Source: Verrucomicrobiota bacterium (GTDB lineage Bacteria; Verrucomicrobiota; Verrucomicrobiia; Opitutales; Opitutaceae). From it: 64,000 bases of DNA. Location: assembly GCA_016235555.1 (NCBI GenBank), contig JACRKC010000016.1:1-64000 (forward strand), in the 5' to 3' direction. Both the position numbers and the translations under genes were made by a program. Shown here piece after piece: positions 1-64,000 of the stretch. The notes under the pieces are model-generated. The model did not search any database, was not told the DNA's origin, and saw only the letters and a list, made by a program, of their open reading frames with translations. Numbering within the stretch: the stretch's first letter is position 1; every line of letters starts with the position of its first letter.

Positions 1-160
1 ACACGCGGTGGTTCGGGGAGCGCCCGCGTCCCGCGGGCTGTCCTCGGCGTCTCGCCGAGGATTTCGGAGGTGTCGGCGAGACGCCGGCACCAGCACCCGA
101 GACGGGTGCGCTCCCCGAACCACCGAACTCTCTGTCACCCTATTTCGCGAGACTCAGTAG
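1..160. repeat. Truncated copy of a 185-bp inverted-repeat element
   Basis: This is the same element as 53869-54053, in the opposite orientation and cut by the window edge. Its right end reads CTACTGAGTCTCGCGAAATA on the minus strand, as does the left end of the other copy. Inside are nested arms (GGTGGTTCGGGGAGCGC and its complement, and CTCGGCG/CGCCGAG). It ends 72 bp before the stop of the next gene. No coding function is seen. Confidence 0.8.
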
Positions 161-232
161 GTTGCTTTCCGGGTGAAGACCGAGGGGCAAATGGCTGTGG
201 GGCTGACTGGCGCGGGCGTTGACGGCGCGGAC

Positions 233-3200
233 CTATGCGGGAGCGAGCGACGGATCGAGGCCGAGGGTGCCGGTGAGTTGCGTCGCGTAATCGTCCTGGC
301 GCGCGGCGGTCGCGGCGACGTGGGCTTGGTCGCGGCGGCGCTTGATGTCGAGCCGGGTGGCGACGTCGGCGTAGTTGGCGCGGGCGAGGAATTTTTCGAG
401 GTAGCGCAGCTGCGTTTCCCAGTAGTGGCGGTCGCGCCGTTGCTGGGCGGCGAGGCGGGCGCGATACCAGTCGCTCGCGAGGACGTTGTCGCGGGCGAAC
501 AAGGCGCGGAATTCCGGGTGGTCGGCGCCGCGGCCCTCCCACTGGCCGTCGTGCATGACGTGCAGCAGCGCGCGCAGCGGCGGAACGGCCTGCGCGACGG
601 AACCGTCGGCGAAGTAGCAGGCGGCGGCGGTGCGCATGGCGGCGCAGATGTTCTCCATGCCCTCGGCGAAGACGGCGGCGTCCTGTTTTTCGGGGCGGAG
701 CATCTCCTCCTCGAAGAGCGTGCTGGGATTGCCGAGCACGCGGCCGCAGAAGGTCTGGGCGAAGCGATCCGTCACGCGCCAGCCGAGGCGGCTGGCGAGG
801 ACGGGTTTGCCGTCGTGCGTCCAGTCGGTGCAGCGCTCGAGGTAGCCATGCTCGATGAGGAAGCGCGGGGTGCGCTCCTCGGGCGTCATGCGGCACCAGA
901 TTTCGGGCACGAGCAGTGAAATGTCGTGATCGACGCGGTAGCGCGGGCCGATCCAGCCGGCGGCGGTGGAGAACATCGGCAGCTCGGTGAGGACGGCGGA
1001 GACGAGCGCGGCGTTGAGGTCGTGGATGGGCGGCAGGGCGTTGAAGGGGCCCTTGGTGAGCGCGCCCTCCGAGCCGGCGCCGGTGGTCGAAGGGGATTTG
1101 CCGGTGAGGCTTGCGATCAAATCCATGAACGCTTCGGGCAATTCCTGATAGTGGATCGGGCCGAAGACGCAGAGCGGGCGCACGCCCGCTTCGGGCGGGT
1201 TGAGGCGGCGGCCCATGAGCACGGCGCCGACGGGGAAGTGCACCGGCGCGCCGGCGGGGAGGCGGCGGTAGAGTTGCGCACCCATGTGGGCGAGATAGGT
1301 GGTGCGCGGGTCCTCGAGGTCGGGGCGGTTCTGGAGGTAGCGCGGGTTCTTCGACGGCTTGCCGTCGACGAGGCGGGGGTGCGCGGGCGAAGCGAGGTAG
1401 GCGGCGCCGGGCGTCGCGACGAAGTCGCGGAACAGGGTGCGGATCGGTTGCGTGAAGGCGTCGAACCCAAGCGTGTCCTCGACGATGTTTCGCGCGGTGG
1501 CGTGATTGAGCGGCTCGTAATTGGAGAGAAAATTTCCGGGGCGGGAGAAGTCGCGCTCGGTGCGTTTGTCGTAGCCGCGCACGATGGCGTCGTCGGGGCG
1601 CTGGAAGAGCTGGCGTTCGCAGTTGTGGACAAACTTGAGCGAGCCGCCGGTGGCGCCCGCGGGCACGGCGTTGGCGGCCGGGCGCTGGAAGGCGAAACCG
1701 GGCGAGGTGAGGCCCTGGGCATCGGCGCCGGGCAGGCCGGCGAGGGCGGAGCGCGGGACGACGACGGAGGCGGTGATGTCGTCCTCGGCCTGGATTTTCA
1801 CGGCGGGGAGAAAATCCTTCCGCAGCGTGAAGGTGCGCCAGCTGCCGTCGCGTGTGAAGCCGATGCGCAGGTAGTGGGTGAGGATTTTGTCACGGAGGTA
1901 TTTCAGCTCGTTGCCGGGGCGGCCGTTGATCGTATCGACGCTGTAGTGGCGGCGCCAGTCGCGGCCCCACTCGGGTTTGTAGGCGCGCTTGATGATGAGC
2001 ACGATGTCGCGGATGTAGCGCGGGATGGTGTCGAGCCAGGCGTTGTAGGCGTCGGTGTAATCGGGGCTGCGGCTGAGGAGTTTGACGACGGAGCCGAGGG
2101 AGCGCTCGGGGCTGAGGATCGGGCGGGTGTCGGGGCGGTTGCGGGCCACGTCGCGGAAGCGGTCGCCGTAGTTGCGATCGAGGATCGAATCGATGAGCTC
2201 GGCGTCGCGGGTGAAGTCGCTGATGAAGACGGGGCCGGTGAACTGGGCGTCGTCGATCGATTTGGAGATTTCGGATTTGCCGCCGCCGGAGACGGTGCAG
2301 GGCTTGTGGCAGAGCACGCCTTCGGCGGTGGTGCCGCGGAGGCGCCACTTGCGGCCGGCGTCGGGCTTCACCATGTCGACCTTGTAGCCGGAGGGCAGGA
2401 CGTAGGTGTGGCCGGGGAGGAGTTTCAGCGATTGGGTGCCGCCCGCGTGGTCGCGCCAGGTGATGCGTTGCGCCCGGAGGTCGAAATACGCCTCGGCGGG
2501 CACGTAGAAAATATCCGGATGCACGCGGTCGCGCGCCCAGCCTCCCGGTTGGGGGACGGCCCGCCCACCGAGCCGGAAGAGCGTCTCGGCGATCGTGTGA
2601 TCGACGCCGGGGAAGTTTTTGTTGAGCTGAAAATCCTCGCCGAGGTCGTAGCTGGGGAAGACGACCGCGCCGCCGGCGTGCTCCTCCTCGCAGCGGCCGA
2701 GGAGATTGGCGGCGAAGCTGAGCTGCGTCTTCACCTCTTTTTTGCAGTAACCGAAATAGTTGTCCGAGATCAGCGTGACGATCACGCCGGAGGCGTCGCG
2801 GGCGGTGAGCTTGAAGGCGACGCCGTCGTTGTAGCGCTCGTCCTCCTTTTTCCAGCACATGCCGTCGCGACGCTGACGCGGGCTGGCGTCGTCCCACTTG
2901 GGAAGGCCGAGGTCGCGTTTGGTGAACTGCGTGAGGTGCGGCGCGAGAATGACGCAGCCGGTGTGGCCGCTCCAATGCTCGGGATCGAGCGCGGCGTCGT
3001 GGGCGGGCAGGTGGGGATCGCCGGCGTTGCCGAAGATGCGCTCGATGAAATCGAGGTTGGCGACGAGCGAGCCGGGCACGAAGAAACGCGTCTCCATCGC
3101 CCGTGCGGGCGTGAAGCCGGGCACTTCGGGGCACACCACGGGCCGCAGGTAGAGCGAGACGAAGCACTCGGCCTGGGCGGGGGCCTGCGCGGTGAAGGGC

Positions 3201-3721
3201 AGGCGCAGGAACTCGGCCGGCGGATTCAACGCCTCGGCGAGCAGGCGGCCGAAAACTTTTTGCGGCACGGCTTTCTTGTCGTCGGGCACGGGCAGGCCGC
3301 CTTCGGTGACGTGAAAGATGCCCTGCGTGGTGCGGCGGTCGCTGCGCGGATTGTGGATGACGCCCTGGCGCACGCGGAACGAGGACAGGATCGGGCTCTC
3401 ATGGCGGTCGGCGTCGGGCGGGAGCGTGAGCAGTTGCGCGAGGCCGGCGCGGTCGAGCACGAGCGTGGTCGCGGGCAGGCGGGGAACGGGACAATGCGAC
3501 TCGAGCTGGTCGTAGAGAAAGTTCTGGATGCGCTGATCGACCGGGCACAGGTGGTGGGTGAGCGAACGGTCCTTCTCGCGGCTGAGGGCGAGGAAGTGGT
3601 CGACGAGCGGGGCGAGGCCATCGGTGCCGTCGGCTGCGACACCCGGCTGGCCGATTTCGCGGAGCTTCAGGTTGAGATAGGCGAGGAGCTGCGGTGCGGA
3701 AGTGGTGGCGGAGTCAATCAT
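233..3721 (-). CDS. Large conserved protein, candidate PPi-type phosphoenolpyruvate carboxykinase
   Basis: The 1,162-residue product has no signal peptide or membrane segment, so it should be cytoplasmic. A P-loop-like motif, GGGKSEISKS, lies near residues 479-488 and resembles the kinase-1 loop of PEP carboxykinases (GTGKT or ACGKT in the ATP and GTP types). Upstream are SDRRTTQGIFHVTEGG (127-142) and SDNYFGYCKKE (319-329), which look like conserved active-site blocks. The only PEPCK class of about 1,130-1,180 residues that I know is the pyrophosphate-dependent one of Entamoeba and Propionibacterium, which would interconvert oxaloacetate and PEP using PPi and Pi. That is family inference from memory. 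I start at the ATG at 3719-3721 because an upstream extension is low-complexity and not conserved-looking. The gene is monocistronic and flanked by repeats. Otherwise it should be read as a conserved unknown. Confidence 0.55.
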   Translation of the reverse strand: MIDSATTSAPQLLAYLNLKLREIGQPGVAADGTDGLAPLVDHFLALSREKDRSLTHHLCPVDQRIQNFLYDQLESHCPVPRLPATTLVLDRAGLAQLLTLPPDADRHESPILSSFRVRQGVIHNPRSDRRTTQGIFHVTEGGLPVPDDKKAVPQKVFGRLLAEALNPPAEFLRLPFTAQAPAQAECFVSLYLRPVVCPEVPGFTPARAMETRFFVPGSLVANLDFIERIFGNAGDPHLPAHDAALDPEHWSGHTGCVILAPHLTQFTKRDLGLPKWDDASPRQRRDGMCWKKEDERYNDGVAFKLTARDASGVIVTLISDNYFGYCKKEVKTQLSFAANLLGRCEEEHAGGAVVFPSYDLGEDFQLNKNFPGVDHTIAETLFRLGGRAVPQPGGWARDRVHPDIFYVPAEAYFDLRAQRITWRDHAGGTQSLKLLPGHTYVLPSGYKVDMVKPDAGRKWRLRGTTAEGVLCHKPCTVSGGGKSEISKSIDDAQFTGPVFISDFTRDAELIDSILDRNYGDRFRDVARNRPDTRPILSPERSLGSVVKLLSRSPDYTDAYNAWLDTIPRYIRDIVLIIKRAYKPEWGRDWRRHYSVDTINGRPGNELKYLRDKILTHYLRIGFTRDGSWRTFTLRKDFLPAVKIQAEDDITASVVVPRSALAGLPGADAQGLTSPGFAFQRPAANAVPAGATGGSLKFVHNCERQLFQRPDDAIVRGYDKRTERDFSRPGNFLSNYEPLNHATARNIVEDTLGFDAFTQPIRTLFRDFVATPGAAYLASPAHPRLVDGKPSKNPRYLQNRPDLEDPRTTYLAHMGAQLYRRLPAGAPVHFPVGAVLMGRRLNPPEAGVRPLCVFGPIHYQELPEAFMDLIASLTGKSPSTTGAGSEGALTKGPFNALPPIHDLNAALVSAVLTELPMFSTAAGWIGPRYRVDHDISLLVPEIWCRMTPEERTPRFLIEHGYLERCTDWTHDGKPVLASRLGWRVTDRFAQTFCGRVLGNPSTLFEEEMLRPEKQDAAVFAEGMENICAAMRTAAACYFADGSVAQAVPPLRALLHVMHDGQWEGRGADHPEFRALFARDNVLASDWYRARLAAQQRRDRHYWETQLRYLEKFLARANYADVATRLDIKRRRDQAHVAATAARQDDYATQLTGTLGLDPSLAPA

Positions 3722-3803
3722 GGTAGGCGCGGCGTGAGGATGGCCGCTGCTACAGGAGCAAGCTCCGCGCCACGGCGTCAAACCGGATGGGTGTCACGCC
3801 GAG

Positions 3804-4118
3804 CTAACTTTTGCGACCCCGGACAAGATCCCGAATGAGGCGAGGGTGGCGACGGGCGTCCACCACGGCTGCAATGACCGTTCGCGCCGGTTCGATGAAA
3901 TAATACGCGGCAAGATAGGTCTTGGGGATCAGGGCGCGGTGATAGTCGTCGAACTTCACCGGAAATGCCTCGGGGTTGGCGGCGATACGATCTGCCACCT
4001 CGAAGTAATGTTGGAGAAACCGGTCGCCTCCGCCGTTTCGACGTGCGTCGAAATAGTCACACGCCGATTGGACGTCTTCGCTGACGACCTGTAGCGCGAC
4101 AACCGGTTTGCTCTTCAC
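3804..4118 (-). CDS. ParE/RelE-type toxin
   Basis: This is a 104-residue basic protein with the layout of ParE-superfamily toxins: an N-terminal helix with ACDYFDARRNGGGDRF, then a strand region with FPVKFDDYHRALIPKTYLAAYYF and a C-terminal basic end (RRHPRLIRDLVRGRKS). The pattern of a mid-protein YHRALI strand followed by YYFIEP is typical of the family, which inhibits gyrase or cleaves mRNA; which one applies cannot be read here. Its start overlaps the stop of the upstream antitoxin gene by 4 bp, the usual arrangement with the antitoxin first. Toxicity is inferred, not shown. Confidence 0.75.
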   Translation of the reverse strand: MKSKPVVALQVVSEDVQSACDYFDARRNGGGDRFLQHYFEVADRIAANPEAFPVKFDDYHRALIPKTYLAAYYFIEPARTVIAAVVDARRHPRLIRDLVRGRKS

Positions 4119-4330
4119 GACGGGCGGCGAATGGCGCGCTTTAGTTCGGCCATTGTCACCGTCGCCATTTCGCCGCGCTCATAGGCTGCGCGGCGCTCGC
4201 GGAGGAGGGATTTGTGGCTGGCCGGCACCGGCAAATCGTCGTTGACGGCCGAATCCCACAACTCCGCCGCGATTCGCAACCGGGCCGGACGCGGGAGGCG
4301 CTGAAGTTCGGGGAAATTGGCGAGCGTCAT
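4115..4330 (-). CDS. Addiction-module antitoxin (Unstab_antitox-like)
   Basis: This 71-residue protein begins MTLANFPELQRLPRPARLRI and carries AAELWDSAVND, the signature of the short putative addiction-module family (LW.S). It is the first gene of the pair and overlaps the toxin by 4 bp. It probably binds and neutralises the ParE-like partner and may autoregulate the operon. The upstream 58 bp to the next gene contain no clear palindrome. The call rests on size, the ELW motif and the neighbour. Confidence 0.75.
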   Translation of the reverse strand: MTLANFPELQRLPRPARLRIAAELWDSAVNDDLPVPASHKSLLRERRAAYERGEMATVTMAELKRAIRRPS

Positions 4331-4388
4331 GGCTCAAAAGCTGAGAATTGGGGAGCCGTAGTCAATCGCGTGCCCGTGACAGCACCCG

Positions 4389-5771
4389 TCACAGTCCCTT
4401 CGTTTCCCAGCCCTTGCGATAGGCGCGTCGGACGAATTGGTTCGCGTCCTTCACGTTGGTGAAGGCGAGTTTTTCGGCGTCCCAGTCGAGGTTCGTCAGT
4501 GGGAAGCGCACGGCGACGCTGCCGAGCAGCACGGCTTCGGTGAGGGGGCCGGAGTAGTCGAAGTGGGCGAGTGGCTTCAGTTTTCCGCCGGCGCAAGCGT
4601 CGGCCCAGTCAGACCAGTGGTGCGTGCCTTCGACCTGCGGGAGTGTGTAGTCCTTGAACTTGGCCACCGGGTAGAGTTTTGGCGTGGCGATGTGCGGCAC
4701 ATGCAGCACGCCTTGGGTGCCGATGATGATCGAGCCTTGGAAGTCGTCGGCGCGTTTCTTTTTGCCGGGGACGGCCGCTTTCGCGAGTGACGCGGCGTCG
4801 TGATCGATGAGCGCGAGGATGTCCTGCGGCGGGCGCTCGTCACCGTCATACCACGAGACGTTGACGGTCTTGCCCTCGGTGAAGCGGGTGCCGGGAAAGA
4901 CGTAGCGGATGCGGGCGTTGATGGCCCAGTTCCACCGGTCGGGGGCGGGGCCTTCGGATTTGAGCGAGAGCGGCGCGGTGAGCGCGAGGGCCTCGAACAC
5001 GGGGTCGAAAATGTGGCAGCCCATGTCGCCGAAGGTGCCGGTGCCGAAGTCGAGGCGCTTGCGCCAGTTCGACGGATGATAGTAACCGCCGCCGACGTAG
5101 GGGCGATCGGCCGAGGCGCCGAGCCAGAGGTTCCAGTCGAAACCAGCCGCGGGTGTTTCGCCCTTGGGTTGGGGGGCGCCGGTGTCGCCCCACTTTTTGC
5201 TGCTCCACGTGTGCACCTCCTTCACCTTGCCGATGGCGCCGCTCTGCACGAGGGCGACGGCCTGGCGGTAGACTTTGTAGGAGTGAATCTGGATGCCCAT
5301 CTGCGTGATGAGTTTCTTCTCGCGGGCGATCTTGGTGAGGGCGCGCACCTCGTGCAGGTCGTGGGCGAGGGGCTTCTGGCAGTAGCAGTGTTTGCCGAGT
5401 TGCATCGCCGACATCGCGATGGGGCCGTGCATGTGGTCGGGCACGGAGACGTTCACCGAGTCGAGATTGTGCTGCTCCTTGTCGAGCAGCTCGCGCCAGT
5501 CCTGGTAAACCTTCACGTCGGGGAAGGTTTCCTTGACGTTCTTGACCTTGTTGAGGTCGACGTCGGCCACGGCGACGAGCTTCACGAAGGGATTGCTCAT
5601 GATCGCCTGAATGTCGGCCCACGCCATGCCGGAGGTGCCGAAGCTCGCGTGGCGGAGCGTGCGGCTCGGGGCGGCGGCGTGCGCGTGCCGCGCGATAAAC
5701 GGCGCGGCGAGGCCGGCGGCGCCGAGGGTCTTCAGGAACGTGCGGCGAGTAACGGGGCGGAGGAGACTCAT
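4389..5771 (-). CDS. Tat-exported Gfo/Idh/MocA-family oxidoreductase
   Basis: The 460-residue protein starts with a twin-arginine signal (VTRRTFLKTLGAAGLAAPF, ending in an Ala-His-Ala region near residue 33), so it is probably exported folded with its nicotinamide cofactor. A Rossmann segment follows (VKLVAVADVDLNKVKNVKE). The family motif QKPLAHDLHEVRAL supplies the conserved Lys-Pro of Gfo/Idh/MocA enzymes, which oxidise or isomerise sugars, inositols or glycosides with NAD(P). The C-terminal half is the usual alpha/beta substrate domain. Substrate cannot be told. It lies near a PmoA-like protein and a cupin, which suggests sugar metabolism. Exported members are common in Planctomycetes and Verrucomicrobia. 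Confidence 0.9.
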   Translation of the reverse strand: MSLLRPVTRRTFLKTLGAAGLAAPFIARHAHAAAPSRTLRHASFGTSGMAWADIQAIMSNPFVKLVAVADVDLNKVKNVKETFPDVKVYQDWRELLDKEQHNLDSVNVSVPDHMHGPIAMSAMQLGKHCYCQKPLAHDLHEVRALTKIAREKKLITQMGIQIHSYKVYRQAVALVQSGAIGKVKEVHTWSSKKWGDTGAPQPKGETPAAGFDWNLWLGASADRPYVGGGYYHPSNWRKRLDFGTGTFGDMGCHIFDPVFEALALTAPLSLKSEGPAPDRWNWAINARIRYVFPGTRFTEGKTVNVSWYDGDERPPQDILALIDHDAASLAKAAVPGKKKRADDFQGSIIIGTQGVLHVPHIATPKLYPVAKFKDYTLPQVEGTHHWSDWADACAGGKLKPLAHFDYSGPLTEAVLLGSVAVRFPLTNLDWDAEKLAFTNVKDANQFVRRAYRKGWETKGL

Positions 5772-5881
5772 GCGCGGGAGTCTTGGGGTCGCGGCTTCGG
5801 GTTGGCAATGGCCGTTTGCGGAGCCCGCACAAAACCAACGCTAGAACGAATCTGCGCAGGCGGCCGGGCGCGCGGGCTACG

Positions 5882-6086
5882 ATTCATTCTCGTTGGGTCC
5901 GATACCGGGAAGCCCTGGTCGCCTGCGGCGCCGCCACAGGCGGGTAAACTTGCTTCGGCTTGGTTGGGTAGCGACGAGCGCCAGCGAGTCGAAGCGCGTC
6001 GGCTCGCTGGCGCTCGCCGCTCCGATGAGTGGTCGAAGGTTGCAGGGTGGAATTGCTCTGATGCCTCGGGGCTTGCCCCGAGGATC
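5882..6086 (+). repeat. About 200-bp repeat with paired GAGCGCCAGCGAG cores, copy 1
   Basis: This gap of about 316 bp between the oxidoreductase and the PmoA-like gene holds a composite repeat. It has two facing core units (5968-5993 and 5999-6023), then GATGAGTGGTCGAAGGTTGCA and a CCTCGGGGCTTGCCCCGAGG hairpin. The element at 10290-10467 aligns with it in the opposite orientation over nearly its whole length. The core unit also occurs alone inside three genes (14419-14444, 15671-15696, 22696-22720). Promoter elements of the flanking genes were not recognised. Confidence 0.85.
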
Positions 6087-6087
6087 T

Positions 6088-7068
6088 TTACTTACCGGCG
6101 GCGTAGTCCGTGTAGCGGGCGGCGATGTTGGCGGCTTTTTCGTCGCCGAGATGGAAGTAGAAACGATAGCGCAGCGTGAGGCTGCCGCCGGCGGGAATCG
6201 TGTAGTCGCCTTTGCCGGCGGGGTGTTTGGCGGCGGGCTCGAAATCTTTTTGGCCGAAGGGATTCGCGGCGTAGAGGCCGTATTCGCGCGCCATCCACCA
6301 CGTGGGGTGGCGGAGGTTCGACGGGTGATCGAAGATCGCGATGCCGTAGGTCTTGCCGTCCTTGGTGGCGTAGTAGTCGCACCACGGCGCGCGCGTGCCC
6401 CAGGCCGCGCCGTTGCGGGCGCCGTTGGCGGTGACGATCGTGCCGGTGCCGACCTCGACGCCTTTCACTTTGCGCGGGGCGTTCATCCACTGTGCGATGC
6501 GGATGGCCATCGTGCCGTCCTTGTTGTCGCCCAGCACGAGCGGCGTGTCGGGCAGCGCGTGGATGGTGACTTCGTAGTCGATCATGCGGGCATTGGCGGT
6601 GCCGCGGAATTTGATGGTGGTGTCGTCGGTGGCGATGAGCCTGCCGTCGGGCGCGACCCAGCGGTTCTTCGTGCGGAGAAGGCCGGTGGGGCCGCTTTTC
6701 ACTTCGCCGAAGCCGGCGTGCACGGTGTCGCCCTTGGGAAATTTGGTGCCGGAGGTGCCCTCGTTCCAAAAATCGATTTTGTTGACGTCGCTGTGCGCGA
6801 ACATGAGCGCGCGGTGGTGTTTGTGATCCGTGTCCTCGCCGGGCGTATTTTTCATCGGGTAGTCGCGGACGAGCGAGGTGCCGTCGACGGCGTTGACCGG
6901 GTAACAGTAAGGGCGGGTCGCGCCCTTGAAGATGTATTCGGTGAAGAGCTGGCCGCCGACTTCGACGCGCACGCGGTCGTCGAGTTGGGTGAGCTTGACG
7001 GGGAGATCGGCGGCGCGGGTGAGCGTGAGCGAGGCGAGGGCGGCGACGGAGAGGAGGAGGCGTTTCAT
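6088..7068 (-). CDS. Secreted PmoA-like protein (DUF6807 family)
   Basis: The 326-residue protein has a signal peptide (MKRLLLSVAALASLTLTRAA, start at the ATG at 7066-7068). It continues as a beta-sandwich with the family hallmarks DYPMKNTPGEDTDHKHHRAL, PWCDYYATKDGKTYGIAIFDHPSNLRHPTWW and a C-terminal LTLRYRFYFHLG. Proteins of this type are labelled PmoA family or DUF6807. The name methane monooxygenase is misleading, as they are not pMMO subunits, and the function is unknown. The conserved HKHHR and DHPSN segments suggest a sugar- or metal-binding site. It lies beside a Gfo/Idh/MocA oxidoreductase, a combination often seen in carbohydrate clusters. The stop lies at the edge of the repeat at 5882-6086. 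Confidence 0.85.
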   Translation of the reverse strand: MKRLLLSVAALASLTLTRAADLPVKLTQLDDRVRVEVGGQLFTEYIFKGATRPYCYPVNAVDGTSLVRDYPMKNTPGEDTDHKHHRALMFAHSDVNKIDFWNEGTSGTKFPKGDTVHAGFGEVKSGPTGLLRTKNRWVAPDGRLIATDDTTIKFRGTANARMIDYEVTIHALPDTPLVLGDNKDGTMAIRIAQWMNAPRKVKGVEVGTGTIVTANGARNGAAWGTRAPWCDYYATKDGKTYGIAIFDHPSNLRHPTWWMAREYGLYAANPFGQKDFEPAAKHPAGKGDYTIPAGGSLTLRYRFYFHLGDEKAANIAARYTDYAAGK

Positions 7069-7103
7069 GGGGAAATCAACGGAGTCGATGACGGGAAGGG
7101 AGA

Positions 7104-7200
7104 TTGTCATTCCGAGCAGAGCGAAGAATCCAGCGGCGTCATCGCCCGTGGTTGTGCGGCGAGAGTCCAAGTGGATTCTTCGCTGCGCTCAGAATGACAA
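7104..7200. repeat. Inverted repeat of the TTGTCATTC(C/T)GAG...GAATGACAA type
   Basis: The arms begin TTGTCATTCCGAGCAGAGCG and end CTCAGAATGACAA, with GAAGAATCCA and TGGATTCTTC inside. This matches a palindrome style found in several phyla. It separates the PmoA-like gene from the cupin gene. It may form a hairpin in the transcript, but there is no T-run, so I do not call it a terminator. Confidence 0.75.
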
Positions 7201-7207
7201 AAAGGGT

Positions 7208-7651
7208 TCAGCTCTTCGGCGTGAGCGGCGTGTAGTAGTAGATGACAATGTAGGTGCACGGCGTGGTGCCGGCGTTGCGGAGGAATGTCGTCGCGCCGGC
7301 GGCGAAGAAAATCACGGAGCCGGGGCCGCCGGTCTTGGACTTGCCGTCCCAGTTGGCTTCGACGAGGCCCTCCTTCACGATGATGACCTCCTCCTGGAGG
7401 TGCTTGCTGGGCTCGCCGCTCTTCTCGCCGGCTTTGAGCGTCGTGATGTGGCAGTGCATCTTGTCGACGGTGGCGGTGGGGCCGTCGAACACGGCGCGGC
7501 GTTCGCCCTTGGCGTTGGGCGTGACGACCATTTTCGTCCAATCGTAGAGATCGGAAGGGAGTTTTTCGGCGGGGGCGGATTTGGGCACGTCGGCAGCGTG
7601 CGCGGAGACGGCGAGCGCGACAACGGCGAAGAAGGCGAGGGGGGCTTTCAT
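7208..7651 (-). CDS. Secreted cupin-domain protein
   Basis: The protein has 147 residues. It starts with a cleavable signal (MKAPLAFFAVVALAVSAHAA), so it is periplasmic. One cupin fold follows: MHCHITTLKAGEKSGEPSKHLQEEVIIVKEGLVEANW supplies the metal-binding His/His/Glu of motif 1, and the later GSVIFFAAGATTFLRNAGTTPCTYIVIYY is motif 2. Such single cupins bind a divalent metal and may act as isomerases, dioxygenases or ligand binders. The substrate is unknown. It is upstream of the PmoA-like gene in the same orientation, separated by the inverted repeat at 7104-7200. Confidence 0.8.
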   Translation of the reverse strand: MKAPLAFFAVVALAVSAHAADVPKSAPAEKLPSDLYDWTKMVVTPNAKGERRAVFDGPTATVDKMHCHITTLKAGEKSGEPSKHLQEEVIIVKEGLVEANWDGKSKTGGPGSVIFFAAGATTFLRNAGTTPCTYIVIYYYTPLTPKS

Positions 7652-7745
7652 GGGGATGCGCGCGACGACACGCCGGCGCAGCGCGACGGAATCAACGCGG
7701 GGAGCGCGCGCAATCGCTCCGTGCGGGGACGGTCAGATTGCGTGG

Positions 7746-7847
7746 GTAGGGCCGGCTCTCCGAGCCGGCCAGAGTTCCAAGGTTGTTAGTGAGTTGAAAT
7801 TGCGGTCGTGGGTGCAAACTCAGGCCCGCTCGGAGAGCGGGCCCTAC
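7746..7847. repeat. Palindromic repeat with GGCCGG...CCGGCC and GGCCCGCTC...GAGCGGGCC hairpins
   Basis: The outer ends GTAGGGCC and GGCCCTAC are complementary, and each end is itself a hairpin (GGCCGGCTCTCCGAGCCGGCC and GGCCCGCTCGGAGAGCGGGCC). The copy at 21928-22031 has the same design and shares CTCAGGCCCGCTCGGAGAGC. It lies between the cupin gene and the hydrolase gene. Confidence 0.85.
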
Positions 7848-7861
7848 CTTTTCGCCGCAGC

Positions 7862-8476
7862 CTATGACCCCAGCCAATCCTGCGCGGCGGTGATGTCGGC
7901 TTGGGTGAGGTTGTGGCTGGCGGGAAAAAATTGCTGCGTCACGTCGGCGCCACCGGCGCGGAGGTGGGCGGCGAGACGCGGAGGATGATCGAGCGGGACG
8001 ATGGGATCGGTGTTGCCGTTGAGGAGGAGGGCGCGTTTGCCCGCGAGCGAGCCGGGCGCGGCGGGTTGGTCGAGCACGACCATCGGGCGAAGGAGCACGG
8101 CGGCGCCGAGCGACTCGGGGCGGAGCTGGAGGAGGGTGGCGGCGATGTTGGCGCCGTTGGAGAAGCCGACGGCGGTGAGGCGCGCGGGATCGAGGGGGTA
8201 TTTCTTGGTGGTGGCGACGAGCCAGTCGGCGAGTTCGTGCGTGCGGCGCGTGACCTCGGCGGGATCGAAAACGCCCTCGGCGAGACGGGCGAAGAAGCGG
8301 TTCGCGCCGCGCTCGCTCACCTGGCCGCGCGGACTCAGGAGGGCGGAACCGGGGGAGAGCGTGCGGCCGAGTCGGAGGAGGTCGTGCTCGTTGCCGCCGG
8401 TGCCGTGGAGGAGGAAGAGCGGTGGGGCCGACGGATCGGTGCCGGGTTCGAAGACGTGGGTGAAGGAGTTGGGCAT
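7862..8476 (-). CDS. Alpha/beta hydrolase, phospholipase/carboxylesterase (MhqD-like)
   Basis: The 204-residue cytoplasmic enzyme has the alpha/beta-hydrolase order: oxyanion-region PPLFLLHGTGGNEHDLL (about 16-32), nucleophile elbow GFSNGAN with Ser in the centre, then an acid in NGNTDPIVPLDH and the catalytic His in PASHNLTQAD. Size and motifs match the YpfH/MhqD carboxylesterase group. I chose the ATG at 8474-8476; an upstream extension would read through a purine-rich hairpin. It follows a ring-cleaving dioxygenase and an MhqR-like repressor, the same set as the Bacillus methylhydroquinone-resistance genes. It may hydrolyse ring-fission products. That role is inferred from context. Confidence 0.8.
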   Translation of the reverse strand: MPNSFTHVFEPGTDPSAPPLFLLHGTGGNEHDLLRLGRTLSPGSALLSPRGQVSERGANRFFARLAEGVFDPAEVTRRTHELADWLVATTKKYPLDPARLTAVGFSNGANIAATLLQLRPESLGAAVLLRPMVVLDQPAAPGSLAGKRALLLNGNTDPIVPLDHPPRLAAHLRAGGADVTQQFFPASHNLTQADITAAQDWLGS

Positions 8477-8486
8477 CGCAGGGAGT

Positions 8487-8573
8487 CTTTCTCGTTCTCT
8501 TTCTCTTAATCTTTCTCCGGCTTGAGAGGATGGAAAATGGAGAAAGAGAAAGATTAAGAGGAAAGAGAAAGAT
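8487..8573. repeat. AG/CT-rich inverted repeat between hydrolase and dioxygenase genes
   Basis: A pyrimidine-rich arm (TCTTTCTCTTAATCTTTCTC-like) is followed after about 20 bp by its purine-rich complement (GAGAAAGAGAAAGATTAAGA). The stem can be over 25 bp. It starts 10 bp upstream of the hydrolase ATG and abuts the stop of the dioxygenase gene, so it could attenuate read-through between them. Related GAACGAGAACGA tracts occur near 43590 and 45780. Confidence 0.7.
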
Positions 8574-9539
8574 CTATGTGAGCGACGGGAGGGCGGCTTC
8601 GATTTCGGCGCGGTGCGGTTCGAGGCGCGGGGGGAGCGAGAGCTTGGTGCCGAGCGTCTCGGCGGGTTCGTCAAAGGTGAAACCGGGTTGGTCGGTGGCG
8701 ATCTCGAAGAGCACGCCGTTGGGTTCGCGGTAGTAGATCGACTTGAAGTAGGCGCGGTCGATGACGGGGCTCACCTGGTAGCCGCGGCGGCGCAGGAGTT
8801 CGAGAGCGGCGACGTGCGCGGCATCGTCGGCGACGCGGAAGGCGATGTGATGGATCGTGCCGGCGCCGCTGAGGCCGTGCGGGAGGTTGGAGTCGCTGAG
8901 GATGTCGACGTAGGTGCCGGGACCGCCGCCGGCGACGGCGTAGCGGGTGCGGGAGCCGGAGGTCGCGACGAGGCGGTAGCCCATGACCTCGGTGAGGAGC
9001 GTGAGGGTCGCGGCGGGCGCGGGGAGCGCGAGCGTGCTGCTGTGGAAGCCGCGGATGCCGTGTGCGGCGGGAACGTCGGCGGAGGGTGCGGGCGCGCGCG
9101 CGTCGGCCTCGGCGGTGAACACGAGATCGAGCTTGAGGCCATCGGGATCGGCGAGGGAGAGAACGCGGTCGGCGAAGCGCGTTTCCACGGGGCCGGTGGC
9201 GACGTTGAGTTTGGCGAGGCGTTCCTGCCAGAAGGCGAGCGAGTCGGCGGGCAGCGAGAAGCCGGTGGTGTAGGCCTGGCCGGTGCCGGGCCGGCCGCGC
9301 CGGATGCCGATCCACGGGAAGAACGTGAGGGCGGTGCCGGGCGAGCCGAGGTGGTCGCCGTAGTAGAGGTGGTAGGTGCCGGGGTCGTCCTGGTTGACAG
9401 ACTTTTTGACGAAGCGCAGGCCGAGCACGCGCGTGTAGAAGTCGAGGTTGCGCTTCGGATCGCCGGCGATGGCGGTGATGTGGTGGAGGCCGCCGAGGGT
9501 CATCGCGGCGGGGGAGGAGGTGGTGGCGGGAGTGGGCAT
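8574..9539 (-). CDS. VOC ring-cleaving dioxygenase (MhqO-like)
   Basis: The 321-residue protein has two vicinal-oxygen-chelate modules. The first begins LGGLHHITAIAGDPKRNLDFYTRVLGLRFVKKSVNQDDPGTYHLYYGDHLGSPGT, a near-signature of MhqO/PcpA-like dioxygenases. The second contains GIRGFHSSTLAL and GTIHHIAFRV, and ends with YFKSIYYREPNGVLFEIATDQPGF. The metal ligands are probably the His of LHHI, a His in the second module and the Glu of LFEIATD. The family opens hydroquinone rings. I start at the ATG at 9537-9539, because the upstream in-frame ATG would put the operator-like palindrome at 9550-9567 inside the gene. It heads a putative operon with the hydrolase. Confidence 0.88.
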   Translation of the reverse strand: MPTPATTSSPAAMTLGGLHHITAIAGDPKRNLDFYTRVLGLRFVKKSVNQDDPGTYHLYYGDHLGSPGTALTFFPWIGIRRGRPGTGQAYTTGFSLPADSLAFWQERLAKLNVATGPVETRFADRVLSLADPDGLKLDLVFTAEADARAPAPSADVPAAHGIRGFHSSTLALPAPAATLTLLTEVMGYRLVATSGSRTRYAVAGGGPGTYVDILSDSNLPHGLSGAGTIHHIAFRVADDAAHVAALELLRRRGYQVSPVIDRAYFKSIYYREPNGVLFEIATDQPGFTFDEPAETLGTKLSLPPRLEPHRAEIEAALPSLT

Positions 9540-9549
9540 GGCGGACAAG

Positions 9550-9567
9550 TATTTCAATGTTGAAGTA
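9550..9567. promoter_or_regulatory. Operator-like palindrome before the dioxygenase gene
   Basis: TATTTCAA-TG-TTGAAGTA has 8-bp arms with one mismatch and sits 10 bp upstream of the dioxygenase ATG. Its length and position suit a MarR-type repressor, and an MhqR-like regulator is the next gene upstream. The assignment is inferred. Confidence 0.5.
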
Positions 9568-9713
9568 ATTTGCAAGCAGGCAGCGTTGATTGCGACCGTG
9601 ACGAGGCCTCACGCCACGGTCGCAAAGGACGCAAAGGAAGACGGATGGCTCTGACCTTGAAGACGGAGGGCTCTGACCTTGGCGGCCTCCGCGGACTTCG
9701 CGTGAGGCAATAA

Positions 9714-10157
9714 CTATTTCCCCAGGCCGAGCTTTTTGCAGAGGCGGCCGAGGGTGGCCTGTTCGGCGGCGGTCAGGGCGGAAAATTCGCGGACGATGCC
9801 GGCCGCGATCTTGGGGTAGGCGGAGGCGATGAGCCGGCGGCCCTTCGGCGTGAGGGCGACGCGGACGAAGCGGCGGTCGTCGGCACTGCGTTCGCGGGCG
9901 ACGAGGCCGTCGCGCTCGAGGTTGTCGACGACCATCGTGAGGTTGCCGCCGCTTTTGAGGAGCTTGGTCGCGAGCTGCGACTGGCAGAGCGGCCCCAAGT
10001 GGTAGAGCGCTTCGAGCGCAGCGAATTGGGTGAAGGTGATCGTGTCGGGCAGCGCGGCGTGCGAGCGGGCGGTGACCGACTCGGCGGCGCGCATCAGCTT
10101 GATGTAGGCGTCGAGGGCGGCGATTTCGCGAGGGGGGCCGGTGTGGTGGGTGCCCAT
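9714..10157 (-). CDS. MarR-family regulator, MhqR-like
   Basis: The 147-residue protein begins MGTHHTGPPREIAALDAYIKLMRA, the N-terminal pattern of the MhqR branch (MGTHY.G..E..ALDA..KLMRA). A winged-helix region follows: FTQFAALEALYHLGPLCQSQLATKLLKSGGNLTMVVDNLERDGLVARERSADDRRFV, with the DDRR wing typical of MarR proteins. That branch represses quinone-detoxification genes and is released by quinone or electrophile stress. No conserved N-terminal Cys is seen, so a Cys switch is not obvious. GTG (10202) or ATG (10169) starts are possible, but the family N-terminus favours 10157. It lies upstream of the dioxygenase and hydrolase genes. Confidence 0.85.
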   Translation of the reverse strand: MGTHHTGPPREIAALDAYIKLMRAAESVTARSHAALPDTITFTQFAALEALYHLGPLCQSQLATKLLKSGGNLTMVVDNLERDGLVARERSADDRRFVRVALTPKGRRLIASAYPKIAAGIVREFSALTAAEQATLGRLCKKLGLGK

Positions 10158-10240
10158 GCGAGGCAGCATCGCGTTTACGCCGGCTGGCGCAACGCCGATC
10201 ACGCGATTCTCGCGCTCGACGGCGAAGCCGGCTGGCGCAC

Positions 10241-10263
10241 TTTGTAACGTATTACGTTACAAA
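10241..10263. promoter_or_regulatory. 23-bp palindrome TTTGTAACGTA-N-TACGTTACAAA, copy 1
   Basis: Two perfect 11-bp arms flank one central base. The site is 84 bp upstream of the MarR-gene start. An equal site, differing only at the centre, is at 10468-10490. It is probably a regulator-binding site (MarR or TetR type); the binding protein is unknown. Confidence 0.55.
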
Positions 10264-10289
10264 CTCGCCGGACGCGCGCGGGAGGCGGG

Positions 10290-10467
10290 CGGGTAAAGAA
10301 TAGCCGGGGCAAGTTCGGGGGAATTCGACGAATTCCGCCGTGCAACCTTCGACCACTCATTGTAGCGGCGAGCGCCAGCGAGCCGACGCTACTCGACTCG
10401 CTGGCGCTCGTCGCTACCGAACCGGGCCGGAGCAAGCTCCGGGATACCGGGCCGAACGAAAATGAAA
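10290..10467 (-). repeat. About 200-bp repeat with paired GAGCGCCAGCGAG cores, copy 2
   Basis: This is the reverse-orientation copy of the element at 5882-6086. Shared parts are the GGTCGAAGGTTGCA block, two facing cores (10362-10386 and 10393-10417) and the CGTTCGGCCCGGTATCCCGG end. It fills the gap between the MarR gene and rpiB and lies exactly between the two 23-bp palindromes. Confidence 0.85.
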
Positions 10468-10490
10468 TTTGTAACGTAATACGTTACAAA
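10468..10490. promoter_or_regulatory. 23-bp palindrome TTTGTAACGTA-N-TACGTTACAAA, copy 2
   Basis: This has the same arms as the site at 10241-10263, with A instead of T at the centre. It is 21 bp downstream of the rpiB stop codon, an odd place for an operator unless it serves the downstream MarR gene through a loop. Confidence 0.5.
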
Positions 10491-10510
10491 GCGGCCGGGC
10501 GGCGGCGGGC

Positions 10511-10948
10511 TCAGGCGTCGATCTTGGTGATGCGGGCGAGGTGGCGGCCGCCTTCGAAGGGCGTCGCGAGCCAGACGCGCACGAGGTGGAGCGCCTCGGC
10601 CTCGGTGATGGTGCGCTGGCCGAGGGAGATCACGTTGGCGTCGTTGTGGGAGCGGTTCCAGATGGCGACCTGCTCGTTCCAGACCACGCCGCAGCGGATG
10701 CCGCGGACGCGGTTGGCGACGATGGCCTCGCCGTTGCCGGAGCCGCCGAGCACGATGCCGCGCTGAAACTCGCCGCGGGCGACGGCTGCGGCGACGGGGC
10801 GGATGAAATCCGGGTAGTCGCAGCTCGCGTCGGAGTAGGTGCCGAAATCGCGCACGGTGTGCCCCTCGGCGAGGAGCATGGCTTTGAGGGCTTCCTTGTA
10901 GGCGAAGCCGGCGTGGTCGGAGCCGATGGCGATGGAATACGAGGACAT
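10511..10948 (-). CDS. rpiB: Ribose-5-phosphate isomerase B
   Basis: The 145-residue protein matches RpiB/LacA-B sugar isomerases. It has IAIGSDHAGFAYKEALK at the N-terminus, GTYSDASCDYPDFI, and GIVLGGSGNGEAIVANRVRGIRCGVVWN. Most RpiB proteins have a Cys in GILICGTGIG (catalytic base); here the motif is GIVLGGSGNGEAI, so the Cys is replaced. This is the actinobacterial-type active site, which uses a Glu instead (GSGNGE). The enzyme interconverts ribose-5-P and ribulose-5-P. It is cytoplasmic and lies 29 bp downstream of a HAD phosphatase gene in the same orientation, so they are probably co-transcribed. Confidence 0.92.
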   Translation of the reverse strand: MSSYSIAIGSDHAGFAYKEALKAMLLAEGHTVRDFGTYSDASCDYPDFIRPVAAAVARGEFQRGIVLGGSGNGEAIVANRVRGIRCGVVWNEQVAIWNRSHNDANVISLGQRTITEAEALHLVRVWLATPFEGGRHLARITKIDA

Positions 10949-10977
10949 TTTTGGGAGATGGGAGATGGAGTCGGGAA

Positions 10978-11655
10978 TCAGGAGATGAGTTTCCAGAATG
11001 CGGCGGCGTCGGCAAGATCGTCGAGCAGCGCGTCGGGGGCGTGTGCGGCGAGGGTGTCGCGCGAGTGGCTGCCGGTGGCGACGGCGAGCACGCGCGCACC
11101 GATCGCGCGGGCGCAGGCGATGTCGTGGGGCGTGTCGCCGATGATCCAGATGCGCGCGGGCGCGAAGGTCGTGCCGGTATGGGCGCGGGCGCGCGCGAGG
11201 GCGTGGGGGCCGAGGTCGTTGCGGAGTTCGGCGTCGTCGGCGAAGGCGCCGAACGGAAAATAGTCCCACAAGCCGTGGTGGGCGAGTTTCGCGCGGGCGC
11301 CCGCGCGGAGGTTGCCGGTGAGCACGCCTTGGGTGACGCCGGGCCGCGCGGCGACGGCGGCGAGCAGTTCGCGGACGCCGCCCAGCACGCGGGCGCGGGG
11401 ATTGGCGCGCAAGGCCCCGGGCAACGCAGCGATGTAGCCGGCGACGTAGCGGTCGTAGTTCTCGGCGGTGTGCGGGACAGAAAATTTGTCGAAGATGCGG
11501 CGGATGATCCAGCGGTCGGTGCGGCCGGCGAACTCGATGTCGTCGAGCGAGCCGTCGATGCCGAGCGCATCGCGCAGGCCGAGGCGCATGGCAACCATAC
11601 CCGCACCACCGGAGGCAAGGAGCGTGCCGTCGATGTCCCAGAGGAGGAGAATCAT
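10978..11655 (-). CDS. HAD-superfamily phosphatase
   Basis: The 225-residue protein begins MILLLWDIDGTLLASGG, the HAD motif I with nucleophile Asp and acid/base Asp (DIDGT). Motif II is GVLTGN, and motif IV is WIIGDTPHDIACARAIGARVLAVATG. The alpha-helical cap between motifs I and II makes it a subfamily I enzyme like phosphoglycolate phosphatase. Substrate is not determined. I start at the ATG at 11653-11655, immediately before motif I, although upstream codons are open. It probably forms an operon with rpiB. Confidence 0.88.
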   Translation of the reverse strand: MILLLWDIDGTLLASGGAGMVAMRLGLRDALGIDGSLDDIEFAGRTDRWIIRRIFDKFSVPHTAENYDRYVAGYIAALPGALRANPRARVLGGVRELLAAVAARPGVTQGVLTGNLRAGARAKLAHHGLWDYFPFGAFADDAELRNDLGPHALARARAHTGTTFAPARIWIIGDTPHDIACARAIGARVLAVATGSHSRDTLAAHAPDALLDDLADAAAFWKLIS

Positions 11656-11806
11656 GGGGAGTTTGGAAGCGACATGGAGAGGTTTTTCGGCCGGCGGAAT
11701 ACAGGAGCGGTGCCGGACGAGCATCGGGCGGCCGCGATCCGGGTCAACCACGGTGGCAGAGCGCGGGATCGACTCGGGGGAGCGGAGATGAAGACTCGAT
11801 GCCGGC

Positions 11807-13231
11807 ATGGACTCTTCCGAACACTCCCGCGCCGAGCGCCGGTTGGCGCTCATCGTGGCGACGATGGCGTCGTTTTTCACGCCGTTCCTCGCGGCGGCGC
11901 TCAACGTGGCGTTGCCGGTGATCGGCGAGGAGTTGGGAATGCACGCGGTGGCGTTGAGTTGGGTGGCGACCGGGTTCATCCTTGCGACCGCCGTGTGCCT
12001 TTTGCCGGTGGGGCGGCTGGCCGACATGATCGGCCGGAAGCGGGTGTTTGTCGCGGGACTGGCGCTCTTCACCGCGTCGGCGGTGGGCTGCGCCTTGGCG
12101 CGGAGCGGGTGGGGGTTGATCGCGTTCCGCACGTTGCAGGGTGGAGCGAGCGCGATGATGTTTGGCACCGGGGTCGCGATCCTCGCGTCGATCTTCCCTT
12201 CGGGCGAACGGGGACGGGTGCTGGGACTGAACGCCGCGACGGTTTACACGGGATTGTCGGCCGGGCCGTTTCTGGGCGGGCTGCTGACGCACCATTGGGG
12301 CTGGCGGAGCATTTTCGTCGTGAGCGTGCCGGCGGGCCTGGCGACAACGGCGGTGGCGTGGCGGGGACTGAAGGGGGAATGGCGCGGCGAGGTGCGCGGG
12401 CCGTTCGATGTGGTCGGTGCGGCGATGTATGCGGCGGCGCTGGTGGCGTTGACGATCGGGTTTGTGGCGACGCGGGGCATGGCGGCCCTGCCGTGGCTGG
12501 CGGCCGGTGTGGCGTTGCTTGGAGGGTTCATCGTGTGGGAGCGGCGGGTGGAGGCGCCGCTCATCGATGTGCGGCTGCTGACGGAGAACGTGGTGTTCGG
12601 CCGTTCGGGACTCGCGGCGCTGATCAATTACGCGGCGACATTCGCCGTGGCGTTTCTGGTGAGCCTCTACTTGCAATACATCCGGGGCCTCGATCCGCGC
12701 GGGGCGGGGCTCGTGTTGCTCACGCAGTCGCTGACAATGGCGGTGGTGAGTCCCATGGCAGGGCGGTTGTCCGACCGGATTGAACCCCGGATTGTCGCGA
12801 CGGAGGGCATGGTGATCGGAGTCGCCGGCCTCGCGTGGCTTTGCTTCCTCGATCGCGAAACGCCGATGGTGGTGATCGTGGCGGTCCTATTTGTGCTGGG
12901 TGTGGGCTTCGGGTTGTTCTCGTCGCCCAACACCAATGCGATCATGAGCGCGGTGGACAAACGCGACTACGGAGTGGCGTCGGCCATGGTGGGCACGATG
13001 CGCATGGTCGGGCAGATGCTGAGCATGGGAATCGCGGCAGCGGTGCTGGCGTATTTCGTCGGCCCGACCGCGATCACGCCGGCCCTGCACGGACAGTTGC
13101 TCAAGGCGTTGCGCGTGGCGTTCGGGATCTCGGCGGTGCTTTGCGCACTGGGAGTCTGGGCGTCGCTGAGTCGAGGCAACCTGCGGAAAAGCCGAGGTGG
13201 GGCGACTGGAACGCTGGCGGGCAGTGCGTAG
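11807..13231 (+). CDS. MFS drug exporter, EmrB/QacA (DHA2) type
   Basis: The 474-residue protein has about 14 hydrophobic segments, as in the 14-TM DHA2 group. Diagnostic parts are the first segment FFTPFLAAALNVALPVIGEELG with ALSWVATGFILATAVCLLPVGRLADMIGRKRVF (motif A, GRLADMIGRKRV), and FRTLQGGASAMMFGTGVAI. GPFLGGLLTHHWGWRSIFVVSVPAG is motif C. It should be a proton-coupled exporter in the inner membrane. It diverges from the HAD/rpiB pair. No regulator adjoins it, so the substrate is unknown. Confidence 0.92.
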   Translation: MDSSEHSRAERRLALIVATMASFFTPFLAAALNVALPVIGEELGMHAVALSWVATGFILATAVCLLPVGRLADMIGRKRVFVAGLALFTASAVGCALARSGWGLIAFRTLQGGASAMMFGTGVAILASIFPSGERGRVLGLNAATVYTGLSAGPFLGGLLTHHWGWRSIFVVSVPAGLATTAVAWRGLKGEWRGEVRGPFDVVGAAMYAAALVALTIGFVATRGMAALPWLAAGVALLGGFIVWERRVEAPLIDVRLLTENVVFGRSGLAALINYAATFAVAFLVSLYLQYIRGLDPRGAGLVLLTQSLTMAVVSPMAGRLSDRIEPRIVATEGMVIGVAGLAWLCFLDRETPMVVIVAVLFVLGVGFGLFSSPNTNAIMSAVDKRDYGVASAMVGTMRMVGQMLSMGIAAAVLAYFVGPTAITPALHGQLLKALRVAFGISAVLCALGVWASLSRGNLRKSRGGATGTLAGSA

Positions 13232-13289
13232 GAGGCCGCGTGCAGTCGGCCCGCTTTCGCTGGCGAAACGCGTGGCCCGGGGTGGCGCG

Positions 13290-13359
13290 CGTTGACCCCA
13301 GCGCGCTGGTCCGTGGCCTGCTTGGTGATTCGCACCAAGCGCGTTGAGGTCAACGCGCT
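13290..13359. repeat. Palindromic element ending in the AGCGCGTTGA-GG-TCAACGCGCT hairpin
   Basis: The right part (13338-13359) is a perfect 10-bp-arm hairpin also found at 54120-54141. The left part (GCGCGTTGACCCCAGCGCGC) is complementary to it, so a long stem can form across the gap. It lies between convergent genes (MFS and lpd), where it could act as a bidirectional transcription barrier, though it lacks a T-run. Confidence 0.7.
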
Positions 13360-13388
13360 CCACCTCAACCGGACTATGGCGCGTAGCC

Positions 13389-14816
<1,428 letters not shown>

Positions 14817-14821
14817 TGAAA

Positions 14822-14904
14822 GTAGCGAGTAGTGAGTAGCGGGTAGCGAGTAGAGAAAGGGCGAATCGCGAAATGCTCGCTACTCACTACCCGCTACTCG
14901 CTAC
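14822..14904. repeat. GTAGCGAGTAGTGAGTAGCG inverted repeat, operon gap 2
   Basis: The left arm (GTAGCGAGTAGTGAGTAGCG) and right arm (CGCTACTCGCTAC side) are complementary over about 30 bp, with the loop AGAAAGGGCGAATCGCGAAA between them. It fills the gap between the E2 and E3 genes. A nearly identical element fills the E1-E2 gap at 16123-16204. Confidence 0.9.
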
Positions 14905-14910
14905 TTCGAA

Positions 14911-16113
14911 TTAGATTCCGATGATGAGCCGCGCGGGGTCTTCGATCGCCTGCTTCACTTTTACGAGGAAGGTAACGGCTTCCTTGCCGTCGATGAGGCG
15001 GTGGTCGTAGCTCAGGGCGAGATACATCATCGGGCGGATGACGACCTGGCCGTTGAGGGCGATGGGCCGCTCGTTGATCGCGTGGAGGCCGAGGATGGCG
15101 CTCTGCGGCGGGTTGATGATCGGCGTGGAGAGCATCGAGCCGAAAATGCCGCCGTTGGTGATCGTGAAGACGCCGCCGCTCAGGTCGTCGAGGGTGATTT
15201 TGCCGTCGCGGGCGCGCTTGGCGACGTCGGCGATCGCTTTCTCGACGTCGGCCATGCCGAGCGTGTCGCAATTGCGGACGACCGGGACCATGAGGCCCTT
15301 CTCGGTCGAGACGGCCATGCCGATGTCGTAGTAGTGGTTCTGGACGATGCTGTCGCCGTCGAGCTGGGCGTTGACGCCGGGGACTTCGCGCAGGGCGTGG
15401 ACGACAGCTTTCGCGAAGAACGACATGAAGCCGAGCTTGAGCCCGTGTTTCTTGACGAAGTCGTCCTGGTATTTGGCGCGCAGGGCCATCACCGCGGACA
15501 TGTCGACCTCGTTGAACGTGGTGAGCATCGCGGCTTCGTGCTGCGCGGCGACGAGGCGCTGGGCGATCTTGGCCCGGAGGGGGGACAGCTTCTTGCGAGT
15601 TTGCCGCGCGCCGGCCGGTGCGGGGGCGGCCGGCTTGGGCGTAGCGGCGACCGCGGAGGGAGCCGAGGGTTTCGACTCGCTGGCGCTCGTCGCTACGGGT
15701 TTGTCCGTCGCGGCCAGCATGTCGCCCTTGGTGACGCGTCCGCCCTTGCCAGTGCCCGTGACTGTGGCGGGATCGAGGCCGGTCTCGGCGGCGAGACGGC
15801 GGACGGCGGGCGATTGATGAACTTCCTTCGCGGCGGAGGCGGGGGCGGGTTTCGATTCGCTCGTGTCGGCGGTCGCGTCGGTGTCGATGGTCGCGACGAC
15901 CCGGCCGATCTTTACTTCGTCGCCAGCGGCGGCTTTCAAGGTGATGCGGCCGGCGGATTGGGCGGTGGCCTCGCTCGTGATCTTGTCGGTCTCAAGTTCG
16001 AAGAGCGGCTGCTCCTTTTTGACGACGGCGCCGTCGGCGACGTGCCATTTGGCGAGGATGCCGGAGGTGATCGATTCGCCCATCGGCGGGATTTTGACTT
16101 CGAGGAGAGGCAT
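14911..16113 (-). CDS. sucB: Dihydrolipoyl succinyltransferase (E2 of 2-oxoglutarate dehydrogenase)
   Basis: The 400-residue protein starts with a lipoyl domain (1-78; [11 protein letters not shown] with lipoyl-Lys44). A linker follows, then a peripheral-subunit-binding domain ([31 protein letters not shown], about 100-132). A second Ala/Pro linker leads to the catalytic core, which ends in [13 protein letters not shown] with His371 and Asp375. It takes succinyl from E1 via the lipoyl arm and passes it to CoA. The second linker carries VATSASES (140-147), encoded by a 26-bp repeat identical to one in lpdA; a more decayed relative may encode TADTSESKP nearer the N-terminus. The gene lies between those for E1 and E3. 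Confidence 0.95.
15671..15696 (-). repeat. In-gene core repeat encoding VATSASES (sucB)
   Basis: This is a perfect 26-bp match to 14419-14444. It lies in the codons of the Ala/Pro-rich linker between the E3-binding domain and the catalytic core. Confidence 0.9.
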
Positions 16114-16122
16114 GGCGGAAAA

Positions 16123-16204
16123 GTAGCGAGTAGTGAGTAGCGGGTAGTGAGTAGAGGAAGGGGATTCGCGAAATGCTCGCTACTCGCTACCCACTACTCG
16201 CTAC
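16123..16204. repeat. GTAGCGAGTAGTGAGTAGCG inverted repeat, operon gap 1
   Basis: This has the same structure and nearly the same sequence as 14822-14904, including the GCGAAATGCTCGCTACTC part. It occupies the whole spacer between the E1 stop and the E2 start. Confidence 0.9.
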
Positions 16205-16212
16205 CTTGTGGG

Positions 16213-19002
16213 TTACAGGTTGAAAGCGTCGTTCAGGAGGGCGGTTTGTTCGAAACGGTGCAGGGCGAGGGCGCCGACGGCGGGCGAGGCCGCGGCGTCG
16301 CGTCCGGCATAGAGCGGCACCAGGCAAAAAATCTCCGCGAGCTGCGGGGCGATGAAACTCCACGCACCCATGTTCTGGGGTTCGTCCTGGCACCACACGA
16401 CGCGTGCGCCGCGGTAGTGGTCGGCGAGTTTCGCGAGGCGGGTGCGGTGGAGCGGGTAGAGTTGTTCGACGCGGACGATCGCGGCGTCGGTGATGTTGTG
16501 CTTCGCGCGATAGTCGCAAAGGTCGTAATAGACTTTGCCGGAGCAAAGGATGACGCGGGAGGCCTTGGCGGGCGCGGTGGAATCATCGATGATTTCCTGG
16601 AAGGCGCCGTGGGTGAAGTCGTCGATTTTCGAAACGGCGGCCGGATGGCGCAGGAGCGACTTGGGCGACATCACGACGAGGGGCTTCTTGACCTCGCGTT
16701 TCACCTGGCGGCGCAGGGCGTGGAAAAAATTGGCCGGCGAGGTGATGTTGGCGACCTGGATGTTGTCCTCGGCGCAGAGCTGGAGGAACCGCTCGAGACG
16801 CGCGGACGAGTGCTCGGGGCCCTGGCCTTCGTAGCCGTGCGGCAGGAGCAGGACGAGGCCGCTGGTGCGGTGCCACTTCGATTCGCCGGCGGCGAGGAAC
16901 TGATCGATGACGACCTGGGCGCCGTTGGCGAAATCGCCGAACTGGGCCTCCCAGATGCAGAGCATGTCGGGGTAGTCGAGCGAGTAGCCGTAGTCGAAGC
17001 CGAGCACGGCGGCCTCGGAGAGGAGCGAGTTGTAGACGCAGAACTGGACTTGTTTCGGGTCGAGGTTCTTCAGCGGCGCATAGGTTTCGTTCGTGTCCAT
17101 GTCGTGGAGCACGGCGTGGCGGTGGCTGAACGTGCCGCGCTCGCAGTCCTGGCCGCTGAGGCGGATCGGGACGCCTTCGAGGACGAGCGTGCCGAACGCG
17201 AGGGCCTCGGCGAAGCCCCAGTCGATCGGACCGCCGTTCTGGTGGGCGGTGGCGCGCGCGTCGAGGAAGCGGCGGATCTTGGGGTTGGGTTTGAAGCTCG
17301 CGGGCAGCGTGGTGAGGCTGCGGGCGACGCGATCGAGCAACTCGCGGCCGGTGCCGGTGGCGACCGGACGGAAGTTGAAGTCGGGTTGGAAGATGGCGGT
17401 GGATCCGGCGAACTTTTTGGTCTCGAGCGCGGCGGCCCGCTTGGCGGACTTGGCCGACTCGGTGGCCTTGGCTTTCTCGAGATTCTTTTCGAGGGCGTCG
17501 GAATACTCGGTGCGGATCGCGTCGGCCTTGGCCTCGGTGATCGTGCCGTCGGCGACGAGCTTGCGCGTCAACACGGCGGAGATCGGCGGGTGGGTGGCGA
17601 TCTTCTTGTAGAGCAGCGGCTGGGTGAAGGCGGGCTCGTCGGTCTCGTTGTGGCCATGTTTGCGGTAGCAATACATGTCGATGACGACGTCGCGCTGGAA
17701 TTTCACGCGGAACTCGAGCGCGAGGCGGGCGACGTGGCAGACCACCTCGGGGTCGTCGCCGTTCACGTGGAAGATGGGGGCCTCGACCATCTTGGCGACA
17801 TCCGTGCAGTAAGGCGTCGAGCGCGAGTCGCGCGGCTCGGTGGTGAAGCCGATCTGGTTGTTGACGACGATGTGGAGCGTGCCGCCGGTGGTGTAGCCGG
17901 GGAGCTGGCTCATCTGGAGCGTCTCGGTGACGATGCCCTGGCCGGCGAACGCGGCGTCGCCGTGGATGAGCAGCGGCAGCACGCGATAACGCTGCTCGAT
18001 CGCGCCGCGGGCGCGCTGGCGGGCGCGGGCCTTGCCTTCGACGACCGGGTTGACGATTTCCAGGTGGGACGGGTTGGCGGCGAGGCGGACCTCGACCTTT
18101 TTTCCGGAGGCGGTTTCGAGGATCGCCTCGTAACCGAGGTGGTATTTTACGTCGCCATCGCCGGCGACGGTCTCGGGCACGTAGTTCTCGGAGAACTGCT
18201 CGAACAGGATGTCGAAGTTCTTCCGCATGACGGCGGTGAGGATGTTGAGGCGGCCGCGGTGGGCCATGCCCATGACAACTTCTTCAACACCGACCTTGGG
18301 GCAGTGCTCGATGATGGAGTCGACCGCGGCCACCATGGTCTCGCCGCCCTCGAGGGAGAAACGTTTCTGGCCGACGTATTTGGTGTGGAGGAAACGCTCG
18401 AAGAGCTCGGCTTTGTGGACGCGGCGGAGGATGCGGATTTTCTCGGCCTTGGCGAAATCGGGCTGGTTGCGGGCGGCCTCCATTTTTTCCTGCAGCCACT
18501 GGCGCACCTCCACGTCCTGGATGTGCATGTATTCGACGCCGATGCGGTCGCAGTAGGTGGTGCGCAGCGCGATGAGAATGTCGCGGAGTTTCATCTGCCC
18601 GCCGCCGAGGTAGGTGCCGATATCGAAGGAGGTATCGAGGTCGTCGTCGGTGAGGCCGAAGGCCGCGAGCGCGAGCTTCGGGTGCGCGGCGGGGGCATCG
18701 CTCAGAGGATCGAGGTGGGCCTCGAAGTGGCCGATGGCCCGGTAGGTGTTGATGAGGTGGTGGACGCGCGACTGCTTGAGCGAGTCGATGATCGGAGCGG
18801 TGGCGGCGGCGGGGGCGTCGGCGACACCCTCGACGAGGGCGGCGGGGGAGGCGCCGTTGCTGCCGAGGGTGAAGCCCTGGAAAAAGGCGCGCCACGTCGG
18901 GTCGACGGCGTCGGGGTCGTTTTGCCAGGCCTCGTAGGCCGCCTCGATGACGGCGGTGTTGGCGGCGGAGGGGAGGGTGGAGGAAGATTTCGTGCGTGCC
19001 AT
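16213..19002 (-). CDS. sucA: 2-oxoglutarate dehydrogenase E1 component
   Basis: The 929-residue thiamine-diphosphate enzyme carries the usual blocks. The N-terminal segment AYEAWQNDPDAVDPTWRAFFQGF binds E2. Then come VHHLINTYRAIGHFEAHLDPL and RFSLEGGETMVAAVDSIIEHC, followed by EEVVMGMAHRGRLNIL. The ThDP-binding region is HGDAAFAGQGIVTETLQMSQLPGYTTGGTLHIVVNNQIGFTT. The C-terminal transketolase-like part has FSHRHAVLHD and YEGQGPEHSSARLERFLQL. It decarboxylates 2-oxoglutarate and succinylates the E2 lipoyl group. I start at the ATG of MARTKSSS (19000-19002) because the upstream extension is Arg/Pro-rich and unlike the family. It heads the operon sucA-sucB-lpdA. Confidence 0.96.
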   Translation of the reverse strand: MARTKSSSTLPSAANTAVIEAAYEAWQNDPDAVDPTWRAFFQGFTLGSNGASPAALVEGVADAPAAATAPIIDSLKQSRVHHLINTYRAIGHFEAHLDPLSDAPAAHPKLALAAFGLTDDDLDTSFDIGTYLGGGQMKLRDILIALRTTYCDRIGVEYMHIQDVEVRQWLQEKMEAARNQPDFAKAEKIRILRRVHKAELFERFLHTKYVGQKRFSLEGGETMVAAVDSIIEHCPKVGVEEVVMGMAHRGRLNILTAVMRKNFDILFEQFSENYVPETVAGDGDVKYHLGYEAILETASGKKVEVRLAANPSHLEIVNPVVEGKARARQRARGAIEQRYRVLPLLIHGDAAFAGQGIVTETLQMSQLPGYTTGGTLHIVVNNQIGFTTEPRDSRSTPYCTDVAKMVEAPIFHVNGDDPEVVCHVARLALEFRVKFQRDVVIDMYCYRKHGHNETDEPAFTQPLLYKKIATHPPISAVLTRKLVADGTITEAKADAIRTEYSDALEKNLEKAKATESAKSAKRAAALETKKFAGSTAIFQPDFNFRPVATGTGRELLDRVARSLTTLPASFKPNPKIRRFLDARATAHQNGGPIDWGFAEALAFGTLVLEGVPIRLSGQDCERGTFSHRHAVLHDMDTNETYAPLKNLDPKQVQFCVYNSLLSEAAVLGFDYGYSLDYPDMLCIWEAQFGDFANGAQVVIDQFLAAGESKWHRTSGLVLLLPHGYEGQGPEHSSARLERFLQLCAEDNIQVANITSPANFFHALRRQVKREVKKPLVVMSPKSLLRHPAAVSKIDDFTHGAFQEIIDDSTAPAKASRVILCSGKVYYDLCDYRAKHNITDAAIVRVEQLYPLHRTRLAKLADHYRGARVVWCQDEPQNMGAWSFIAPQLAEIFCLVPLYAGRDAAASPAVGALALHRFEQTALLNDAFNL

Positions 19003-19156
19003 GGAAGGGACGTGAAGCGAGCGCGGTGGCGGAGAAAAAGGAGCGGTGAACGAAACAGGCCGCGGGGCGCGATTCAAGCGCGACGCGGGCGGTCTGCGGG
19101 ATTGCAAAGAGCCTTAACGTCGGTAACAGCGGGATTAGTTCCTACGCGTGCGATCC

Positions 19157-19405
19157 ATGGAAACCCAGATAAAAGAATCCCTTACTTCGCTCCTCGCGGC
19201 CATCAAAGCGGCTGATGGCCGGGCAATCGCTGCGGAGATGGCCAAATTGGATGGCTTTGTTGCGAGCGGTCGCGGGGCACTGCATCCGCAGTTGATGCAT
19301 TTCCTCGAGAACCGGAGCTACGCCAAGGCGCACATGTTCCTCGGTGGCGAGGCGAACATCCCGGTGGGGGTCTGCGGCGGACGGGCGGGAAAGGGGCAAG
19401 TATGA
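19157..19405 (+). CDS. Small conserved-looking protein upstream of SUI1
   Basis: The 82-residue soluble protein (METQIKESLTSLLAAIKAAD...) has an amphipathic helix at the start, then GALHPQLMHFLENRSYAKAHMFL and a Gly/Arg end (GVCGGRAGKGQV). It is likely all-helical in its first 65 residues. Its stop overlaps the next start by 4 bp, so it is translationally coupled to the SUI1-like factor and probably works with it. A GTG at 19148 is an alternative start. I do not recognise a named family. Confidence 0.7.
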   Translation: METQIKESLTSLLAAIKAADGRAIAAEMAKLDGFVASGRGALHPQLMHFLENRSYAKAHMFLGGEANIPVGVCGGRAGKGQV

Positions 19406-19806
19406 GCGACGCGAAGAAGGTCTCGACTGATGGTGGTCAGTCCCTGGGGCAGAATCCATTTGCGGCCTTGAGCGGCGCCGGGCTGCCGGTGGCGCCGAAG
19501 GTAGCGATCCAGCAGGTGTCGCAACCGTTGAAGGGCCGGTCGGAGATCAGTCCCGCCAAGAGTCGCGGCCGCGTCGATATCCGGCGTGAGACGGGTAATC
19601 GCGGCGGAAAAACCGTCACAGTGATTGATGGTTTTGTCGGAATCGGGCTGCCGGAAAAAGAAGCGCTCGCGAAGAAAATGCGCAACGCGTGCGGCTGCGG
19701 CGGCACGGTGAAGGACGGCGCGATCGAGATTCAGGGCGATCAGCGCGAGAAGATCGCGGAGATTCTGGCCGAGGCGGGATTCCGGCCGGTGTTTGCGGGA
19801 GGGTGA
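19402..19806 (+). CDS. yciH: SUI1/YciH-family translation factor
   Basis: The 134-residue protein has a flexible N-terminus and then the eIF1/SUI1 fold. The strand pattern is RVDIRRETGNRGGKTVTVIDGFVGIGLPEKEALAKKMRNACGCGGTVKDGAIEIQGDQREKIAEILAEAGF. The KxCGCGGTVKDG and IEIQGDQR segments are the family signature. Bacterial members probably act in initiation fidelity, but their role is poorly defined. The gene is coupled to the small upstream gene and ends at a strong hairpin. Its last about 94 bp are duplicated at 20474-20567. Confidence 0.9.
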   Translation: MSDAKKVSTDGGQSLGQNPFAALSGAGLPVAPKVAIQQVSQPLKGRSEISPAKSRGRVDIRRETGNRGGKTVTVIDGFVGIGLPEKEALAKKMRNACGCGGTVKDGAIEIQGDQREKIAEILAEAGFRPVFAGG

Positions 19807-19833
19807 GGTTTTTTGGCTGCGCCAAAAAACCTC
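19805..19833 (+). terminator. Hairpin directly after the SUI1 gene
   Basis: A 13-bp stem (GAGGTTTTTTGGC and GCCAAAAAACCTC) with a 3-base loop starts within the stop codon. The T-run lies in the left arm and an A-run in the right arm, so termination may work from the opposite strand too. Confidence 0.65.
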
Positions 19834-19890
19834 AATAACCACCGGAGGAATCAAGGTTGCGCAGCAGACGAGGGGCGCTACCGTGGACGC

Positions 19891-20454
19891 ATGTCGAGCA
19901 TCCTTGAGTTACCGACGGTGCGCCAGCGAGTGGCGCGAATCAGCGTCGATACCTACCACACGATGTCCGAGCTGGGTTTGGTGGATGAACGCACGGAGCT
20001 GTTGCGTGGTGCAATCGTCGAAAAAATGACCAAATCCCCCCTGCACGTCACAATCGTTTCCCGGCTGTATGAACTGGCGAGTCGGGCGGTGCGGCCCGGG
20101 CAAGCGGCGCGCAAAGAAGATCCGATGACACTGGCGGACTCCGAACCTGAGCCGGATATTGCGGTGGTGGTGGGTAAGCCGGACGATTTCCGGAGCGCGC
20201 ATCCGCGGACGGCGTTGCTGGTAATCGAGGTGGCGGTGCGAACAGAGGAAACGGACCGCGAAAAGGCGGCGATCTACGCGGAGGCCGGGGTGGGCGAGTA
20301 TTGGCTTGTGCTGGCCGAGACGGGCGTAATCGAGATCTTCGCCCAGCCAGAGAAAGGCAAATTTGGTGAAACGCGCGTCGTGCGTCGGGGCGATGTGGCG
20401 GTGTCACACGCGTTGCCGGAGTTGCGCGTGGACGTGAGTCAGTTGTTCGGGTGA
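19891..20454 (+). CDS. Uma2-family endonuclease-like protein (DUF820)
   Basis: The 187-residue protein has the Uma2 core: YHTMSELGLVDERTELLRGAIVEKMTKSPLHVTIVSRLYELASRAV, SEPEPDIAVVVGKPDDF, and ALLVIEVAVRTEETDREKAAIYAEAGVGEYWLV. The PEPDIAVV Asp, the VIEVA Glu and the KxxxYAxAGVxEYW block form the PD-(D/E)XK-like site of the family. The biological role of Uma2 proteins is not established; they are often found in many copies per genome. Here the gene lies between the SUI1 gene and a duplicated SUI1 3-prime fragment, which suggests it came in with that duplication. Confidence 0.9.
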   Translation: MSSILELPTVRQRVARISVDTYHTMSELGLVDERTELLRGAIVEKMTKSPLHVTIVSRLYELASRAVRPGQAARKEDPMTLADSEPEPDIAVVVGKPDDFRSAHPRTALLVIEVAVRTEETDREKAAIYAEAGVGEYWLVLAETGVIEIFAQPEKGKFGETRVVRRGDVAVSHALPELRVDVSQLFG

Positions 20455-20462
20455 GCGGTGCG

Positions 20463-20561
20463 ATGATGGGCGACGCGATCGAGATTCAGAGCACCGGGCG
20501 CGAGACGGTGGCGCGAATTTCGAGCGAAGCGGGGTTTCGGCCGACTTCTGCGGGAGGGTGA
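20463..20561 (+). pseudogene. Duplicated C-terminal fragment of the SUI1/YciH gene
   Basis: Bases 20474-20567 align without gaps to 19719-19812. A 32-codon frame remains (MMGDAIEIQSTGRETVARIS..., ending FRPTSAGG) that parallels the true C-terminus (DGAIEIQGDQREKIAEIL..., ending FRPVFAGG). The N-terminal part of the fold is missing, so it cannot be a working factor. Together with the true gene end it brackets the Uma2 gene. Confidence 0.85.
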
Positions 20562-20568
20562 GGTTTTT

Positions 20569-20991
20569 ATGTCCGAGGGAATCCAACCAGATTCGGACGC
20601 GGACTTTGAGCGTTCAGTTGCTGCCTCGGTCAATCACCACTACCGATTGGTCGGGTTGTTTGTGGATCACCGCCATCGGACGGTTCGGATCGAACTGCCG
20701 TTTCGGACATTCATGATCGGTCGTATCGACGGGAAGACAATCGCGGCCAGTCTACAAATGCTGGGAATGCCCCTGTGGGCGACCGTTCTGACGGGTGTCG
20801 GCCTCGCGACTGTGCTCGTGCTGCTCTCGTCCGTCTTGATTCCCATCCGAAGTTTTTCGCTCATCCTCACCGTTCTGGTCGGGATCCTTGGCGCGGTGCT
20901 GCTTCGCCACGGCTTGGCCGCGGTGTCCGCGCGCCGCGCAGTCGGCGAGGTGATGAAACGACGGTGGCTGGCCGGCGGTGACAAATCCTAA
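20569..20991 (+). CDS. Small inner-membrane protein of unknown function
   Basis: The 140-residue protein has a charged soluble N-terminus (about 70 residues). Two hydrophobic segments follow (PLWATVLTGVGLATVLVLLSSVLI and SFSLILTVLVGILGAVLLRHGLAAV), then a basic tail with RRAVGEVMKRRW. The ATG follows GAGGGTGAGGTTTTT, the last part of the duplicated SUI1 tail, so its 5-prime end may have been made by that duplication. It overlaps the convergent metF gene by 4 bp at the stop codons. No family is recognised. Confidence 0.6.
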   Translation: MSEGIQPDSDADFERSVAASVNHHYRLVGLFVDHRHRTVRIELPFRTFMIGRIDGKTIAASLQMLGMPLWATVLTGVGLATVLVLLSSVLIPIRSFSLILTVLVGILGAVLLRHGLAAVSARRAVGEVMKRRWLAGGDKS

Positions 20992-21866
20992 GCCGCCAGC
21001 CCCGCCGCGAGCGCTAACGCGGCTTTGGCGCGGTTGAGGATGTAGAGGTGGTAGCCGGGGGCGCCGTTGGCGAGGAGGCCGCGGATCTGGTTCAATGCCC
21101 AGTCGATGCCGACGATTTCGACGACGTCGGGGTTGTCGGCGGCGACTTCGAGACGGCGGGCCAGAGGCGGGGGGAGCGTCGAGCCGCACATGGCGGCGAA
21201 CCGCTGGATTTGTTTCAGCGAGAGCACGGGCATGATGCCGGGCACGATGGGAATCGCGATGCCGGCGCCGCGGCATTTTTCGACGAAGCGGTAATAGACC
21301 GTGTTGTCGAAGAAGAGCTGGGTCGTGATGAAGTCGGCGCCGGCGTCGACCTTGCGTTTGAGGTTCGTGAGATCGACGTCGAGCGACGCGGCCTCGGGGT
21401 GCTTCTCCGGGTAGCCGCCGACGCCGAGGCAGAAATCGGGGTGGCGGGACTTGAGCAACGCGACGAGTTCGCTGGCGTAGCGCAGGCCGTCGGGGGCGAC
21501 CGGAAACTCGGTGGCGCCTTTCGGCGGATCGCCGCGGAGCGTCATGATGTTGCGGAAACCGCCGGCGTGGATGCGGTCGGCGACCTCGGCGAGTTCGGTG
21601 CGCGAGTGGCCGACGCAGGTGAGGTGAGGCATCACGGTGAAGCCAAGTTCCTGCTTCAGCAGCGCGCTGACCTGGGCGGTGCGATCGCGGGTGGTGCCGC
21701 CGGCGCCGTAGGTGACGGAGACGAAGTCGGGGGACATGCGCTTGAGCGCGGTGGCGGAGGCGCGCAGGGCCTCGACCCCGGCGTCGTCCTTCGGCGGGAA
21801 AAACTCGAGCGAGCGCAGCGGGCGCCTCTGGGCGAAGAGTTCGGAGATGGACCGGTCGGGCATCAT
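20988..21866 (-). CDS. metF: Methylenetetrahydrofolate reductase
   Basis: The 292-residue TIM-barrel flavoprotein carries LRSLEFFPPKDDAGVEAL (catalytic Glu in EFFPPK), PDFVSVTYGAGGTTRDRT, PHLTCVGHSRTEL, NIMTLRGDPPKG and DAGADFITTQLFFD, all MTHFR markers. It reduces 5,10-methylene-THF to 5-methyl-THF for methionine synthesis. It is cytoplasmic and homotetrameric in E. coli. Two adjacent Met codons give a start at 21866 or 21863. No SAM riboswitch or MetJ box was recognised upstream. Confidence 0.96.
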   Translation of the reverse strand: MMPDRSISELFAQRRPLRSLEFFPPKDDAGVEALRASATALKRMSPDFVSVTYGAGGTTRDRTAQVSALLKQELGFTVMPHLTCVGHSRTELAEVADRIHAGGFRNIMTLRGDPPKGATEFPVAPDGLRYASELVALLKSRHPDFCLGVGGYPEKHPEAASLDVDLTNLKRKVDAGADFITTQLFFDNTVYYRFVEKCRGAGIAIPIVPGIMPVLSLKQIQRFAAMCGSTLPPPLARRLEVAADNPDVVEIVGIDWALNQIRGLLANGAPGYHLYILNRAKAALALAAGLAA

Positions 21867-21927
21867 GCGGTTGGGGCGTGACGGAAGGGAAAACGCCGCG
21901 GGGCGTAAAGCGGCGAATGCGGCATGG

Positions 21928-22031
21928 CGGTGGGGCCGGTTCTCCGAACCGGCCTGGGTTCGACTGCCGTCTGCAAATCGAGAGGCGAAATGCCCGGGAA
22001 CTCAGGCCCGCTCGGAGAGCGGGCCGCCACC
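21928..22031. repeat. Palindromic repeat with GGCCGG and GGCCCGCTC hairpins, copy 2
   Basis: This is a relative of 7746-7847 with complementary outer ends (GGTGGGGCC and GGCCGCCACC) and two inner hairpins. It sits between metF and the DUF4340 gene. Confidence 0.85.
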
Positions 22032-22036
22032 ACAAA

Positions 22037-23290
22037 TCACTTTTTCGGCTCGTCCGCCTTCTTCTCCTCCGGCTTGGCGGGGGCCGGAGCGGGCGGCGGT
22101 GGCGGGGCGGCTTCGAAGAGTTCGTCGGATTTCTGCGGCAGGCCGGTGAACGTGTAGTCGGAAATCTGGTAGGCGCGCTTGGCCATGATGGCGTTGATCG
22201 GCGCGGCGGCGTCGCTGCTGCCGAGGACGACGAAGACGGGGCCGGCGGGGATGGTTTCGAACTCGGGCGCGCCGGGCTTGGCGTCGTCGGGTTTCTTTTC
22301 TTCGCCCGGCTTCTGTGCGGGTTCGGCTGCCGAGGGCGGCGGGCCGCTGGGGACAGCGGCCCCTACCTTCAAATCAGCGATTGAGCCGAGTGAAGCGGGG
22401 CCGGTCTTGCCATCGGTGGTGGGCGCGGGCGGCTTCAGCTTCTTTTCCTCGGGCTTGCGGCCCATGGTGACGGAGTAGGTCTTGCCGTCGAAGGTGGTGA
22501 GCTTGAACGCGCGCGAGTTGGCCTTGGCGGCGGCGAATTTGTCGTCGGTGAGGTCGTTGGTGTCCGAGAAGCGGATATTGGTGAGCGAGCTGAGCGTGGC
22601 GGAAATCTTGTCGGACTTCACCTTCTGGCCGGCGGGTGTCTTGTCGGCGGTCCACGCGTCGTCCTTCTTCGCGCGGGAAACGGTGATGGTGGAGGTCGGC
22701 TCGCTGGCGCTCGCCGCTACGAACGGGATTTCGAGTTTAGCGATGTCGTCGGCTTTGAGATTGAGGAGCTCGCTGTTGGCCCAGTTCTTGGGTTCGGTGT
22801 CGAGCCAGGCGTTGAGGCTGGCGAGGAACGCTTTCTGTTCGGTGCCGAAACGGATGAAGCGGCCGCCGCCGGCTTCGGGGTTCTTGCCGAGGATGACGGA
22901 CCAGACCTCTTTGTCGGCGGCGTCGAGCAACTCGATCCTGGTGTCCTTGAACTCGAGGCGGTCGATGCGCTCCTTGCTGCTGGTGACGAGGCGATCGATC
23001 TTGGCGTCGGTGAGGTTGCCGATGAGCCCGGTGATCTTCGAGAAGTCGGCGGGGAGATCGTGGTAGGATGGATTTTTCCACGTGCCGTCGGCCTGGCGGA
23101 CGACGGTGATGGTCTTGCCTTGGTCGCTGACGCGCAGCTTGGCGGCTTTCTCGATGGTGGCGCGATCGACGAGCGGCTGGCCGACGCGTTTATCGGCGAC
23201 GGGCGGCGGCTCGGGGCGGTTGAGGAACCAGACGACGCCGGAGAGGGCGCCGAGGACGACGATGGCGACGAGGAGAGTGCGAAGTTTCAT
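22037..23290 (-). CDS. DUF4340-domain membrane-anchored protein
   Basis: The 417-residue protein has one N-terminal membrane segment (MKLRTLLVAIVVLGALSGVVWFL). A periplasmic beta-rich region follows: ATIEKAAKLRVSDQGKTITVVRQADGTWKNPSYHDLPADFSKITGLIGNLTDAKIDRLV is the DUF4340 repeat style. The end is Pro/Lys-rich. It is the last gene of the ABC operon (ATPase, permease, Gldg-like protein, this), the usual place for the family. Its role is unknown. Two repeat-derived peptides are present: VAASASEP (191-198) and a Gly/Pro-rich stretch around 309-319 (VGAAVPSGPPP), from a GC hairpin at 22340-22365. Confidence 0.88.
   Translation of the reverse strand: MKLRTLLVAIVVLGALSGVVWFLNRPEPPPVADKRVGQPLVDRATIEKAAKLRVSDQGKTITVVRQADGTWKNPSYHDLPADFSKITGLIGNLTDAKIDRLVTSSKERIDRLEFKDTRIELLDAADKEVWSVILGKNPEAGGGRFIRFGTEQKAFLASLNAWLDTEPKNWANSELLNLKADDIAKLEIPFVAASASEPTSTITVSRAKKDDAWTADKTPAGQKVKSDKISATLSSLTNIRFSDTNDLTDDKFAAAKANSRAFKLTTFDGKTYSVTMGRKPEEKKLKPPAPTTDGKTGPASLGSIADLKVGAAVPSGPPPSAAEPAQKPGEEKKPDDAKPGAPEFETIPAGPVFVVLGSSDAAAPINAIMAKRAYQISDYTFTGLPQKSDELFEAAPPPPPAPAPAKPEEKKADEPKK
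22340..22365 (-). repeat. In-gene GGGCCGCTG-GGGA-CAGCGGCCC hairpin
   Basis: The perfect 9-bp arms plus a CTAC tail resemble the ends of the intergenic elements at 7746-7847 and 21928-22031. It is read through in the DUF4340 gene as VGAAVPSGP. Confidence 0.65.
22696..22720 (-). repeat. In-gene core repeat encoding VAASASEP
   Basis: This is the variant core (GTAGCGGCGAGCGCCAGCGA plus GCCGA) and matches the half-units at 5999-6023 and 10362-10386. It is read in the same frame as the lpdA and sucB copies. Confidence 0.88.
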
Positions 23291-23308
23291 CGCGGGGGAA
23301 GCGGGTGG

Positions 23309-25210
23309 TTATTTCTTGCGGGCGCGGTGGAACAGGAAGCCAAACGCGATCACGAGGAGCGGTGAGGCGAGCAGATTGAGCGCGAGGAGCTTGTTCTCGA
23401 GGCGGTCGATGTCTTCGCGGAGGGCGCGGCGGATTTCGCGGCGCTCGCCGCGCATGGTGGCGGACTGTTTCTGGAAGTCCTCGATGGCCTTGGCGACCTC
23501 GGGCGAGGCGACGAGGCGGTTACCCTCGGTCTTCTTGCCTTGGAGTTCGCTGAGCTTGGTTTGCACCTGCTGGAGGCGGGCATCGAGGGCGGTGAGTTTT
23601 TCCTGATATTTTTTCTGGGCCTCGACCTCCATGCTGCGGACGACGGTGAAGGGGCGGAGCGACGTGCCCTTGCCGCGGATCGAGATGAGGTCCTGCGAGC
23701 CGCCGAGGAACTCGATGGTGTTGGAGGCGAGGGCGAGATTGTCGTTGAAAGGCTCGGCGACGGTCTGGCCGAAGAAGTTCATCTTTCGGACGGAATAGTC
23801 GTCGAAGAGCCAGTCGGTGTCGGCGATGACAAAGAGGGTGGAGGTGCCCTTCGACTCGCTGAGAGCCGGGGTCTGGGGTTTGGGGTCTGGGGTCTTGGGC
23901 GCATCCTTCTTGTCGTCAGGCTTGGGTTCGTCTTTCGGCGCACCGTCGGGGAAGGCGGTCTTGAGTTTGCCGGTGACCATGGCCGCGATGGTCTTCTTGC
24001 CGCTGGCGGTGATCTGCTTCGCGACATCGTCGGGTTGGGCGAACTGGAGCATCATGCTCGCGACATCGCCGGCCTGAGCGGACGTTTCGATGAGCGGCGT
24101 GAACGTGCCGGCGGCGCCCGCTTTTTGGGAAATGCTGCCGGACTCGATGAACATCGCGCTGTTGAGCTGCGCGGTGGGGAGGGCCTTGGTGCTGAAGTTG
24201 TTTTTCCGGAGGCTGAGCCAGATCGGATAACGGGCGACGCCACCGCCGCCGGTTTGGACTTGGGTCGCGTTTTCGAGATCGCCGACGACTTTCTGCGGGT
24301 CATAGGTGATGCCGTAGGCGCCGAGGAGCGTGGGGAGATCGGAGGAGACGTTCTGCGGGCCCTGGCCCATCATCATCTGCTGCGGGTTGCTCTGGCGCTT
24401 GAAGTGTTGCGACGCGGGATCGACGGCGAGGAAGACGGGCTTGCCGGCGAGCAGGAACTGGTCGATCGCGAACTGGAGTTTCGGCGACACGTTCTGCGGA
24501 TGGATGACGGCGAGGGCGTCGAGGTTGGCGGGGAGCTCGGTGGCGCTGTCCTCGACCTTGATGATCTGGAAGGACTGCTCGAGTTCGTTGATGATCATCT
24601 GCGACGGCTGCGGCTGGCGGCGCATCATCATCATCATTTGCATCTCCTGCGGGTTGGTGCCCTGGAGCGGGAGGCTGGTGAGGAGGCCGAGCTTGCGCTT
24701 GTCGAGTTGCTGCACGCTGTAGATCAGCTTCGAGAGGTCATACTCGAGGAACTGTTCGCGCTGCGGGGTGAAGGCCGGGATGTTCTTCTGCTGGTCGGCC
24801 TGGATGACGACGAGGCCGAAGAAGAACTGTTCGCCACCCTGCTGCGAGACTTGTGGCGTGAGGCCGGCGGCGGTCGCCTTTTCCTCCTCGGGCGTGTCGG
24901 GGCGCGGGTTGATCACGTTGAGTGTGAGTTTGCCGCGGGAGCCGCGCACGTATTGGCGGAGCATCTCGGAGACGCGCGTGGCGTAGTTCTTGTAGGCGAT
25001 AGGGAGGCCGGTGGCGTCCTTTGAGAAATAGAGGTTGAGCGTGACGGGCTCCTCGATCTTGCCGAGCAGGGCCTTGGTGCCGGCGGAGAGCGAGTAGATG
25101 GATTCAGCGGTCGTGTCGACGCGCGCCGGGATGGACGACGCGAGGTAGTTGACGAGCACGAGGCCGACGAAGAGGAGCGCGATGGCGAGGGCTTTGCTGC
25201 CGAGTTTCAT
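23309..25210 (-). CDS. GldG-like ABC-transporter auxiliary protein
   Basis: The 633-residue protein has an N-terminal membrane segment (LAIALLFVGLVLVNYLASSI), a large periplasmic region (DTTAESIYSLSAGTKALLGKIEEPVTLNLYFS... is the GldG/ABC_transp_aux start) and a C-terminal anchor (LLALNLLASPLLVIAFGFLFHRARKK). A coiled-coil-like stretch (YQEKLTALDARLQQVQTKLSELQ) precedes the anchor. Homologues work with GldA/GldF in gliding bacteria, but this operon type also occurs in non-gliders, so motility is not implied. A repeat-derived peptide (KTPDPKPQTPALSESKG, about 437-454) is inserted in a linker. Confidence 0.88.
   Translation of the reverse strand: MKLGSKALAIALLFVGLVLVNYLASSIPARVDTTAESIYSLSAGTKALLGKIEEPVTLNLYFSKDATGLPIAYKNYATRVSEMLRQYVRGSRGKLTLNVINPRPDTPEEEKATAAGLTPQVSQQGGEQFFFGLVVIQADQQKNIPAFTPQREQFLEYDLSKLIYSVQQLDKRKLGLLTSLPLQGTNPQEMQMMMMMRRQPQPSQMIINELEQSFQIIKVEDSATELPANLDALAVIHPQNVSPKLQFAIDQFLLAGKPVFLAVDPASQHFKRQSNPQQMMMGQGPQNVSSDLPTLLGAYGITYDPQKVVGDLENATQVQTGGGGVARYPIWLSLRKNNFSTKALPTAQLNSAMFIESGSISQKAGAAGTFTPLIETSAQAGDVASMMLQFAQPDDVAKQITASGKKTIAAMVTGKLKTAFPDGAPKDEPKPDDKKDAPKTPDPKPQTPALSESKGTSTLFVIADTDWLFDDYSVRKMNFFGQTVAEPFNDNLALASNTIEFLGGSQDLISIRGKGTSLRPFTVVRSMEVEAQKKYQEKLTALDARLQQVQTKLSELQGKKTEGNRLVASPEVAKAIEDFQKQSATMRGERREIRRALREDIDRLENKLLALNLLASPLLVIAFGFLFHRARKK
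23850..23901 (-). repeat. In-gene GGTCTGGGG tract encoding TPDPKPQTP
   Basis: GGGGTCTGGGGTTTGGGGTC units are repeated within the GldG-like gene without breaking the frame. The same unit is found in icd at 47541-47567. The adjacent CTTCGACTCGCT is the start of the VATSASES core in reverse. Confidence 0.7.
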
Positions 25211-25276
25211 CGTGAGAAGTTGAGAGCTGAGAGTTGTGAGTTGAGGGTCGGAATCGCCTGCAAGCAGGCTCCTACC
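25211..25276. repeat. GAGAGTTGAG tract plus GCCTGCAAGCAGGC hairpin
   Basis: The gap between the permease and the GldG-like gene holds AGTTGAGAGCTGAGAG-type units (as inside lpdA) and then AATCGCCTGCAAGCAGGCTCCTAC, also present at 26049-26071. The permease stop lies inside its right end. Confidence 0.75.
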
Positions 25277-25997
25277 GCTCGAGGACGACGACGTTGAGGA
25301 AGAGCGTGAAGCCCATCAGCGACAGGAAGAACACGACGTCCTTGGGGTCGATGATGCCTTTGGTGAAGGCGTCGAAGTGGGTGATAAAGGAGAAGTTCGC
25401 CACGGCGTCGGCGACGAAGAGCGGGAAGTTGGCTTCGAGGAGAGCGGTGAAGCTGCTGAAACCGGTGAACAGGATAAGCGCGCAGGCGCCGAGGCTGAGC
25501 ACGAAGCTGATGACCTGGTTCTTGGTCATCGCCGAGGTGAGCGAGCAGACGCCGAGGTAGGCGCCGCCCATCAAAATCGCGCCGAGGTAGGTTGTGAACA
25601 CGACGCCCCAGTCCGGTGAGCCGAGGTAGGCGATGGTCGCGGCCATCGGGAAACTGAGCAAAATGGCGAGCGTGAGGAACGCCCAGCCGGCCAGGAATTT
25701 TCCGAGCACGGCCTCAAGCGTCGTCACGGGGAGCGTGAAGAGCAGTTCGACGGTGCCGGAGCGTTTTTCTTCGGACCAGAGGCGCATGCCGACGGCCGGC
25801 ACGAGGAACATGAAGAGCCACGGGAAGAACACGAAGTAGCTCTCCAGCCCGGCGACGCCGGCGCGGAAGAAGCCGCCGTAGCGCGAGAAGGCGAGCGACA
25901 CGGAGATCACGAGGAACGCGACAAGGAACACGTAGGCCACCGGTGCGCGGAAGTAGCCGAAGAACTCGCGTTTGAAGAGGGGACCGATCTGTTTCAT
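25272..25997 (-). CDS. ABC-2 type permease (GldF-like)
   Basis: The 241-residue protein has six hydrophobic segments, beginning IGPLFKREFFGYFRAPVAYVFLVAFLVISVSLAF and including the typical MRLWSEEKRSGTVELLFTLPVTTLEAVLGKFLAGW loop of GldF/NosY-like permeases. It pairs with the ATPase encoded upstream and the GldG-like protein downstream. I start at the ATG at 25995-25997. Exported substrate unknown. Confidence 0.92.
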   Translation of the reverse strand: MKQIGPLFKREFFGYFRAPVAYVFLVAFLVISVSLAFSRYGGFFRAGVAGLESYFVFFPWLFMFLVPAVGMRLWSEEKRSGTVELLFTLPVTTLEAVLGKFLAGWAFLTLAILLSFPMAATIAYLGSPDWGVVFTTYLGAILMGGAYLGVCSLTSAMTKNQVISFVLSLGACALILFTGFSSFTALLEANFPLFVADAVANFSFITHFDAFTKGIIDPKDVVFFLSLMGFTLFLNVVVLER

Positions 25998-26015
25998 GGA
26001 AATGGTGGGAGGCAG

Positions 26016-26071
26016 GTAGGAGCGAGCTTGCTCGCGATGGCTGGAGGAATCGCCTGCAAGCAGGCTCCTAC
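26016..26071. repeat. GTAGGAGCGAGCTTGCTCGC...GCAGGCTCCTAC palindrome
   Basis: The outer ends GTAGGAGC and GCTCCTAC are complementary, with inner hairpins GCGAGCTTGCTCGC and GCCTGCAAGCAGGC. It lies between the ATPase and permease genes. A shortened relative (CTACAGGAGCAAGCTCCG) is at 3754-3771. Confidence 0.8.
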
Positions 26072-26082
26072 AAAATGCGATT

Positions 26083-26805
26083 TTAGATGTCGCCGCGGGT
26101 GAGGGAGCGGAAGATTTCGTCGAGGCGGGCGCCGGGCTGGCGGGCACGGAAGGCGGCGGGCGTCTCGTCGACGACGACCTTGCCCTGCGAGATGATGATG
26201 ACCCGCGTGCAGATGGCTTCGACTTCCTCGAGAATGTGGGTCGAGAGCACGATGGTTTTTTCCACAGCCATGCTCTTGATGAGGGCCCGGATCTCGTTCT
26301 TTTGATTGGGGTCGAGGCCGTCGGTGGGCTCGTCGAGGATGAGCGCGGGCGGATCGTGGAGGATGGCCTGGGCGACGCCGACGCGCTGTTTGAAGCCCTT
26401 CGAGAGGGTTTCAATCGTCTGCCGGCGCACGGGAGAGAGGTGGGTGAGGCCGATGGCGCGGTCGACCTGGGCAGCCTTGGCCTCCTTGGAGGTGAAGCCG
26501 CGGACCTCGGCGATGAAGCCGAGGAATTCCTCGACCGTCATCTCGGGGTAGGCGGGGGCGCTCTCGGGCAGGTAGCCGAGCTTGCGCTTCACGGCGACGG
26601 GATCGGCGGTGACGTCGATGCCATCCACGGTGGCGCTGCCGGCGGTCGGGCGCAGGAAGCCGGTGATCATCTTCATCGTGGTGGACTTGCCGGCGCCGTT
26701 GGGGCCGAGGAAGCCGAGGATGTCACCGCGCTTGACGGAGAACGAGACACCGTCGACCGCGCGTTTGGCGCCGTAGGTTTTAACCAGGCCTTTTACTTCG
26801 ATCAT
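26083..26805 (-). CDS. ABC-transporter ATPase (GldA-like)
   Basis: The 240-residue nucleotide-binding subunit has Walker A GPNGAGKST, a Q-loop region GYLPESAPAYPEMTVEEFL, the signature LSKGFKQRVG, Walker B ALILDEPTDGLDPNQ and the H-loop STHILEEVEAI. It powers the GldF-like permease and is the first gene of the four-gene operon. A long gap and repeat separate it from the next upstream gene, so the operon promoter is probably in 26806-26961, but no element is clear. Confidence 0.94.
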   Translation of the reverse strand: MIEVKGLVKTYGAKRAVDGVSFSVKRGDILGFLGPNGAGKSTTMKMITGFLRPTAGSATVDGIDVTADPVAVKRKLGYLPESAPAYPEMTVEEFLGFIAEVRGFTSKEAKAAQVDRAIGLTHLSPVRRQTIETLSKGFKQRVGVAQAILHDPPALILDEPTDGLDPNQKNEIRALIKSMAVEKTIVLSTHILEEVEAICTRVIIISQGKVVVDETPAAFRARQPGARLDEIFRSLTRGDI

Positions 26806-26961
26806 GGGAGGTTGGAAAGCGGGAGGGACGAAAACGACAGGGTTCGGTTTCGGTGGCGAGTGGGATTTTGCTCAGAAGCGAAAGTTCCGGGTAAAAAAAT
26901 GCTCTGAGCCCGGCGGCAAGTAAAAAGTTGCCGAGGCGATCGAGGCGGGAGCGCGGGCCGC

Positions 26962-27201
26962 TCAGCGGCCGTCGAGCTTCTGGCGGACAACCAGCCAGAG
27001 CACCGCGGCGATGATGAGGTCGCCGGCGGCAATCAAGGCGCGCAGGAAGAAGGGAATCTTCGGGATGGGCAGTGCGACGAGGGCGAGGGCGCAGAGCACC
27101 AGCAGGCTGACGGCGAAATAAAGCGAGGATTTCTGCCGGGCCTGGAGCTCACGCAGGCGGGCCTCGTCGGGCGGCGGGGAGGCGGGGGCGGGTTCACTCA
27201 T
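26962..27201 (-). CDS. Small membrane protein
   Basis: The 79-residue protein has a Pro-rich acidic N-terminus, a short charged helix (DEARLRELQARQKSS) and two hydrophobic segments (LYFAVSLLVLCALALVALPI and FFLRALIAAGDLIIAAVLWLVV). No family is recognised. It starts 9 bp after the cupin gene stop in the same direction, so the two could be one unit. Confidence 0.65.
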   Translation of the reverse strand: MSEPAPASPPPDEARLRELQARQKSSLYFAVSLLVLCALALVALPIPKIPFFLRALIAAGDLIIAAVLWLVVRQKLDGR

Positions 27202-27210
27202 TCGGAATAG

Positions 27211-27531
27211 TCAACGGTAGTCATCGCGGGCGGGAGAGAACACGTCGAGAATGCGGCAGGCCGTCAATGCCCGGCAACCGTGGGGTGTGCCGCCGGGGAT
27301 CACGGCGCATTGGCCGGGCTCCAGCAGCCGGGTTTCGTCGCCGACCGTGAATTCGACGCGGCCGGAAAGCAGGTAGGAAAACTGATCGTGCGGGTGCTGG
27401 TGCATGGGCAGGACCGTGCCCGCGGCCACCTCGACGTCGCCGAGGGTGATTTTCTCCATGTGCGCGTAGTGACCGGTGATGCCGGGGAGGATGGTTTTGG
27501 CGGGGAGCGTGGCGTAGGTGACGAAGGGCAT
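27211..27531 (-). CDS. Small cupin-domain protein
   Basis: The 106-residue cytoplasmic single-domain cupin has motif 1 VLPMHQHPHDQFSYLLSGRVEF (metal His/His/Gln-Glu type) and motif 2 LEPGQCAVIPGGTPHGCRAL. These proteins bind a metal and small ligands; many are of unknown use. I chose the ATG at 27529-27531, 35 bp after the histidine-kinase stop. Co-transcription with the kinase gene is possible. Confidence 0.85.
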   Translation of the reverse strand: MPFVTYATLPAKTILPGITGHYAHMEKITLGDVEVAAGTVLPMHQHPHDQFSYLLSGRVEFTVGDETRLLEPGQCAVIPGGTPHGCRALTACRILDVFSPARDDYR

Positions 27532-27565
27532 GGCGCGAGGCTTGGCGCTGGCAATGATGGCGGGC

Positions 27566-29293
27566 TCAGACCAAGGGCAGGGTGAGGCGCATCGTGGTGC
27601 CGGCGGGGCTGGTGGTGAGCACGTGGATGTCGCCGTGGTGGGACAGGAGAATGCGTTTCGCGATCGCGAGGCCGAGGCCGGTGCCGTCGGGACGGCCGGA
27701 GAGGAAGGAATCGAAGACGCGGTCGCGGATTTTTTCGGGAATGCCGGTGCCGTTGTCGGCGAGGTCGAGCCAGACGACCCGGGCACCGTCGCGTTCGCCG
27801 GGCGTGGCGGTGATGGCAATGTTGCCGCCGTCGGGCATGGCTTGCGTGGAGTTGATCAGGAGGTTGAGGAGGACCTGCTGGAGCTGGCCCTTGTGCGCCT
27901 CGACGACGAAGGGGTGCGCGGGCGGATCGAACCGGAGCGTGACCTTGCTCTGGGCGAGCTTGAGGCGGACGAGCACGAGGGTGTCTTCGACGATGTCGGC
28001 GAGCGCCCAGCGCGAATGGAGGCTGGTCGGGGCCTTGGCGAAACCGAGCACGCGGGTGACGATGGATTCGAGCTGGTCGAGTTTTTCGCCGATCACGCGC
28101 ATGTCGGTGCGGCGGGGATCGTCGGTGGCGAAGTCGAGGCCGAGGCCGCCGTGGAGGAGTTTGAGGACGGTGAGGGGATTGCGGATTTCGTGGGCGATTT
28201 CGGCGGCGAGGAGGCCGAGGGTGGTGAGGCGCTCGTTTTTGCGCAGCGTGTCTTCGCTCTGAAACACGCGGGAGTAGAGGCGGGCGTTTTCGAGGGCGAC
28301 GGCGCCGAGGCTGGCGAGGGTGGAGCAGAGGCGTTTCTCGTCGTTGTCGAAGCGGCGCAACCGATCGGTGAAGACGGCGAGCACGCAGAGCACCTCGCCT
28401 TCGAAGAGCAAGGGCGTGGCCAGGAGGGAGCGGAGTGCGGGGTCGCGCGGGAGGTCGGCGAGTTCGGCGTATTCGGGTGCCTGCACGTCGAGGTAGGCGA
28501 CCTGGCGGCGGGTGTTGATGGCGGCGGCGAGCAGGCAGTTGTCGAGCGGGAGCGGATCGGACGGCGGGGCCGCGGTGCCGGCGCTGGCGACGAACGCGCA
28601 GCGGAGCGTGCGGGCGGCGGCGTCGTGCAGATACAGCGCGCAGGTGCGGGCGCGGAGCAGGTCGCCCGCGGCGTGGGTGAGGGTGTCGAAGAGCTCGTAT
28701 TGCTCGAGCTTGGTGACGAGCGACTGGCCGGCGGTGATGAGGGATTCGAGCTGGCGGGCCTTGTCCTTGAGGCGGGAGAGCTGCCACAGGCGCTGCAGGA
28801 CGAGGGCGGACTCGGCGGCGAGTTGTTCGAGGAGGGCGAGGTCGTCGTGGACGAAGCCGCCGGTGCGGTCGCTTTCGAGATCGATGATGCCGATGATCTG
28901 CTCGCCCTCCATGATCGGCGCGGCCATCTCGCATCGGGCGGCGGGGCGCACGGCGATGTAGCGCGGCTCGGTGGCGACGTCGGGCACGAGGAGCGGGCGG
29001 CGGTTGAGCACGCACCAGCCGGTGATGCCGTGACCGAGGCGGAGGCCGTCGTCGGCCATGGCGGCGCGGAGGTTGTCGGTCGCGACCTCGGTGCGGAGGT
29101 GGCTCGTGTCGGGATCGACGAGGGCGACGGACGCGGCGTCGGCGTGAAAGGTGTCGACGACGAGGTGGAGAATCGCGGTCAGCGCGGCGTGGGGATCGTC
29201 GAGGTGCGTGGCCAGCGCGGCAATGCGGTGCAACGCGATGAGGCGGCGCGAATCGACCCGTTCGACGTGCTCAGGGCAGGTGGACGCGGACAT
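27566..29293 (-). CDS. Cytoplasmic histidine kinase with two GAF domains
   Basis: The 575-residue protein has GAF 1 at about 20-170 (with GITGWCVLNRRPLLVPDVATEPRY), GAF 2 at about 195-340 (LLATPLLFEGEVLCVLAVF), a HisKA dimerisation helix with phospho-acceptor His368 in AEIAHEIRNPL, and a HATPase domain with N-box LLINSTQAM, G1 DNGTGIP and G2 GTGLGLAI. No membrane segment is present, so it senses an internal signal. No response regulator is beside it, so its partner is elsewhere. The ATG at 29291-29293 begins a short tail before GAF 1. Confidence 0.92.
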   Translation of the reverse strand: MSASTCPEHVERVDSRRLIALHRIAALATHLDDPHAALTAILHLVVDTFHADAASVALVDPDTSHLRTEVATDNLRAAMADDGLRLGHGITGWCVLNRRPLLVPDVATEPRYIAVRPAARCEMAAPIMEGEQIIGIIDLESDRTGGFVHDDLALLEQLAAESALVLQRLWQLSRLKDKARQLESLITAGQSLVTKLEQYELFDTLTHAAGDLLRARTCALYLHDAAARTLRCAFVASAGTAAPPSDPLPLDNCLLAAAINTRRQVAYLDVQAPEYAELADLPRDPALRSLLATPLLFEGEVLCVLAVFTDRLRRFDNDEKRLCSTLASLGAVALENARLYSRVFQSEDTLRKNERLTTLGLLAAEIAHEIRNPLTVLKLLHGGLGLDFATDDPRRTDMRVIGEKLDQLESIVTRVLGFAKAPTSLHSRWALADIVEDTLVLVRLKLAQSKVTLRFDPPAHPFVVEAHKGQLQQVLLNLLINSTQAMPDGGNIAITATPGERDGARVVWLDLADNGTGIPEKIRDRVFDSFLSGRPDGTGLGLAIAKRILLSHHGDIHVLTTSPAGTTMRLTLPLV

Positions 29294-29360
29294 GGCGGGC
29301 GAATGTGAACGGGCACGGTCACGCGGAACAACCTGAAATCGTCGGGGTGGCGGACGAGGG

Positions 29361-29475
29361 GGGGGCTCAAACTGAGGTCAGTTCTCGAATGCCTCGGTTG
29401 TAGCGGCGGTCTATGACCGCCGGCGTTGCGCCAAGGGGATTCGTTCGGCGGTCATAGACCGCCGCTACAACCAAG
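29361..29475 (-). mobile_element. MITE-like element with TCTATGACCGCC hairpin, copy 1 (partly decayed)
   Basis: This is the reverse-orientation relative of 46064-46204. It keeps the end GGGCTCAAACTGAGGTCAG, the CTCGAATGCCTCGG block and the long hairpin GTAGCGGCGGTCTATGACCG with its complement. The right terminal repeat is lost or diverged. It lies in the 308-bp gap upstream of the histidine kinase. Confidence 0.8.
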
Positions 29476-29485
29476 GCCTCTGTTT

Positions 29486-29549
29486 ACTCTCTCGGGCTTC
29501 ACGCCCGACATGTTTGCGTCGGCGAATGGTGGCGGGGGTGAACCCCGAC
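29486..29549. repeat. GGGCTTCACGCCCGACAT...GGGGGTGAACCCCGAC repeat
   Basis: Two hairpins (CGGGCTTCACGCCCG and CGGGGGTGAACCCCG) enclose a short spacer. The same design is seen at 57275-57332 (GGGCTTTACGCCC and GGGGATAAACCCC). The remaining gap to the sulfatase stop shows nothing. Confidence 0.75.
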
Positions 29550-29601
29550 CGACCGACGAGTGCCACTGAAACGAGGCGGGACGCCTCGTCCACGACTGCG
29601 G

Positions 29602-31113
29602 CTATGGCTTCGGCAGGGCGCCGCGCCAGCCGGCTTTCCACTGGGTCATCAGTTTTTCGACGAGGGCGGCGTTTTCGGGGCGCTTGGCGATGTTCTGGTT
29701 TTCCTGCGGGTCGGTCTGGTGGTCGTAGAGTTCGATGGCATCGACTTTCGTGTGGTCGTTGCGGGCAACCCAGACGACGAAGCGGTAGCGCTCGGTGCGC
29801 ATGGCGTAACCCATGAGTTGTTCGCCAAGCGTGGTGCCGGTGCCGGGGCGCGGGTATTGGCTGAACGCGGCGGTCTTCCAGGCGCGGGCGGGATTTTCGA
29901 GGAGTGGCTTGAAGCTCAGGCCTTCGAGGTGGGCGGGGAGCGGGAGGCCGGCGAGGTCGGCGAGCGTCGGGTAGATGTCGACGAATTCGACGAGGCCATT
30001 GGTCCTGGCGCCGGCGTGCTTCATGCCGGGCACGGAGAGGAGGAGGGCGGTGTTGGTGTCGTTTTCGCAATTGGTGTGTTTGCACCACGCGTCGTGCTCG
30101 CCGAGTTTCCAGCCGTGATCGCCCCAGAGGATCACGATGGTGTTTTTGCGGAGGTCGAGGCGGTCGAGTTCGTCGAGGAGTTTGCCGACCTGCGCGTCCA
30201 TGTAGGAGATGGCGGCGTAGTAGCCGTGCTTGAGCTGGCGGGCGAGGCCGTCGGAGATGTGGCCTTCGGGGATGCCGTAGTAGGCGCGCATCTCGCCGCC
30301 GGGCTGGATGACGTAGTCGGGGGCGTCTTTCGGGCGGTAGGGATTGGGGGCGAGTTGGATTTTCGCGGGGTCGTAGAGGTCCCAGTATTTCTTCGGTGAG
30401 ATGAAGGGGAGGTGCGGTTTGACGAAGCCGACGGCGAGGAAGAACGGCTCTTTCTTTTTGGAGATGTCGCGCAGGGTGGAGAGCGCGAGGTCGGCGACCT
30501 TGCCGTCCTGGTAGAAGTTGTCGTCGACCTCACCGGCTTCGAAGGCGGGGCCGCGGGAGTTGCGCGGGGTCGCGGCTTTGGCGGCTCCCTTTTTGCCGCC
30601 TTTCTTTTTTCCGGCGGGGACGGCGTCGGGCTCGGTGGCGATGTTGCGCGAGTTGAGCGCGATGTTTTCCGGGCGGGCGTAGGCGGGCGCGCGGGGCGTC
30701 TGCCACGGCACGGACCAGGTGGCTTCGTCGTCGTAGCCGCCGTGGTAGATCTTGCCCATGCCCTGGACGAAGTAGCCGTTGTTTTTGAAGTGCTGGCCGA
30801 GGGTGACGACGTGCGGGAGCGCGGTGCGGAAATGCGTGACGAGGTCCCAGACCTTGGTGGTGTCAGGGCGCGTGCCGGTCATGAGGCTCGAGCGCGTGGG
30901 CGAGCAGACGGCTTGCTGGCAATAGGAGCGGTTGAACGTGAGGCCGGACTTCGCGAGGCGGTCGAGGTTGGGGCTCTTCACGTAGGTCGCGCCGTAGGCG
31001 CCGAATTCGGGGCGCAGATCGTCGACGGCGATGAAGAGGATGTTGGGGCGCTCGGCGGCCCGGAGGAGCGGAAGCGCGAGCGCAAGTGTGGCGAGGCGAA
31101 GCACGGTTTTCAT
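29602..31113 (-). CDS. Secreted type I sulfatase (iduronate-2-sulfatase-like)
   Basis: The 503-residue protein has a signal peptide (MKTVLRLATLALALPLLRAA) and then the alkaline-phosphatase-fold sulfatase core. IAVDDLRPEFG supplies the metal Asp pair. The formylglycine motif is C70-S-P-T-R in QQAVCSPTRSSLMTG. Later WGDHGWKLGEHDAWCKHTN has the Asp/His metal and acid residues. The order and DDLRPE signature suit the S1_7-like iduronate-sulfatase group. It is likely periplasmic and needs a sulfatase-maturing enzyme not found in this window. It is followed upstream by a TonB receptor and a second sulfatase. Confidence 0.92.
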   Translation of the reverse strand: MKTVLRLATLALALPLLRAAERPNILFIAVDDLRPEFGAYGATYVKSPNLDRLAKSGLTFNRSYCQQAVCSPTRSSLMTGTRPDTTKVWDLVTHFRTALPHVVTLGQHFKNNGYFVQGMGKIYHGGYDDEATWSVPWQTPRAPAYARPENIALNSRNIATEPDAVPAGKKKGGKKGAAKAATPRNSRGPAFEAGEVDDNFYQDGKVADLALSTLRDISKKKEPFFLAVGFVKPHLPFISPKKYWDLYDPAKIQLAPNPYRPKDAPDYVIQPGGEMRAYYGIPEGHISDGLARQLKHGYYAAISYMDAQVGKLLDELDRLDLRKNTIVILWGDHGWKLGEHDAWCKHTNCENDTNTALLLSVPGMKHAGARTNGLVEFVDIYPTLADLAGLPLPAHLEGLSFKPLLENPARAWKTAAFSQYPRPGTGTTLGEQLMGYAMRTERYRFVVWVARNDHTKVDAIELYDHQTDPQENQNIAKRPENAALVEKLMTQWKAGWRGALPKP

Positions 31114-31222
31114 GGGAGACGAGGAGGCAGCTGAAGATCATTGGAGACGAGCGGGAGGCTGGTAGCGGTTACCAGTTCTTCCTGCGCCCGGCACGGCGAT
31201 GGAGCCGCGCGCGGAACCGCGA

Positions 31223-34200
31223 TCAAAACGACCAGGTCGTCGTGAACCGCGTTTCGCGCGGGGCGACGAGATCGTAGCGGCTGTAGGCGACGCCGCGACC
31301 GCCGGGTAGCAGGAAACCGTCCGGGTTGGCGGCGGAGAGGGAGAGGCGCACCGGGATGATCTGCGTCTGGTTGAGGAGATTCGACACGTTGATTTGCAGG
31401 CGCACGCGGCCGGGGAGGCGCGACGGTTTGAACGAGTAGGCGAGCATCGCATCGGCCGCGGCGATTTCGCGGCCCGAAATCTCGCGGCGCTGCGAATCGG
31501 AGCCGATCACGTTGGCGCTGCGCCAGCGCCAGCCGCCGCCAAACGTGAGGCCGCGCAGACGACCTTCCTTGAGGTCGTAGGCGGTGAAGAAACTGATCTT
31601 GTGGGGACGCAGGCCCCAACGCTTCTGCTGCTCGTCGCGGTCGGCGTTGGTGGTGTCGATCAGGTTGAAAATCTCCTGCGCGATGGTGGTGCCGGCGGCG
31701 TCGGTGGTGAGGGTGGAGAGGTTGGCGCCGGGAGCGAGCGAGCCGAGTTGGATCCATTTGGCGATGGCGCTGCCGGAGGTGAAGGCGTTGGGATCGACCA
31801 CGTAGCGGCCGGTGGCGTCCTGCCGCACGCCGGCGAGCACGTGGAAGCCGTCGGCCGCCGGCTTGAGGCCATACCAGTCGGTCATCTCGGTGGCGAAATT
31901 GGTGCGGCCGGAGTCGGTGTAGGAATAGTTGAAGACGAGGCGCCAGTTGCGCGTGAGGTTGGCGGTGAGGCGGGCCTCGTAGCCCTCGGTCACGAAGTCG
32001 GAGGCAATCGCGTTGGCGGGCGGCGTGTAGGTTTTGTAGATTTCGGCCCAGTCGGCGGCGGTGAGCGGGCGGCCGGTGCCGGCGAGCACGGTGGCGAAGG
32101 CGTCCATGACGCGCGAATTGCGCGCGGGGGCGCCGCCCAGGCCGGTGGAGGTGATGCGGCCTTTCTCGCGGCCGTCGAAGTAGACGAAGCGGGCGCTCAC
32201 GCGGCCCTCCAGCAGATCGAGGCCGAGGCCGTAATCGGAGCCCTTGCCGTGCGAGAGCGGCGCGAGGTTGCCGAGGGGGAACACCGTGCGCGCGAGCGGC
32301 GGCACGCCGACATTGGACGAGCGGTTGGCGATGAGCGACAGCCAGTCGGTCACGTGCCACACGCCGCCGATCGACTGCGTGCTGGCCTTCACGTGGGTGA
32401 CGGTGGCCTTGCGCGGATCGCGGTCGACCTTGTCGCCGACGACCGGATCGACGGAATAGCCGAATTGCGTGACGCTGACTTTGTCCTGGCGATAGCCGGC
32501 GGTGGTGACGAGACGGTCGCGCCAGAAGTGGCTTTGCACGACGCCGACGAGCGAGTCGGTATCCTGTTGCATGCCGGAGTTGTTGGCGCCGGCGGCGTCG
32601 TTGGCGAAGGCGAGATCGTAGGTGCGGCCGGCGAAGGTGAATTTGGCGGGCAAGGTGCGCCAGTCGCCGGCGCGGTAGGTGCCGGTGTCGCCCTCGGTGA
32701 AGTAATAGCGGGCGGAGACGCGGTTGTTCTGCGCGCTGGCGAGCGCGTTGAAGGGGCTGCCGACGAGTGAGAGCCACGCGAGGGCGTTGACGTCGGACTG
32801 CGCGGCGGTGGAGGCGGAGGCGGCGAGGCGGTGGCGGCCGAGCCACGTGCGCCTGGGCTCGAGCGAATAGGTGGCCGAGAGACGGGTCTCGCGGTAAGTG
32901 CCGTCGTGGAGGTCGCCGCGCCAGTTGCCGTCGACGTAGAGGCGGCCGGCGTAGGGGTTGGCCGGGCCGTTGAGGCCGAGCGTGCGGTTGGGCTCGCCGC
33001 GGAGCGTGGGCTCGTTGCCGACGAGCGTGCGGGTGGTGAGCGAGGTGGCCTGGTAGTTCGTGGCGAGATTGAGGACGAGCGCACGCAGTGGCTGCCAGTC
33101 GGCGGAGAACGTGTAGTTGTAGAGGCGCTGTTCGCGGAAGGAGCCGGGGCCGCCGGCGTTGGCCGAGCGCGGGAAGACTTGCGGATCGTTGATGATGAGC
33201 GCGGAGCCGGTGCGGCCGGGCGTGCCGTCGGGGGCGCGGACGGCGGCGTTGCCGTAGCTGCCGGTGAGGTAGGTGCCGATGGCGTCGAAGATCGTGCCGT
33301 TGTTTTCGATGAAGGTCGCGCGGTGGTTCTGGCCGCCGGTGGTGCCGTTGCGCGTGGTGATGCCGAGCGCGATCATCGCGGCGGTGGGCGCGGCGGTGGT
33401 GGGCGTGACGGTGACGGCGCTTTCGCCGCGGGCCGCGCGGTTGTCATACCACGCGAGGACTTCGTCGGTGGGCGGAAACGTTTTCACCACGGCGCCGCGG
33501 TCGCGTCCGAGCTCGCCCATGGCCGTGACGGTGAGCGTGCGCACGGGACGTGCGACGACCGAGGCGAAACCGCGACGCTTGTCCTGAAAATCGAACTGCC
33601 GCCAGCCGCCACTGGCTTGGTTGAGGCCGGCTGCCGCGATGGCGAGGCGGTCTTTCTTGAGCACCTTGTTCGCGTCGAACTCGGCGCGATTCTGGTCCCA
33701 CGAGCCGAAACCGTAGCGGAGCGTCGCGGAGTCGCGGTAGAGCACAGCGGTCTTCGAGGTCTGGTTGATCAAACCGCCGGGTGCGCCGACCCCGAAGAGG
33801 ATGCTGTTGGGGCCGCGCGTGTCGTCGAAGCGGCCCACGCGATACGGATCCATGTTGGTGATGCTGGTGAAGTAGTCCATGCCCTGGCTCGCCGCGAGGC
33901 CGCGGACCGCGGTGCGGTTGAGCAGGTTTTCGCCGGTGATCATCGGGTTCTGGCCGGAGCCGGCCTGCCAGGCGTTGGTGTCGAGTTCGGAGTTGACGGT
34001 GTAGTCGAGGAGGCGCGAGAGGTCGGTGATCGCGAGATCGTCGAGGAACTCCTTGGTGAAGACCGAGACGGAGCCGGCGGTGTCGCGGAGGCGGGAGTTG
34101 ATGCGGCTGCCGGCGAGAGTGTTTTCGGCGAGATAGCCGAGGTCCTTGCTCGTATTGACTTCGAACGGACTCAGCTCGACGACCGGCGTGGAGGCGGGCG

Positions 34201-34306
34201 GCGGCGATGAGGTGGCGGGCGTGGCGGAGATTGGTGCGGTCTGGGCGCGCGACAAGGCGGCGAAGGCAGAGGCCAGCGCGAGCACGCGCAAGGGATGCGA
34301 TTTCAT
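31223..34306 (-). CDS. TonB-dependent outer-membrane receptor
   Basis: The 1,027-residue protein begins with a signal peptide (MKSHPLRVLALASAFAALSRAQ), then VELSPFEVNTSKDLGYLAENTLAGSRI, a TonB-box-like start typical of large verrucomicrobial receptors. The plug domain (SVSVFTKEFLDDLAITDLSRLLDYT, RGPNSILFGVGAPGGLIN) leads to a long beta-barrel ending in RETRFTTTWSF, with the C-terminal aromatic needed for outer-membrane insertion. It lies between two sulfatase genes on the same strand, so it may take up a sulfated glycan product. Cargo is inferred from context only. Confidence 0.93.
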   Translation of the reverse strand: MKSHPLRVLALASAFAALSRAQTAPISATPATSSPPPASTPVVELSPFEVNTSKDLGYLAENTLAGSRINSRLRDTAGSVSVFTKEFLDDLAITDLSRLLDYTVNSELDTNAWQAGSGQNPMITGENLLNRTAVRGLAASQGMDYFTSITNMDPYRVGRFDDTRGPNSILFGVGAPGGLINQTSKTAVLYRDSATLRYGFGSWDQNRAEFDANKVLKKDRLAIAAAGLNQASGGWRQFDFQDKRRGFASVVARPVRTLTVTAMGELGRDRGAVVKTFPPTDEVLAWYDNRAARGESAVTVTPTTAAPTAAMIALGITTRNGTTGGQNHRATFIENNGTIFDAIGTYLTGSYGNAAVRAPDGTPGRTGSALIINDPQVFPRSANAGGPGSFREQRLYNYTFSADWQPLRALVLNLATNYQATSLTTRTLVGNEPTLRGEPNRTLGLNGPANPYAGRLYVDGNWRGDLHDGTYRETRLSATYSLEPRRTWLGRHRLAASASTAAQSDVNALAWLSLVGSPFNALASAQNNRVSARYYFTEGDTGTYRAGDWRTLPAKFTFAGRTYDLAFANDAAGANNSGMQQDTDSLVGVVQSHFWRDRLVTTAGYRQDKVSVTQFGYSVDPVVGDKVDRDPRKATVTHVKASTQSIGGVWHVTDWLSLIANRSSNVGVPPLARTVFPLGNLAPLSHGKGSDYGLGLDLLEGRVSARFVYFDGREKGRITSTGLGGAPARNSRVMDAFATVLAGTGRPLTAADWAEIYKTYTPPANAIASDFVTEGYEARLTANLTRNWRLVFNYSYTDSGRTNFATEMTDWYGLKPAADGFHVLAGVRQDATGRYVVDPNAFTSGSAIAKWIQLGSLAPGANLSTLTTDAAGTTIAQEIFNLIDTTNADRDEQQKRWGLRPHKISFFTAYDLKEGRLRGLTFGGGWRWRSANVIGSDSQRREISGREIAAADAMLAYSFKPSRLPGRVRLQINVSNLLNQTQIIPVRLSLSAANPDGFLLPGGRGVAYSRYDLVAPRETRFTTTWSF

Positions 34307-34348
34307 GGGGCGGGGTAGCCCCATCGAAAGTGAAACACCGGGCGGGGG

Positions 34349-35842
34349 CTACTGCTTTTTCTTCTTCTGCTTCGCCTTGCCTTCGTCGTCGGGCGCGAGG
34401 GCGCGCGGGCGGTTGGCGGGGCCGGGCCTGGGCTCGGGGCTCTTCTTCAACTCGGCCTGCGCCTCGCGCAGCGTCGAGACGAGCGCGGGGTCGGTGGCGC
34501 GGTTCTGGTATTCGTGCGGGTCGGGAGCGAGGGAGTAGAGTTCGCGGCCAGCCTCGCCGCCGTTCCACTCGGTGTAGCGCCAGCTCACGCCGATCACCGT
34601 CTGGCTGAGGACATCGCGCTTGGTGGCGGTGTCGTAGTGGTAAACCATCGTGCGAGCGGGGCGCGGGCGACGTTCGCTGGCGCCACGCATGAGCGACACG
34701 AGCGAGCGGCCCTCGAGGCCGGCGGGCGCGGGAAATCCGGCGAGATCGGCGAGCGTCGGATAGATGTCGATGAGCTCGACGGGCGCGCCGATCACGCGGC
34801 CGGCGGGCACGCTGCCGCCGGCGAAAATGAGCGGCACGCGCGTGGAGGCGTCGAACGCACTGAGTTTCGCCCAGAGGCCGCCATGATCGCCGAGGTGAAA
34901 GCCGTTGTCGCCGACGAGGACGACGAGCGTGGTTTTCCAGAGATCGAGGCGGTCGAGTTCGTCGAGCAGCATCCCGATGCGCGAATCGGTGTAGGAGATG
35001 CACGCGTAGTAGCCGCGCAGCGCGCCGGCGCGCGAGGCGGGTTGCGCGAAACCCGAGAGTTCCGTTTGCAGCGCGATCGGTGGGATGTCGCACATCGCGG
35101 GTTCGGCGGGTGGAGTGAGTTTGGCTTCGTCGTAGAGGTCGAAGAACTTTTTCGGCGCGGTCCACGGCAGGTGCGGTTTGTGAAACCCGGCGGCGAGGAA
35201 GAAGGATTTTTTCGCGGCGGATTTCTCGGCGATGAGCTTGGCGGTCGTCGCGGCATTGAGTCCGTCGCGCATCTGCGAGCCGTCGCCGTCGAGCACGTGC
35301 CAGGCCGGGCGCCCGTCGCCGCCGCCGTAGCGGGACTCGATGGCGGCCTTTTCCTGCGGGTCGTTGCCGGGGCCGTCCTCGTAGGCGTCCCACGATTTCT
35401 CGTCGCTGGTGCGCAGGTTGTGGGCGACCTTGCCGGCACCGGCGGTAAAGTAGCCGCGCTCGCGGAAGAACTGCGGGAGCATCACCGCATCGGGCAGGGC
35501 GGTGCGCGGCGGGGTGTTGAGCACGTAGATGCCGGTGGTCTCGGGACGGCGGCCGCTGAGGAAGGAGGCGCGGCTCGGACCACAGAGCGGGTATTGGCAA
35601 TACGCGCGGTCGAAGCGCACGCCGCGCGCGGCGAGGCGGTCGATGTTGGGCGATTTGACCGCGGTGTTGCCGTAGCAGCCGAGGGATGGATTGAGATCGT
35701 CGACGACGATGAAGAGGACGTTGGGATTCGACGCGCCCGCCGAGGGCGGTGGCTCGGCGGCGGAACCCGGCAGAAGGAACAGGGCGAAAACACCGAGCAA
35801 GAAGGACCACGGACGGACCCTGCGCGGCGGGGCCGCAACCAA
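34349..35842 (-). CDS. Secreted type I sulfatase
   Basis: The core of about 497 residues has IVVDDLNPSLGCYGN, the formylglycine motif C-G-P-S-R (LCGPSRASFLSG) and VGDNGFHLGDHGGLWAK, so the active site is intact. A signal-like segment (WSFLLGVFALFLLPGSAA) precedes it, but no ATG lies directly before. I used the TTG at 35842; a TTG at 35854 is equal. The open frame extends to 36013, but that part reads through an inverted repeat (35863-35942). It ends with a Lys-rich tail (GKAKQKKKKQ). It is upstream of the TonB receptor gene by 42 bp and probably in the same unit. Confidence 0.85.
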   Translation of the reverse strand: MVAAPPRRVRPWSFLLGVFALFLLPGSAAEPPPSAGASNPNVLFIVVDDLNPSLGCYGNTAVKSPNIDRLAARGVRFDRAYCQYPLCGPSRASFLSGRRPETTGIYVLNTPPRTALPDAVMLPQFFRERGYFTAGAGKVAHNLRTSDEKSWDAYEDGPGNDPQEKAAIESRYGGGDGRPAWHVLDGDGSQMRDGLNAATTAKLIAEKSAAKKSFFLAAGFHKPHLPWTAPKKFFDLYDEAKLTPPAEPAMCDIPPIALQTELSGFAQPASRAGALRGYYACISYTDSRIGMLLDELDRLDLWKTTLVVLVGDNGFHLGDHGGLWAKLSAFDASTRVPLIFAGGSVPAGRVIGAPVELIDIYPTLADLAGFPAPAGLEGRSLVSLMRGASERRPRPARTMVYHYDTATKRDVLSQTVIGVSWRYTEWNGGEAGRELYSLAPDPHEYQNRATDPALVSTLREAQAELKKSPEPRPGPANRPRALAPDDEGKAKQKKKKQ

Positions 35843-35862
35843 GCTACGGACCAAAGCAGCTT

Positions 35863-35942
35863 TAACCGCGGATGACGCGGATATTGCGGATAAAGGCAGG
35901 AAGGACTCGGACCATCCGCGCCATCTGCGTAATCCGCGGTTA
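35863..35942. repeat. TAACCGCGGAT...ATCCGCGGTTA inverted repeat
   Basis: The outer 11-bp arms are perfect and the inner part is AT-richer than its surroundings. It lies directly before the sulfatase signal-peptide region, so it may carry the gene's leader or promoter. Nothing else was recognised between 35843 and 36211 besides this and the next repeat. Confidence 0.7.
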
Positions 35943-36030
35943 ATGAATTGGAAATCCTCGTCGCAGGACGTGTGCATGTTCAGAGATAGAGAACGGATGA
36001 ACCCAGCACGCATTGCCGCAATCGAACGGT

Positions 36031-36106
36031 CTTGAACAGGAAGGTCGAGAAGAGCGGAAAGACAGAAATCGGGTTCTTTACGACCTTCCCGAACTTCCTG
36101 TTCAAG
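36031..36106. repeat. CTTGAACAGGAAG...CTTCCTGTTCAAG inverted repeat
   Basis: The arms are CTTGAACAGGAAGGTCGAGA and its near complement at 36085-36106, enclosing about 30 bp. It lies downstream of the 36212-36910 gene, in the gap to the sulfatase. Confidence 0.7.
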
Positions 36107-36211
36107 AATCTTGTTCGAGATGCTCGATCCTTCGACATTGTGATACGGATGGTGGAGCTGGTGGCGGGATTTTCACGGATGACCGCGCGGGCGATGCGCG
36201 GGGTGGGTTGG

Positions 36212-36910
36212 TCAGAATCCTTTCAGGAAAAGCTCCTTGTCCTCCTTGAGCAGTTCGTCGAGGGCCATCACGTAGACGCGGGAGAACGTCGCGAAGTCGC
36301 AGATGGCGTTGAGATTCGAGTCGCGTTCGGACGCGTGGCCGACGCGGCTGACGAAGGCGGAGCTGACGAGGTCAAGGGCGTCGTAGAGGGCCATGAGTTC
36401 CTTGAGTTCCCAATCCGGCGTGCCGCCGGACTTCATCACGAAATACTGCTTCAGCAGGTAGTGGCTGACCACGCGCGAGAGGGTCTCGTTCATCGACGCG
36501 AACGGCAGGTGCCGCAGCGCGAGCGGGCGCAGGCGGCTCGTGATCGGGCAGCCGCTGAGCGCCATGTAGAGGCCGAAGAGGGAGCGCAGACCGGTGTTCA
36601 TGTCGCACTCGGAAACGTAGGTGCGGTGGCCGACGACGACGCTGACGCGGGCGCGCTGATAGGAAGCAATGGTGCGGAACTTCGCGGCGGCGGCGTGAAG
36701 ATCGACGGCGGCGGGGCAGTATTTGCGACCGGTGCCGGCGAGCGGACAATTGGTGCAGATGTCGGTGGCGAGTTCGGTCCAGGCGGGCAGCGGCTGCTCG
36801 CGCGACTGCGGTGTTTCGACCCAACCCTGTAGCGGCACCTCGAAGTGAAACGCGGTTCCGTCGTCGAAGGCGAAGTCGTAGGTGATGGAGGTGGATTCGG
36901 CGGAGGACAC
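36212..36910 (-). CDS. Conserved-looking protein with CTNCP...KYCPA Cys motif
   Basis: The 232-residue soluble protein starts at a GTG. A short beta-rich N-terminus (ITYDFAFDDGTAFHFEVPLQG) is followed by TDICTNCPLAGTGRKYCPAAVDLHAA, three Cys that could bind a metal. The rest is helical, with KFRTIASYQRARVSVVVGHRTYVSECDMNTGLRSLFGLYMALSGCPI. No known family came to mind. It starts 14 bp after the esterase gene stop, so it is probably co-transcribed with it. Confidence 0.7.
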   Translation of the reverse strand: MSSAESTSITYDFAFDDGTAFHFEVPLQGWVETPQSREQPLPAWTELATDICTNCPLAGTGRKYCPAAVDLHAAAAKFRTIASYQRARVSVVVGHRTYVSECDMNTGLRSLFGLYMALSGCPITSRLRPLALRHLPFASMNETLSRVVSHYLLKQYFVMKSGGTPDWELKELMALYDALDLVSSAFVSRVGHASERDSNLNAICDFATFSRVYVMALDELLKEDKELFLKGF

Positions 36911-36924
36911 GGCGGCGTGCGGGG

Positions 36925-37893
36925 CTACTGCTTCGACTTCTTCTTCTGGTTTGGCGCCGGCGGGGCGGGCAGGGCGAACGTGATGGCGCGCGCAATGGAG
37001 GCGAGGGAGACGGTGTTATGACTCTCGTCCTGAAAAATCGCGTAGCGGACGATGAGTTTGTCGGGATTCAGCTTGCCGATGCGGTCGGCGAGTCCACGCG
37101 CATTGGTGATCATCTTGCCGAGATCGGCGGCGCGCTTGGCGGCATCGGGGCCCAGGTATTCCTCCTCGCTCGCCGACGTGATCAGGATGCGCAGATTCAG
37201 TTTACCGGTGCGGGCCTTTTCAGAAAAGACCGGCTCGTCGGCGAGCACGGCGTTGTCACCTTGCCAGATGGACGGGCTGATAACGAGGTAAGTTGAAAAA
37301 TTCTCCGGGGTGCGGAGCATCGCACGCACAACCGCGAGTCCGCCGAGAGATTTGCCGTAGAGCATGTAGCGGGCGGAATCGACGGCGAAACGGGACGCCA
37401 CGAAAGGTTTGATCTCCTGCTCGACGATGCGGAGGAACGTGTCGCAGCCGCCTGAGCCAGTAGGGAAGCGCTCCGGCTGTTCCTTCACGGACAAGTCGAT
37501 GCCCCGCCGACGCCGGACTTCGGCATAATCTTCGGTCGGATAGCCGATGCCAACGACGATGGCCGTGTCGAATGGTCCGCTGCCCCACGTGGCTGTGTCG
37601 GAGGCGGCACGGAAATACCAATTGCCATCGAGCACAAAGAGCACGGGGTAGCGTTTCCCGGGCTCCGCCTTGGGCGCGGAGATCATCAAGCGATAGGGCT
37701 GGCCGTTGATCGCCGAGGTGAAGTCGAACTGGCGCTCGCGCGAGACGGCGACAGGACCGGTATCAGTGAACGTGGCTTTTGCGGCGGACTTTTCGTCAGC
37801 ACCGAGGCCGGTGGCGGCCAGAACAAGCGCCGCCATGGCTGACAGGGCGGCGCGCACGAAGGGTCGTCGAGTGGTGGTAGTGAGGCTGGACAT
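36925..37893 (-). CDS. Secreted esterase, IroE/esterase-D type
   Basis: The 322-residue alpha/beta hydrolase has a signal region (RRPFVRAALSAMAALVLAATGLGA). The substrate domain contains PVLFVLDGNWYF and TAIVVGIGYP, the nucleophile elbow is YGKSLGGLAVVRAM (Ser in GKSLGG), and the catalytic His is probably in QDESHNTVSL. The pattern fits the Fes/IroE siderophore-esterase branch of the putative-esterase family. A carbohydrate-ester substrate is also possible here, near sulfatases. The C-terminus is Lys-rich (APNQKKKSKQ), like the nearby sulfatase tails. Confidence 0.85.
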   Translation of the reverse strand: MSSLTTTTRRPFVRAALSAMAALVLAATGLGADEKSAAKATFTDTGPVAVSRERQFDFTSAINGQPYRLMISAPKAEPGKRYPVLFVLDGNWYFRAASDTATWGSGPFDTAIVVGIGYPTEDYAEVRRRRGIDLSVKEQPERFPTGSGGCDTFLRIVEQEIKPFVASRFAVDSARYMLYGKSLGGLAVVRAMLRTPENFSTYLVISPSIWQGDNAVLADEPVFSEKARTGKLNLRILITSASEEEYLGPDAAKRAADLGKMITNARGLADRIGKLNPDKLIVRYAIFQDESHNTVSLASIARAITFALPAPPAPNQKKKSKQ

Positions 37894-37965
37894 GGGACAG
37901 TGGGGTGGACGTTGAAGGGGACGGAGCGGCGACAAGAGCGAGACCAGGGAGTTTTTTCCAACCTT

Positions 37966-38034
37966 GTGGGAGGGGTTTTATGCCCCGACGGGTTTCGATG
38001 TGCGCCGGGCGTCGGGGCATAAAGCCCCTCCCAC
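37966..38034. repeat. GTGGGAGGGGTTTTATGCCCC inverted repeat
   Basis: The arms TGTGGGAGGGGTTTTATGCC and the complement ending CCCCTCCCACA run over about 25 bp with the loop GGTTTCGATGTGCGCCGGGC. It lies 42 bp after the next sulfatase stop, between two genes on the same strand. Confidence 0.85.
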
Positions 38035-38075
38035 AATTCTTTCTCGCGCGATTTTCATGAATTTGAAAACACGCC

Positions 38076-39812
38076 TTAATCTTCTTCGCCGGACTGCTTC
38101 TGCTTTTTCTTGGCCGCGCCTTGATTCAGCGGCCAGGGGCGGGCGCCGACTCGGGTGGCCCACGCGTCGTATTGGGCGGACATTTCCTTCACGCGAGCGG
38201 GGTGCTTTGCGGCGAGGTCGGTGGACTCGGAGCGGTCGGCGGCGATGTCGTAGAGCTCCCAGCCGCCGGGATGCTTCGAGACGAGTTTCCACTGGCCCGT
38301 GCGGATGGCGCGGTTGCCTTCGTGCTCCCAGAAGATGGGCTGCGTGCGGTTGAGCGAGTTTCCGCCGAATGCCGAGCGGAGACTCACGCCTTCCATCGGC
38401 TGGATTTTCTCTTTGGCGAATTGGGCCGGGTATTTCGCCCCGGAGAGGTCGACGCAGGTGGCCATGAGGTCGATGAGGTGGCCGGGCTGCGGCTCTAGCT
38501 GGCCGCGGCGCGCGGTGGCGATCCCGGCGGGCCAGTGGGCGATGAGCGGCGTGGAGATGCCGCCTTCGTGGACCCAATGCTTGTATTCGCGGAAGGGGGT
38601 GTTGCTGACGTTGGCCCAGCCGCGGCCGTAGGCGATGTAGGTGTCGGCCGGGCCGGGCATCACGCCGTAGCCCTGGCGCACGGGCCAGCCGTCGCGCGTC
38701 TGCTTTGGCAGGCTGCCGTAGTGCTGGGCGTCCTTGGCCATCGGCGGAAGGGAAGGCGCGGCGGCGCGGGGCTTGAATTCGCCGACGCGGCCGTTGACCT
38801 CGGCGCAGCCGCCGTTGTCCTGGAGGAAAAGAATGAGGGTGTTGTCGAACTGGCCCTGCTGCTTGAGCTCGGTGACGATGCGGCCGATGCCCTCATCCAT
38901 GACACTGATCATGGCGGCGTAGGTTTCCATGCAGCGGGTCTCGAATTCCTTGTTCTTCACGTCGGACCACTTTTCCGCGCCGGGCGAAAGAGTGGCGTCG
39001 GGGGCGATGACGCCGAGTTTCTTCTCCTTGGCGAAACGCGCGGCGCGGATCGCGTCGTAGCCGGCATCGTAGCGGCCCTGGTATTTCGCGATGTCGCGCT
39101 CGCGCGCGTGCATCGGCCAGTGCGCGGCGGTGTAGGCGAGATAGAGGAAAAAGGGCTTTTCCTTCTGGTCGCGCGTGTGCTCACGGATGAAGCGCGTGGC
39201 GTGATCGGTGAAGGCGTCGGTGAGATAATACTCGGCGGGCTGGTATTCGGGGTCGTTGACAGACGTGATGAGGGTGTTGTCGCGGACGGGCGTGCTCGGA
39301 TCCCAATAACTGGAGGCGCCGTGGATGATCCCGTAGTAGCGGTCGAAGCCGCGCTGGAGGGGCCAGTTGTGGGTGCGTTGTATTTCCGTCGCTGTGGCGC
39401 CCGGCGTGACGTGCCATTTGCCAACGGCGTAGGTGCGGTAGCCGGCGGGCTTGAGGACTTCGGCGATCGTGACGGAGTGGCGGTTGAGGTCGCCGCGGTA
39501 GGCGTCGGTGCCGTTGTCGCCCATCATGTGGCCGATGCCGGCTTGATGCGGGTAAAGGCCGGTGAGGAGCGAAGCGCGGGTGGGGCAGCAACGCGCGGTG
39601 TTGTAGAATTGGGTGAAGCGCACGCCGCCCGCGGCGAGCGAGTCGAGGTTGGGCGTGGCGATCTCGCCGCCGTAACAGCCGAGGTCGGAGTAGCCCATGT
39701 CGTCGCAGAGGACGATGATGAGGTTGGGGCGCGCAGGGCTGGCGGCTCGTCCAACGAAGACGAACATGGAGAGAAGGAGAGACAGAGAGACGGAGAGACG
39801 GAGGAGGTTCAT
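38076..39812 (-). CDS. Secreted arylsulfatase
   Basis: The 578-residue protein has a signal peptide (MNLLRLSVSLSLLLSMFVFVGRA). The sulfatase core reads VLCDDMGYSDLGCYGGEIATPNLDSLAAGGVRF, with the formylglycine motif C75-C-P-T-R in TARCCPTRASLLTG. Further on are GHMMGDNGTDAYRG, YAVGKWHVTPG and LFLQDNGGCAEVNGRVGEF, as in S1_4-like arylsulfatases. The C-terminal EHEGNRAIRTGQWKLVSKHPGGWELYDIAADRSESTDLAA block is typical of the class. It ends in a Lys/acidic tail (AAKKKQKQSGEED). It stands alone after a repeat, upstream of the esterase gene. Confidence 0.93.
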   Translation of the reverse strand: MNLLRLSVSLSLLLSMFVFVGRAASPARPNLIIVLCDDMGYSDLGCYGGEIATPNLDSLAAGGVRFTQFYNTARCCPTRASLLTGLYPHQAGIGHMMGDNGTDAYRGDLNRHSVTIAEVLKPAGYRTYAVGKWHVTPGATATEIQRTHNWPLQRGFDRYYGIIHGASSYWDPSTPVRDNTLITSVNDPEYQPAEYYLTDAFTDHATRFIREHTRDQKEKPFFLYLAYTAAHWPMHARERDIAKYQGRYDAGYDAIRAARFAKEKKLGVIAPDATLSPGAEKWSDVKNKEFETRCMETYAAMISVMDEGIGRIVTELKQQGQFDNTLILFLQDNGGCAEVNGRVGEFKPRAAAPSLPPMAKDAQHYGSLPKQTRDGWPVRQGYGVMPGPADTYIAYGRGWANVSNTPFREYKHWVHEGGISTPLIAHWPAGIATARRGQLEPQPGHLIDLMATCVDLSGAKYPAQFAKEKIQPMEGVSLRSAFGGNSLNRTQPIFWEHEGNRAIRTGQWKLVSKHPGGWELYDIAADRSESTDLAAKHPARVKEMSAQYDAWATRVGARPWPLNQGAAKKKQKQSGEED

Positions 39813-39835
39813 TTTCTTTTTTCCTGCCTTACATT

Positions 39836-40012
39836 TTAGAGGATATTTTTCGCGGTTATGCAGAGGCTCGAAATACATATTATCGCTGCAATGGCTGTCA
39901 GACCGGCAAATCCGTGGTCGCGAAAAGCAAACGCAAACCATGCCAATTTGATCATCAGCAAGGAAACGACAGACAGGCTCGATACGGCAAAGACCAAGAT
40001 AACTACCTTCAT
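39836..40012 (-). CDS. Possible small two-segment membrane protein
   Basis: The 58-residue frame (MKVVILVFAVSSLSVVSLLMIKLAWFAFAFRDHGFAGLTAIAAIICISSLCI...) has two hydrophobic helices and a charged turn. This stretch is clearly less GC-rich than the surroundings. It could be a real small membrane gene or a chance frame in an AT-richer spacer. No homologue known to me. Confidence 0.4.
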   Translation of the reverse strand: MKVVILVFAVSSLSVVSLLMIKLAWFAFAFRDHGFAGLTAIAAIICISSLCITAKNIL

Positions 40013-40183
40013 TTCACGGGGCGCTTCGGGAGGTAACGTCAGGGTGATGAAGCGTTCACCAAGCAAGATTCGTCACGGATGTGAAGTGGCGAATCTAATG
40101 TTGCGCCAAGATTGCCCTTGTGCGCCCGGCGCATCGCAGGCGAGGGTGGGCTCGCCCCCCCCCAACCCAACCCACCTCCCGTC

Positions 40184-43100
40184 ATGCCGTATTCCCGCAT
40201 GTTTTCCCGCCTTGTGTGCATTCTGACCGTCGCGGTCACCCTGGTGGCCGGCGCGTTGGCCCAAGCCGCCGACGTCGGCACGATCGAAGGTCGCGTGCTC
40301 AACGCGCGCAACAACGAGTTTCTCGACAAGGCGCGCGTGACGATCGAGGGCACGTCGGTCGAGACGTTCACCGACGCCACGGGGCAGTTCCGGTTGAGCG
40401 GAGTGCCGGCGGGCAACGTGCGGCTGCGCGTGTCGTTCACCGGGCTGGAGGCGCAGACCGAGAGCGTGCTCGTGACGGCCGGCGCGATCTTGCAGCGGGA
40501 TTTCACGCTCAATTCCGCGGCCCGCCGCGCCGAGCCGGCGAAGGACGGTTCGGTGGTGAAACTCGAGCAGTTCGTCGTCGGTGCGTCGCGCGAGATGGAC
40601 GGCGCCGCGATCGCGATCAACGAGCAGCGCTTCGCCGCGAACATGGTGAACGTGCTCGCCGCGGATGAGTTCGGGCATGTGGCCGAGGGCAATGTCGGTG
40701 AGTTCCTGAAATTCATCCCGGGCATCAGCATCGACTACGGAGGCGGTGACGCGCGCACGATCTCGCTCGCCGGGGCGCCGTCGGGCAATGTGCCGGTGAC
40801 CATCGGCGGCTTTGCGCTCTCGAGCGCGGCCTCCTCCGGAGTGGGCCGCACGGTCGAGCTCGAGCAGGTGTCGATCAACAACATCGCCCGCATCGAGGTG
40901 CACAAATCGCCCACGCCCGAGTCGCCCGGCTCGGCCCTGGCGGGCACGGTCAACATGGTGCCGCGGGGCGCCTTCGAGCGGGCCCGGCCGGTGTTCAACA
41001 GCAGCGTCTATTTCATGGGGCGCGACGCCGAAAAGGGCCTGCACAAGACCCCCGGCCCCATCCGGGACAAGACCTACAAGATCCACCCCGGGCTCGATTT
41101 TTCCTGGGTCGTGCCGGTCAACAAACGCTTCGGCTTCACGCTCTCGGGCGGACATTCGTCGCAATACACGATGCAGGATTTCATGAGCAACACGTGGCGC
41201 GGCGCGGGCACGGCCACCAGCGCGCCCACGATCGTCAACGGTGTGATCACCAATCCCGGCGCGTTCCCCGACACCACGCCCGACAAGCCCTACCTCACTG
41301 CCTACAGCGTGCGCGACGGCACCAAGCTCACCACCCGCGATTCGGTGGCCACGACGCTCGATTTCAAGCTGGGGCGCTTCGACATGCTCGCGGTCTGATT
41401 CCAATGGGCCTATTTCGACGCCGAGTTCAACAACCGCTCCCTCGGCTTCACCATCAACCGCGTGCTGCCCGGACATTTCGATTCCCGGACCACGAACGGC
41501 GACCAGGGCCAGGGCACGATCACGGTGAACACCGGTTCGCGTCAGAAGGCGGGCACCACCTACATGCCCTCGCTCACGTGGCGCCACAACGGCCCGGTCT
41601 GGCGGATCGACGCCGGCTTTGCGCACTCGAAATCGACCAACCATTACCGCGACATCGACAAGGGCTACTTCAACTCGTCCACCACGCAGCGGACCGGCGT
41701 CACCATCGCCTTTCAGGAGATTTTCTACCTGCGTCCGCGGGTCATCAAGGTGACCGACGGCACGACCGGCCAGCCGGTGGATCCCTACCGCCTGGACAGC
41801 TACGTGCTCAATGCCGCGAACAGCGATTTTTGGGAGTCGGCCGACGTGCAGCGCAGCGCCCGGCTCAACCTCGGGCGGGATTTCTCGATTCGCGGCGTGC
41901 CGCTCGCCTTGAAGTTCGGGGGCGATGTGCGGAATTCGATCCGCGACATCCGCGGCGGCGTCGTGCCGTATACTTTTGTCGGCCGGGACGGTCTGCGCTC
42001 CACGACGCCCTCGGCGGCGGTCAGCGACGACAACGCCGGCCTCGTGCTCGACGAGATCTTTTCCCAGCGGGTCGCGCCCTACGGATTCCCCCGGATCCAA
42101 TACCCGAGCAATTTCAAGTATTGGGAACTCTACAGCGCGAACCCGGGCTACTTCACGCGCGACCCCAACGCCGACTACCGCAACGCCGTCGGGCGCTCGA
42201 AGTTCGCCGAGGAGATCATCTCCTCCGTCTACGTGCGCGGTGATGCCTCCCTTTTCAAGCGGCGGCTCAAGCTGGTGGGTGGCGTGCGTGCCGAGCAGAC
42301 CAACATCAAGGCCCAGGGCCCGCTCACCGATCCCACGCGCAACTACCGGCGCGACGCGGCGGGCGACGTGATCCCGCAGCGCGATGCAAACGGGAACATC
42401 ATCTTCACCGGCACGGGCGTGAACCGGGTGCCCGCGCCATCCCTGATCGAGCCGGCCACCCTGCCGAATCCGAACGGCACCGGCACGATCTCGAACGCGC
42501 TGGCACAATCGAGCCTCACCTATCTCGACCGCGGCCAGCAGACCAACAAGGAATACCTCCGGATCTTCCCCAACCTGAACGCGAGCTTCGATCTCACCGA
42601 CAATCTGATCCTGCGCGGCGCGGTCTACACCTCGGTCGGCCGGCCCAACTTCGACCAATACGCCGGCGGGCTCACGCTGCCCGACACCGAACTGCCGGCC
42701 AACCCGAACAGCAACCGCATCGGCGTGAACAACGCCGGCATCAAGGCGTGGAGCGCGAACACCGTGAACGTCCGCCTGGAGTATTACATCCGTCCGGTCG
42801 GCGAGGTTTCGATCGGCGCGTTCCGCCGCCACGTGCGCGACATGTTTGGCAGCGTCGTGTTTCAGGCCACGCCCGAATTCCTCTCCCTCTACGATCTCGA
42901 TCAGGATCTCTACGAGCCCTACTACGTCTCGACGAACCACAACATCCCCGGGGTCGTGCGGATGGAGGGCACGGAATTCAACTACCGGCAGTCGCTCACC
43001 TTTCTGCCGCAATGGGCGCGGGGCGTGCAGGTGTTTGCCAACGTGACCGCGCTGCGGGCGACGGGCGACGCCACGGCGAGTTTCACCAACGTGCAGCCCC

Positions 43101-43435
43101 GCGTCTACAACTGGGGCGTGAGCCTCACGCGCCCCAACTACAACGTGCGCATGAACTGGAATTACCGCGGCGTGCGCCGCGGGGCGCTCATTGCCGCGTC
43201 GCCGCGCAGCATCGAGCCCAACACCTTCACCTATGCCTCCAAGCGCCTCTACATCGATCTCAGCGGCGAATACAAACTCACGCGCACGCTCTGGCTGTTC
43301 GGGTCGATGCGCAATCTCAACGACGCCACCGAGGACACCAAGCGCTACGGCCCCAGCACGCCCGCGCACGCGCGCTTCCTCTCGCGCGAGGACTTCGGTT
43401 CGCTGTGGACGGTGGGGCTCAAGGGGACGTTTTGA
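40184..43435 (+). pseudogene. TonB-dependent receptor with an in-frame TGA at codon 405
   Basis: The whole reading frame would encode about 1,083 residues: signal peptide (MFSRLVCILTVAVTLVAGALAQAA), carboxypeptidase-regulatory-like domain (VGTIEGRVLNARNNEFLDKARVTIEG...), plug (GHVAEGNVGEFLKFIPGISIDYGGG, LEQVSINNIARIEVHKSPTPESPGSALAGTVN) and a beta-barrel ending in WTVGLKGTF. A TGA at 41396-41398 interrupts the barrel after RFDMLAV. The next codons (FQWAYFDAEFNNRSLGF) continue in the same frame with no other damage. Start could be the ATG at 40184 or 40199. It may be a recent pseudogene, a base-call error or, less likely, a read-through site. It is closest in type to the receptor at 57879-60986. 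Confidence 0.85.
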
Positions 43436-43664
43436 GCTGGGAGGTGGGGCGGCGATGAGGAGCGCGCCGTCAGAAACGGGAGTCGAAGGGGGACACGGGA
43501 GCCGAAGTCAGCCTGATGCGCGAGGCTTGATGATCGCTCGCTTTCTTCGGCCCTAGCTCGGGGCCGAACAGCAAATGCTCGGGAAAATCGAGAGAACGAT
43601 TACGAGGACGAGAACGATTTTCGGTGATCGCGATCGCCCGCCGGTGACCGAAAGGCCCCGCCGC

Positions 43665-44096
43665 TTACTTCGCCTCGCAACTGAACATCCACTCGTTCCC
43701 GTAGCGATCGATGAGGCTGCCCCAATAGCCGCCCCAAGGCATCTCGGTCGGCGCATACTCGACCGTGCCGCCTTCCTTCAGCGCGGCGAACAAGCGGTCG
43801 GTCTCGGCGCGGGTGTCGGTTTCGAGGTTCAGGGTGACGTTGTTGCCTTGAATCCGCCGGCCCATCGATGCAGGGGCGTCGTTGCCGATGATCACATGGC
43901 CGCCGAGAATCGGGAGCGCGATCTTCATGACCAGCTTGGCTTGCTCAGGCGGCCACGGCGGCTGGCCGGGGGCGGTCCGCAGGTCGCCGAAGCGCACGAG
44001 GGGACCGAGGAAATCGGTTTGGAAAACGGAGCGGTAAAAGTTGAAAGCTTCCTCGGCGTTGCCGGCGAAGTGAAACCAAGTGGAGGTGCGGGCCAT
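43665..44096 (-). CDS. VOC/PhnB-like glyoxalase-fold protein
   Basis: The 143-residue protein has one VOC domain: STWFHFAGNAEEAFNFYRSVFQTDF at the start, LPILGGHVIIGNDAP in the middle, and MPWGGYWGSLIDRYGNEWMFSCEAK at the end, all typical of the PhnB/3-demethylubiquinone-like group. These often act as small-molecule binding or isomerising proteins of unknown substrate. Start at the ATG at 44094-44096. The last 111 bp including the stop region are duplicated at 45949-46059. It is downstream of the DUF1826-like gene on the same strand, but 331 bp away. Confidence 0.88.
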   Translation of the reverse strand: MARTSTWFHFAGNAEEAFNFYRSVFQTDFLGPLVRFGDLRTAPGQPPWPPEQAKLVMKIALPILGGHVIIGNDAPASMGRRIQGNNVTLNLETDTRAETDRLFAALKEGGTVEYAPTEMPWGGYWGSLIDRYGNEWMFSCEAK

Positions 44097-44427
44097 GGGC
44101 GGTGGGGGTGAGGTGGGTGAGGAATGGGCTGACTCTCCCTCAACGAACCAAGGCATCTCGTGCGCACGCCGGCGATGAGATTTTCTTTTTGGATCCTCTC
44201 CTTTGCCCGGACTCTGCTCCGTGAAAGCCAGCTCACTTCGGTCGGGACGGCTTCGCCGGTCACCGGTAGTTCGTCGGGCACGGCGACCAGTCGGGCCGGC
44301 ATCGACGATGTAGCGAGGCACGCACACCCGCGGCAATTTCCGGACGCAGGCAACGAGAGCCGCGCCGACGCATGTGGAGTAGAGGGTGATGCGGAAACCG
44401 GCGCTCGCCCGATGGAGCGTTTCCCGT
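44097..44427. other. Gene-free stretch, possible decayed remnant
   Basis: About 330 bp hold no convincing gene. On the minus strand a short frame reads SSMPARLVAVPDELPVTGEAVPTEVSWL, which looks protein-like but is not recognised and lacks clear ends. No palindromic repeat was seen. Confidence 0.4.
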
Positions 44428-45165
44428 TTAGCTGATCAACAGCAGACGAGGCGGACGACCGGGAGGGTTGGCCGGAGCGCGATGCACGCAGGGCGGCACG
44501 GGACTGCCCGGGTAGGCCACGGCAATGCGCCAAAGATTGCCGAGACCGAACGAGAACGGCCGGGCTCCGGGCGCGGGCTCGTAGTGAAGGTCGAAGCAGC
44601 GGTCGTGGAGAAATTCGGCGAAACCGGCATCATCGGCGCCGCCGTAGAGCTTGAGCAGCTCGGCCCGCGTCGCCGGCAGGTCGATGCAGCGGTGTGCCTC
44701 CTCGTTCCGGAGCCCTTCGGACGATGACTCGGTGTAGCTGCACAACCAGGTGTCGGTCTCGACCGTCGCGCTGTCGGCGTGAAACGAATAGACGTCGAGC
44801 GGCACGACGGTCGGTTCCTCGTCGCGGGGGTAGCCGTGGATGCAGTCCAGCAGGGGATCGAGGCCGCGCGACCGCAGTCGCTCTTGGTCCGCAAGCAACA
44901 CCTCGACGGCGGTGCGGCCTGCGCGGCTGAGCGGGAGGGCACGCAGTAGATCGTCATTGAGCGACGCCATGCCGTCGTGCACCGCGAGTTGGGTCACAAC
45001 TTCTTCGAAATCGCCGGGCAGGGTGCGCTGCCAGCACAGGGCGTTGACGCCATGGCCGAACGGTGTCGCGACCAATTCCTCGAAACTCGCCACCACTTTA
45101 AGGCGAGGGTAGTCGGTGGGCAGAGCGCCGGAAACGAGCGGCAACGTTGCGCGGTCGAGGGTCAT
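44428..45165 (-). CDS. DUF1826-like protein
   Basis: The 245-residue soluble protein contains FGHGVNALCWQRTLPGDFEEVV near residue 35 and DVYSFHADSATVETDTWLCSYTESSSEGLRNEEAHRCIDLPATRAELLKLYGG in the middle. The GHGVN-WxR start and the HAD-x6-DTWLCxY block resemble DUF1826 proteins. That assignment is from memory. The conserved His/Asp/Cys suggest a metal site. It ends with a Pro/Arg tail. Its start overlaps the YkgJ-like gene stop by 4 bp, so the two are coupled. Confidence 0.75.
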   Translation of the reverse strand: MTLDRATLPLVSGALPTDYPRLKVVASFEELVATPFGHGVNALCWQRTLPGDFEEVVTQLAVHDGMASLNDDLLRALPLSRAGRTAVEVLLADQERLRSRGLDPLLDCIHGYPRDEEPTVVPLDVYSFHADSATVETDTWLCSYTESSSEGLRNEEAHRCIDLPATRAELLKLYGGADDAGFAEFLHDRCFDLHYEPAPGARPFSFGLGNLWRIAVAYPGSPVPPCVHRAPANPPGRPPRLLLIS

Positions 45166-45704
45166 GGCTCGGGGGGAGAATGCTCGGCCTTGGTATAGAA
45201 TTTATCGTGGGCGAGCAATTTGAGCTGGTGCACGGCGAGACTCAGATCGGCGAAGATGGCTTTCGCCGCTTCGTCGTCGGTGCCGGCCTCCAAGCGCTCG
45301 GACGTGCGATGAAATCGTTCGCCGAGTGCGCGGTGTTCATCCGTGTCGCCGAGGGCGCGCAGCAGCCGGCGCACCGCGTCCGCCCGTCGCCGCGCCTGTT
45401 TGACCAGCTTCAGCGCGGACGTGAAGGTGATCCGGCCGGCCTTCGCCTCCTTGAGCGATTTGCACTCGAACGTGCGGCATTGCCACGGGCGGGCCGCGTA
45501 GAGCCGGCAGGTGCGATCCGCGCACAAGGCCGCACACGGTTGGGGAAAGCGGGCGACTGGCGTCCGGCCCCGGGAAAACTTCACCGGCAGTCCAAGCGAC
45601 TGCAGTTGCGCGGCATCGTCGCCGGCCTCGAGTTTGACGAGGTCGAACAGAGTGCCATCGCAGCAGAGTCCGCACGCGCGGCAGAGTTGTTCGGCAGATT
45701 TCAC
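45162..45704 (-). CDS. YkgJ-family Cys-cluster protein
   Basis: The 180-residue protein has the zinc/iron-chelating YkgJ pattern. LCRACGLCCDGTLFDLVKL supplies the first Cys group, FPQPCAALCADRTCRLYAARPWQCRTFECKSLKEAKAG the second, and a helical C-terminus follows. No ATG is well placed; I used the GTG at 45702-45704, five codons before the first Cys cluster. It may bind an iron-sulfur cluster or Zn. It is translationally coupled to the DUF1826-like gene. The two genes lie between the true VOC gene and the duplicated VOC tail. Confidence 0.82.
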   Translation of the reverse strand: MKSAEQLCRACGLCCDGTLFDLVKLEAGDDAAQLQSLGLPVKFSRGRTPVARFPQPCAALCADRTCRLYAARPWQCRTFECKSLKEAKAGRITFTSALKLVKQARRRADAVRRLLRALGDTDEHRALGERFHRTSERLEAGTDDEAAKAIFADLSLAVHQLKLLAHDKFYTKAEHSPPEP

Positions 45705-45817
45705 TGCGCTAACATCCGGTAACGGCAAGCCCGGTGGCAAGCGGCGTTCAACCGCTGGATCAAGCGTCGAAAGAACGAGAACGAGTGCGAGAACGAGAAC
45801 GAATCTGGCTGATTCCG

Positions 45818-45941
45818 GGGCGCATCTCACTTTCTTGCACTGCGGAGGGGCGCTTTTCCAAGCGCCCACGCCCGGCGGTAGAAAACCGCCGCTCCGCCGC
45901 TCCGCCGCTCTCTCCGGACTGCAAGAAACTGAGATGCGCCC
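45818..45941. mobile_element. 124-bp MITE-like element with 9-bp target duplication
   Basis: The ends GGGCGCATCTCACTTTCTTG and, on the other strand, GGGCGCATCTCAGTTTCTTG are near-perfect terminal inverted repeats. CTGATTCCG flanks it on both sides (45809-45817 and 45942-45950). Inside are the hairpins GGGCGCTTTTCCAAGCGCCC and GGCGGTAGAAAACCGCC. Without it, the flanks restore the alignment to the VOC gene region (43611-43640). It encodes nothing, so a transposase elsewhere would have to move it. Confidence 0.85.
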
Positions 45942-45948
45942 CTGATTC

Positions 45949-46059
45949 CGATCGCCCGCCGGTGATTGACAGGCCTCGTCGTCCACTTCGCTTCGCAACT
46001 GAACATCCCCTCGTTGCCGTAGCGATCGATGAGGCTGCCCCAGTTGCCGCCCTAGGGCA
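45949..46059 (-). pseudogene. Duplicated 3-prime fragment of the VOC gene
   Basis: These 111 bp align without gaps to 43631-43741. The minus-strand reading is GGNWGSLIDRYGNEGMFSCEAK, equal to the C-terminus of the VOC protein apart from a few changes. The Trp codon before GG is now TAG, and the stop codon is lost. It is not a working gene. Two MITE-like elements flank it. Confidence 0.88.
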
Positions 46060-46063
46060 GCGC

Positions 46064-46204
46064 GGGTGTGACTCAAACTGAGGTCAGCAATTTGTAGCGG
46101 CGGTCTATGACCGCCGAACGAATGCCATTGGCGCAACGTCGGCGGTCATAGACCGCCGCTACAGCCGAGGCATTCGAAAACTGACCTCACTTTGAGTTGC
46201 ACCC
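46064..46204. mobile_element. 141-bp MITE-like element with 9-bp target duplication
   Basis: The terminal repeats are GGGTGTGACTCAAACTGAGG and GGGTGCAACTCAAAGTGAGG (plus TCAG each). GGGCAGCGC occurs directly on both sides (46055-46063 and 46205-46213). The centre is a long GTAGCGGCGGTCTATGACCG hairpin. A relative in the other orientation is at 29361-29475. Its ends resemble those of the 124-bp element, so both may use one transposase. Confidence 0.83.
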
Positions 46205-46243
46205 GGGCAGCGCTCCGGAAGAAACGTGACAGCGCAACGCCGG

Positions 46244-46299
46244 GTAGCTGCGTGAGCGAGTGACTCGCCCGGAAACCACTCGCTCACGCTCGCGGCTAC
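46244..46299. repeat. GTAGC-GTGAGCGAGTG hairpin element
   Basis: The arms GTAGCTGCGTGAGCGAGTG and CACTCGCTCACGCTCGCGGC are complementary with a short loop. It is one of four repeats in the 0.9-kb gene-free stretch 45705-46639. Confidence 0.75.
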
Positions 46300-46374
46300 A
46301 CCCCACGAAATCTCGGTGTCGCCGCCCTGGCGGCCTTCACTGGGCAACGTTTGACTACGGAAGTCGAAGTCTCG

Positions 46375-46562
46375 AACCGCTAATCTGCGCTGATTTTCTG
46401 AAACGGCGGCAGGGATGGCCTGCGTGCCTCGCCTCATCGGCCAGGCGCGGAAGATTGGTTCCGCCATCGCCCTCAACCTCCCCGAGCCACGCCGATCAGG
46501 CGGGGCACGCACGGTGCCGACGCCCCTCTTCAATTCTGAAAAATCAGCGAAGATTAGCGGTT
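46375..46562. repeat. About 190-bp inverted repeat AACCGCTAATCTGCGCTGAT...
   Basis: The outer arms AACCGCTAATCTGCGCTGAT and ATCAGCGAAGATTAGCGGTT pair, followed inward by GGCCTGCGTGCCTCGCCTCA and its near complement. A single copy is seen here. The rest of the gap up to icd shows no gene. Confidence 0.75.
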
Positions 46563-46639
46563 ACTGGCTTGGGTTCGATCGCTTGGCCTTCCCCTCGTCG
46601 GACCGGGGGCAACGCCCCGTTAGATGTCCAACGCGTCAG

Positions 46640-48961
<2,322 letters not shown>

Positions 48962-49067
48962 TCAAAGGCATTTCCGGGCCGGGCGCCGTGAGCAGCGCGG
49001 ATGATAATTTTCGATGGCGCGGCATCAGCGCGGCTATTGACCGGCGCAAGGAATGGGGAGCGACAAG

Positions 49068-51002
49068 TCAGGCCAGCCGCGACATGCGACGCTGGGAAGC
49101 GGGAAAGTCCACGCCCATGCAGAACCAGACGACCGCGCCGATCGGCAGGGCGTAGGCGAGGGGAGCGAGGCCGACTCCAGACCACGGAGGCGGAGTGGGG
49201 GCAGGCAGGGTGCTCACGGCGATGCCCGCGAGCAGGCAGCCGATCGCGAGCCACTGGTAGATGTGAAGGCCGCCCCATTGCACGGTCTGGGGCTCGCCGC
49301 GGTAGCCCTCCTCCATGAAGCGGGCGCAGGTGCTCAGCATGAAGTAGACGCCGGTGATCAGCGCGAGATCGGCGCCGACCAGCCAGAGCCTGACGAGCAG
49401 GCCGAAGAGGAGGAAATTGCCGAGGATCGAGTAGAGCGGCGTGGGGTGGATCGGCACTCCGTCGAGCTTGGCGAGTTTGCACACGCGGGACAGCGGTTGG
49501 GTGTGGCGGATGCCGAGCCACGCGTCGCCGGCCGCGACGGGCCGGCCGTGGCAACACCCCTGCACGAGGCAGCGCAGGCGGCCGGTGGCTTGGATGACCG
49601 GGGCGGCGACGGAGAACGCGCCGGCGAGAAACCAGCCCTCGCCCCACACGAACTGCACGGCGAGCGAACCCACGCACGCTCCGAACAGCCCGCCAAAGTA
49701 GCCGAAGGGGCGCGACAATTGCGAGGAGGCTTCGAGCCACTGGCCCCAAAGGCCGGCGCCGGCCAGGCCGATAAGGGCAACGGTGATGATCGCGGGGGTG
49801 AACGATGGCCCGAGCAACGTGCCGATGAGGCACAGTCCGAGTGCCATCGCCGCCGCAACGTAGCCGCCGTGGTTGATGATCCGCACATGGCCGACGCGCC
49901 AGTCGCGCCACGAGTTGGCGATGCGTTCGGCGTTGTTCCGCAGAAAAGCCCACACGGCCCAACGCTGCGACACACTCACGTAGGCCAGCCAGCCGGCGAG
50001 CACGTCGAGCAGCGAATGCGTGCCGGTCGTAATGCAACTCGCCGCGACGGCCAGTGCGATCGACCGGCTCGCCATCGCGCCGAGGCGGGCGCGCCATAAA
50101 TCGGCCGCGGCGAAAGCCCAGAAGACGTGGAACGAGGGGAACGCGCAGGCGATGGAATCAAATTCCCGGTCGAGCGCGAGCAAGCGGCCGAGAACGCCCG
50201 CCGGGTCCACCGGGCGGGGCGTTGCGATACACGGCAGGGCGAGCAGGCACCAGCCGATGAGGCCGGTGCCCCAAAGGGCGGTGCCCGCGAAACGACGCAG
50301 CGCGGCTTGCGAATCGGCCACGAACGGCGCGAGGCCGCACCACAGATAGGCCCCGAGATAGATCACGGCGGTCCACTCCCACACGGGCCAGGCCCGCTCG
50401 AAGGGGAGCATCGTGTCGAAGACCGGCCCCGCCGGGTGGCGGAACAGGAGCACGCAGGCTTCGTAGGCGAGCAGCCACGGGGCGTAGGCGAGCACGCCGG
50501 TGCCGAGGCGTTGCGACCAAGCAGGAACCTCGGCGTTCGCGGGCGGGCGGGCGAGCCATGCGCCGGTGGCAGACGGGCCGAAACGCCGGTCGAGGGCGAT
50601 GCGTTCGTAGCCGACGACGAGCGCCACCATGGCAAGCGCGGTGACGGGCACGACGATCCAGAGTCCCGCGGCGCTGCCGATCGCGAGCATCACGCCGGCG
50701 ACGACGAGGCCGAAACCGGCGTAGATCGGATGCGGCACGAGCCGGTAGGCGCCGGTCGCGACCAGGCGCGGCGGAGGAAACGCGTTCATCGGCAGGCCGC
50801 CGCCGCGCCGCCAGAGGTCCCACATGGCGCGGAGCATCAACGCGACGCCGGCGGCGGCGATGGCGCCGCCGATCGGCGCCGAACGAACCACGGGCAGGCC
50901 GGCGAGCTTGGCGTCGAGTCGCGCGGTCCACAGCGCGAGCAGGGCCGGCACGCCGAGGCAGAAGACGGAACCGTAGAGAACTTTGCCGAGCGAGGGATTC
51001 AT
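49068..51002 (-). CDS. Membrane fusion: ICMT-like + PAP2 + Lgt-like domains
   Basis: The 644-residue polytopic protein has three parts. Residues about 70-140 resemble isoprenylcysteine methyltransferase/PEMT-type membrane methyltransferases (GAYRLVPHPIYAGFGLVVAGVML). Residues about 205-345 look like a membrane PAP2 phosphatase, with FPSFHVFWAF and GTHSLLDVLAGW. Residues about 385-635 look like prolipoprotein diacylglyceryl transferase, with GRLRCLVQGCCHGRP, HPTPLYSILGNFLLFGL and ARFMEEGYRGE. Together these suggest lipid head-group or lipoprotein chemistry. A normal lgt is at 54132, so this one has another substrate. It overlaps the upstream gene stop by 4 bp. A longer open frame upstream is out-of-frame coding of that gene; I start at 51002. 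Confidence 0.85.
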   Translation of the reverse strand: MNPSLGKVLYGSVFCLGVPALLALWTARLDAKLAGLPVVRSAPIGGAIAAAGVALMLRAMWDLWRRGGGLPMNAFPPPRLVATGAYRLVPHPIYAGFGLVVAGVMLAIGSAAGLWIVVPVTALAMVALVVGYERIALDRRFGPSATGAWLARPPANAEVPAWSQRLGTGVLAYAPWLLAYEACVLLFRHPAGPVFDTMLPFERAWPVWEWTAVIYLGAYLWCGLAPFVADSQAALRRFAGTALWGTGLIGWCLLALPCIATPRPVDPAGVLGRLLALDREFDSIACAFPSFHVFWAFAAADLWRARLGAMASRSIALAVAASCITTGTHSLLDVLAGWLAYVSVSQRWAVWAFLRNNAERIANSWRDWRVGHVRIINHGGYVAAAMALGLCLIGTLLGPSFTPAIITVALIGLAGAGLWGQWLEASSQLSRPFGYFGGLFGACVGSLAVQFVWGEGWFLAGAFSVAAPVIQATGRLRCLVQGCCHGRPVAAGDAWLGIRHTQPLSRVCKLAKLDGVPIHPTPLYSILGNFLLFGLLVRLWLVGADLALITGVYFMLSTCARFMEEGYRGEPQTVQWGGLHIYQWLAIGCLLAGIAVSTLPAPTPPPWSGVGLAPLAYALPIGAVVWFCMGVDFPASQRRMSRLA

Positions 51003-51778
51003 CGGAAGCGGACGTATTCGTGGATGACCCAGCCGTCGTCGCGCGCGCCGTCGGCGTTCAACAGGCTCGCGGGCGCGCACCATTTGGTTTCGTCGAACGC
51101 CTGGATTTGCCGGGGCAGCAGACGTCGCACCGCCGGCCAGCGGGCGAGGACCGTGTCGGCCAGCCGTCCGCAGCGGAGCGTCCGCGGCGGCTGCAATTCG
51201 AGCCGGTGCGCCGCCCACACCACCGCGTCGCGATGGAGCGTGAAGGCGGCGACCGGCTGGCCGTTGTGCCAGAGCCAACGCCGCGGCGTGGCGTGCGTCC
51301 ACTCGATCCACACGACACTGTGTTGGTCCGAGATGAAGCGGCCCCAGCGTAGCGCATCGATGGGCAGATGCCACGGCGTGAAATCGAGGTGCAGGCATTC
51401 GGCGTAGCCGAGACCCGTGATGGTTTCGCCGGCGACGGTGAACTGCACGCGGGCGTGCGGCGCGAGCGTGCGCCACCGGAGCGTGCCCGCGGGTTCGCGC
51501 CACAGCACCTGCTCGGCGGTGGCGGCGTCGCGACCGGACCAGACGCCGGAGGCGTCGAGGGCGGGACAACGCCACGCGAGGCCGTGTTCATCCCACACGG
51601 GGACGGTGCCGCGGAGCGTGCGTTGCTGCCGGATCGCCGGCGGATGGTCCCAGCAGAGCGTCGCGGCGGCGGTGGCGTGCAACCCGAGCCCATCGAGCCG
51701 CGCGGCGTATCCGATGCAACCGCGGCCATCGGGGCCGACGACATCGACGTAGTATTTCTCGATCTGCACCGGACCCAT
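50999..51778 (-). CDS. Conserved-looking partner of the membrane fusion protein
   Basis: The 259-residue soluble protein is beta-rich, with GLGYAECLHLDFTPWHLPIDALRWGRFISDQHSVVWIEWTH and WLWHNGQPVAAF. The G.GY.E...P...LRWGRF block has a lipocalin/CrtC-like feel. I do not recognise a definite family. It is translationally coupled (4-bp overlap) to the fusion protein, so they probably act on the same lipid or isoprenoid. An alternative ATG is at 51814. Confidence 0.72.
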   Translation of the reverse strand: MGPVQIEKYYVDVVGPDGRGCIGYAARLDGLGLHATAAATLCWDHPPAIRQQRTLRGTVPVWDEHGLAWRCPALDASGVWSGRDAATAEQVLWREPAGTLRWRTLAPHARVQFTVAGETITGLGYAECLHLDFTPWHLPIDALRWGRFISDQHSVVWIEWTHATPRRWLWHNGQPVAAFTLHRDAVVWAAHRLELQPPRTLRCGRLADTVLARWPAVRRLLPRQIQAFDETKWCAPASLLNADGARDDGWVIHEYVRFR

Positions 51779-51858
51779 GCTAGCGGCGGTGCGGCGCGGG
51801 GAAATGAGAATCACTGCGCAGGGTTTGGCGCGGGAGTCGGCGGCAGGGTGAGGCGGGT

Positions 51859-51972
51859 TGGGTGCATCTCAGTTTCTTGTTGTCCAGTGAAAGACGGAGC
51901 GGCGGTTTTTAACCGCCGAGCTTGGGCGCTTGGAAAAGCGCCCCTCCGCGGTGCAAGCAAGTGAGATGCCCG
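51859..51972 (-). mobile_element. MITE-like element, reverse relative of 45818-45941
   Basis: The ends GGTGCATCTCAGTTTCTTG and, on the other strand, CGGGCATCTCACTTGCTTG match the termini of the 124-bp element. The inner hairpins GGCGGTTTTTAACCGCC and GGGCGCTTGGAAAAGCGCCC are the same in reverse order. A target duplication is not clear (GCGGGT occurs on both sides). Confidence 0.75.
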
Positions 51973-52032
51973 AGCGGGTGAAGCGCAGAGAGCACCTTGC
52001 AAACGCGGCTGGCCGGCTTAGACCCGTCCGGC

Positions 52033-52584
52033 ATGAAACGTTTCCTCGCGCTCTTTCTTCTCGCGGCGGCTTCGCTGCTCGCGCAATCCGAGACCATCAG
52101 CCTCGGCTCGCGCGGCAAGCTGACGATCTACCTTTCGGACAAGTGGCGTTTCGATGTCTCGGATTTTGGCGACCGGCAGATCGTGACGATCAAGCCGAAG
52201 GACGAGACGAACGCGGATTGCACGCTCACGGTCACCTATCCCGAGGTGGATCGGTTCGACACGAAGGCGCGGTTGAAGCAGCGGGTGGAGATCGACGGGG
52301 TGAAATTTGAGGAGCGCTCGGTGGAAGGGAAGGCGCGGGCGAAGGAGTTCGCGCTGCAAACGGGCTATGGCTTCCGGTGCGATTTCACCGATCCAGACTT
52401 GATCGGCCGGCCGCCGAAAAAAGGCGATTTCAAGACCATCAGCGTCGGGCTCATCCGGCTCAACGCGGAGATCCTGATCGAGGTCGGCATCAGCGCGGAT
52501 GGTTTCAACAGTGCGCCCTACAACGAACTGCTGGGGGCGATCGAGGGCATGGAATTCACCCCGGGCCGCGGGGGGCGGCGGTGA
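52033..52584 (+). CDS. Secreted protein of unknown function
   Basis: The 183-residue protein has a signal peptide (MKRFLALFLLAAASLLAQS). The mature part is beta-rich (ISLGSRGKLTIYLSDKWRFDVSDFGDRQIVTIKPKDETNADCTLTVTYPEVDRF). The end is Arg-rich. It seems a small periplasmic protein of a PsbP/MOG1-like shape, though I cannot assign it. It precedes the pectate lyase on the same strand, with 41 bp between. Confidence 0.75.
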   Translation: MKRFLALFLLAAASLLAQSETISLGSRGKLTIYLSDKWRFDVSDFGDRQIVTIKPKDETNADCTLTVTYPEVDRFDTKARLKQRVEIDGVKFEERSVEGKARAKEFALQTGYGFRCDFTDPDLIGRPPKKGDFKTISVGLIRLNAEILIEVGISADGFNSAPYNELLGAIEGMEFTPGRGGRR

Positions 52585-52625
52585 GCGAGCGTCGACCAGG
52601 GTGGCGGTGCGGAGTCGCGGAAGCC

Positions 52626-53825
52626 GTGAGGCTTTCGTCGATCCGAGCGAAACAGTCCGGTGCGGTCGCGGGTTGTTTTCGGAGCGTTTTGGGTGGTTCG
52701 CTGGCGATCGCCGGCGGGATGTTCTTCAGCGCGGCGATCCTCCGGGCGGCAGGGCCGGACACGGCGGGTTTTCGCGATTCGGCCCACCACTGGCGTAACA
52801 TCAACCAGCCGGAGCGCATCATGCAGGCGCAGCCGAACCAGCCGGCCTATGCGCCGGGGCAGGTGCGCGAGATCGCGGAGAACCTTCTGCTGTTCCAGCG
52901 CGCGAACGGCGGCTGGCCGAAGGATTACGACATGCTCGCGGTGCTGACCGAGGAGCAGAAGAAACAAATCCGCGACACGCGGGCCAACGAGGACACCAGC
53001 TACGACAACCACACGACGCACCCGCAGGTGGACTATCTGGCGCGCGCGTTCGTGGCGACCGGGGAGGCGGCCTACCGCGAGGCGTGCGGGCGCGGCCTCG
53101 AGTTCATGCTGGCGTCGCAATATCCGAATGGCGGCATCCCGCAGTGGTGGCCGAAAGGCGGGACGATCGCGAAGCGCATCACGTTCAACGACGGCGTGAT
53201 GATGGGGGTGCTCAACGTGCTGAAGGATGCCGCGGACGGTGCGCCGCACTTCGCGTGGCTCGCACCGGCGCAGCGGGCGCGTTGCGTCGAGGCGGTCGCA
53301 CGCGGGACCGCGTGCCTGTTGAAGATGCAGATCAAGGATGCCGCCGGACCCACCGGTTGGGGCCAGCAGCACGACGAGCAGACGCTGGAGACGGTGGGGG
53401 CGCGGACGTTCGAGCTGCCGTGCGTGTCGCCGGCGGACACCGTGGAGGTGGTGCGCTTTTTCATGCGGCATGCCACGCCGTCGCCCGGGATGCTGCGGGC
53501 CGCGGACGCTGCGGTGGCGTGGCTGGCGAAGGCGCGGTTGACGGGCATCCGCGTGGAGCGGGTGCCGGCGCCGCCGGCGGAATTTTTCCGGCACAAGGCC
53601 GACTTCGATGTGGTGGTGGTGCCGGATCCGAAGGCGCCGCCGCTCTGGGCGCGGACCTACGAACCGGGGACCAACCGGCCGATCTTCGCCAGCCGCGACG
53701 GCGTGAAGGTCTACTCGCTCGCGGAAGTCGATCGCGAGCGGCGCACGGGCTCGGGGTGGTATGTCACGACGCCGGAGCGGCTGGTGTCGCGCGACTATCC
53801 GGCGTGGCGGGCGAAGGTGAAGTAG
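52626..53825 (+). CDS. pelA: Secreted pectate lyase, PL10 type
   Basis: The protein of about 399 residues has an N-terminal hydrophobic signal (SVLGGSLAIAGGMFFSAAILRAAG) and the PL10 core: LLLFQRANGGWPKDYD, NEDTSYDNHTTHPQVDYLARAF, CGRGLEFMLASQYPNGGIPQWWP, QHDEQTLETVGARTFELPC and RPIFASRDGVKVYSLAEVDRERRTGSGWY. These (alpha/alpha) toroid enzymes cleave polygalacturonate by beta-elimination with Ca. No ATG is near the signal; GTG at 52626 is my choice, GTG at 52581 also possible. It is the first clear pectinase of the window; a PL26-like gene lies about 7 kb away. Confidence 0.9.
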   Translation: MRLSSIRAKQSGAVAGCFRSVLGGSLAIAGGMFFSAAILRAAGPDTAGFRDSAHHWRNINQPERIMQAQPNQPAYAPGQVREIAENLLLFQRANGGWPKDYDMLAVLTEEQKKQIRDTRANEDTSYDNHTTHPQVDYLARAFVATGEAAYREACGRGLEFMLASQYPNGGIPQWWPKGGTIAKRITFNDGVMMGVLNVLKDAADGAPHFAWLAPAQRARCVEAVARGTACLLKMQIKDAAGPTGWGQQHDEQTLETVGARTFELPCVSPADTVEVVRFFMRHATPSPGMLRAADAAVAWLAKARLTGIRVERVPAPPAEFFRHKADFDVVVVPDPKAPPLWARTYEPGTNRPIFASRDGVKVYSLAEVDRERRTGSGWYVTTPERLVSRDYPAWRAKVK

Positions 53826-53868
53826 GTGCGGCGGACCGCGGCCCGTCCACGAGGGCCGGCCCTGCAAT

Positions 53869-54053
53869 CTACTGAGTCTCGCGAAATAGGGTGACAAAGA
53901 GTTCGGTGGTTCGGGGAGCGCACCCGTCTCGGGTGCCGGTGCCGGCGCCTCGCCGACACCTCCGAAATCCTCGGCGAGACGCCGAGGACAGCCCGCGGGA
54001 CGCGGGCGCTCCCCGCACCACCGCGTGTCACTCAATTGTGCGAGCCTCAGTAG
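53869..54053. mobile_element. Full 185-bp inverted-repeat element
   Basis: The ends CTACTGAGTCTCGCGAAATA and, on the other strand, CTACTGAGGCTCGCACAATT are terminal inverted repeats of about 28 bp. The inside has several nested hairpins (GGTGGTTCGGGGAGCGC, CTCGGCGAGACGCCGAG). A truncated copy in opposite orientation is at 1-160. No target duplication is seen, so mobility is only probable. Confidence 0.8.
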
Positions 54054-54119
54054 AGGCGTCGAGCGAGTGGTATTACGCTCCGACGAGTCGCGGGGGAAAC
54101 CCGCGCTCACCTTCAAACC

Positions 54120-54141
54120 AGCGCGTTGAGGTCAACGCGCT
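54120..54141. repeat. AGCGCGTTGA-GG-TCAACGCGCT hairpin at the lgt stop
   Basis: This is the same 22 bp as 13338-13359. The lgt stop codon (54132-54134) lies within it, so the repeat supplies the last codons of lgt. Confidence 0.8.
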
Positions 54142-55007
54142 CCACCGTCCGGATTTCTTTTCGACTGCGCGCCGTGGACGATGAGGACGAGACCGGCGGC
54201 GATGAGGAACGTGGAATAAAACGTGCCGCGGCTGAGGCCGAGGATGAGCGATACGCCGGCGTCGGGCTCGCGGAAGAGTTCGCCGATGGCGCGGGCCACG
54301 GCATAGGCGAGGAGGAACTCGCCGCTCAGACGGCCAGGCTGCGTGCGCACGATGTCGCTGCGCCAGAAGCGCCATTGCATCAGCGCGAGCAGGGCGAGGC
54401 CTTCGAACGCGGCCTCGTAGAGCTGCGACGGGTGGCGGGGAAACATGAGGTGCGCGGGCGTGCCGGGCGCCTCGGCGGCGGGGAAGATCACGGCCCAGGC
54501 GACGCGGGCGGGTTTGCCCCAGAGCTCGCCGTTGATGAAGTTGGCGAGGCGGCCGAAGAAGAGGCCGGCGCCCGCCGTCGACACGATGAGATCGCCCAGG
54601 TGAAGGAACGGAATCTTCTCGCTGCGGCCGAACCACCACAGCGCGACGGCCACGCCGATGAAGCCGCCGTGGCTCGCCATGCCGCCCTCCCACACGCGAA
54701 AGAAGCTGAGTGGATCGCTGAGCAACTGGTCCGGGTGATAGAGCACGAACGAGCCGATGCGGCCGCCGAGCATCACGCCGCCGACGATGAAGACGATGAG
54801 GTCGGCGATTTTCACCGAGGGAAGCTGCGAGCGGCCGGCGAGGGCGTAGCGGTGCAGCAGCCAGCCGGCGGCGGCGAAACCGAGCAGGTAGGCGAGGCCG
54901 TAGTAGCGGATGCCGATGTTGCCCCAGTGGGGACCGAGAAACGGACTGAGGTCGTGCACCCAGTGACCGTTGACCGAGACGGCGAGAGGCGGGACGGAAA
55001 AGTTCAC
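54132..55007 (-). CDS. lgt: Prolipoprotein diacylglyceryl transferase
   Basis: The 291-residue polytopic protein has YYGLAYLLGFAAAGWLL, GGRIGSFVLYHPD, the signature WEGGMASHGGFIGVAVALWWF, GRLANFINGELWGKPA and PRHPSQLYEAAFEGLALL, with a final GELFREPDAG. It transfers diacylglycerol to the lipobox Cys of prolipoproteins in the inner membrane. Its ATG overlaps the CNNM/CBS gene stop by 4 bp. The 3-prime end uses a repeat hairpin for its last codons. Confidence 0.95.
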   Translation of the reverse strand: MNFSVPPLAVSVNGHWVHDLSPFLGPHWGNIGIRYYGLAYLLGFAAAGWLLHRYALAGRSQLPSVKIADLIVFIVGGVMLGGRIGSFVLYHPDQLLSDPLSFFRVWEGGMASHGGFIGVAVALWWFGRSEKIPFLHLGDLIVSTAGAGLFFGRLANFINGELWGKPARVAWAVIFPAAEAPGTPAHLMFPRHPSQLYEAAFEGLALLALMQWRFWRSDIVRTQPGRLSGEFLLAYAVARAIGELFREPDAGVSLILGLSRGTFYSTFLIAAGLVLIVHGAQSKRNPDGGAR

Positions 55008-56080
55008 GCTTTGGGTTGGAAAGGGGCGTTGGTGACCGGTTCGCCGGCACGGCGGGTGCGCGCGGTCTTGAGCAGTTTGGCGCGGGCGAGTTCGCGCATG
55101 TCGACGGCGACGTCGTCCTTCTCGAAGATCTCGCCGCCGATGAGGTGCTCGATGATGTCCTCCATCGTGAGGACGCCGGCGGTGGCACCGAATTCATCGA
55201 CGGCGACGAGCAGGCGCTGGTGGGTTTTGAGACAGACCTGGAGGGCGTTGGCGACCGTGGCGGTCTCGGGGACGAAGTGGACCTCGTGCATCAGCGTTTC
55301 GACGCCGGCGCCGTCCTGATTGTTCGCCTTGGCGTTGAGCAGGTCACGCCGGCGCAGCAGGCCGACGATGTCATCGAGGTTGCGATCGTAGACGGGGAGC
55401 CGGGCGAAGGCGATCGTCGGCATTTCGCGAAACACGGTGCCGATGGTCGCGCTTTTGCGCACCGCGGCGACGACGGTGCGGGGCGTCATGAGCTGGCTCA
55501 CGCGCACATCGTCGAGCGAGAGGGCGTTGGCGATGATGTTGGACTCGCTCTGGCTGAGGGTGCCGTGGCGGGCGCCGCGCTCGGCGAGCAGGATGATTTC
55601 CTCTCCCGAGTTGTGGTGGTGGGAGCCGGTGCGGATGATGCGCCGGACGACGGCGTTGCAGGCCCAGGTGACGGGGCGGAGCACCTTGCGCAGCCACCAC
55701 AACGGCGTGATGATGATGGGGGCAAGCGCGCGGCGGTAGACGACGCCCATGTTTTTCGGCAGCACCTCCGCGCCGACGAGCAGCAGGACGCCGAAGGCGA
55801 TCGTGACACCGGCGAGCCACTCCTTGCCGAGCACCTCCGCGCCCACGGCGCCGATCACGATGCCGCCGAGGCCGTTGGCGATGGTGTTGAGCGTGAGGAT
55901 GGCGGAGATGGTCTCGTCGATATCGGCCTTGATGGTTTCGAGCCGCTGGCCCTTGGCGGGATGGGATTTCTTGAGCGCCTCGATCTCGGCGACCGTCGTG
56001 CTCAGGGTGAACGCCTCGAACAGGGAGCACACGAAGGCGACGCCCAGCGTGACAACGATGACGAGCACGAGCAGAAACAT
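55004..56080 (-). CDS. CNNM/CorC-type transporter with CBS domains
   Basis: The 358-residue protein has a DUF21/CNNM membrane domain (about 1-150; FLLVLVIVVTLGVAFVCSLFEAFTLSTTVAEIEAL, GLGGIVIGAVGAEVLG, LLLVGAEVLPKNMG). A CBS pair follows (VSQLMTPRTVVAAVRKSATIGTVFREM... and LLVAVDEFGATAGVLTMEDIIEHLIGGEI). Such proteins are linked to Mg efflux or cobalt resistance. The C-terminal CorC_HlyC transporter-associated domain is missing, a known short form. It is co-transcribed with lgt and diverges from gcvT. Confidence 0.92.
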   Translation of the reverse strand: MFLLVLVIVVTLGVAFVCSLFEAFTLSTTVAEIEALKKSHPAKGQRLETIKADIDETISAILTLNTIANGLGGIVIGAVGAEVLGKEWLAGVTIAFGVLLLVGAEVLPKNMGVVYRRALAPIIITPLWWLRKVLRPVTWACNAVVRRIIRTGSHHHNSGEEIILLAERGARHGTLSQSESNIIANALSLDDVRVSQLMTPRTVVAAVRKSATIGTVFREMPTIAFARLPVYDRNLDDIVGLLRRRDLLNAKANNQDGAGVETLMHEVHFVPETATVANALQVCLKTHQRLLVAVDEFGATAGVLTMEDIIEHLIGGEIFEKDDVAVDMRELARAKLLKTARTRRAGEPVTNAPFQPKA

Positions 56081-56176
56081 GCGGCCAGTCTACGCAGCCG
56101 GCACCGGTGGCGAATCTAATCGTTGGCGGCAAAAGAGCCTTGCCGCGCCGACGCGCGCCGCGCGTAGTCTGCGCCT

Positions 56177-57274
56177 ATGAGCGAACTGAAACGCACACCG
56201 CTGCGCGACTTCCATGCCGCCCATGGGGCCCGCCTCGTCGACTTCGCCGGCTGGGAGATGCCGGTGCAATATCGCAGCATCCTCGAGGAGCATAAAGCCG
56301 TGCGGCGCGCGGCCGGGCTCTTCGACGTGAGCCACATGGGCGAGGTGGACGTGAGCGGGCCGGAGGCGGGCAAGTTCCTCCAGCATCTCGTCACGAACGA
56401 CGTCGCGAAGATGTTTCCGGGGCGCATCGTCTACTCGCCGATGTGCTACCCGACGGGCGGCGTGGTCGACGATCTGCTCGTCTACATGTGGGCGCCGGAG
56501 CGGTATTTTCTCTGCATCAACGCCGGCAACATCGCGAAGGACCTCGCGTGGATCCGCGAACAGGCGAAGGGCTTCGCGGTGACGATCGACGACCGATCGG
56601 ACGACTACGGGCTGCTGGCCGTGCAGGGACCGCGGGCGGCGGCGATCGTGCAGTCGCTCACCGGGGCGAAGTTAGGCGCGGTGAAATACTACCACTTCGT
56701 CGAGGGGCCGGTGGCGGGTTATCACTGTCTGATCAGCCGGACCGGTTACACGGGCGAGGACGGCTTCGAGCTCTACGTCAATGCAAGCGAAGTCGTCGCA
56801 CTCGCGGAGGCGTTGCTCGCGGCCGGTGCGCCGCACGGGCTCGAACTGGCGGGACTTGGCGCGCGCGACAGCCTGCGGCTCGAAGCGGGTTATCCGCTCT
56901 ACGGCCACGAAATCACGCAGGACATTTCTCCGCTCACGGCCGGGCTCGGCTGGACCGTGAAGCTGGACAAAGGCGACTTCGTCGGCCGCGCCGCGCTCGC
57001 CACGGAAAAACAAAACGGGGCGCCGAACAAGGTCGTGTTTTTCAAAACCGGCGACCGTCGTATCGTGCGAGCGGACGCGCCGGTGCTCGACGCGGGCGGC
57101 GCGACGGTCGGCCGCGTGCTTTCGGGCACGCTGTCGCCCATCCTCAACGAGGCGATCGGCTCGGCCCTGGTGACGAGCGCCGCGGCGAGCGCGCCGCTGC
57201 TGGTGGACATCCGCAGCACGAAGTTGAATTTGCATCCGGTCAAACCGCCGTTCGTCGAACTGAAGAAAGGGTAG
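56177..57274 (+). CDS. gcvT: Glycine cleavage system T protein
   Basis: The 365-residue aminomethyltransferase carries [45 protein letters not shown], the folate/lipoyl site region [14 protein letters not shown] (Asp98/Asp99), [36 protein letters not shown] and [10 protein letters not shown]. It moves the aminomethyl group of the H-protein to tetrahydrofolate, releasing ammonia. It precedes gcvH by 73 bp that hold a palindromic repeat. No glycine riboswitch was recognised in the 96 bp upstream. Confidence 0.96.
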
Positions 57275-57332
57275 GCCGGGCTTTACGCCCGACATTTTCA
57301 TTGTCGGGGATAAACCCCGACCTACACAATCG
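57275..57332. repeat. GGGCTTTACGCCC...GGGGATAAACCCC repeat between gcvT and gcvH
   Basis: The outer GTAGGCCGGGC and CCCCGACCTAC ends pair, and each side forms its own hairpin. It is like 29486-29549. It occupies most of the gcvT-gcvH spacer, so it should be in the shared mRNA. Confidence 0.8.
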
Positions 57333-57347
57333 CCGCCGATCTCATCC

Positions 57348-57731
57348 ATGAGCAACATCCCCGCGAATCTCCGCTACGCGAAATCCCACGAATGGCTGAA
57401 GCTTGAGAGCGACGGCTCGGCGACGGTCGGCATCACCGACTACGCACAGGCGTCACTCGGCGACATCACCTATGTGCAGCTGCCGAAAGTCGGCGCGGCT
57501 TTCAAGGCCGGCGAGGTGTTTGGCGTGGTCGAGTCGGTGAAGGCCGCGAGCGATCTCTACGCGCCGGTGGCGCTGACGGTCACCGGCGTGAACGACGCGT
57601 TGAACAACGCGCCGGAGACCGTGAACCAGCAGCCCTACGAGGGCGGTTGGATGCTCAAGGTGAAGCTGGCGAACGCGGCGGATGCGGCGGCGCTGCTCGA
57701 CGCGGCGGGCTACGCGGCGGTGGCGGGCTGA
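57348..57731 (+). CDS. gcvH: Glycine cleavage system H protein
   Basis: The 127-residue lipoyl carrier has [41 protein letters not shown], the lipoylation motif [17 protein letters not shown] with Lys65, and [21 protein letters not shown]. It shuttles the glycine aminomethyl group among the P, T and L proteins. L protein could be the lpdA product of this window. A P-protein gene does not follow; the next gene is on the other strand. Confidence 0.96.
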
Positions 57732-57766
57732 GCGGTGGTTCGCTCGGCGGGAAGCGCCCGTTGGGA

Positions 57767-57840
57767 GTAGCGGCGGGCGTCCCTGCCCGCTGGTCTGGTG
57801 GTTTCGTCAAACCTCGGTGGGCAGAGACGCCCGCCGCTAC
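57767..57840. repeat. GTAGCGGCGGGCGTCC...ACGCCCGCCGCTAC inverted repeat
   Basis: The outer ends are complementary over about 14 bp, with CCTGCCCGC and GTGGGCAGAG inside. It lies between the convergent gcvH and TonB-receptor genes. Confidence 0.8.
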
Positions 57841-57878
57841 GAAACCGCCTGCGAGCGGGTTCCTTCCTCACCCTGGAA

Positions 57879-60800
57879 TCAGTTTTTCCGGTCGAGGAAG
57901 GGCAGGCGCATCTGGTCGAGGTTGGCGCGGAAGGAGAGGGTGTAATTGGTGCCGAAGGTGCGGCGGGAGGTGTTGCGACCGCCTTGGTAGAAGTTGCGCC
58001 ACGAGTCGTTGGTGAGGTTGGCGCCGGTGAGTTCGAGCGAGTAGTTGCGGGTGATCATCCAACGGGCGGTGGCGTCCCAGCGTTGATGGCTCGATTCGTA
58101 GACGGGGCGCAGGTCGGTCGCGGTCGCGGCGGTCGTGATGGCCTCGGGGAAGATGGTGGTGCGGACGTTGAAGTAGAGCGTGCGGCGCGGGGTCATGTAG
58201 CTGACGCCCCAGTTGGCGTTCCAGTCGTAGTAGTTTGGGGCGAGCGGCTTGGTGATGACGCCGGCGCGGTTGGGGGCCTCGCCCTTGAGGTTCTTGTTGT
58301 AGCCGCCGAAGATCTCCCAGCCGCGGAGATACTCGGGAGCGAATTTCAGGTAAGGCTGGAGGCTCTGGCGGACGGACACTTCCACGCCCTCGAACTGGCC
58401 TTTGCCGCCGTTGTCCTGGGTGACGAGGTTGTAGCCGGCGTATTGGCCGTCGAAGCCGTTGTCCGTGCCGGGCTGGATGACCTCGGTGGAGTTGACGATG
58501 TAGTTGGTGACGGTTTTCCGGAACCAGCCGATTTCGATCTTGTTGGCGCCGCTCGGAAAATATTCGAGTTGGAGATCGAGGTTGCGGGAATAGGTCGGCA
58601 GCAGACCGGTGTTGTTGACCGTCACGCTGGGAATGGCGGCGGTGTCGTTGACGGTGGTGTTGGGCAGAATCGTCTGCACGCCGGGCCGGGACATGGAGCG
58701 GGTGACGGCGCCGCGCAGGAGCAGATCGGGACGGAGGCGGTAGGTGGTCTGAAAATTCGGGAAGTAGTCCGTGTATTTGGTGGTGGCGCGCTGGGTCTGG
58801 GAGTAGATGGCGTCGAAATATGGCTTGGAGGTGTTGGTGAACCCTTGGGCCAGGATGGGCACGCCGAGGGAGTTGATGCGGATCGCGCCGCGCACGAAGT
58901 TCTCGGTTTGTTCGCCGCGCACGCCGGCGACCACGGTCCACGTGGGGGTGAGATGGATCGAACTCGCGAGGTAGGCCGCGGTGACGTCCTGGGCCATCTG
59001 CTGGGTGTTGACGCGCTGGCGCTGGATGTTCTGCCCTTGGATATCCTGCACGGCGTTCGGGTTGGCGGTCATGAACGCGGCAAACTTGTAAGGATCGACA
59101 AGTGGCGGAGTGCGGATGCCGTAGAGGAATTTGTCGCCGTAGGTGGTCTTGGTGAATTGCGAGGCGACGAGGATGGGGTCGTCGGCGTTGTTGGCGATGC
59201 CGTCGGGACCGGTGTAGTTGAGCACGATCTGGCCGGCCATCTTGCGCCGGTGGAGTTGGTAGAGGCTGGCGCCGGCGCGGACGTCGAACGGGAAGCGGAA
59301 GTCCGCAAAATTGCGCCGGAGGTCGAATTTCAGGTTCCACGTGCGGTCGTTCTGGAAGCGGGGCGAAGTCTGGAGCGAAAAGCTCTTGCGGGAGTTGTAG
59401 CTGTTGAGGTCGTAGAGATCGGGGCCCGCGGTTTGCACCATGGTGAGCGGCGCGGGGGTATTGGGATCGGCGGTCAGGCGCACGACGACGGCGTCGGCGG
59501 CAACGAGGTTGAACTGCATGGATTGGATCATCGCGGGCAGGTCGGTGACCTTGGAGTCGGACTTCGCGTAGTTGGCCGAATACTCGATCTTCCACGGGCC
59601 GAACTTGTGTTCGACGGCGCCGACGTAGCCGTAGCTCTGGCTCACCGAGTCGGAGTAGTCGTTGAAGACGTCGACGAGGGCGTTGCGGACGATCGCGTCG
59701 GTGGTGGTCGAGGCAGGGTCGATCTGTCCGGGCCGGACGCGGAAGGTGTGACTGCGGTTCTGGCTGAGGTAGGTGTTGGCGGAGGTCTTGAGCTTGAGGA
59801 CGGTGTGCGCACCGAGGCGGTAGTCGGCGTTGAGACTGAGGGTGCGGCGGTTTTTCGCCTGCGGGCCGTCGACGAGCGTGAACGTGTTGACGTTGAAACG
59901 GGAGTTCTCGGTGACGGGATTGGCGGCGTTGCCGGCGGTGAAAGGCGAGTAGGTCATCGCGTAATTGTGCGAGGGATTGATGACGTTGCTCTCGAAGTAG
60001 GAGAGGGAGAGGCCGAGGGTATTGTTGAGGAAAGCCTCGGAGTAATTGAGGCTGCCGCCGGGCTTGATGCGTTCGGTGGTGCGCGACCCGGGGCCGGGGA
60101 TCTGCCAGCGCATCATCTCGCTGTTGGCCGAGAGCGAAAGCGTGGTGGAGAAGCGGCGACCCTTCTGGGCGAAGGCGTTTTTGGTGACGGCGTTGACGAC
60201 GCCGCCGGTCGACGGCGCCATCCAAGGCGGCGGGGCCTTGTAGATCTCGATCGTCTCGATGTTGGCGATGGTGGCCTGGGAAAATTCGAAAGCGCGCGAG
60301 GAGGCGTCGCTGCTGCCGGTGCTCGAGCGCGGTGGCGTGCCGGCAGCGGCCGGCACCTGGCCATCGAAGGTGAAGAGCGTCGCCTCAGGCTCCTGGCCGC
60401 GCATCGAGACGGTGGAAGCGTCGGCGTTGACGAAGTTGACCTGGATGCCGGGCACGTAGCGGAGGAACTCGCCGATGTTGCCCTCGGCGACGTTGCCAAG
60501 GGTGTCGGCGGAGATCGCCTGCATGAAGTGGTCGGATTTTTTCTGCTGATTGATCGCGGCGGCGTTGCCCTCGACCTCGGAGGCGACGACGAAAGCCTGG
60601 AGTTGGTAGATCTGCGAGGTGAGGTTGAACTCTTGCTTGGTGGCGGTGCCGGGCGTCACCGTGACGCTGCGCCGTTCGGAATCGAGGCCGGTGTAGGAGA
60701 CGACGAGTTCGTAGGTGCCGGGCCTGAGGCCCGGAAGCGTGAAGGCGCCGGCGCGATCGGTGAGCGTCGCGGTGGCGGTGCCTTCGATGCGAATCTCGGC

Positions 60801-60986
60801 GTCGTTGAGGAAGAGGCGGGTGTTGCCGTTGGCGACGGTGCCGGTGATCGAGCCGGTGGCGGCGGGTTGGGCGGGGAGATCGCGGGACAGGAGCGCGCCG
60901 CTGGCGACAAACACCAGGAGGAGGCGGCCCAATGCGACGGGAAAGGTGTGCGCAAAGACGGTGAATCGAAACGGTTCAGCATGCAT
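57879..60986 (-). CDS. TonB-dependent receptor with carboxypeptidase-regulatory-like domain
   Basis: The 1,035-residue protein has a signal region (FPVALGRLLLVFVASGALL). A CarbopepD_reg-like domain follows (TGSITGTVANGNTRLFLNDAEIRIEGT..., LRPGTYELVVSYTGLDSE), then a plug with VAEGNIGEFLRYVPGIQVNFVNADASTVSMRGQE and IANIETIEIYKAPPPWMAPSTGGVVN. The beta-barrel ends in an FLDRKN tail rather than the usual Phe. It diverges from the PL26-like gene across 248 bp, so it probably imports rhamnogalacturonan fragments. That cargo is inferred from the neighbour. It is of the same type as the broken receptor at 40184-43435. Confidence 0.93.
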   Translation of the reverse strand: MHAEPFRFTVFAHTFPVALGRLLLVFVASGALLSRDLPAQPAATGSITGTVANGNTRLFLNDAEIRIEGTATATLTDRAGAFTLPGLRPGTYELVVSYTGLDSERRSVTVTPGTATKQEFNLTSQIYQLQAFVVASEVEGNAAAINQQKKSDHFMQAISADTLGNVAEGNIGEFLRYVPGIQVNFVNADASTVSMRGQEPEATLFTFDGQVPAAAGTPPRSSTGSSDASSRAFEFSQATIANIETIEIYKAPPPWMAPSTGGVVNAVTKNAFAQKGRRFSTTLSLSANSEMMRWQIPGPGSRTTERIKPGGSLNYSEAFLNNTLGLSLSYFESNVINPSHNYAMTYSPFTAGNAANPVTENSRFNVNTFTLVDGPQAKNRRTLSLNADYRLGAHTVLKLKTSANTYLSQNRSHTFRVRPGQIDPASTTTDAIVRNALVDVFNDYSDSVSQSYGYVGAVEHKFGPWKIEYSANYAKSDSKVTDLPAMIQSMQFNLVAADAVVVRLTADPNTPAPLTMVQTAGPDLYDLNSYNSRKSFSLQTSPRFQNDRTWNLKFDLRRNFADFRFPFDVRAGASLYQLHRRKMAGQIVLNYTGPDGIANNADDPILVASQFTKTTYGDKFLYGIRTPPLVDPYKFAAFMTANPNAVQDIQGQNIQRQRVNTQQMAQDVTAAYLASSIHLTPTWTVVAGVRGEQTENFVRGAIRINSLGVPILAQGFTNTSKPYFDAIYSQTQRATTKYTDYFPNFQTTYRLRPDLLLRGAVTRSMSRPGVQTILPNTTVNDTAAIPSVTVNNTGLLPTYSRNLDLQLEYFPSGANKIEIGWFRKTVTNYIVNSTEVIQPGTDNGFDGQYAGYNLVTQDNGGKGQFEGVEVSVRQSLQPYLKFAPEYLRGWEIFGGYNKNLKGEAPNRAGVITKPLAPNYYDWNANWGVSYMTPRRTLYFNVRTTIFPEAITTAATATDLRPVYESSHQRWDATARWMITRNYSLELTGANLTNDSWRNFYQGGRNTSRRTFGTNYTLSFRANLDQMRLPFLDRKN

Positions 60987-61066
60987 GGGAGATGGCGATG
61001 GCGGTTTGGGGTGCGCGGCGCCCGGGCCGTGCGGTCAAGGTCGAGGACGTTCGGCACCGCAGGAGT

Positions 61067-61173
61067 TGGCCAGCGCCCGGAGCGCTGACAGTCCGAGGTG
61101 TCGCGGCCCCGACGACGAAGCGAAACGCAAGCTCTGACTGTCCGCGCTTGAGTAAATGCGTGGACGCTGGCCA
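61067..61173. repeat. TGGCCAGCG...CGCTGGCCA inverted repeat in the divergent promoter region
   Basis: Perfect 9-bp outer arms, with TGACAGTC and GACTGTC pairing further in, lie in the 248-bp gap between the receptor and PL26-like genes. It could be one of the repeat elements or hold operator sites for both. No -10/-35 pair is clear. Confidence 0.55.
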
Positions 61174-61234
61174 GGCCCGGGCGTGCGCGGCACGCTCCGA
61201 ATTCCGCGACGAAAATCGGCGCGCGAAAATCCCC

Positions 61235-64000
61235 ATGACGACTTCTCCTGTGCGAATCCTGGCGGCAGTGTCGGCGGTGGCCGGGCTGCTGCCGCTGCTC
61301 AACGCAGCCGAAGTGGCGGTGAATTGGATCGAGACGCCACCCGGCGCGGCGACGGGCGTAAGTTTCGGCGTGCCATGGGCGCGCGGGGCGGTGCGGAAGG
61401 AGCAGGCGTTCGCGCTCACGACGGCCGCGGGCAAGGCCCTCCCGGTCCAGACATGGCCGCTCGCGTATTGGCCGGACGGCTCGGTGAAATGGACGGGCGT
61501 GGCGACGGTCGCGCCGACCGAGACCGGTGGGGCGCTGAAGCTCGCGACGACGGATCGCACGGTCGCCGCGGGTCGGGCGCTGGGTGTTCGCACGACCGAG
61601 CGGGCGATCGAAATCGACACAGGCGCGATGCAGTGCCGGCTCGGCACGACGGGTGCCAACCTGATCGAGTCGATCACGATGGACGGACGGGAAGTCGCGC
61701 GCGAAGGGCGGCTTGTGGGCGTGTTGCAGGATGGGCCGGAGATGGACGTGGACAGCGCGCCACGGCGCGAACGGTTCGCGAGCCAGATAGAAAAGGTCGC
61801 CGTCGAGCAGTCCGGCCCGGTGCGCGCGGTGGTGAAGATCGATGGCCGGCATCGCACGGCGCAGAGCGGGCGCGCGTGGCTGCCGTTCAGCGTGCGACTG
61901 TATTTCTACGCGGGCGAAACGGCGATCCGCATGGTGCACACGATCGTCTACGACGGCGACCAGGAGAAGGATCTCATCCGCGGGCTCGGGCTGGCGTTTG
62001 CGGTGCCGTTGCGCGAGCCGTCGTGGAACCGCCACGTGCGTTTCTCCGGTCCCGACGGCGGCCTCTGGGCCGAGCCGATCCAGCCGGGCGGCGGCAACGC
62101 CACGCAGCAGGCCGGCGAGCGATTCGAGGGCGGGCGATTCTACACGGCCAGCGCCACGGAGCAGCATGCGATCTGGAGCGACTTCAAGCTGGCGCAGCCC
62201 ACGGCGGATGGCTTCGCGATCCACAAGCGCACGGGCGCGGCGAGCACGTGGGTGTTTGCCGGCGGCGGCGGGCGGGCCTCGGGTCTGGCGTTTGTCGGCG
62301 ACGTGAGCGGCGGCCTCGCGATCGGTGTGAAGGATTTCTGGCAGAGTCATCCGAGCGGGCTCGAAATCCGTGATGCGGCGAAGGACACGGCGCAGCTCAC
62401 GGCGTGGTTGTGGTCGCCCGACGGTCCGGCGATGGACATGCGGCACTACGCGACGCGCGCACACGGGCTCAACGCCACCTATGAAGACGTGCAGGCCGGC
62501 ATGAGCGTGGCCTACGGCGTGGCGCGCACCAGCGAGCTGACGATTTTTCCGACCGCGGCGGTGCCCGCGAAAGCGGCGATGGTGGCGATAGCGAAGGCGG
62601 CGGAGCGGCGGCCGTTGCTCGCGGCTGCGCCGGCACACCTGCGCGCGGCGGACGTGTTCGGCGTGTGGAGCGTGGTGGATCGGTCGACGCAGATGAAAGC
62701 GGCGATGGAGGATCGGCTCGAGTCCGTGCTCAAGTTCTACCAGCAGCAAGTGGACGAGCGCCGCTGGTATGGGTTCTGGTATTTCGGCGACTTCATTCAC
62801 AGCTACAGCCTCGCGGGGCACGTGTGGTATTACGACTGGGGCGGGCATGCGTGGGACAACACCGAGCTCGGCGTGCCGCTCTGGCTCTGGGCGAGCTACG
62901 TGCGCACGGGCAAGGCGGAGTGGTTCCGCCTCGCCGAGGCGCTCACGCGCAACACGAGCGAGACGTGCGTCTATCATCTCGGCCCGATGGCCGGGCTCGG
63001 CTCGCGGCACAACGTCGTGAAGTGGGGCGATGGCGCCAAGGAGGCGCGCGTGAGCCAGGCGGCGCACTGGCGGCCATTTTATTATCTCACCACGGACGAG
63101 CGCACGGGCGACATCATGCGCGCGCAACTCGCCTCCGACCTCGCCGCGATCAAGCACGACCCGATGCGCCTCGCGCAACCGGTGCTGCCGCAGGACCCGA
63201 AGGTGCCCGGCCGCATCCGCCTCGGTCCCGATTGGTTCGCGCTGGCGGGCAACTGGATGACGGAGTGGGAACGCACGGGCGATCCGAAGTGGCGCGACCG
63301 CATCAACGCCGGCGTCGATTCGATCCTCGCGATGCCTTATTGGCTGCGCTCCGGCGTGCGCAACGGTCTCAACCCCGATCTCGGCAAGGACGCGAACGGA
63401 CAGCCGCGCATCGGTGCGCTGAAAGGCGGCGGCAGCATGACCGTCGGCTACGACCCGGCGACGGGGAAGCTTATCCCGATCCCCGATCCCGTGGTCGGCA
63501 AGCAGGTGCCCGTGAACTACAATCTCTCGACGATCCAGGGCGGCGCGCAGGTGATGTTCGAGCTGGTGCCGCTGCTCGGGCGCGCCGATTTCGCGAAAGC
63601 GTGGCTGCAATACTGCCGCCTCGGCGCCGCGCCGGCGGAAGTGCTCGACCGGGATCGCACGACCGGCACCGAGGGCGCCGATGCAAGCTACGTCGAATCC
63701 GCGCAGGGCGGGCCGCGGCTCGCAGCGTATGCCTACGCGCAGACGAAGAACCGGGCGTTTGCGGATCGCGCGATCGCGGCGTTGGGTCGCGCGCGGGGAG
63801 CGACGCCGCGCCTGGTCAGCGCGCCCGACGTGTTGAATCCGGTGCATGAGTCGCCGGGCATCTCGACCAACGACGCCGCGCAGTCCGGGCTGACGATGAT
63901 CGAGATTCTCGCGCTGTGCGCCGATGCGCTGCCCGCCGAGGCTCCGCCGCCGCCGACCGATTTTCCGGGCCGTGGCCGCCGGGGTGGTGGACCGCCGCCG
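61235..64000 (+). CDS. Exo-rhamnogalacturonan-lyase-like protein (PL26/YetA-like), partial
   Basis: This long frame is open from the ATG at 61235 through the window end (922 codons, no stop), so the gene is cut. It begins with a signal region (MTTSPVRILAAVSAVAGLLPLLNAAE). An N-terminal barrel follows (VNWIETPPGAATGVSFGVPWARGAV..., LPVQTWPLAYWPDGSVKWTGVA), then a beta-sandwich and an alpha/alpha toroid (WYGFWYFGDFIHSY, WYYDWGGHAWDNTELG, GLGSRHNVVKWGDGAKEARVSQ). That order matches PcRGLX/YetA-type exo-rhamnogalacturonan lyases, which release unsaturated galacturonosyl-rhamnose. It ends in a Pro/Gly/Arg-rich linker at the edge. It diverges from a TonB receptor. Confidence 0.85.
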   Translation, partial: MTTSPVRILAAVSAVAGLLPLLNAAEVAVNWIETPPGAATGVSFGVPWARGAVRKEQAFALTTAAGKALPVQTWPLAYWPDGSVKWTGVATVAPTETGGALKLATTDRTVAAGRALGVRTTERAIEIDTGAMQCRLGTTGANLIESITMDGREVAREGRLVGVLQDGPEMDVDSAPRRERFASQIEKVAVEQSGPVRAVVKIDGRHRTAQSGRAWLPFSVRLYFYAGETAIRMVHTIVYDGDQEKDLIRGLGLAFAVPLREPSWNRHVRFSGPDGGLWAEPIQPGGGNATQQAGERFEGGRFYTASATEQHAIWSDFKLAQPTADGFAIHKRTGAASTWVFAGGGGRASGLAFVGDVSGGLAIGVKDFWQSHPSGLEIRDAAKDTAQLTAWLWSPDGPAMDMRHYATRAHGLNATYEDVQAGMSVAYGVARTSELTIFPTAAVPAKAAMVAIAKAAERRPLLAAAPAHLRAADVFGVWSVVDRSTQMKAAMEDRLESVLKFYQQQVDERRWYGFWYFGDFIHSYSLAGHVWYYDWGGHAWDNTELGVPLWLWASYVRTGKAEWFRLAEALTRNTSETCVYHLGPMAGLGSRHNVVKWGDGAKEARVSQAAHWRPFYYLTTDERTGDIMRAQLASDLAAIKHDPMRLAQPVLPQDPKVPGRIRLGPDWFALAGNWMTEWERTGDPKWRDRINAGVDSILAMPYWLRSGVRNGLNPDLGKDANGQPRIGALKGGGSMTVGYDPATGKLIPIPDPVVGKQVPVNYNLSTIQGGAQVMFELVPLLGRADFAKAWLQYCRLGAAPAEVLDRDRTTGTEGADASYVESAQGGPRLAAYAYAQTKNRAFADRAIAALGRARGATPRLVSAPDVLNPVHESPGISTNDAAQSGLTMIEILALCADALPAEAPPPPTDFPGRGRRGGGPPP

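Follow-up and report, generated by a model that had tools for sequence, protein, structure and literature searches.

The element at positions 45818-45941 of the window (the whole 64,000-nucleotide stretch that was analysed) is almost certainly a non-autonomous MITE of the ISKra4 family (p-MULT 4 DDE transposases, Mutator superfamily), and its core is a doublet of REP hairpins. The same ends were found on autonomous IS elements of other Verrucomicrobiota, so a parent is now supplied for a large repeat family of this phylum. More tentatively, we propose that REP doublets may have been captured repeatedly by MITE ends of unrelated transposase families, and that DDE transposons, not RAYTs alone, could be a main route of REP multiplication. 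This possibility is raised by three end families in the genome (A and B with 9-bp target duplications, C probably with a 3-bp TNA duplication) and by more than 20 unrelated palindromic cores on one 22-bp end pair across Verrucomicrobiota.

Structure and insertion sites of the focal MITE

The focal element belongs to a group of MITEs which we call family A and is 124 bp long. Both copies of its target duplication (TSD) are CTGATTCCG, exact over 9 bp, and the two 22-bp ends (GGGCGCATCTCACTTTCTTGCA, and GGGCGCATCTCAGTTTCTTGCA as the reverse complement of the right end) differ at one of 22 positions. The original prediction of a 124-bp MITE-like element with near-perfect terminal repeats and a 9-bp duplication was borne out by these data. 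The interior reads GGAG-GGGCGCTT-TTCC-AAGCGCCC and then inverted GGAG-CGGCGGTTTTCTACCGCCG, forming two REP-like hairpins with their tags outwards. Family-A copies usually measure 116 bp; a tandem CCGCTCCG duplication in the core adds 8 bp to this one. The family has no coding capacity, and its modal length of 116 bp is too small for a transposase gene. The features are collected in Table 1.

Table 1. Positions of the focal MITE, its parts and related features in the window.
Feature	Position	Strand	Basis or remark
Left TSD copy, 9 bp, CTGATTCCG	45809-45817	+	sequence
Left terminal inverted repeat, GGGCGCATCTCACTTTCTTGCA	45818-45839	+	ends same as autonomous ISKra4-family IS L270, L283, L299, L099
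Core hairpin R1, GGAG-tagged, GGAGGGGCGCTTTTCCAAGCGCCC	45844-45867	+	29/30 R1 copies in family-A MITEs (1.55-Mb sample)
Core hairpin R2, GGAG tag on - strand, GGAGCGGCGGTTTTCTACCGCCGG	45872-45895	-	R2 copies mostly in family-A MITEs
Right terminal inverted repeat, GGGCGCATCTCAGTTTCTTGCA read on - strand	45920-45941	-	sequence
Right TSD copy, 9 bp, CTGATTCCG	45942-45950	+	sequence
Family-B MITE, 141 bp at 46064-46204, TSD GGGCAGCGC on both sides, core a GTAG-tagged REP doublet GTAGCGGCGGTCTATGACCGCC	46055-46213 (including TSDs)	n/a	
Diverged paralogous site without element, downstream end of glyoxalase/VOC gene (gene on - strand)	43613-43640	+	alignment
Second family-A copy, 114 bp	51860-51973		hairpins R2 and R1 in opposite order

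An empty site at 43611-43640 had been taken to show that the element inserted after a duplication of the region. The site is real and lacks the element: around 43.6 kb the sequence aligns with the focal flanks with no insert (right flank 104/123 identities, about 85%; left flank 30/37). However, its nonamer, GTGATCGCG, is only 6/9 like the focal TSD. Therefore it is a diverged paralogous site and not a recent exact pre-integration sequence, and the conclusion on the order of events was overstated, since this site alone is also compatible with an element that was already present when the region was duplicated and was later lost precisely from one copy. A nested insertion on contig C10 (56228-56379), where a family-A copy with TSD ACTCAAACT lies within a family-B MITE, provides a cleaner and exact natural empty site, as the sequence without interruption can be read from intact copies of family B.

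Positions 45951-46063 of the window are what remains of a duplicated glyoxalase/VOC gene, comprising only the 3' end and the downstream flank. Homology ends at the family-B MITE, but the TSD of this MITE is perfect, and hence the gene was truncated independently of it. The second family-A copy had been placed at 51859-51972 and is refined here by one position; it is decayed, with a 2-bp deletion in the ends and a remnant TSD only.

Family A in the genome and its ISKra4 parent in other genomes

The 16-bp end motif of family A (at most one mismatch) was found 174 times in the whole 8.03-Mb genome, whereas its reversed control gave 0 hits. From the genome, 1.55 Mb were sampled as stretches, in which 118 family-A ends (2 in the reversed control) made up 49 element pairs, or about 50 full copies, with lengths mostly of 116 or 151-154 bp. 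Near-perfect ends numbered 109 in the genome and 41 in the sample; scaling from them suggests about 130 full copies genome-wide. Tabulation of the target duplications had been proposed as a check, and over the 49 pairs the flank identity peaked at 9 bp (mean 0.65 vs 0.29-0.41 at other lengths), with a TSD of at least 8/9 in 22 pairs, that is, under half of the copies. This peak, together with transposase-bearing elements that have the same ends, supports the interpretation as a transposed MITE. Beside solo family-A ends no transposase was recognised in the ORFs read, and what follows the ends is degenerate or belongs to a different core type. One family-A copy (G000 C125:24612-24727) has a perfect TSD and a left end starting like family B (GGGTGTGACTCA), which suggests that both kinds of end may be accepted by a single transposase, or that ends may recombine.

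A transposase gene between the same ends, which the original prediction had proposed to search for, exists in other Verrucomicrobiota. Four autonomous IS of 1473-1477 bp share the family-A ends: L270 (1473 bp, both 22-bp ends an exact match to the MITE), L283 (1473 bp), L299 (1474 bp, TSD TGCGGCACA) and L099 (1477 bp, TSD CCCACTCAC, transposase frame-shifted), the last three with near-exact ends. The transposases of L270 and L299 are intact and scored 209.7 and 233.4 bits with the NCBIfam ISKra4 model NF033572, of which the curated cut-off is 205 bits. In the WY5.bin88 genome, the same ends occur both on L283 and on several MITEs of 132 bp. The window's own 140-contig assembly revealed no IS with exactly the family-A ends. 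It contains two intact ISKra4 IS, L061 and L062, with 9-bp TSDs (AGCGTGGGA; CCAGCGCCC/CCGGCGCCC) and transposases sharing 53-55% identity with the L270 enzyme; the ends of both IS match the MITE at 16/22 positions, and for this difference they were rejected as the exact parent.

The transposase group including ISKra4 is characterized by inverted repeats of 18-39 bp and direct repeats of 8-9 bp (PMC3942029), and the 22-bp ends and 9-bp TSD of the MITE fit these ranges. The GG...CC termini are also shared with the ISKra4 family. Unlike the IS of about 1475 bp, the MITEs are 116-154 bp long, contain no transposase gene and have a core unrelated to the IS. Verrucomicrobia are not among the phyla listed in PMC3942029, and MITEs are not mentioned there.

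REP cores and different cores behind the same ends

Like REPs and REPINs, the cores consist of hairpins with a GTAG or GGAG tag, occurring in many copies and often as inverted doublets. Most of these hairpins were located within MITEs in the 1.55-Mb sample: 29 of the 30 R1 hairpins in family A, 33 of the 43 R2 hairpins in family A (35 of the 43 when all MITE ends are counted), and 82 of the 104 hairpins of a third type, R3 (GTAGCGGCGGTC...), in family B. Six of eight free R3 doublets checked showed no trace of MITE ends, and therefore the R3 REP also exists free. Neither the REP-doublet core nor the family-B MITE lying 122 bp from the focal element had been mentioned in the original prediction. 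Family B makes 9-bp TSDs and has 243 end motifs in the genome, from which about 200 copies are estimated. A remnant transposase (L063) ends in a sequence 20/24 like the family-B end, and by this resemblance family B was probably moved by another ISKra4-type IS.

Family C has ends ATACCAACGGCTG and a length of 133-139 bp, with 13 copies in the sample (for example C108:78826-78963, outside the window). A 3-bp TNA fits best as its target duplication (mean identity 0.90) and is probably the true one. All 13 copies contain a doublet of the GTAGGTCGGG type, one with a decayed left hairpin, and 25 of the 66 hairpins of this type lie within family C. This type also flanks RAYT candidates, and so the idea that RAYT-flanking REPs never occur in MITEs was rejected. 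R1, R2 and R3 were found beside none of the genome's 10 Y1_Tnp loci, where the GTAG REPs are of different types. Families A and B do not include certain further common REP types, for example GGAGCGCGTTG. In the window, REP doublets of the GTAGGTCGGG and GTAGCGGCGGGC types lie at 57271-57325 and 57766-57840, outside any MITE found. The core hairpins showed little compensatory change (14 double-change cells, most of which fall at a single end position), which gives no evidence for a structure under selection after insertion; as a sign of selection on the core, compensatory change was weak and was dropped.

The search of other genomes was seeded with the exact 22-mer end, so the conservation of ends among the 102 stretches retrieved, mostly from Verrucomicrobiota MAGs, is partly ascertained. 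They contained 69 paired copies, and 36 of the 67 testable ones had a 9-bp TSD at 8/9 or better. The cores of the 69 copies fold strongly (mean z -5.2 vs shuffles; -0.05 for random segments) and form about 30 clusters, almost every one of which is confined to a single genome; the same ends are combined with genome-specific palindromes. Against the IS interior, the cores matched only by overlap with the terminal repeats or over 14-21 bp, and therefore the MITEs did not arise from the IS by simple internal deletion. Judged by sequence comparison, the family-A core is not IS-derived and is a GGAG-tagged REP doublet. GTAG or GGAG tags were present in 10 of 27 foreign core types (0.8 in shuffles), but two control-tag sets reach 8, so the tagging of foreign cores is only suggestive.

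In an even draw across the phylum the exact 22-mer was rare (3 of 388 genomes), and in two of these three genomes a transposase with 53% or more identity to the L270 protein is present as well. A 0.4-Mb sample of the relative G003 (5,957,605 bp, one contig) contained no REPs framed by such ends. REP-carrying MITEs are therefore not universal, and they were rejected as a general trait of REP-rich Opitutaceae.

Proposed mechanism, alternatives and known systems

An ISKra4 transposase would bind the 22-bp ends in trans and move the MITE, leaving a staggered-gap duplication of 9 bp at the target. The enzyme may come from an ISKra4 type absent from, or now lost in, the assembly, or from L061 or L062 acting across. 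Because the core is made of two GGAG-tagged REP hairpins, a REP doublet would be copied with each transposition, and most copies of the R1, R2 and R3 types in this genome may have spread as MITE cargo. The cores would have been acquired repeatedly and independently, since from genome to genome the palindromic cores between these ends are unrelated. Some findings count against the ISKra4 reading: the window's own assembly yielded no IS with exactly these ends, fewer than half of the copies keep a good TSD, the exact 22-mer is rare in the phylum draw, and compensatory changes in the hairpins are few. REP insertion into a MITE, template switching during repair and palindrome growth within the MITE are possible routes of entry. 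Three REP types lying mostly between DDE-transposon ends with target duplications offer a concrete route of spread other than RAYTs, which bears on how REPs come to number in the hundreds and on why a matching RAYT is missing for some types.

The GGAG-tagged hairpin doublet in the core would also be expected of a REPIN or BIME moved by a RAYT (IS200/IS605-type tyrosine transposase), with the terminal repeats as incidental flanks. Several of the 10 Y1_Tnp hits in the genome have GTAG REPs on their flanks, and the free doublets of the family-B core type (6 of 8 without MITE ends) also favour this explanation. We nevertheless regard it as very improbable, and as a main route RAYT is refuted by the 9-bp TSDs lying exactly at the terminal repeats; RAYT/IS200 transposition is not known to make such target duplications. 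In addition, R1 and R2 flank none of the RAYT candidates, and identical ends surround unrelated cores and occur on ISKra4 IS. An origin from another DDE family making 9-bp duplications, such as the IS4, IS1 or IS256 groups, is just as improbable: a 9-bp TSD by itself is not diagnostic, but the same ends are carried by four full-length ISKra4-type elements and the L270 and L299 transposases score above the ISKra4 cut-off, so we counted this origin as refuted. Least probable of all, with hardly any weight left to it, is that the hairpins are functional as transcription terminators or mRNA-stabilising structures kept by selection, and that the repeats spread by recombination. The hairpins are indeed strong, and REPs are known from positions downstream of genes (PMC3733652); against this stand the TSDs, the nested insertion, the copies at unrelated sites and the few compensatory changes.

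The ISKra4 MITE with a REP core has precedents among REP-containing MITEs and framed REP dimers, so it is ordinary as a MITE and new only in its modular, REP-loaded cores. QMITE2 of Coxiella burnetii, as presented in parts of PMC5896051, is likewise a MITE (150-190 bp) with variable 7-11-nt duplications and a GTAG REP inside; there it has other ends and one REP per element, and is not tied to ISKra4, whereas the core of the focal family is a REP doublet varying by genome behind the same ends. In Anabaena variabilis and Halothiobacillus neapolitanus, inverted repeats regularly frame REP dimers, which the relevant parts of PMC3733652 describe as REPs inserted in palindromic targets, assigning no transposase or TSD; in our case a pair of transposon ends with 9-bp duplications forms the frame. 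REPINs also consist of two tagged hairpins in opposite orientation forming one unit, but they are thought to use RAYTs (PMC3116915), whereas the unit found here rides within DDE-transposase ends.

The interchangeable palindromic cores behind one end pair represent a natural experiment on the requirements of a MITE core, which would have to be strongly self-complementary but may have any sequence. The MITE was also found on MAG contigs labelled Akkermansia muciniphila (CAMAUZ) and Klebsiella pneumoniae (CALQJI), namely L218, L219, L222, L230, L242, L252, L287 and L235, and these labels may be wrong.
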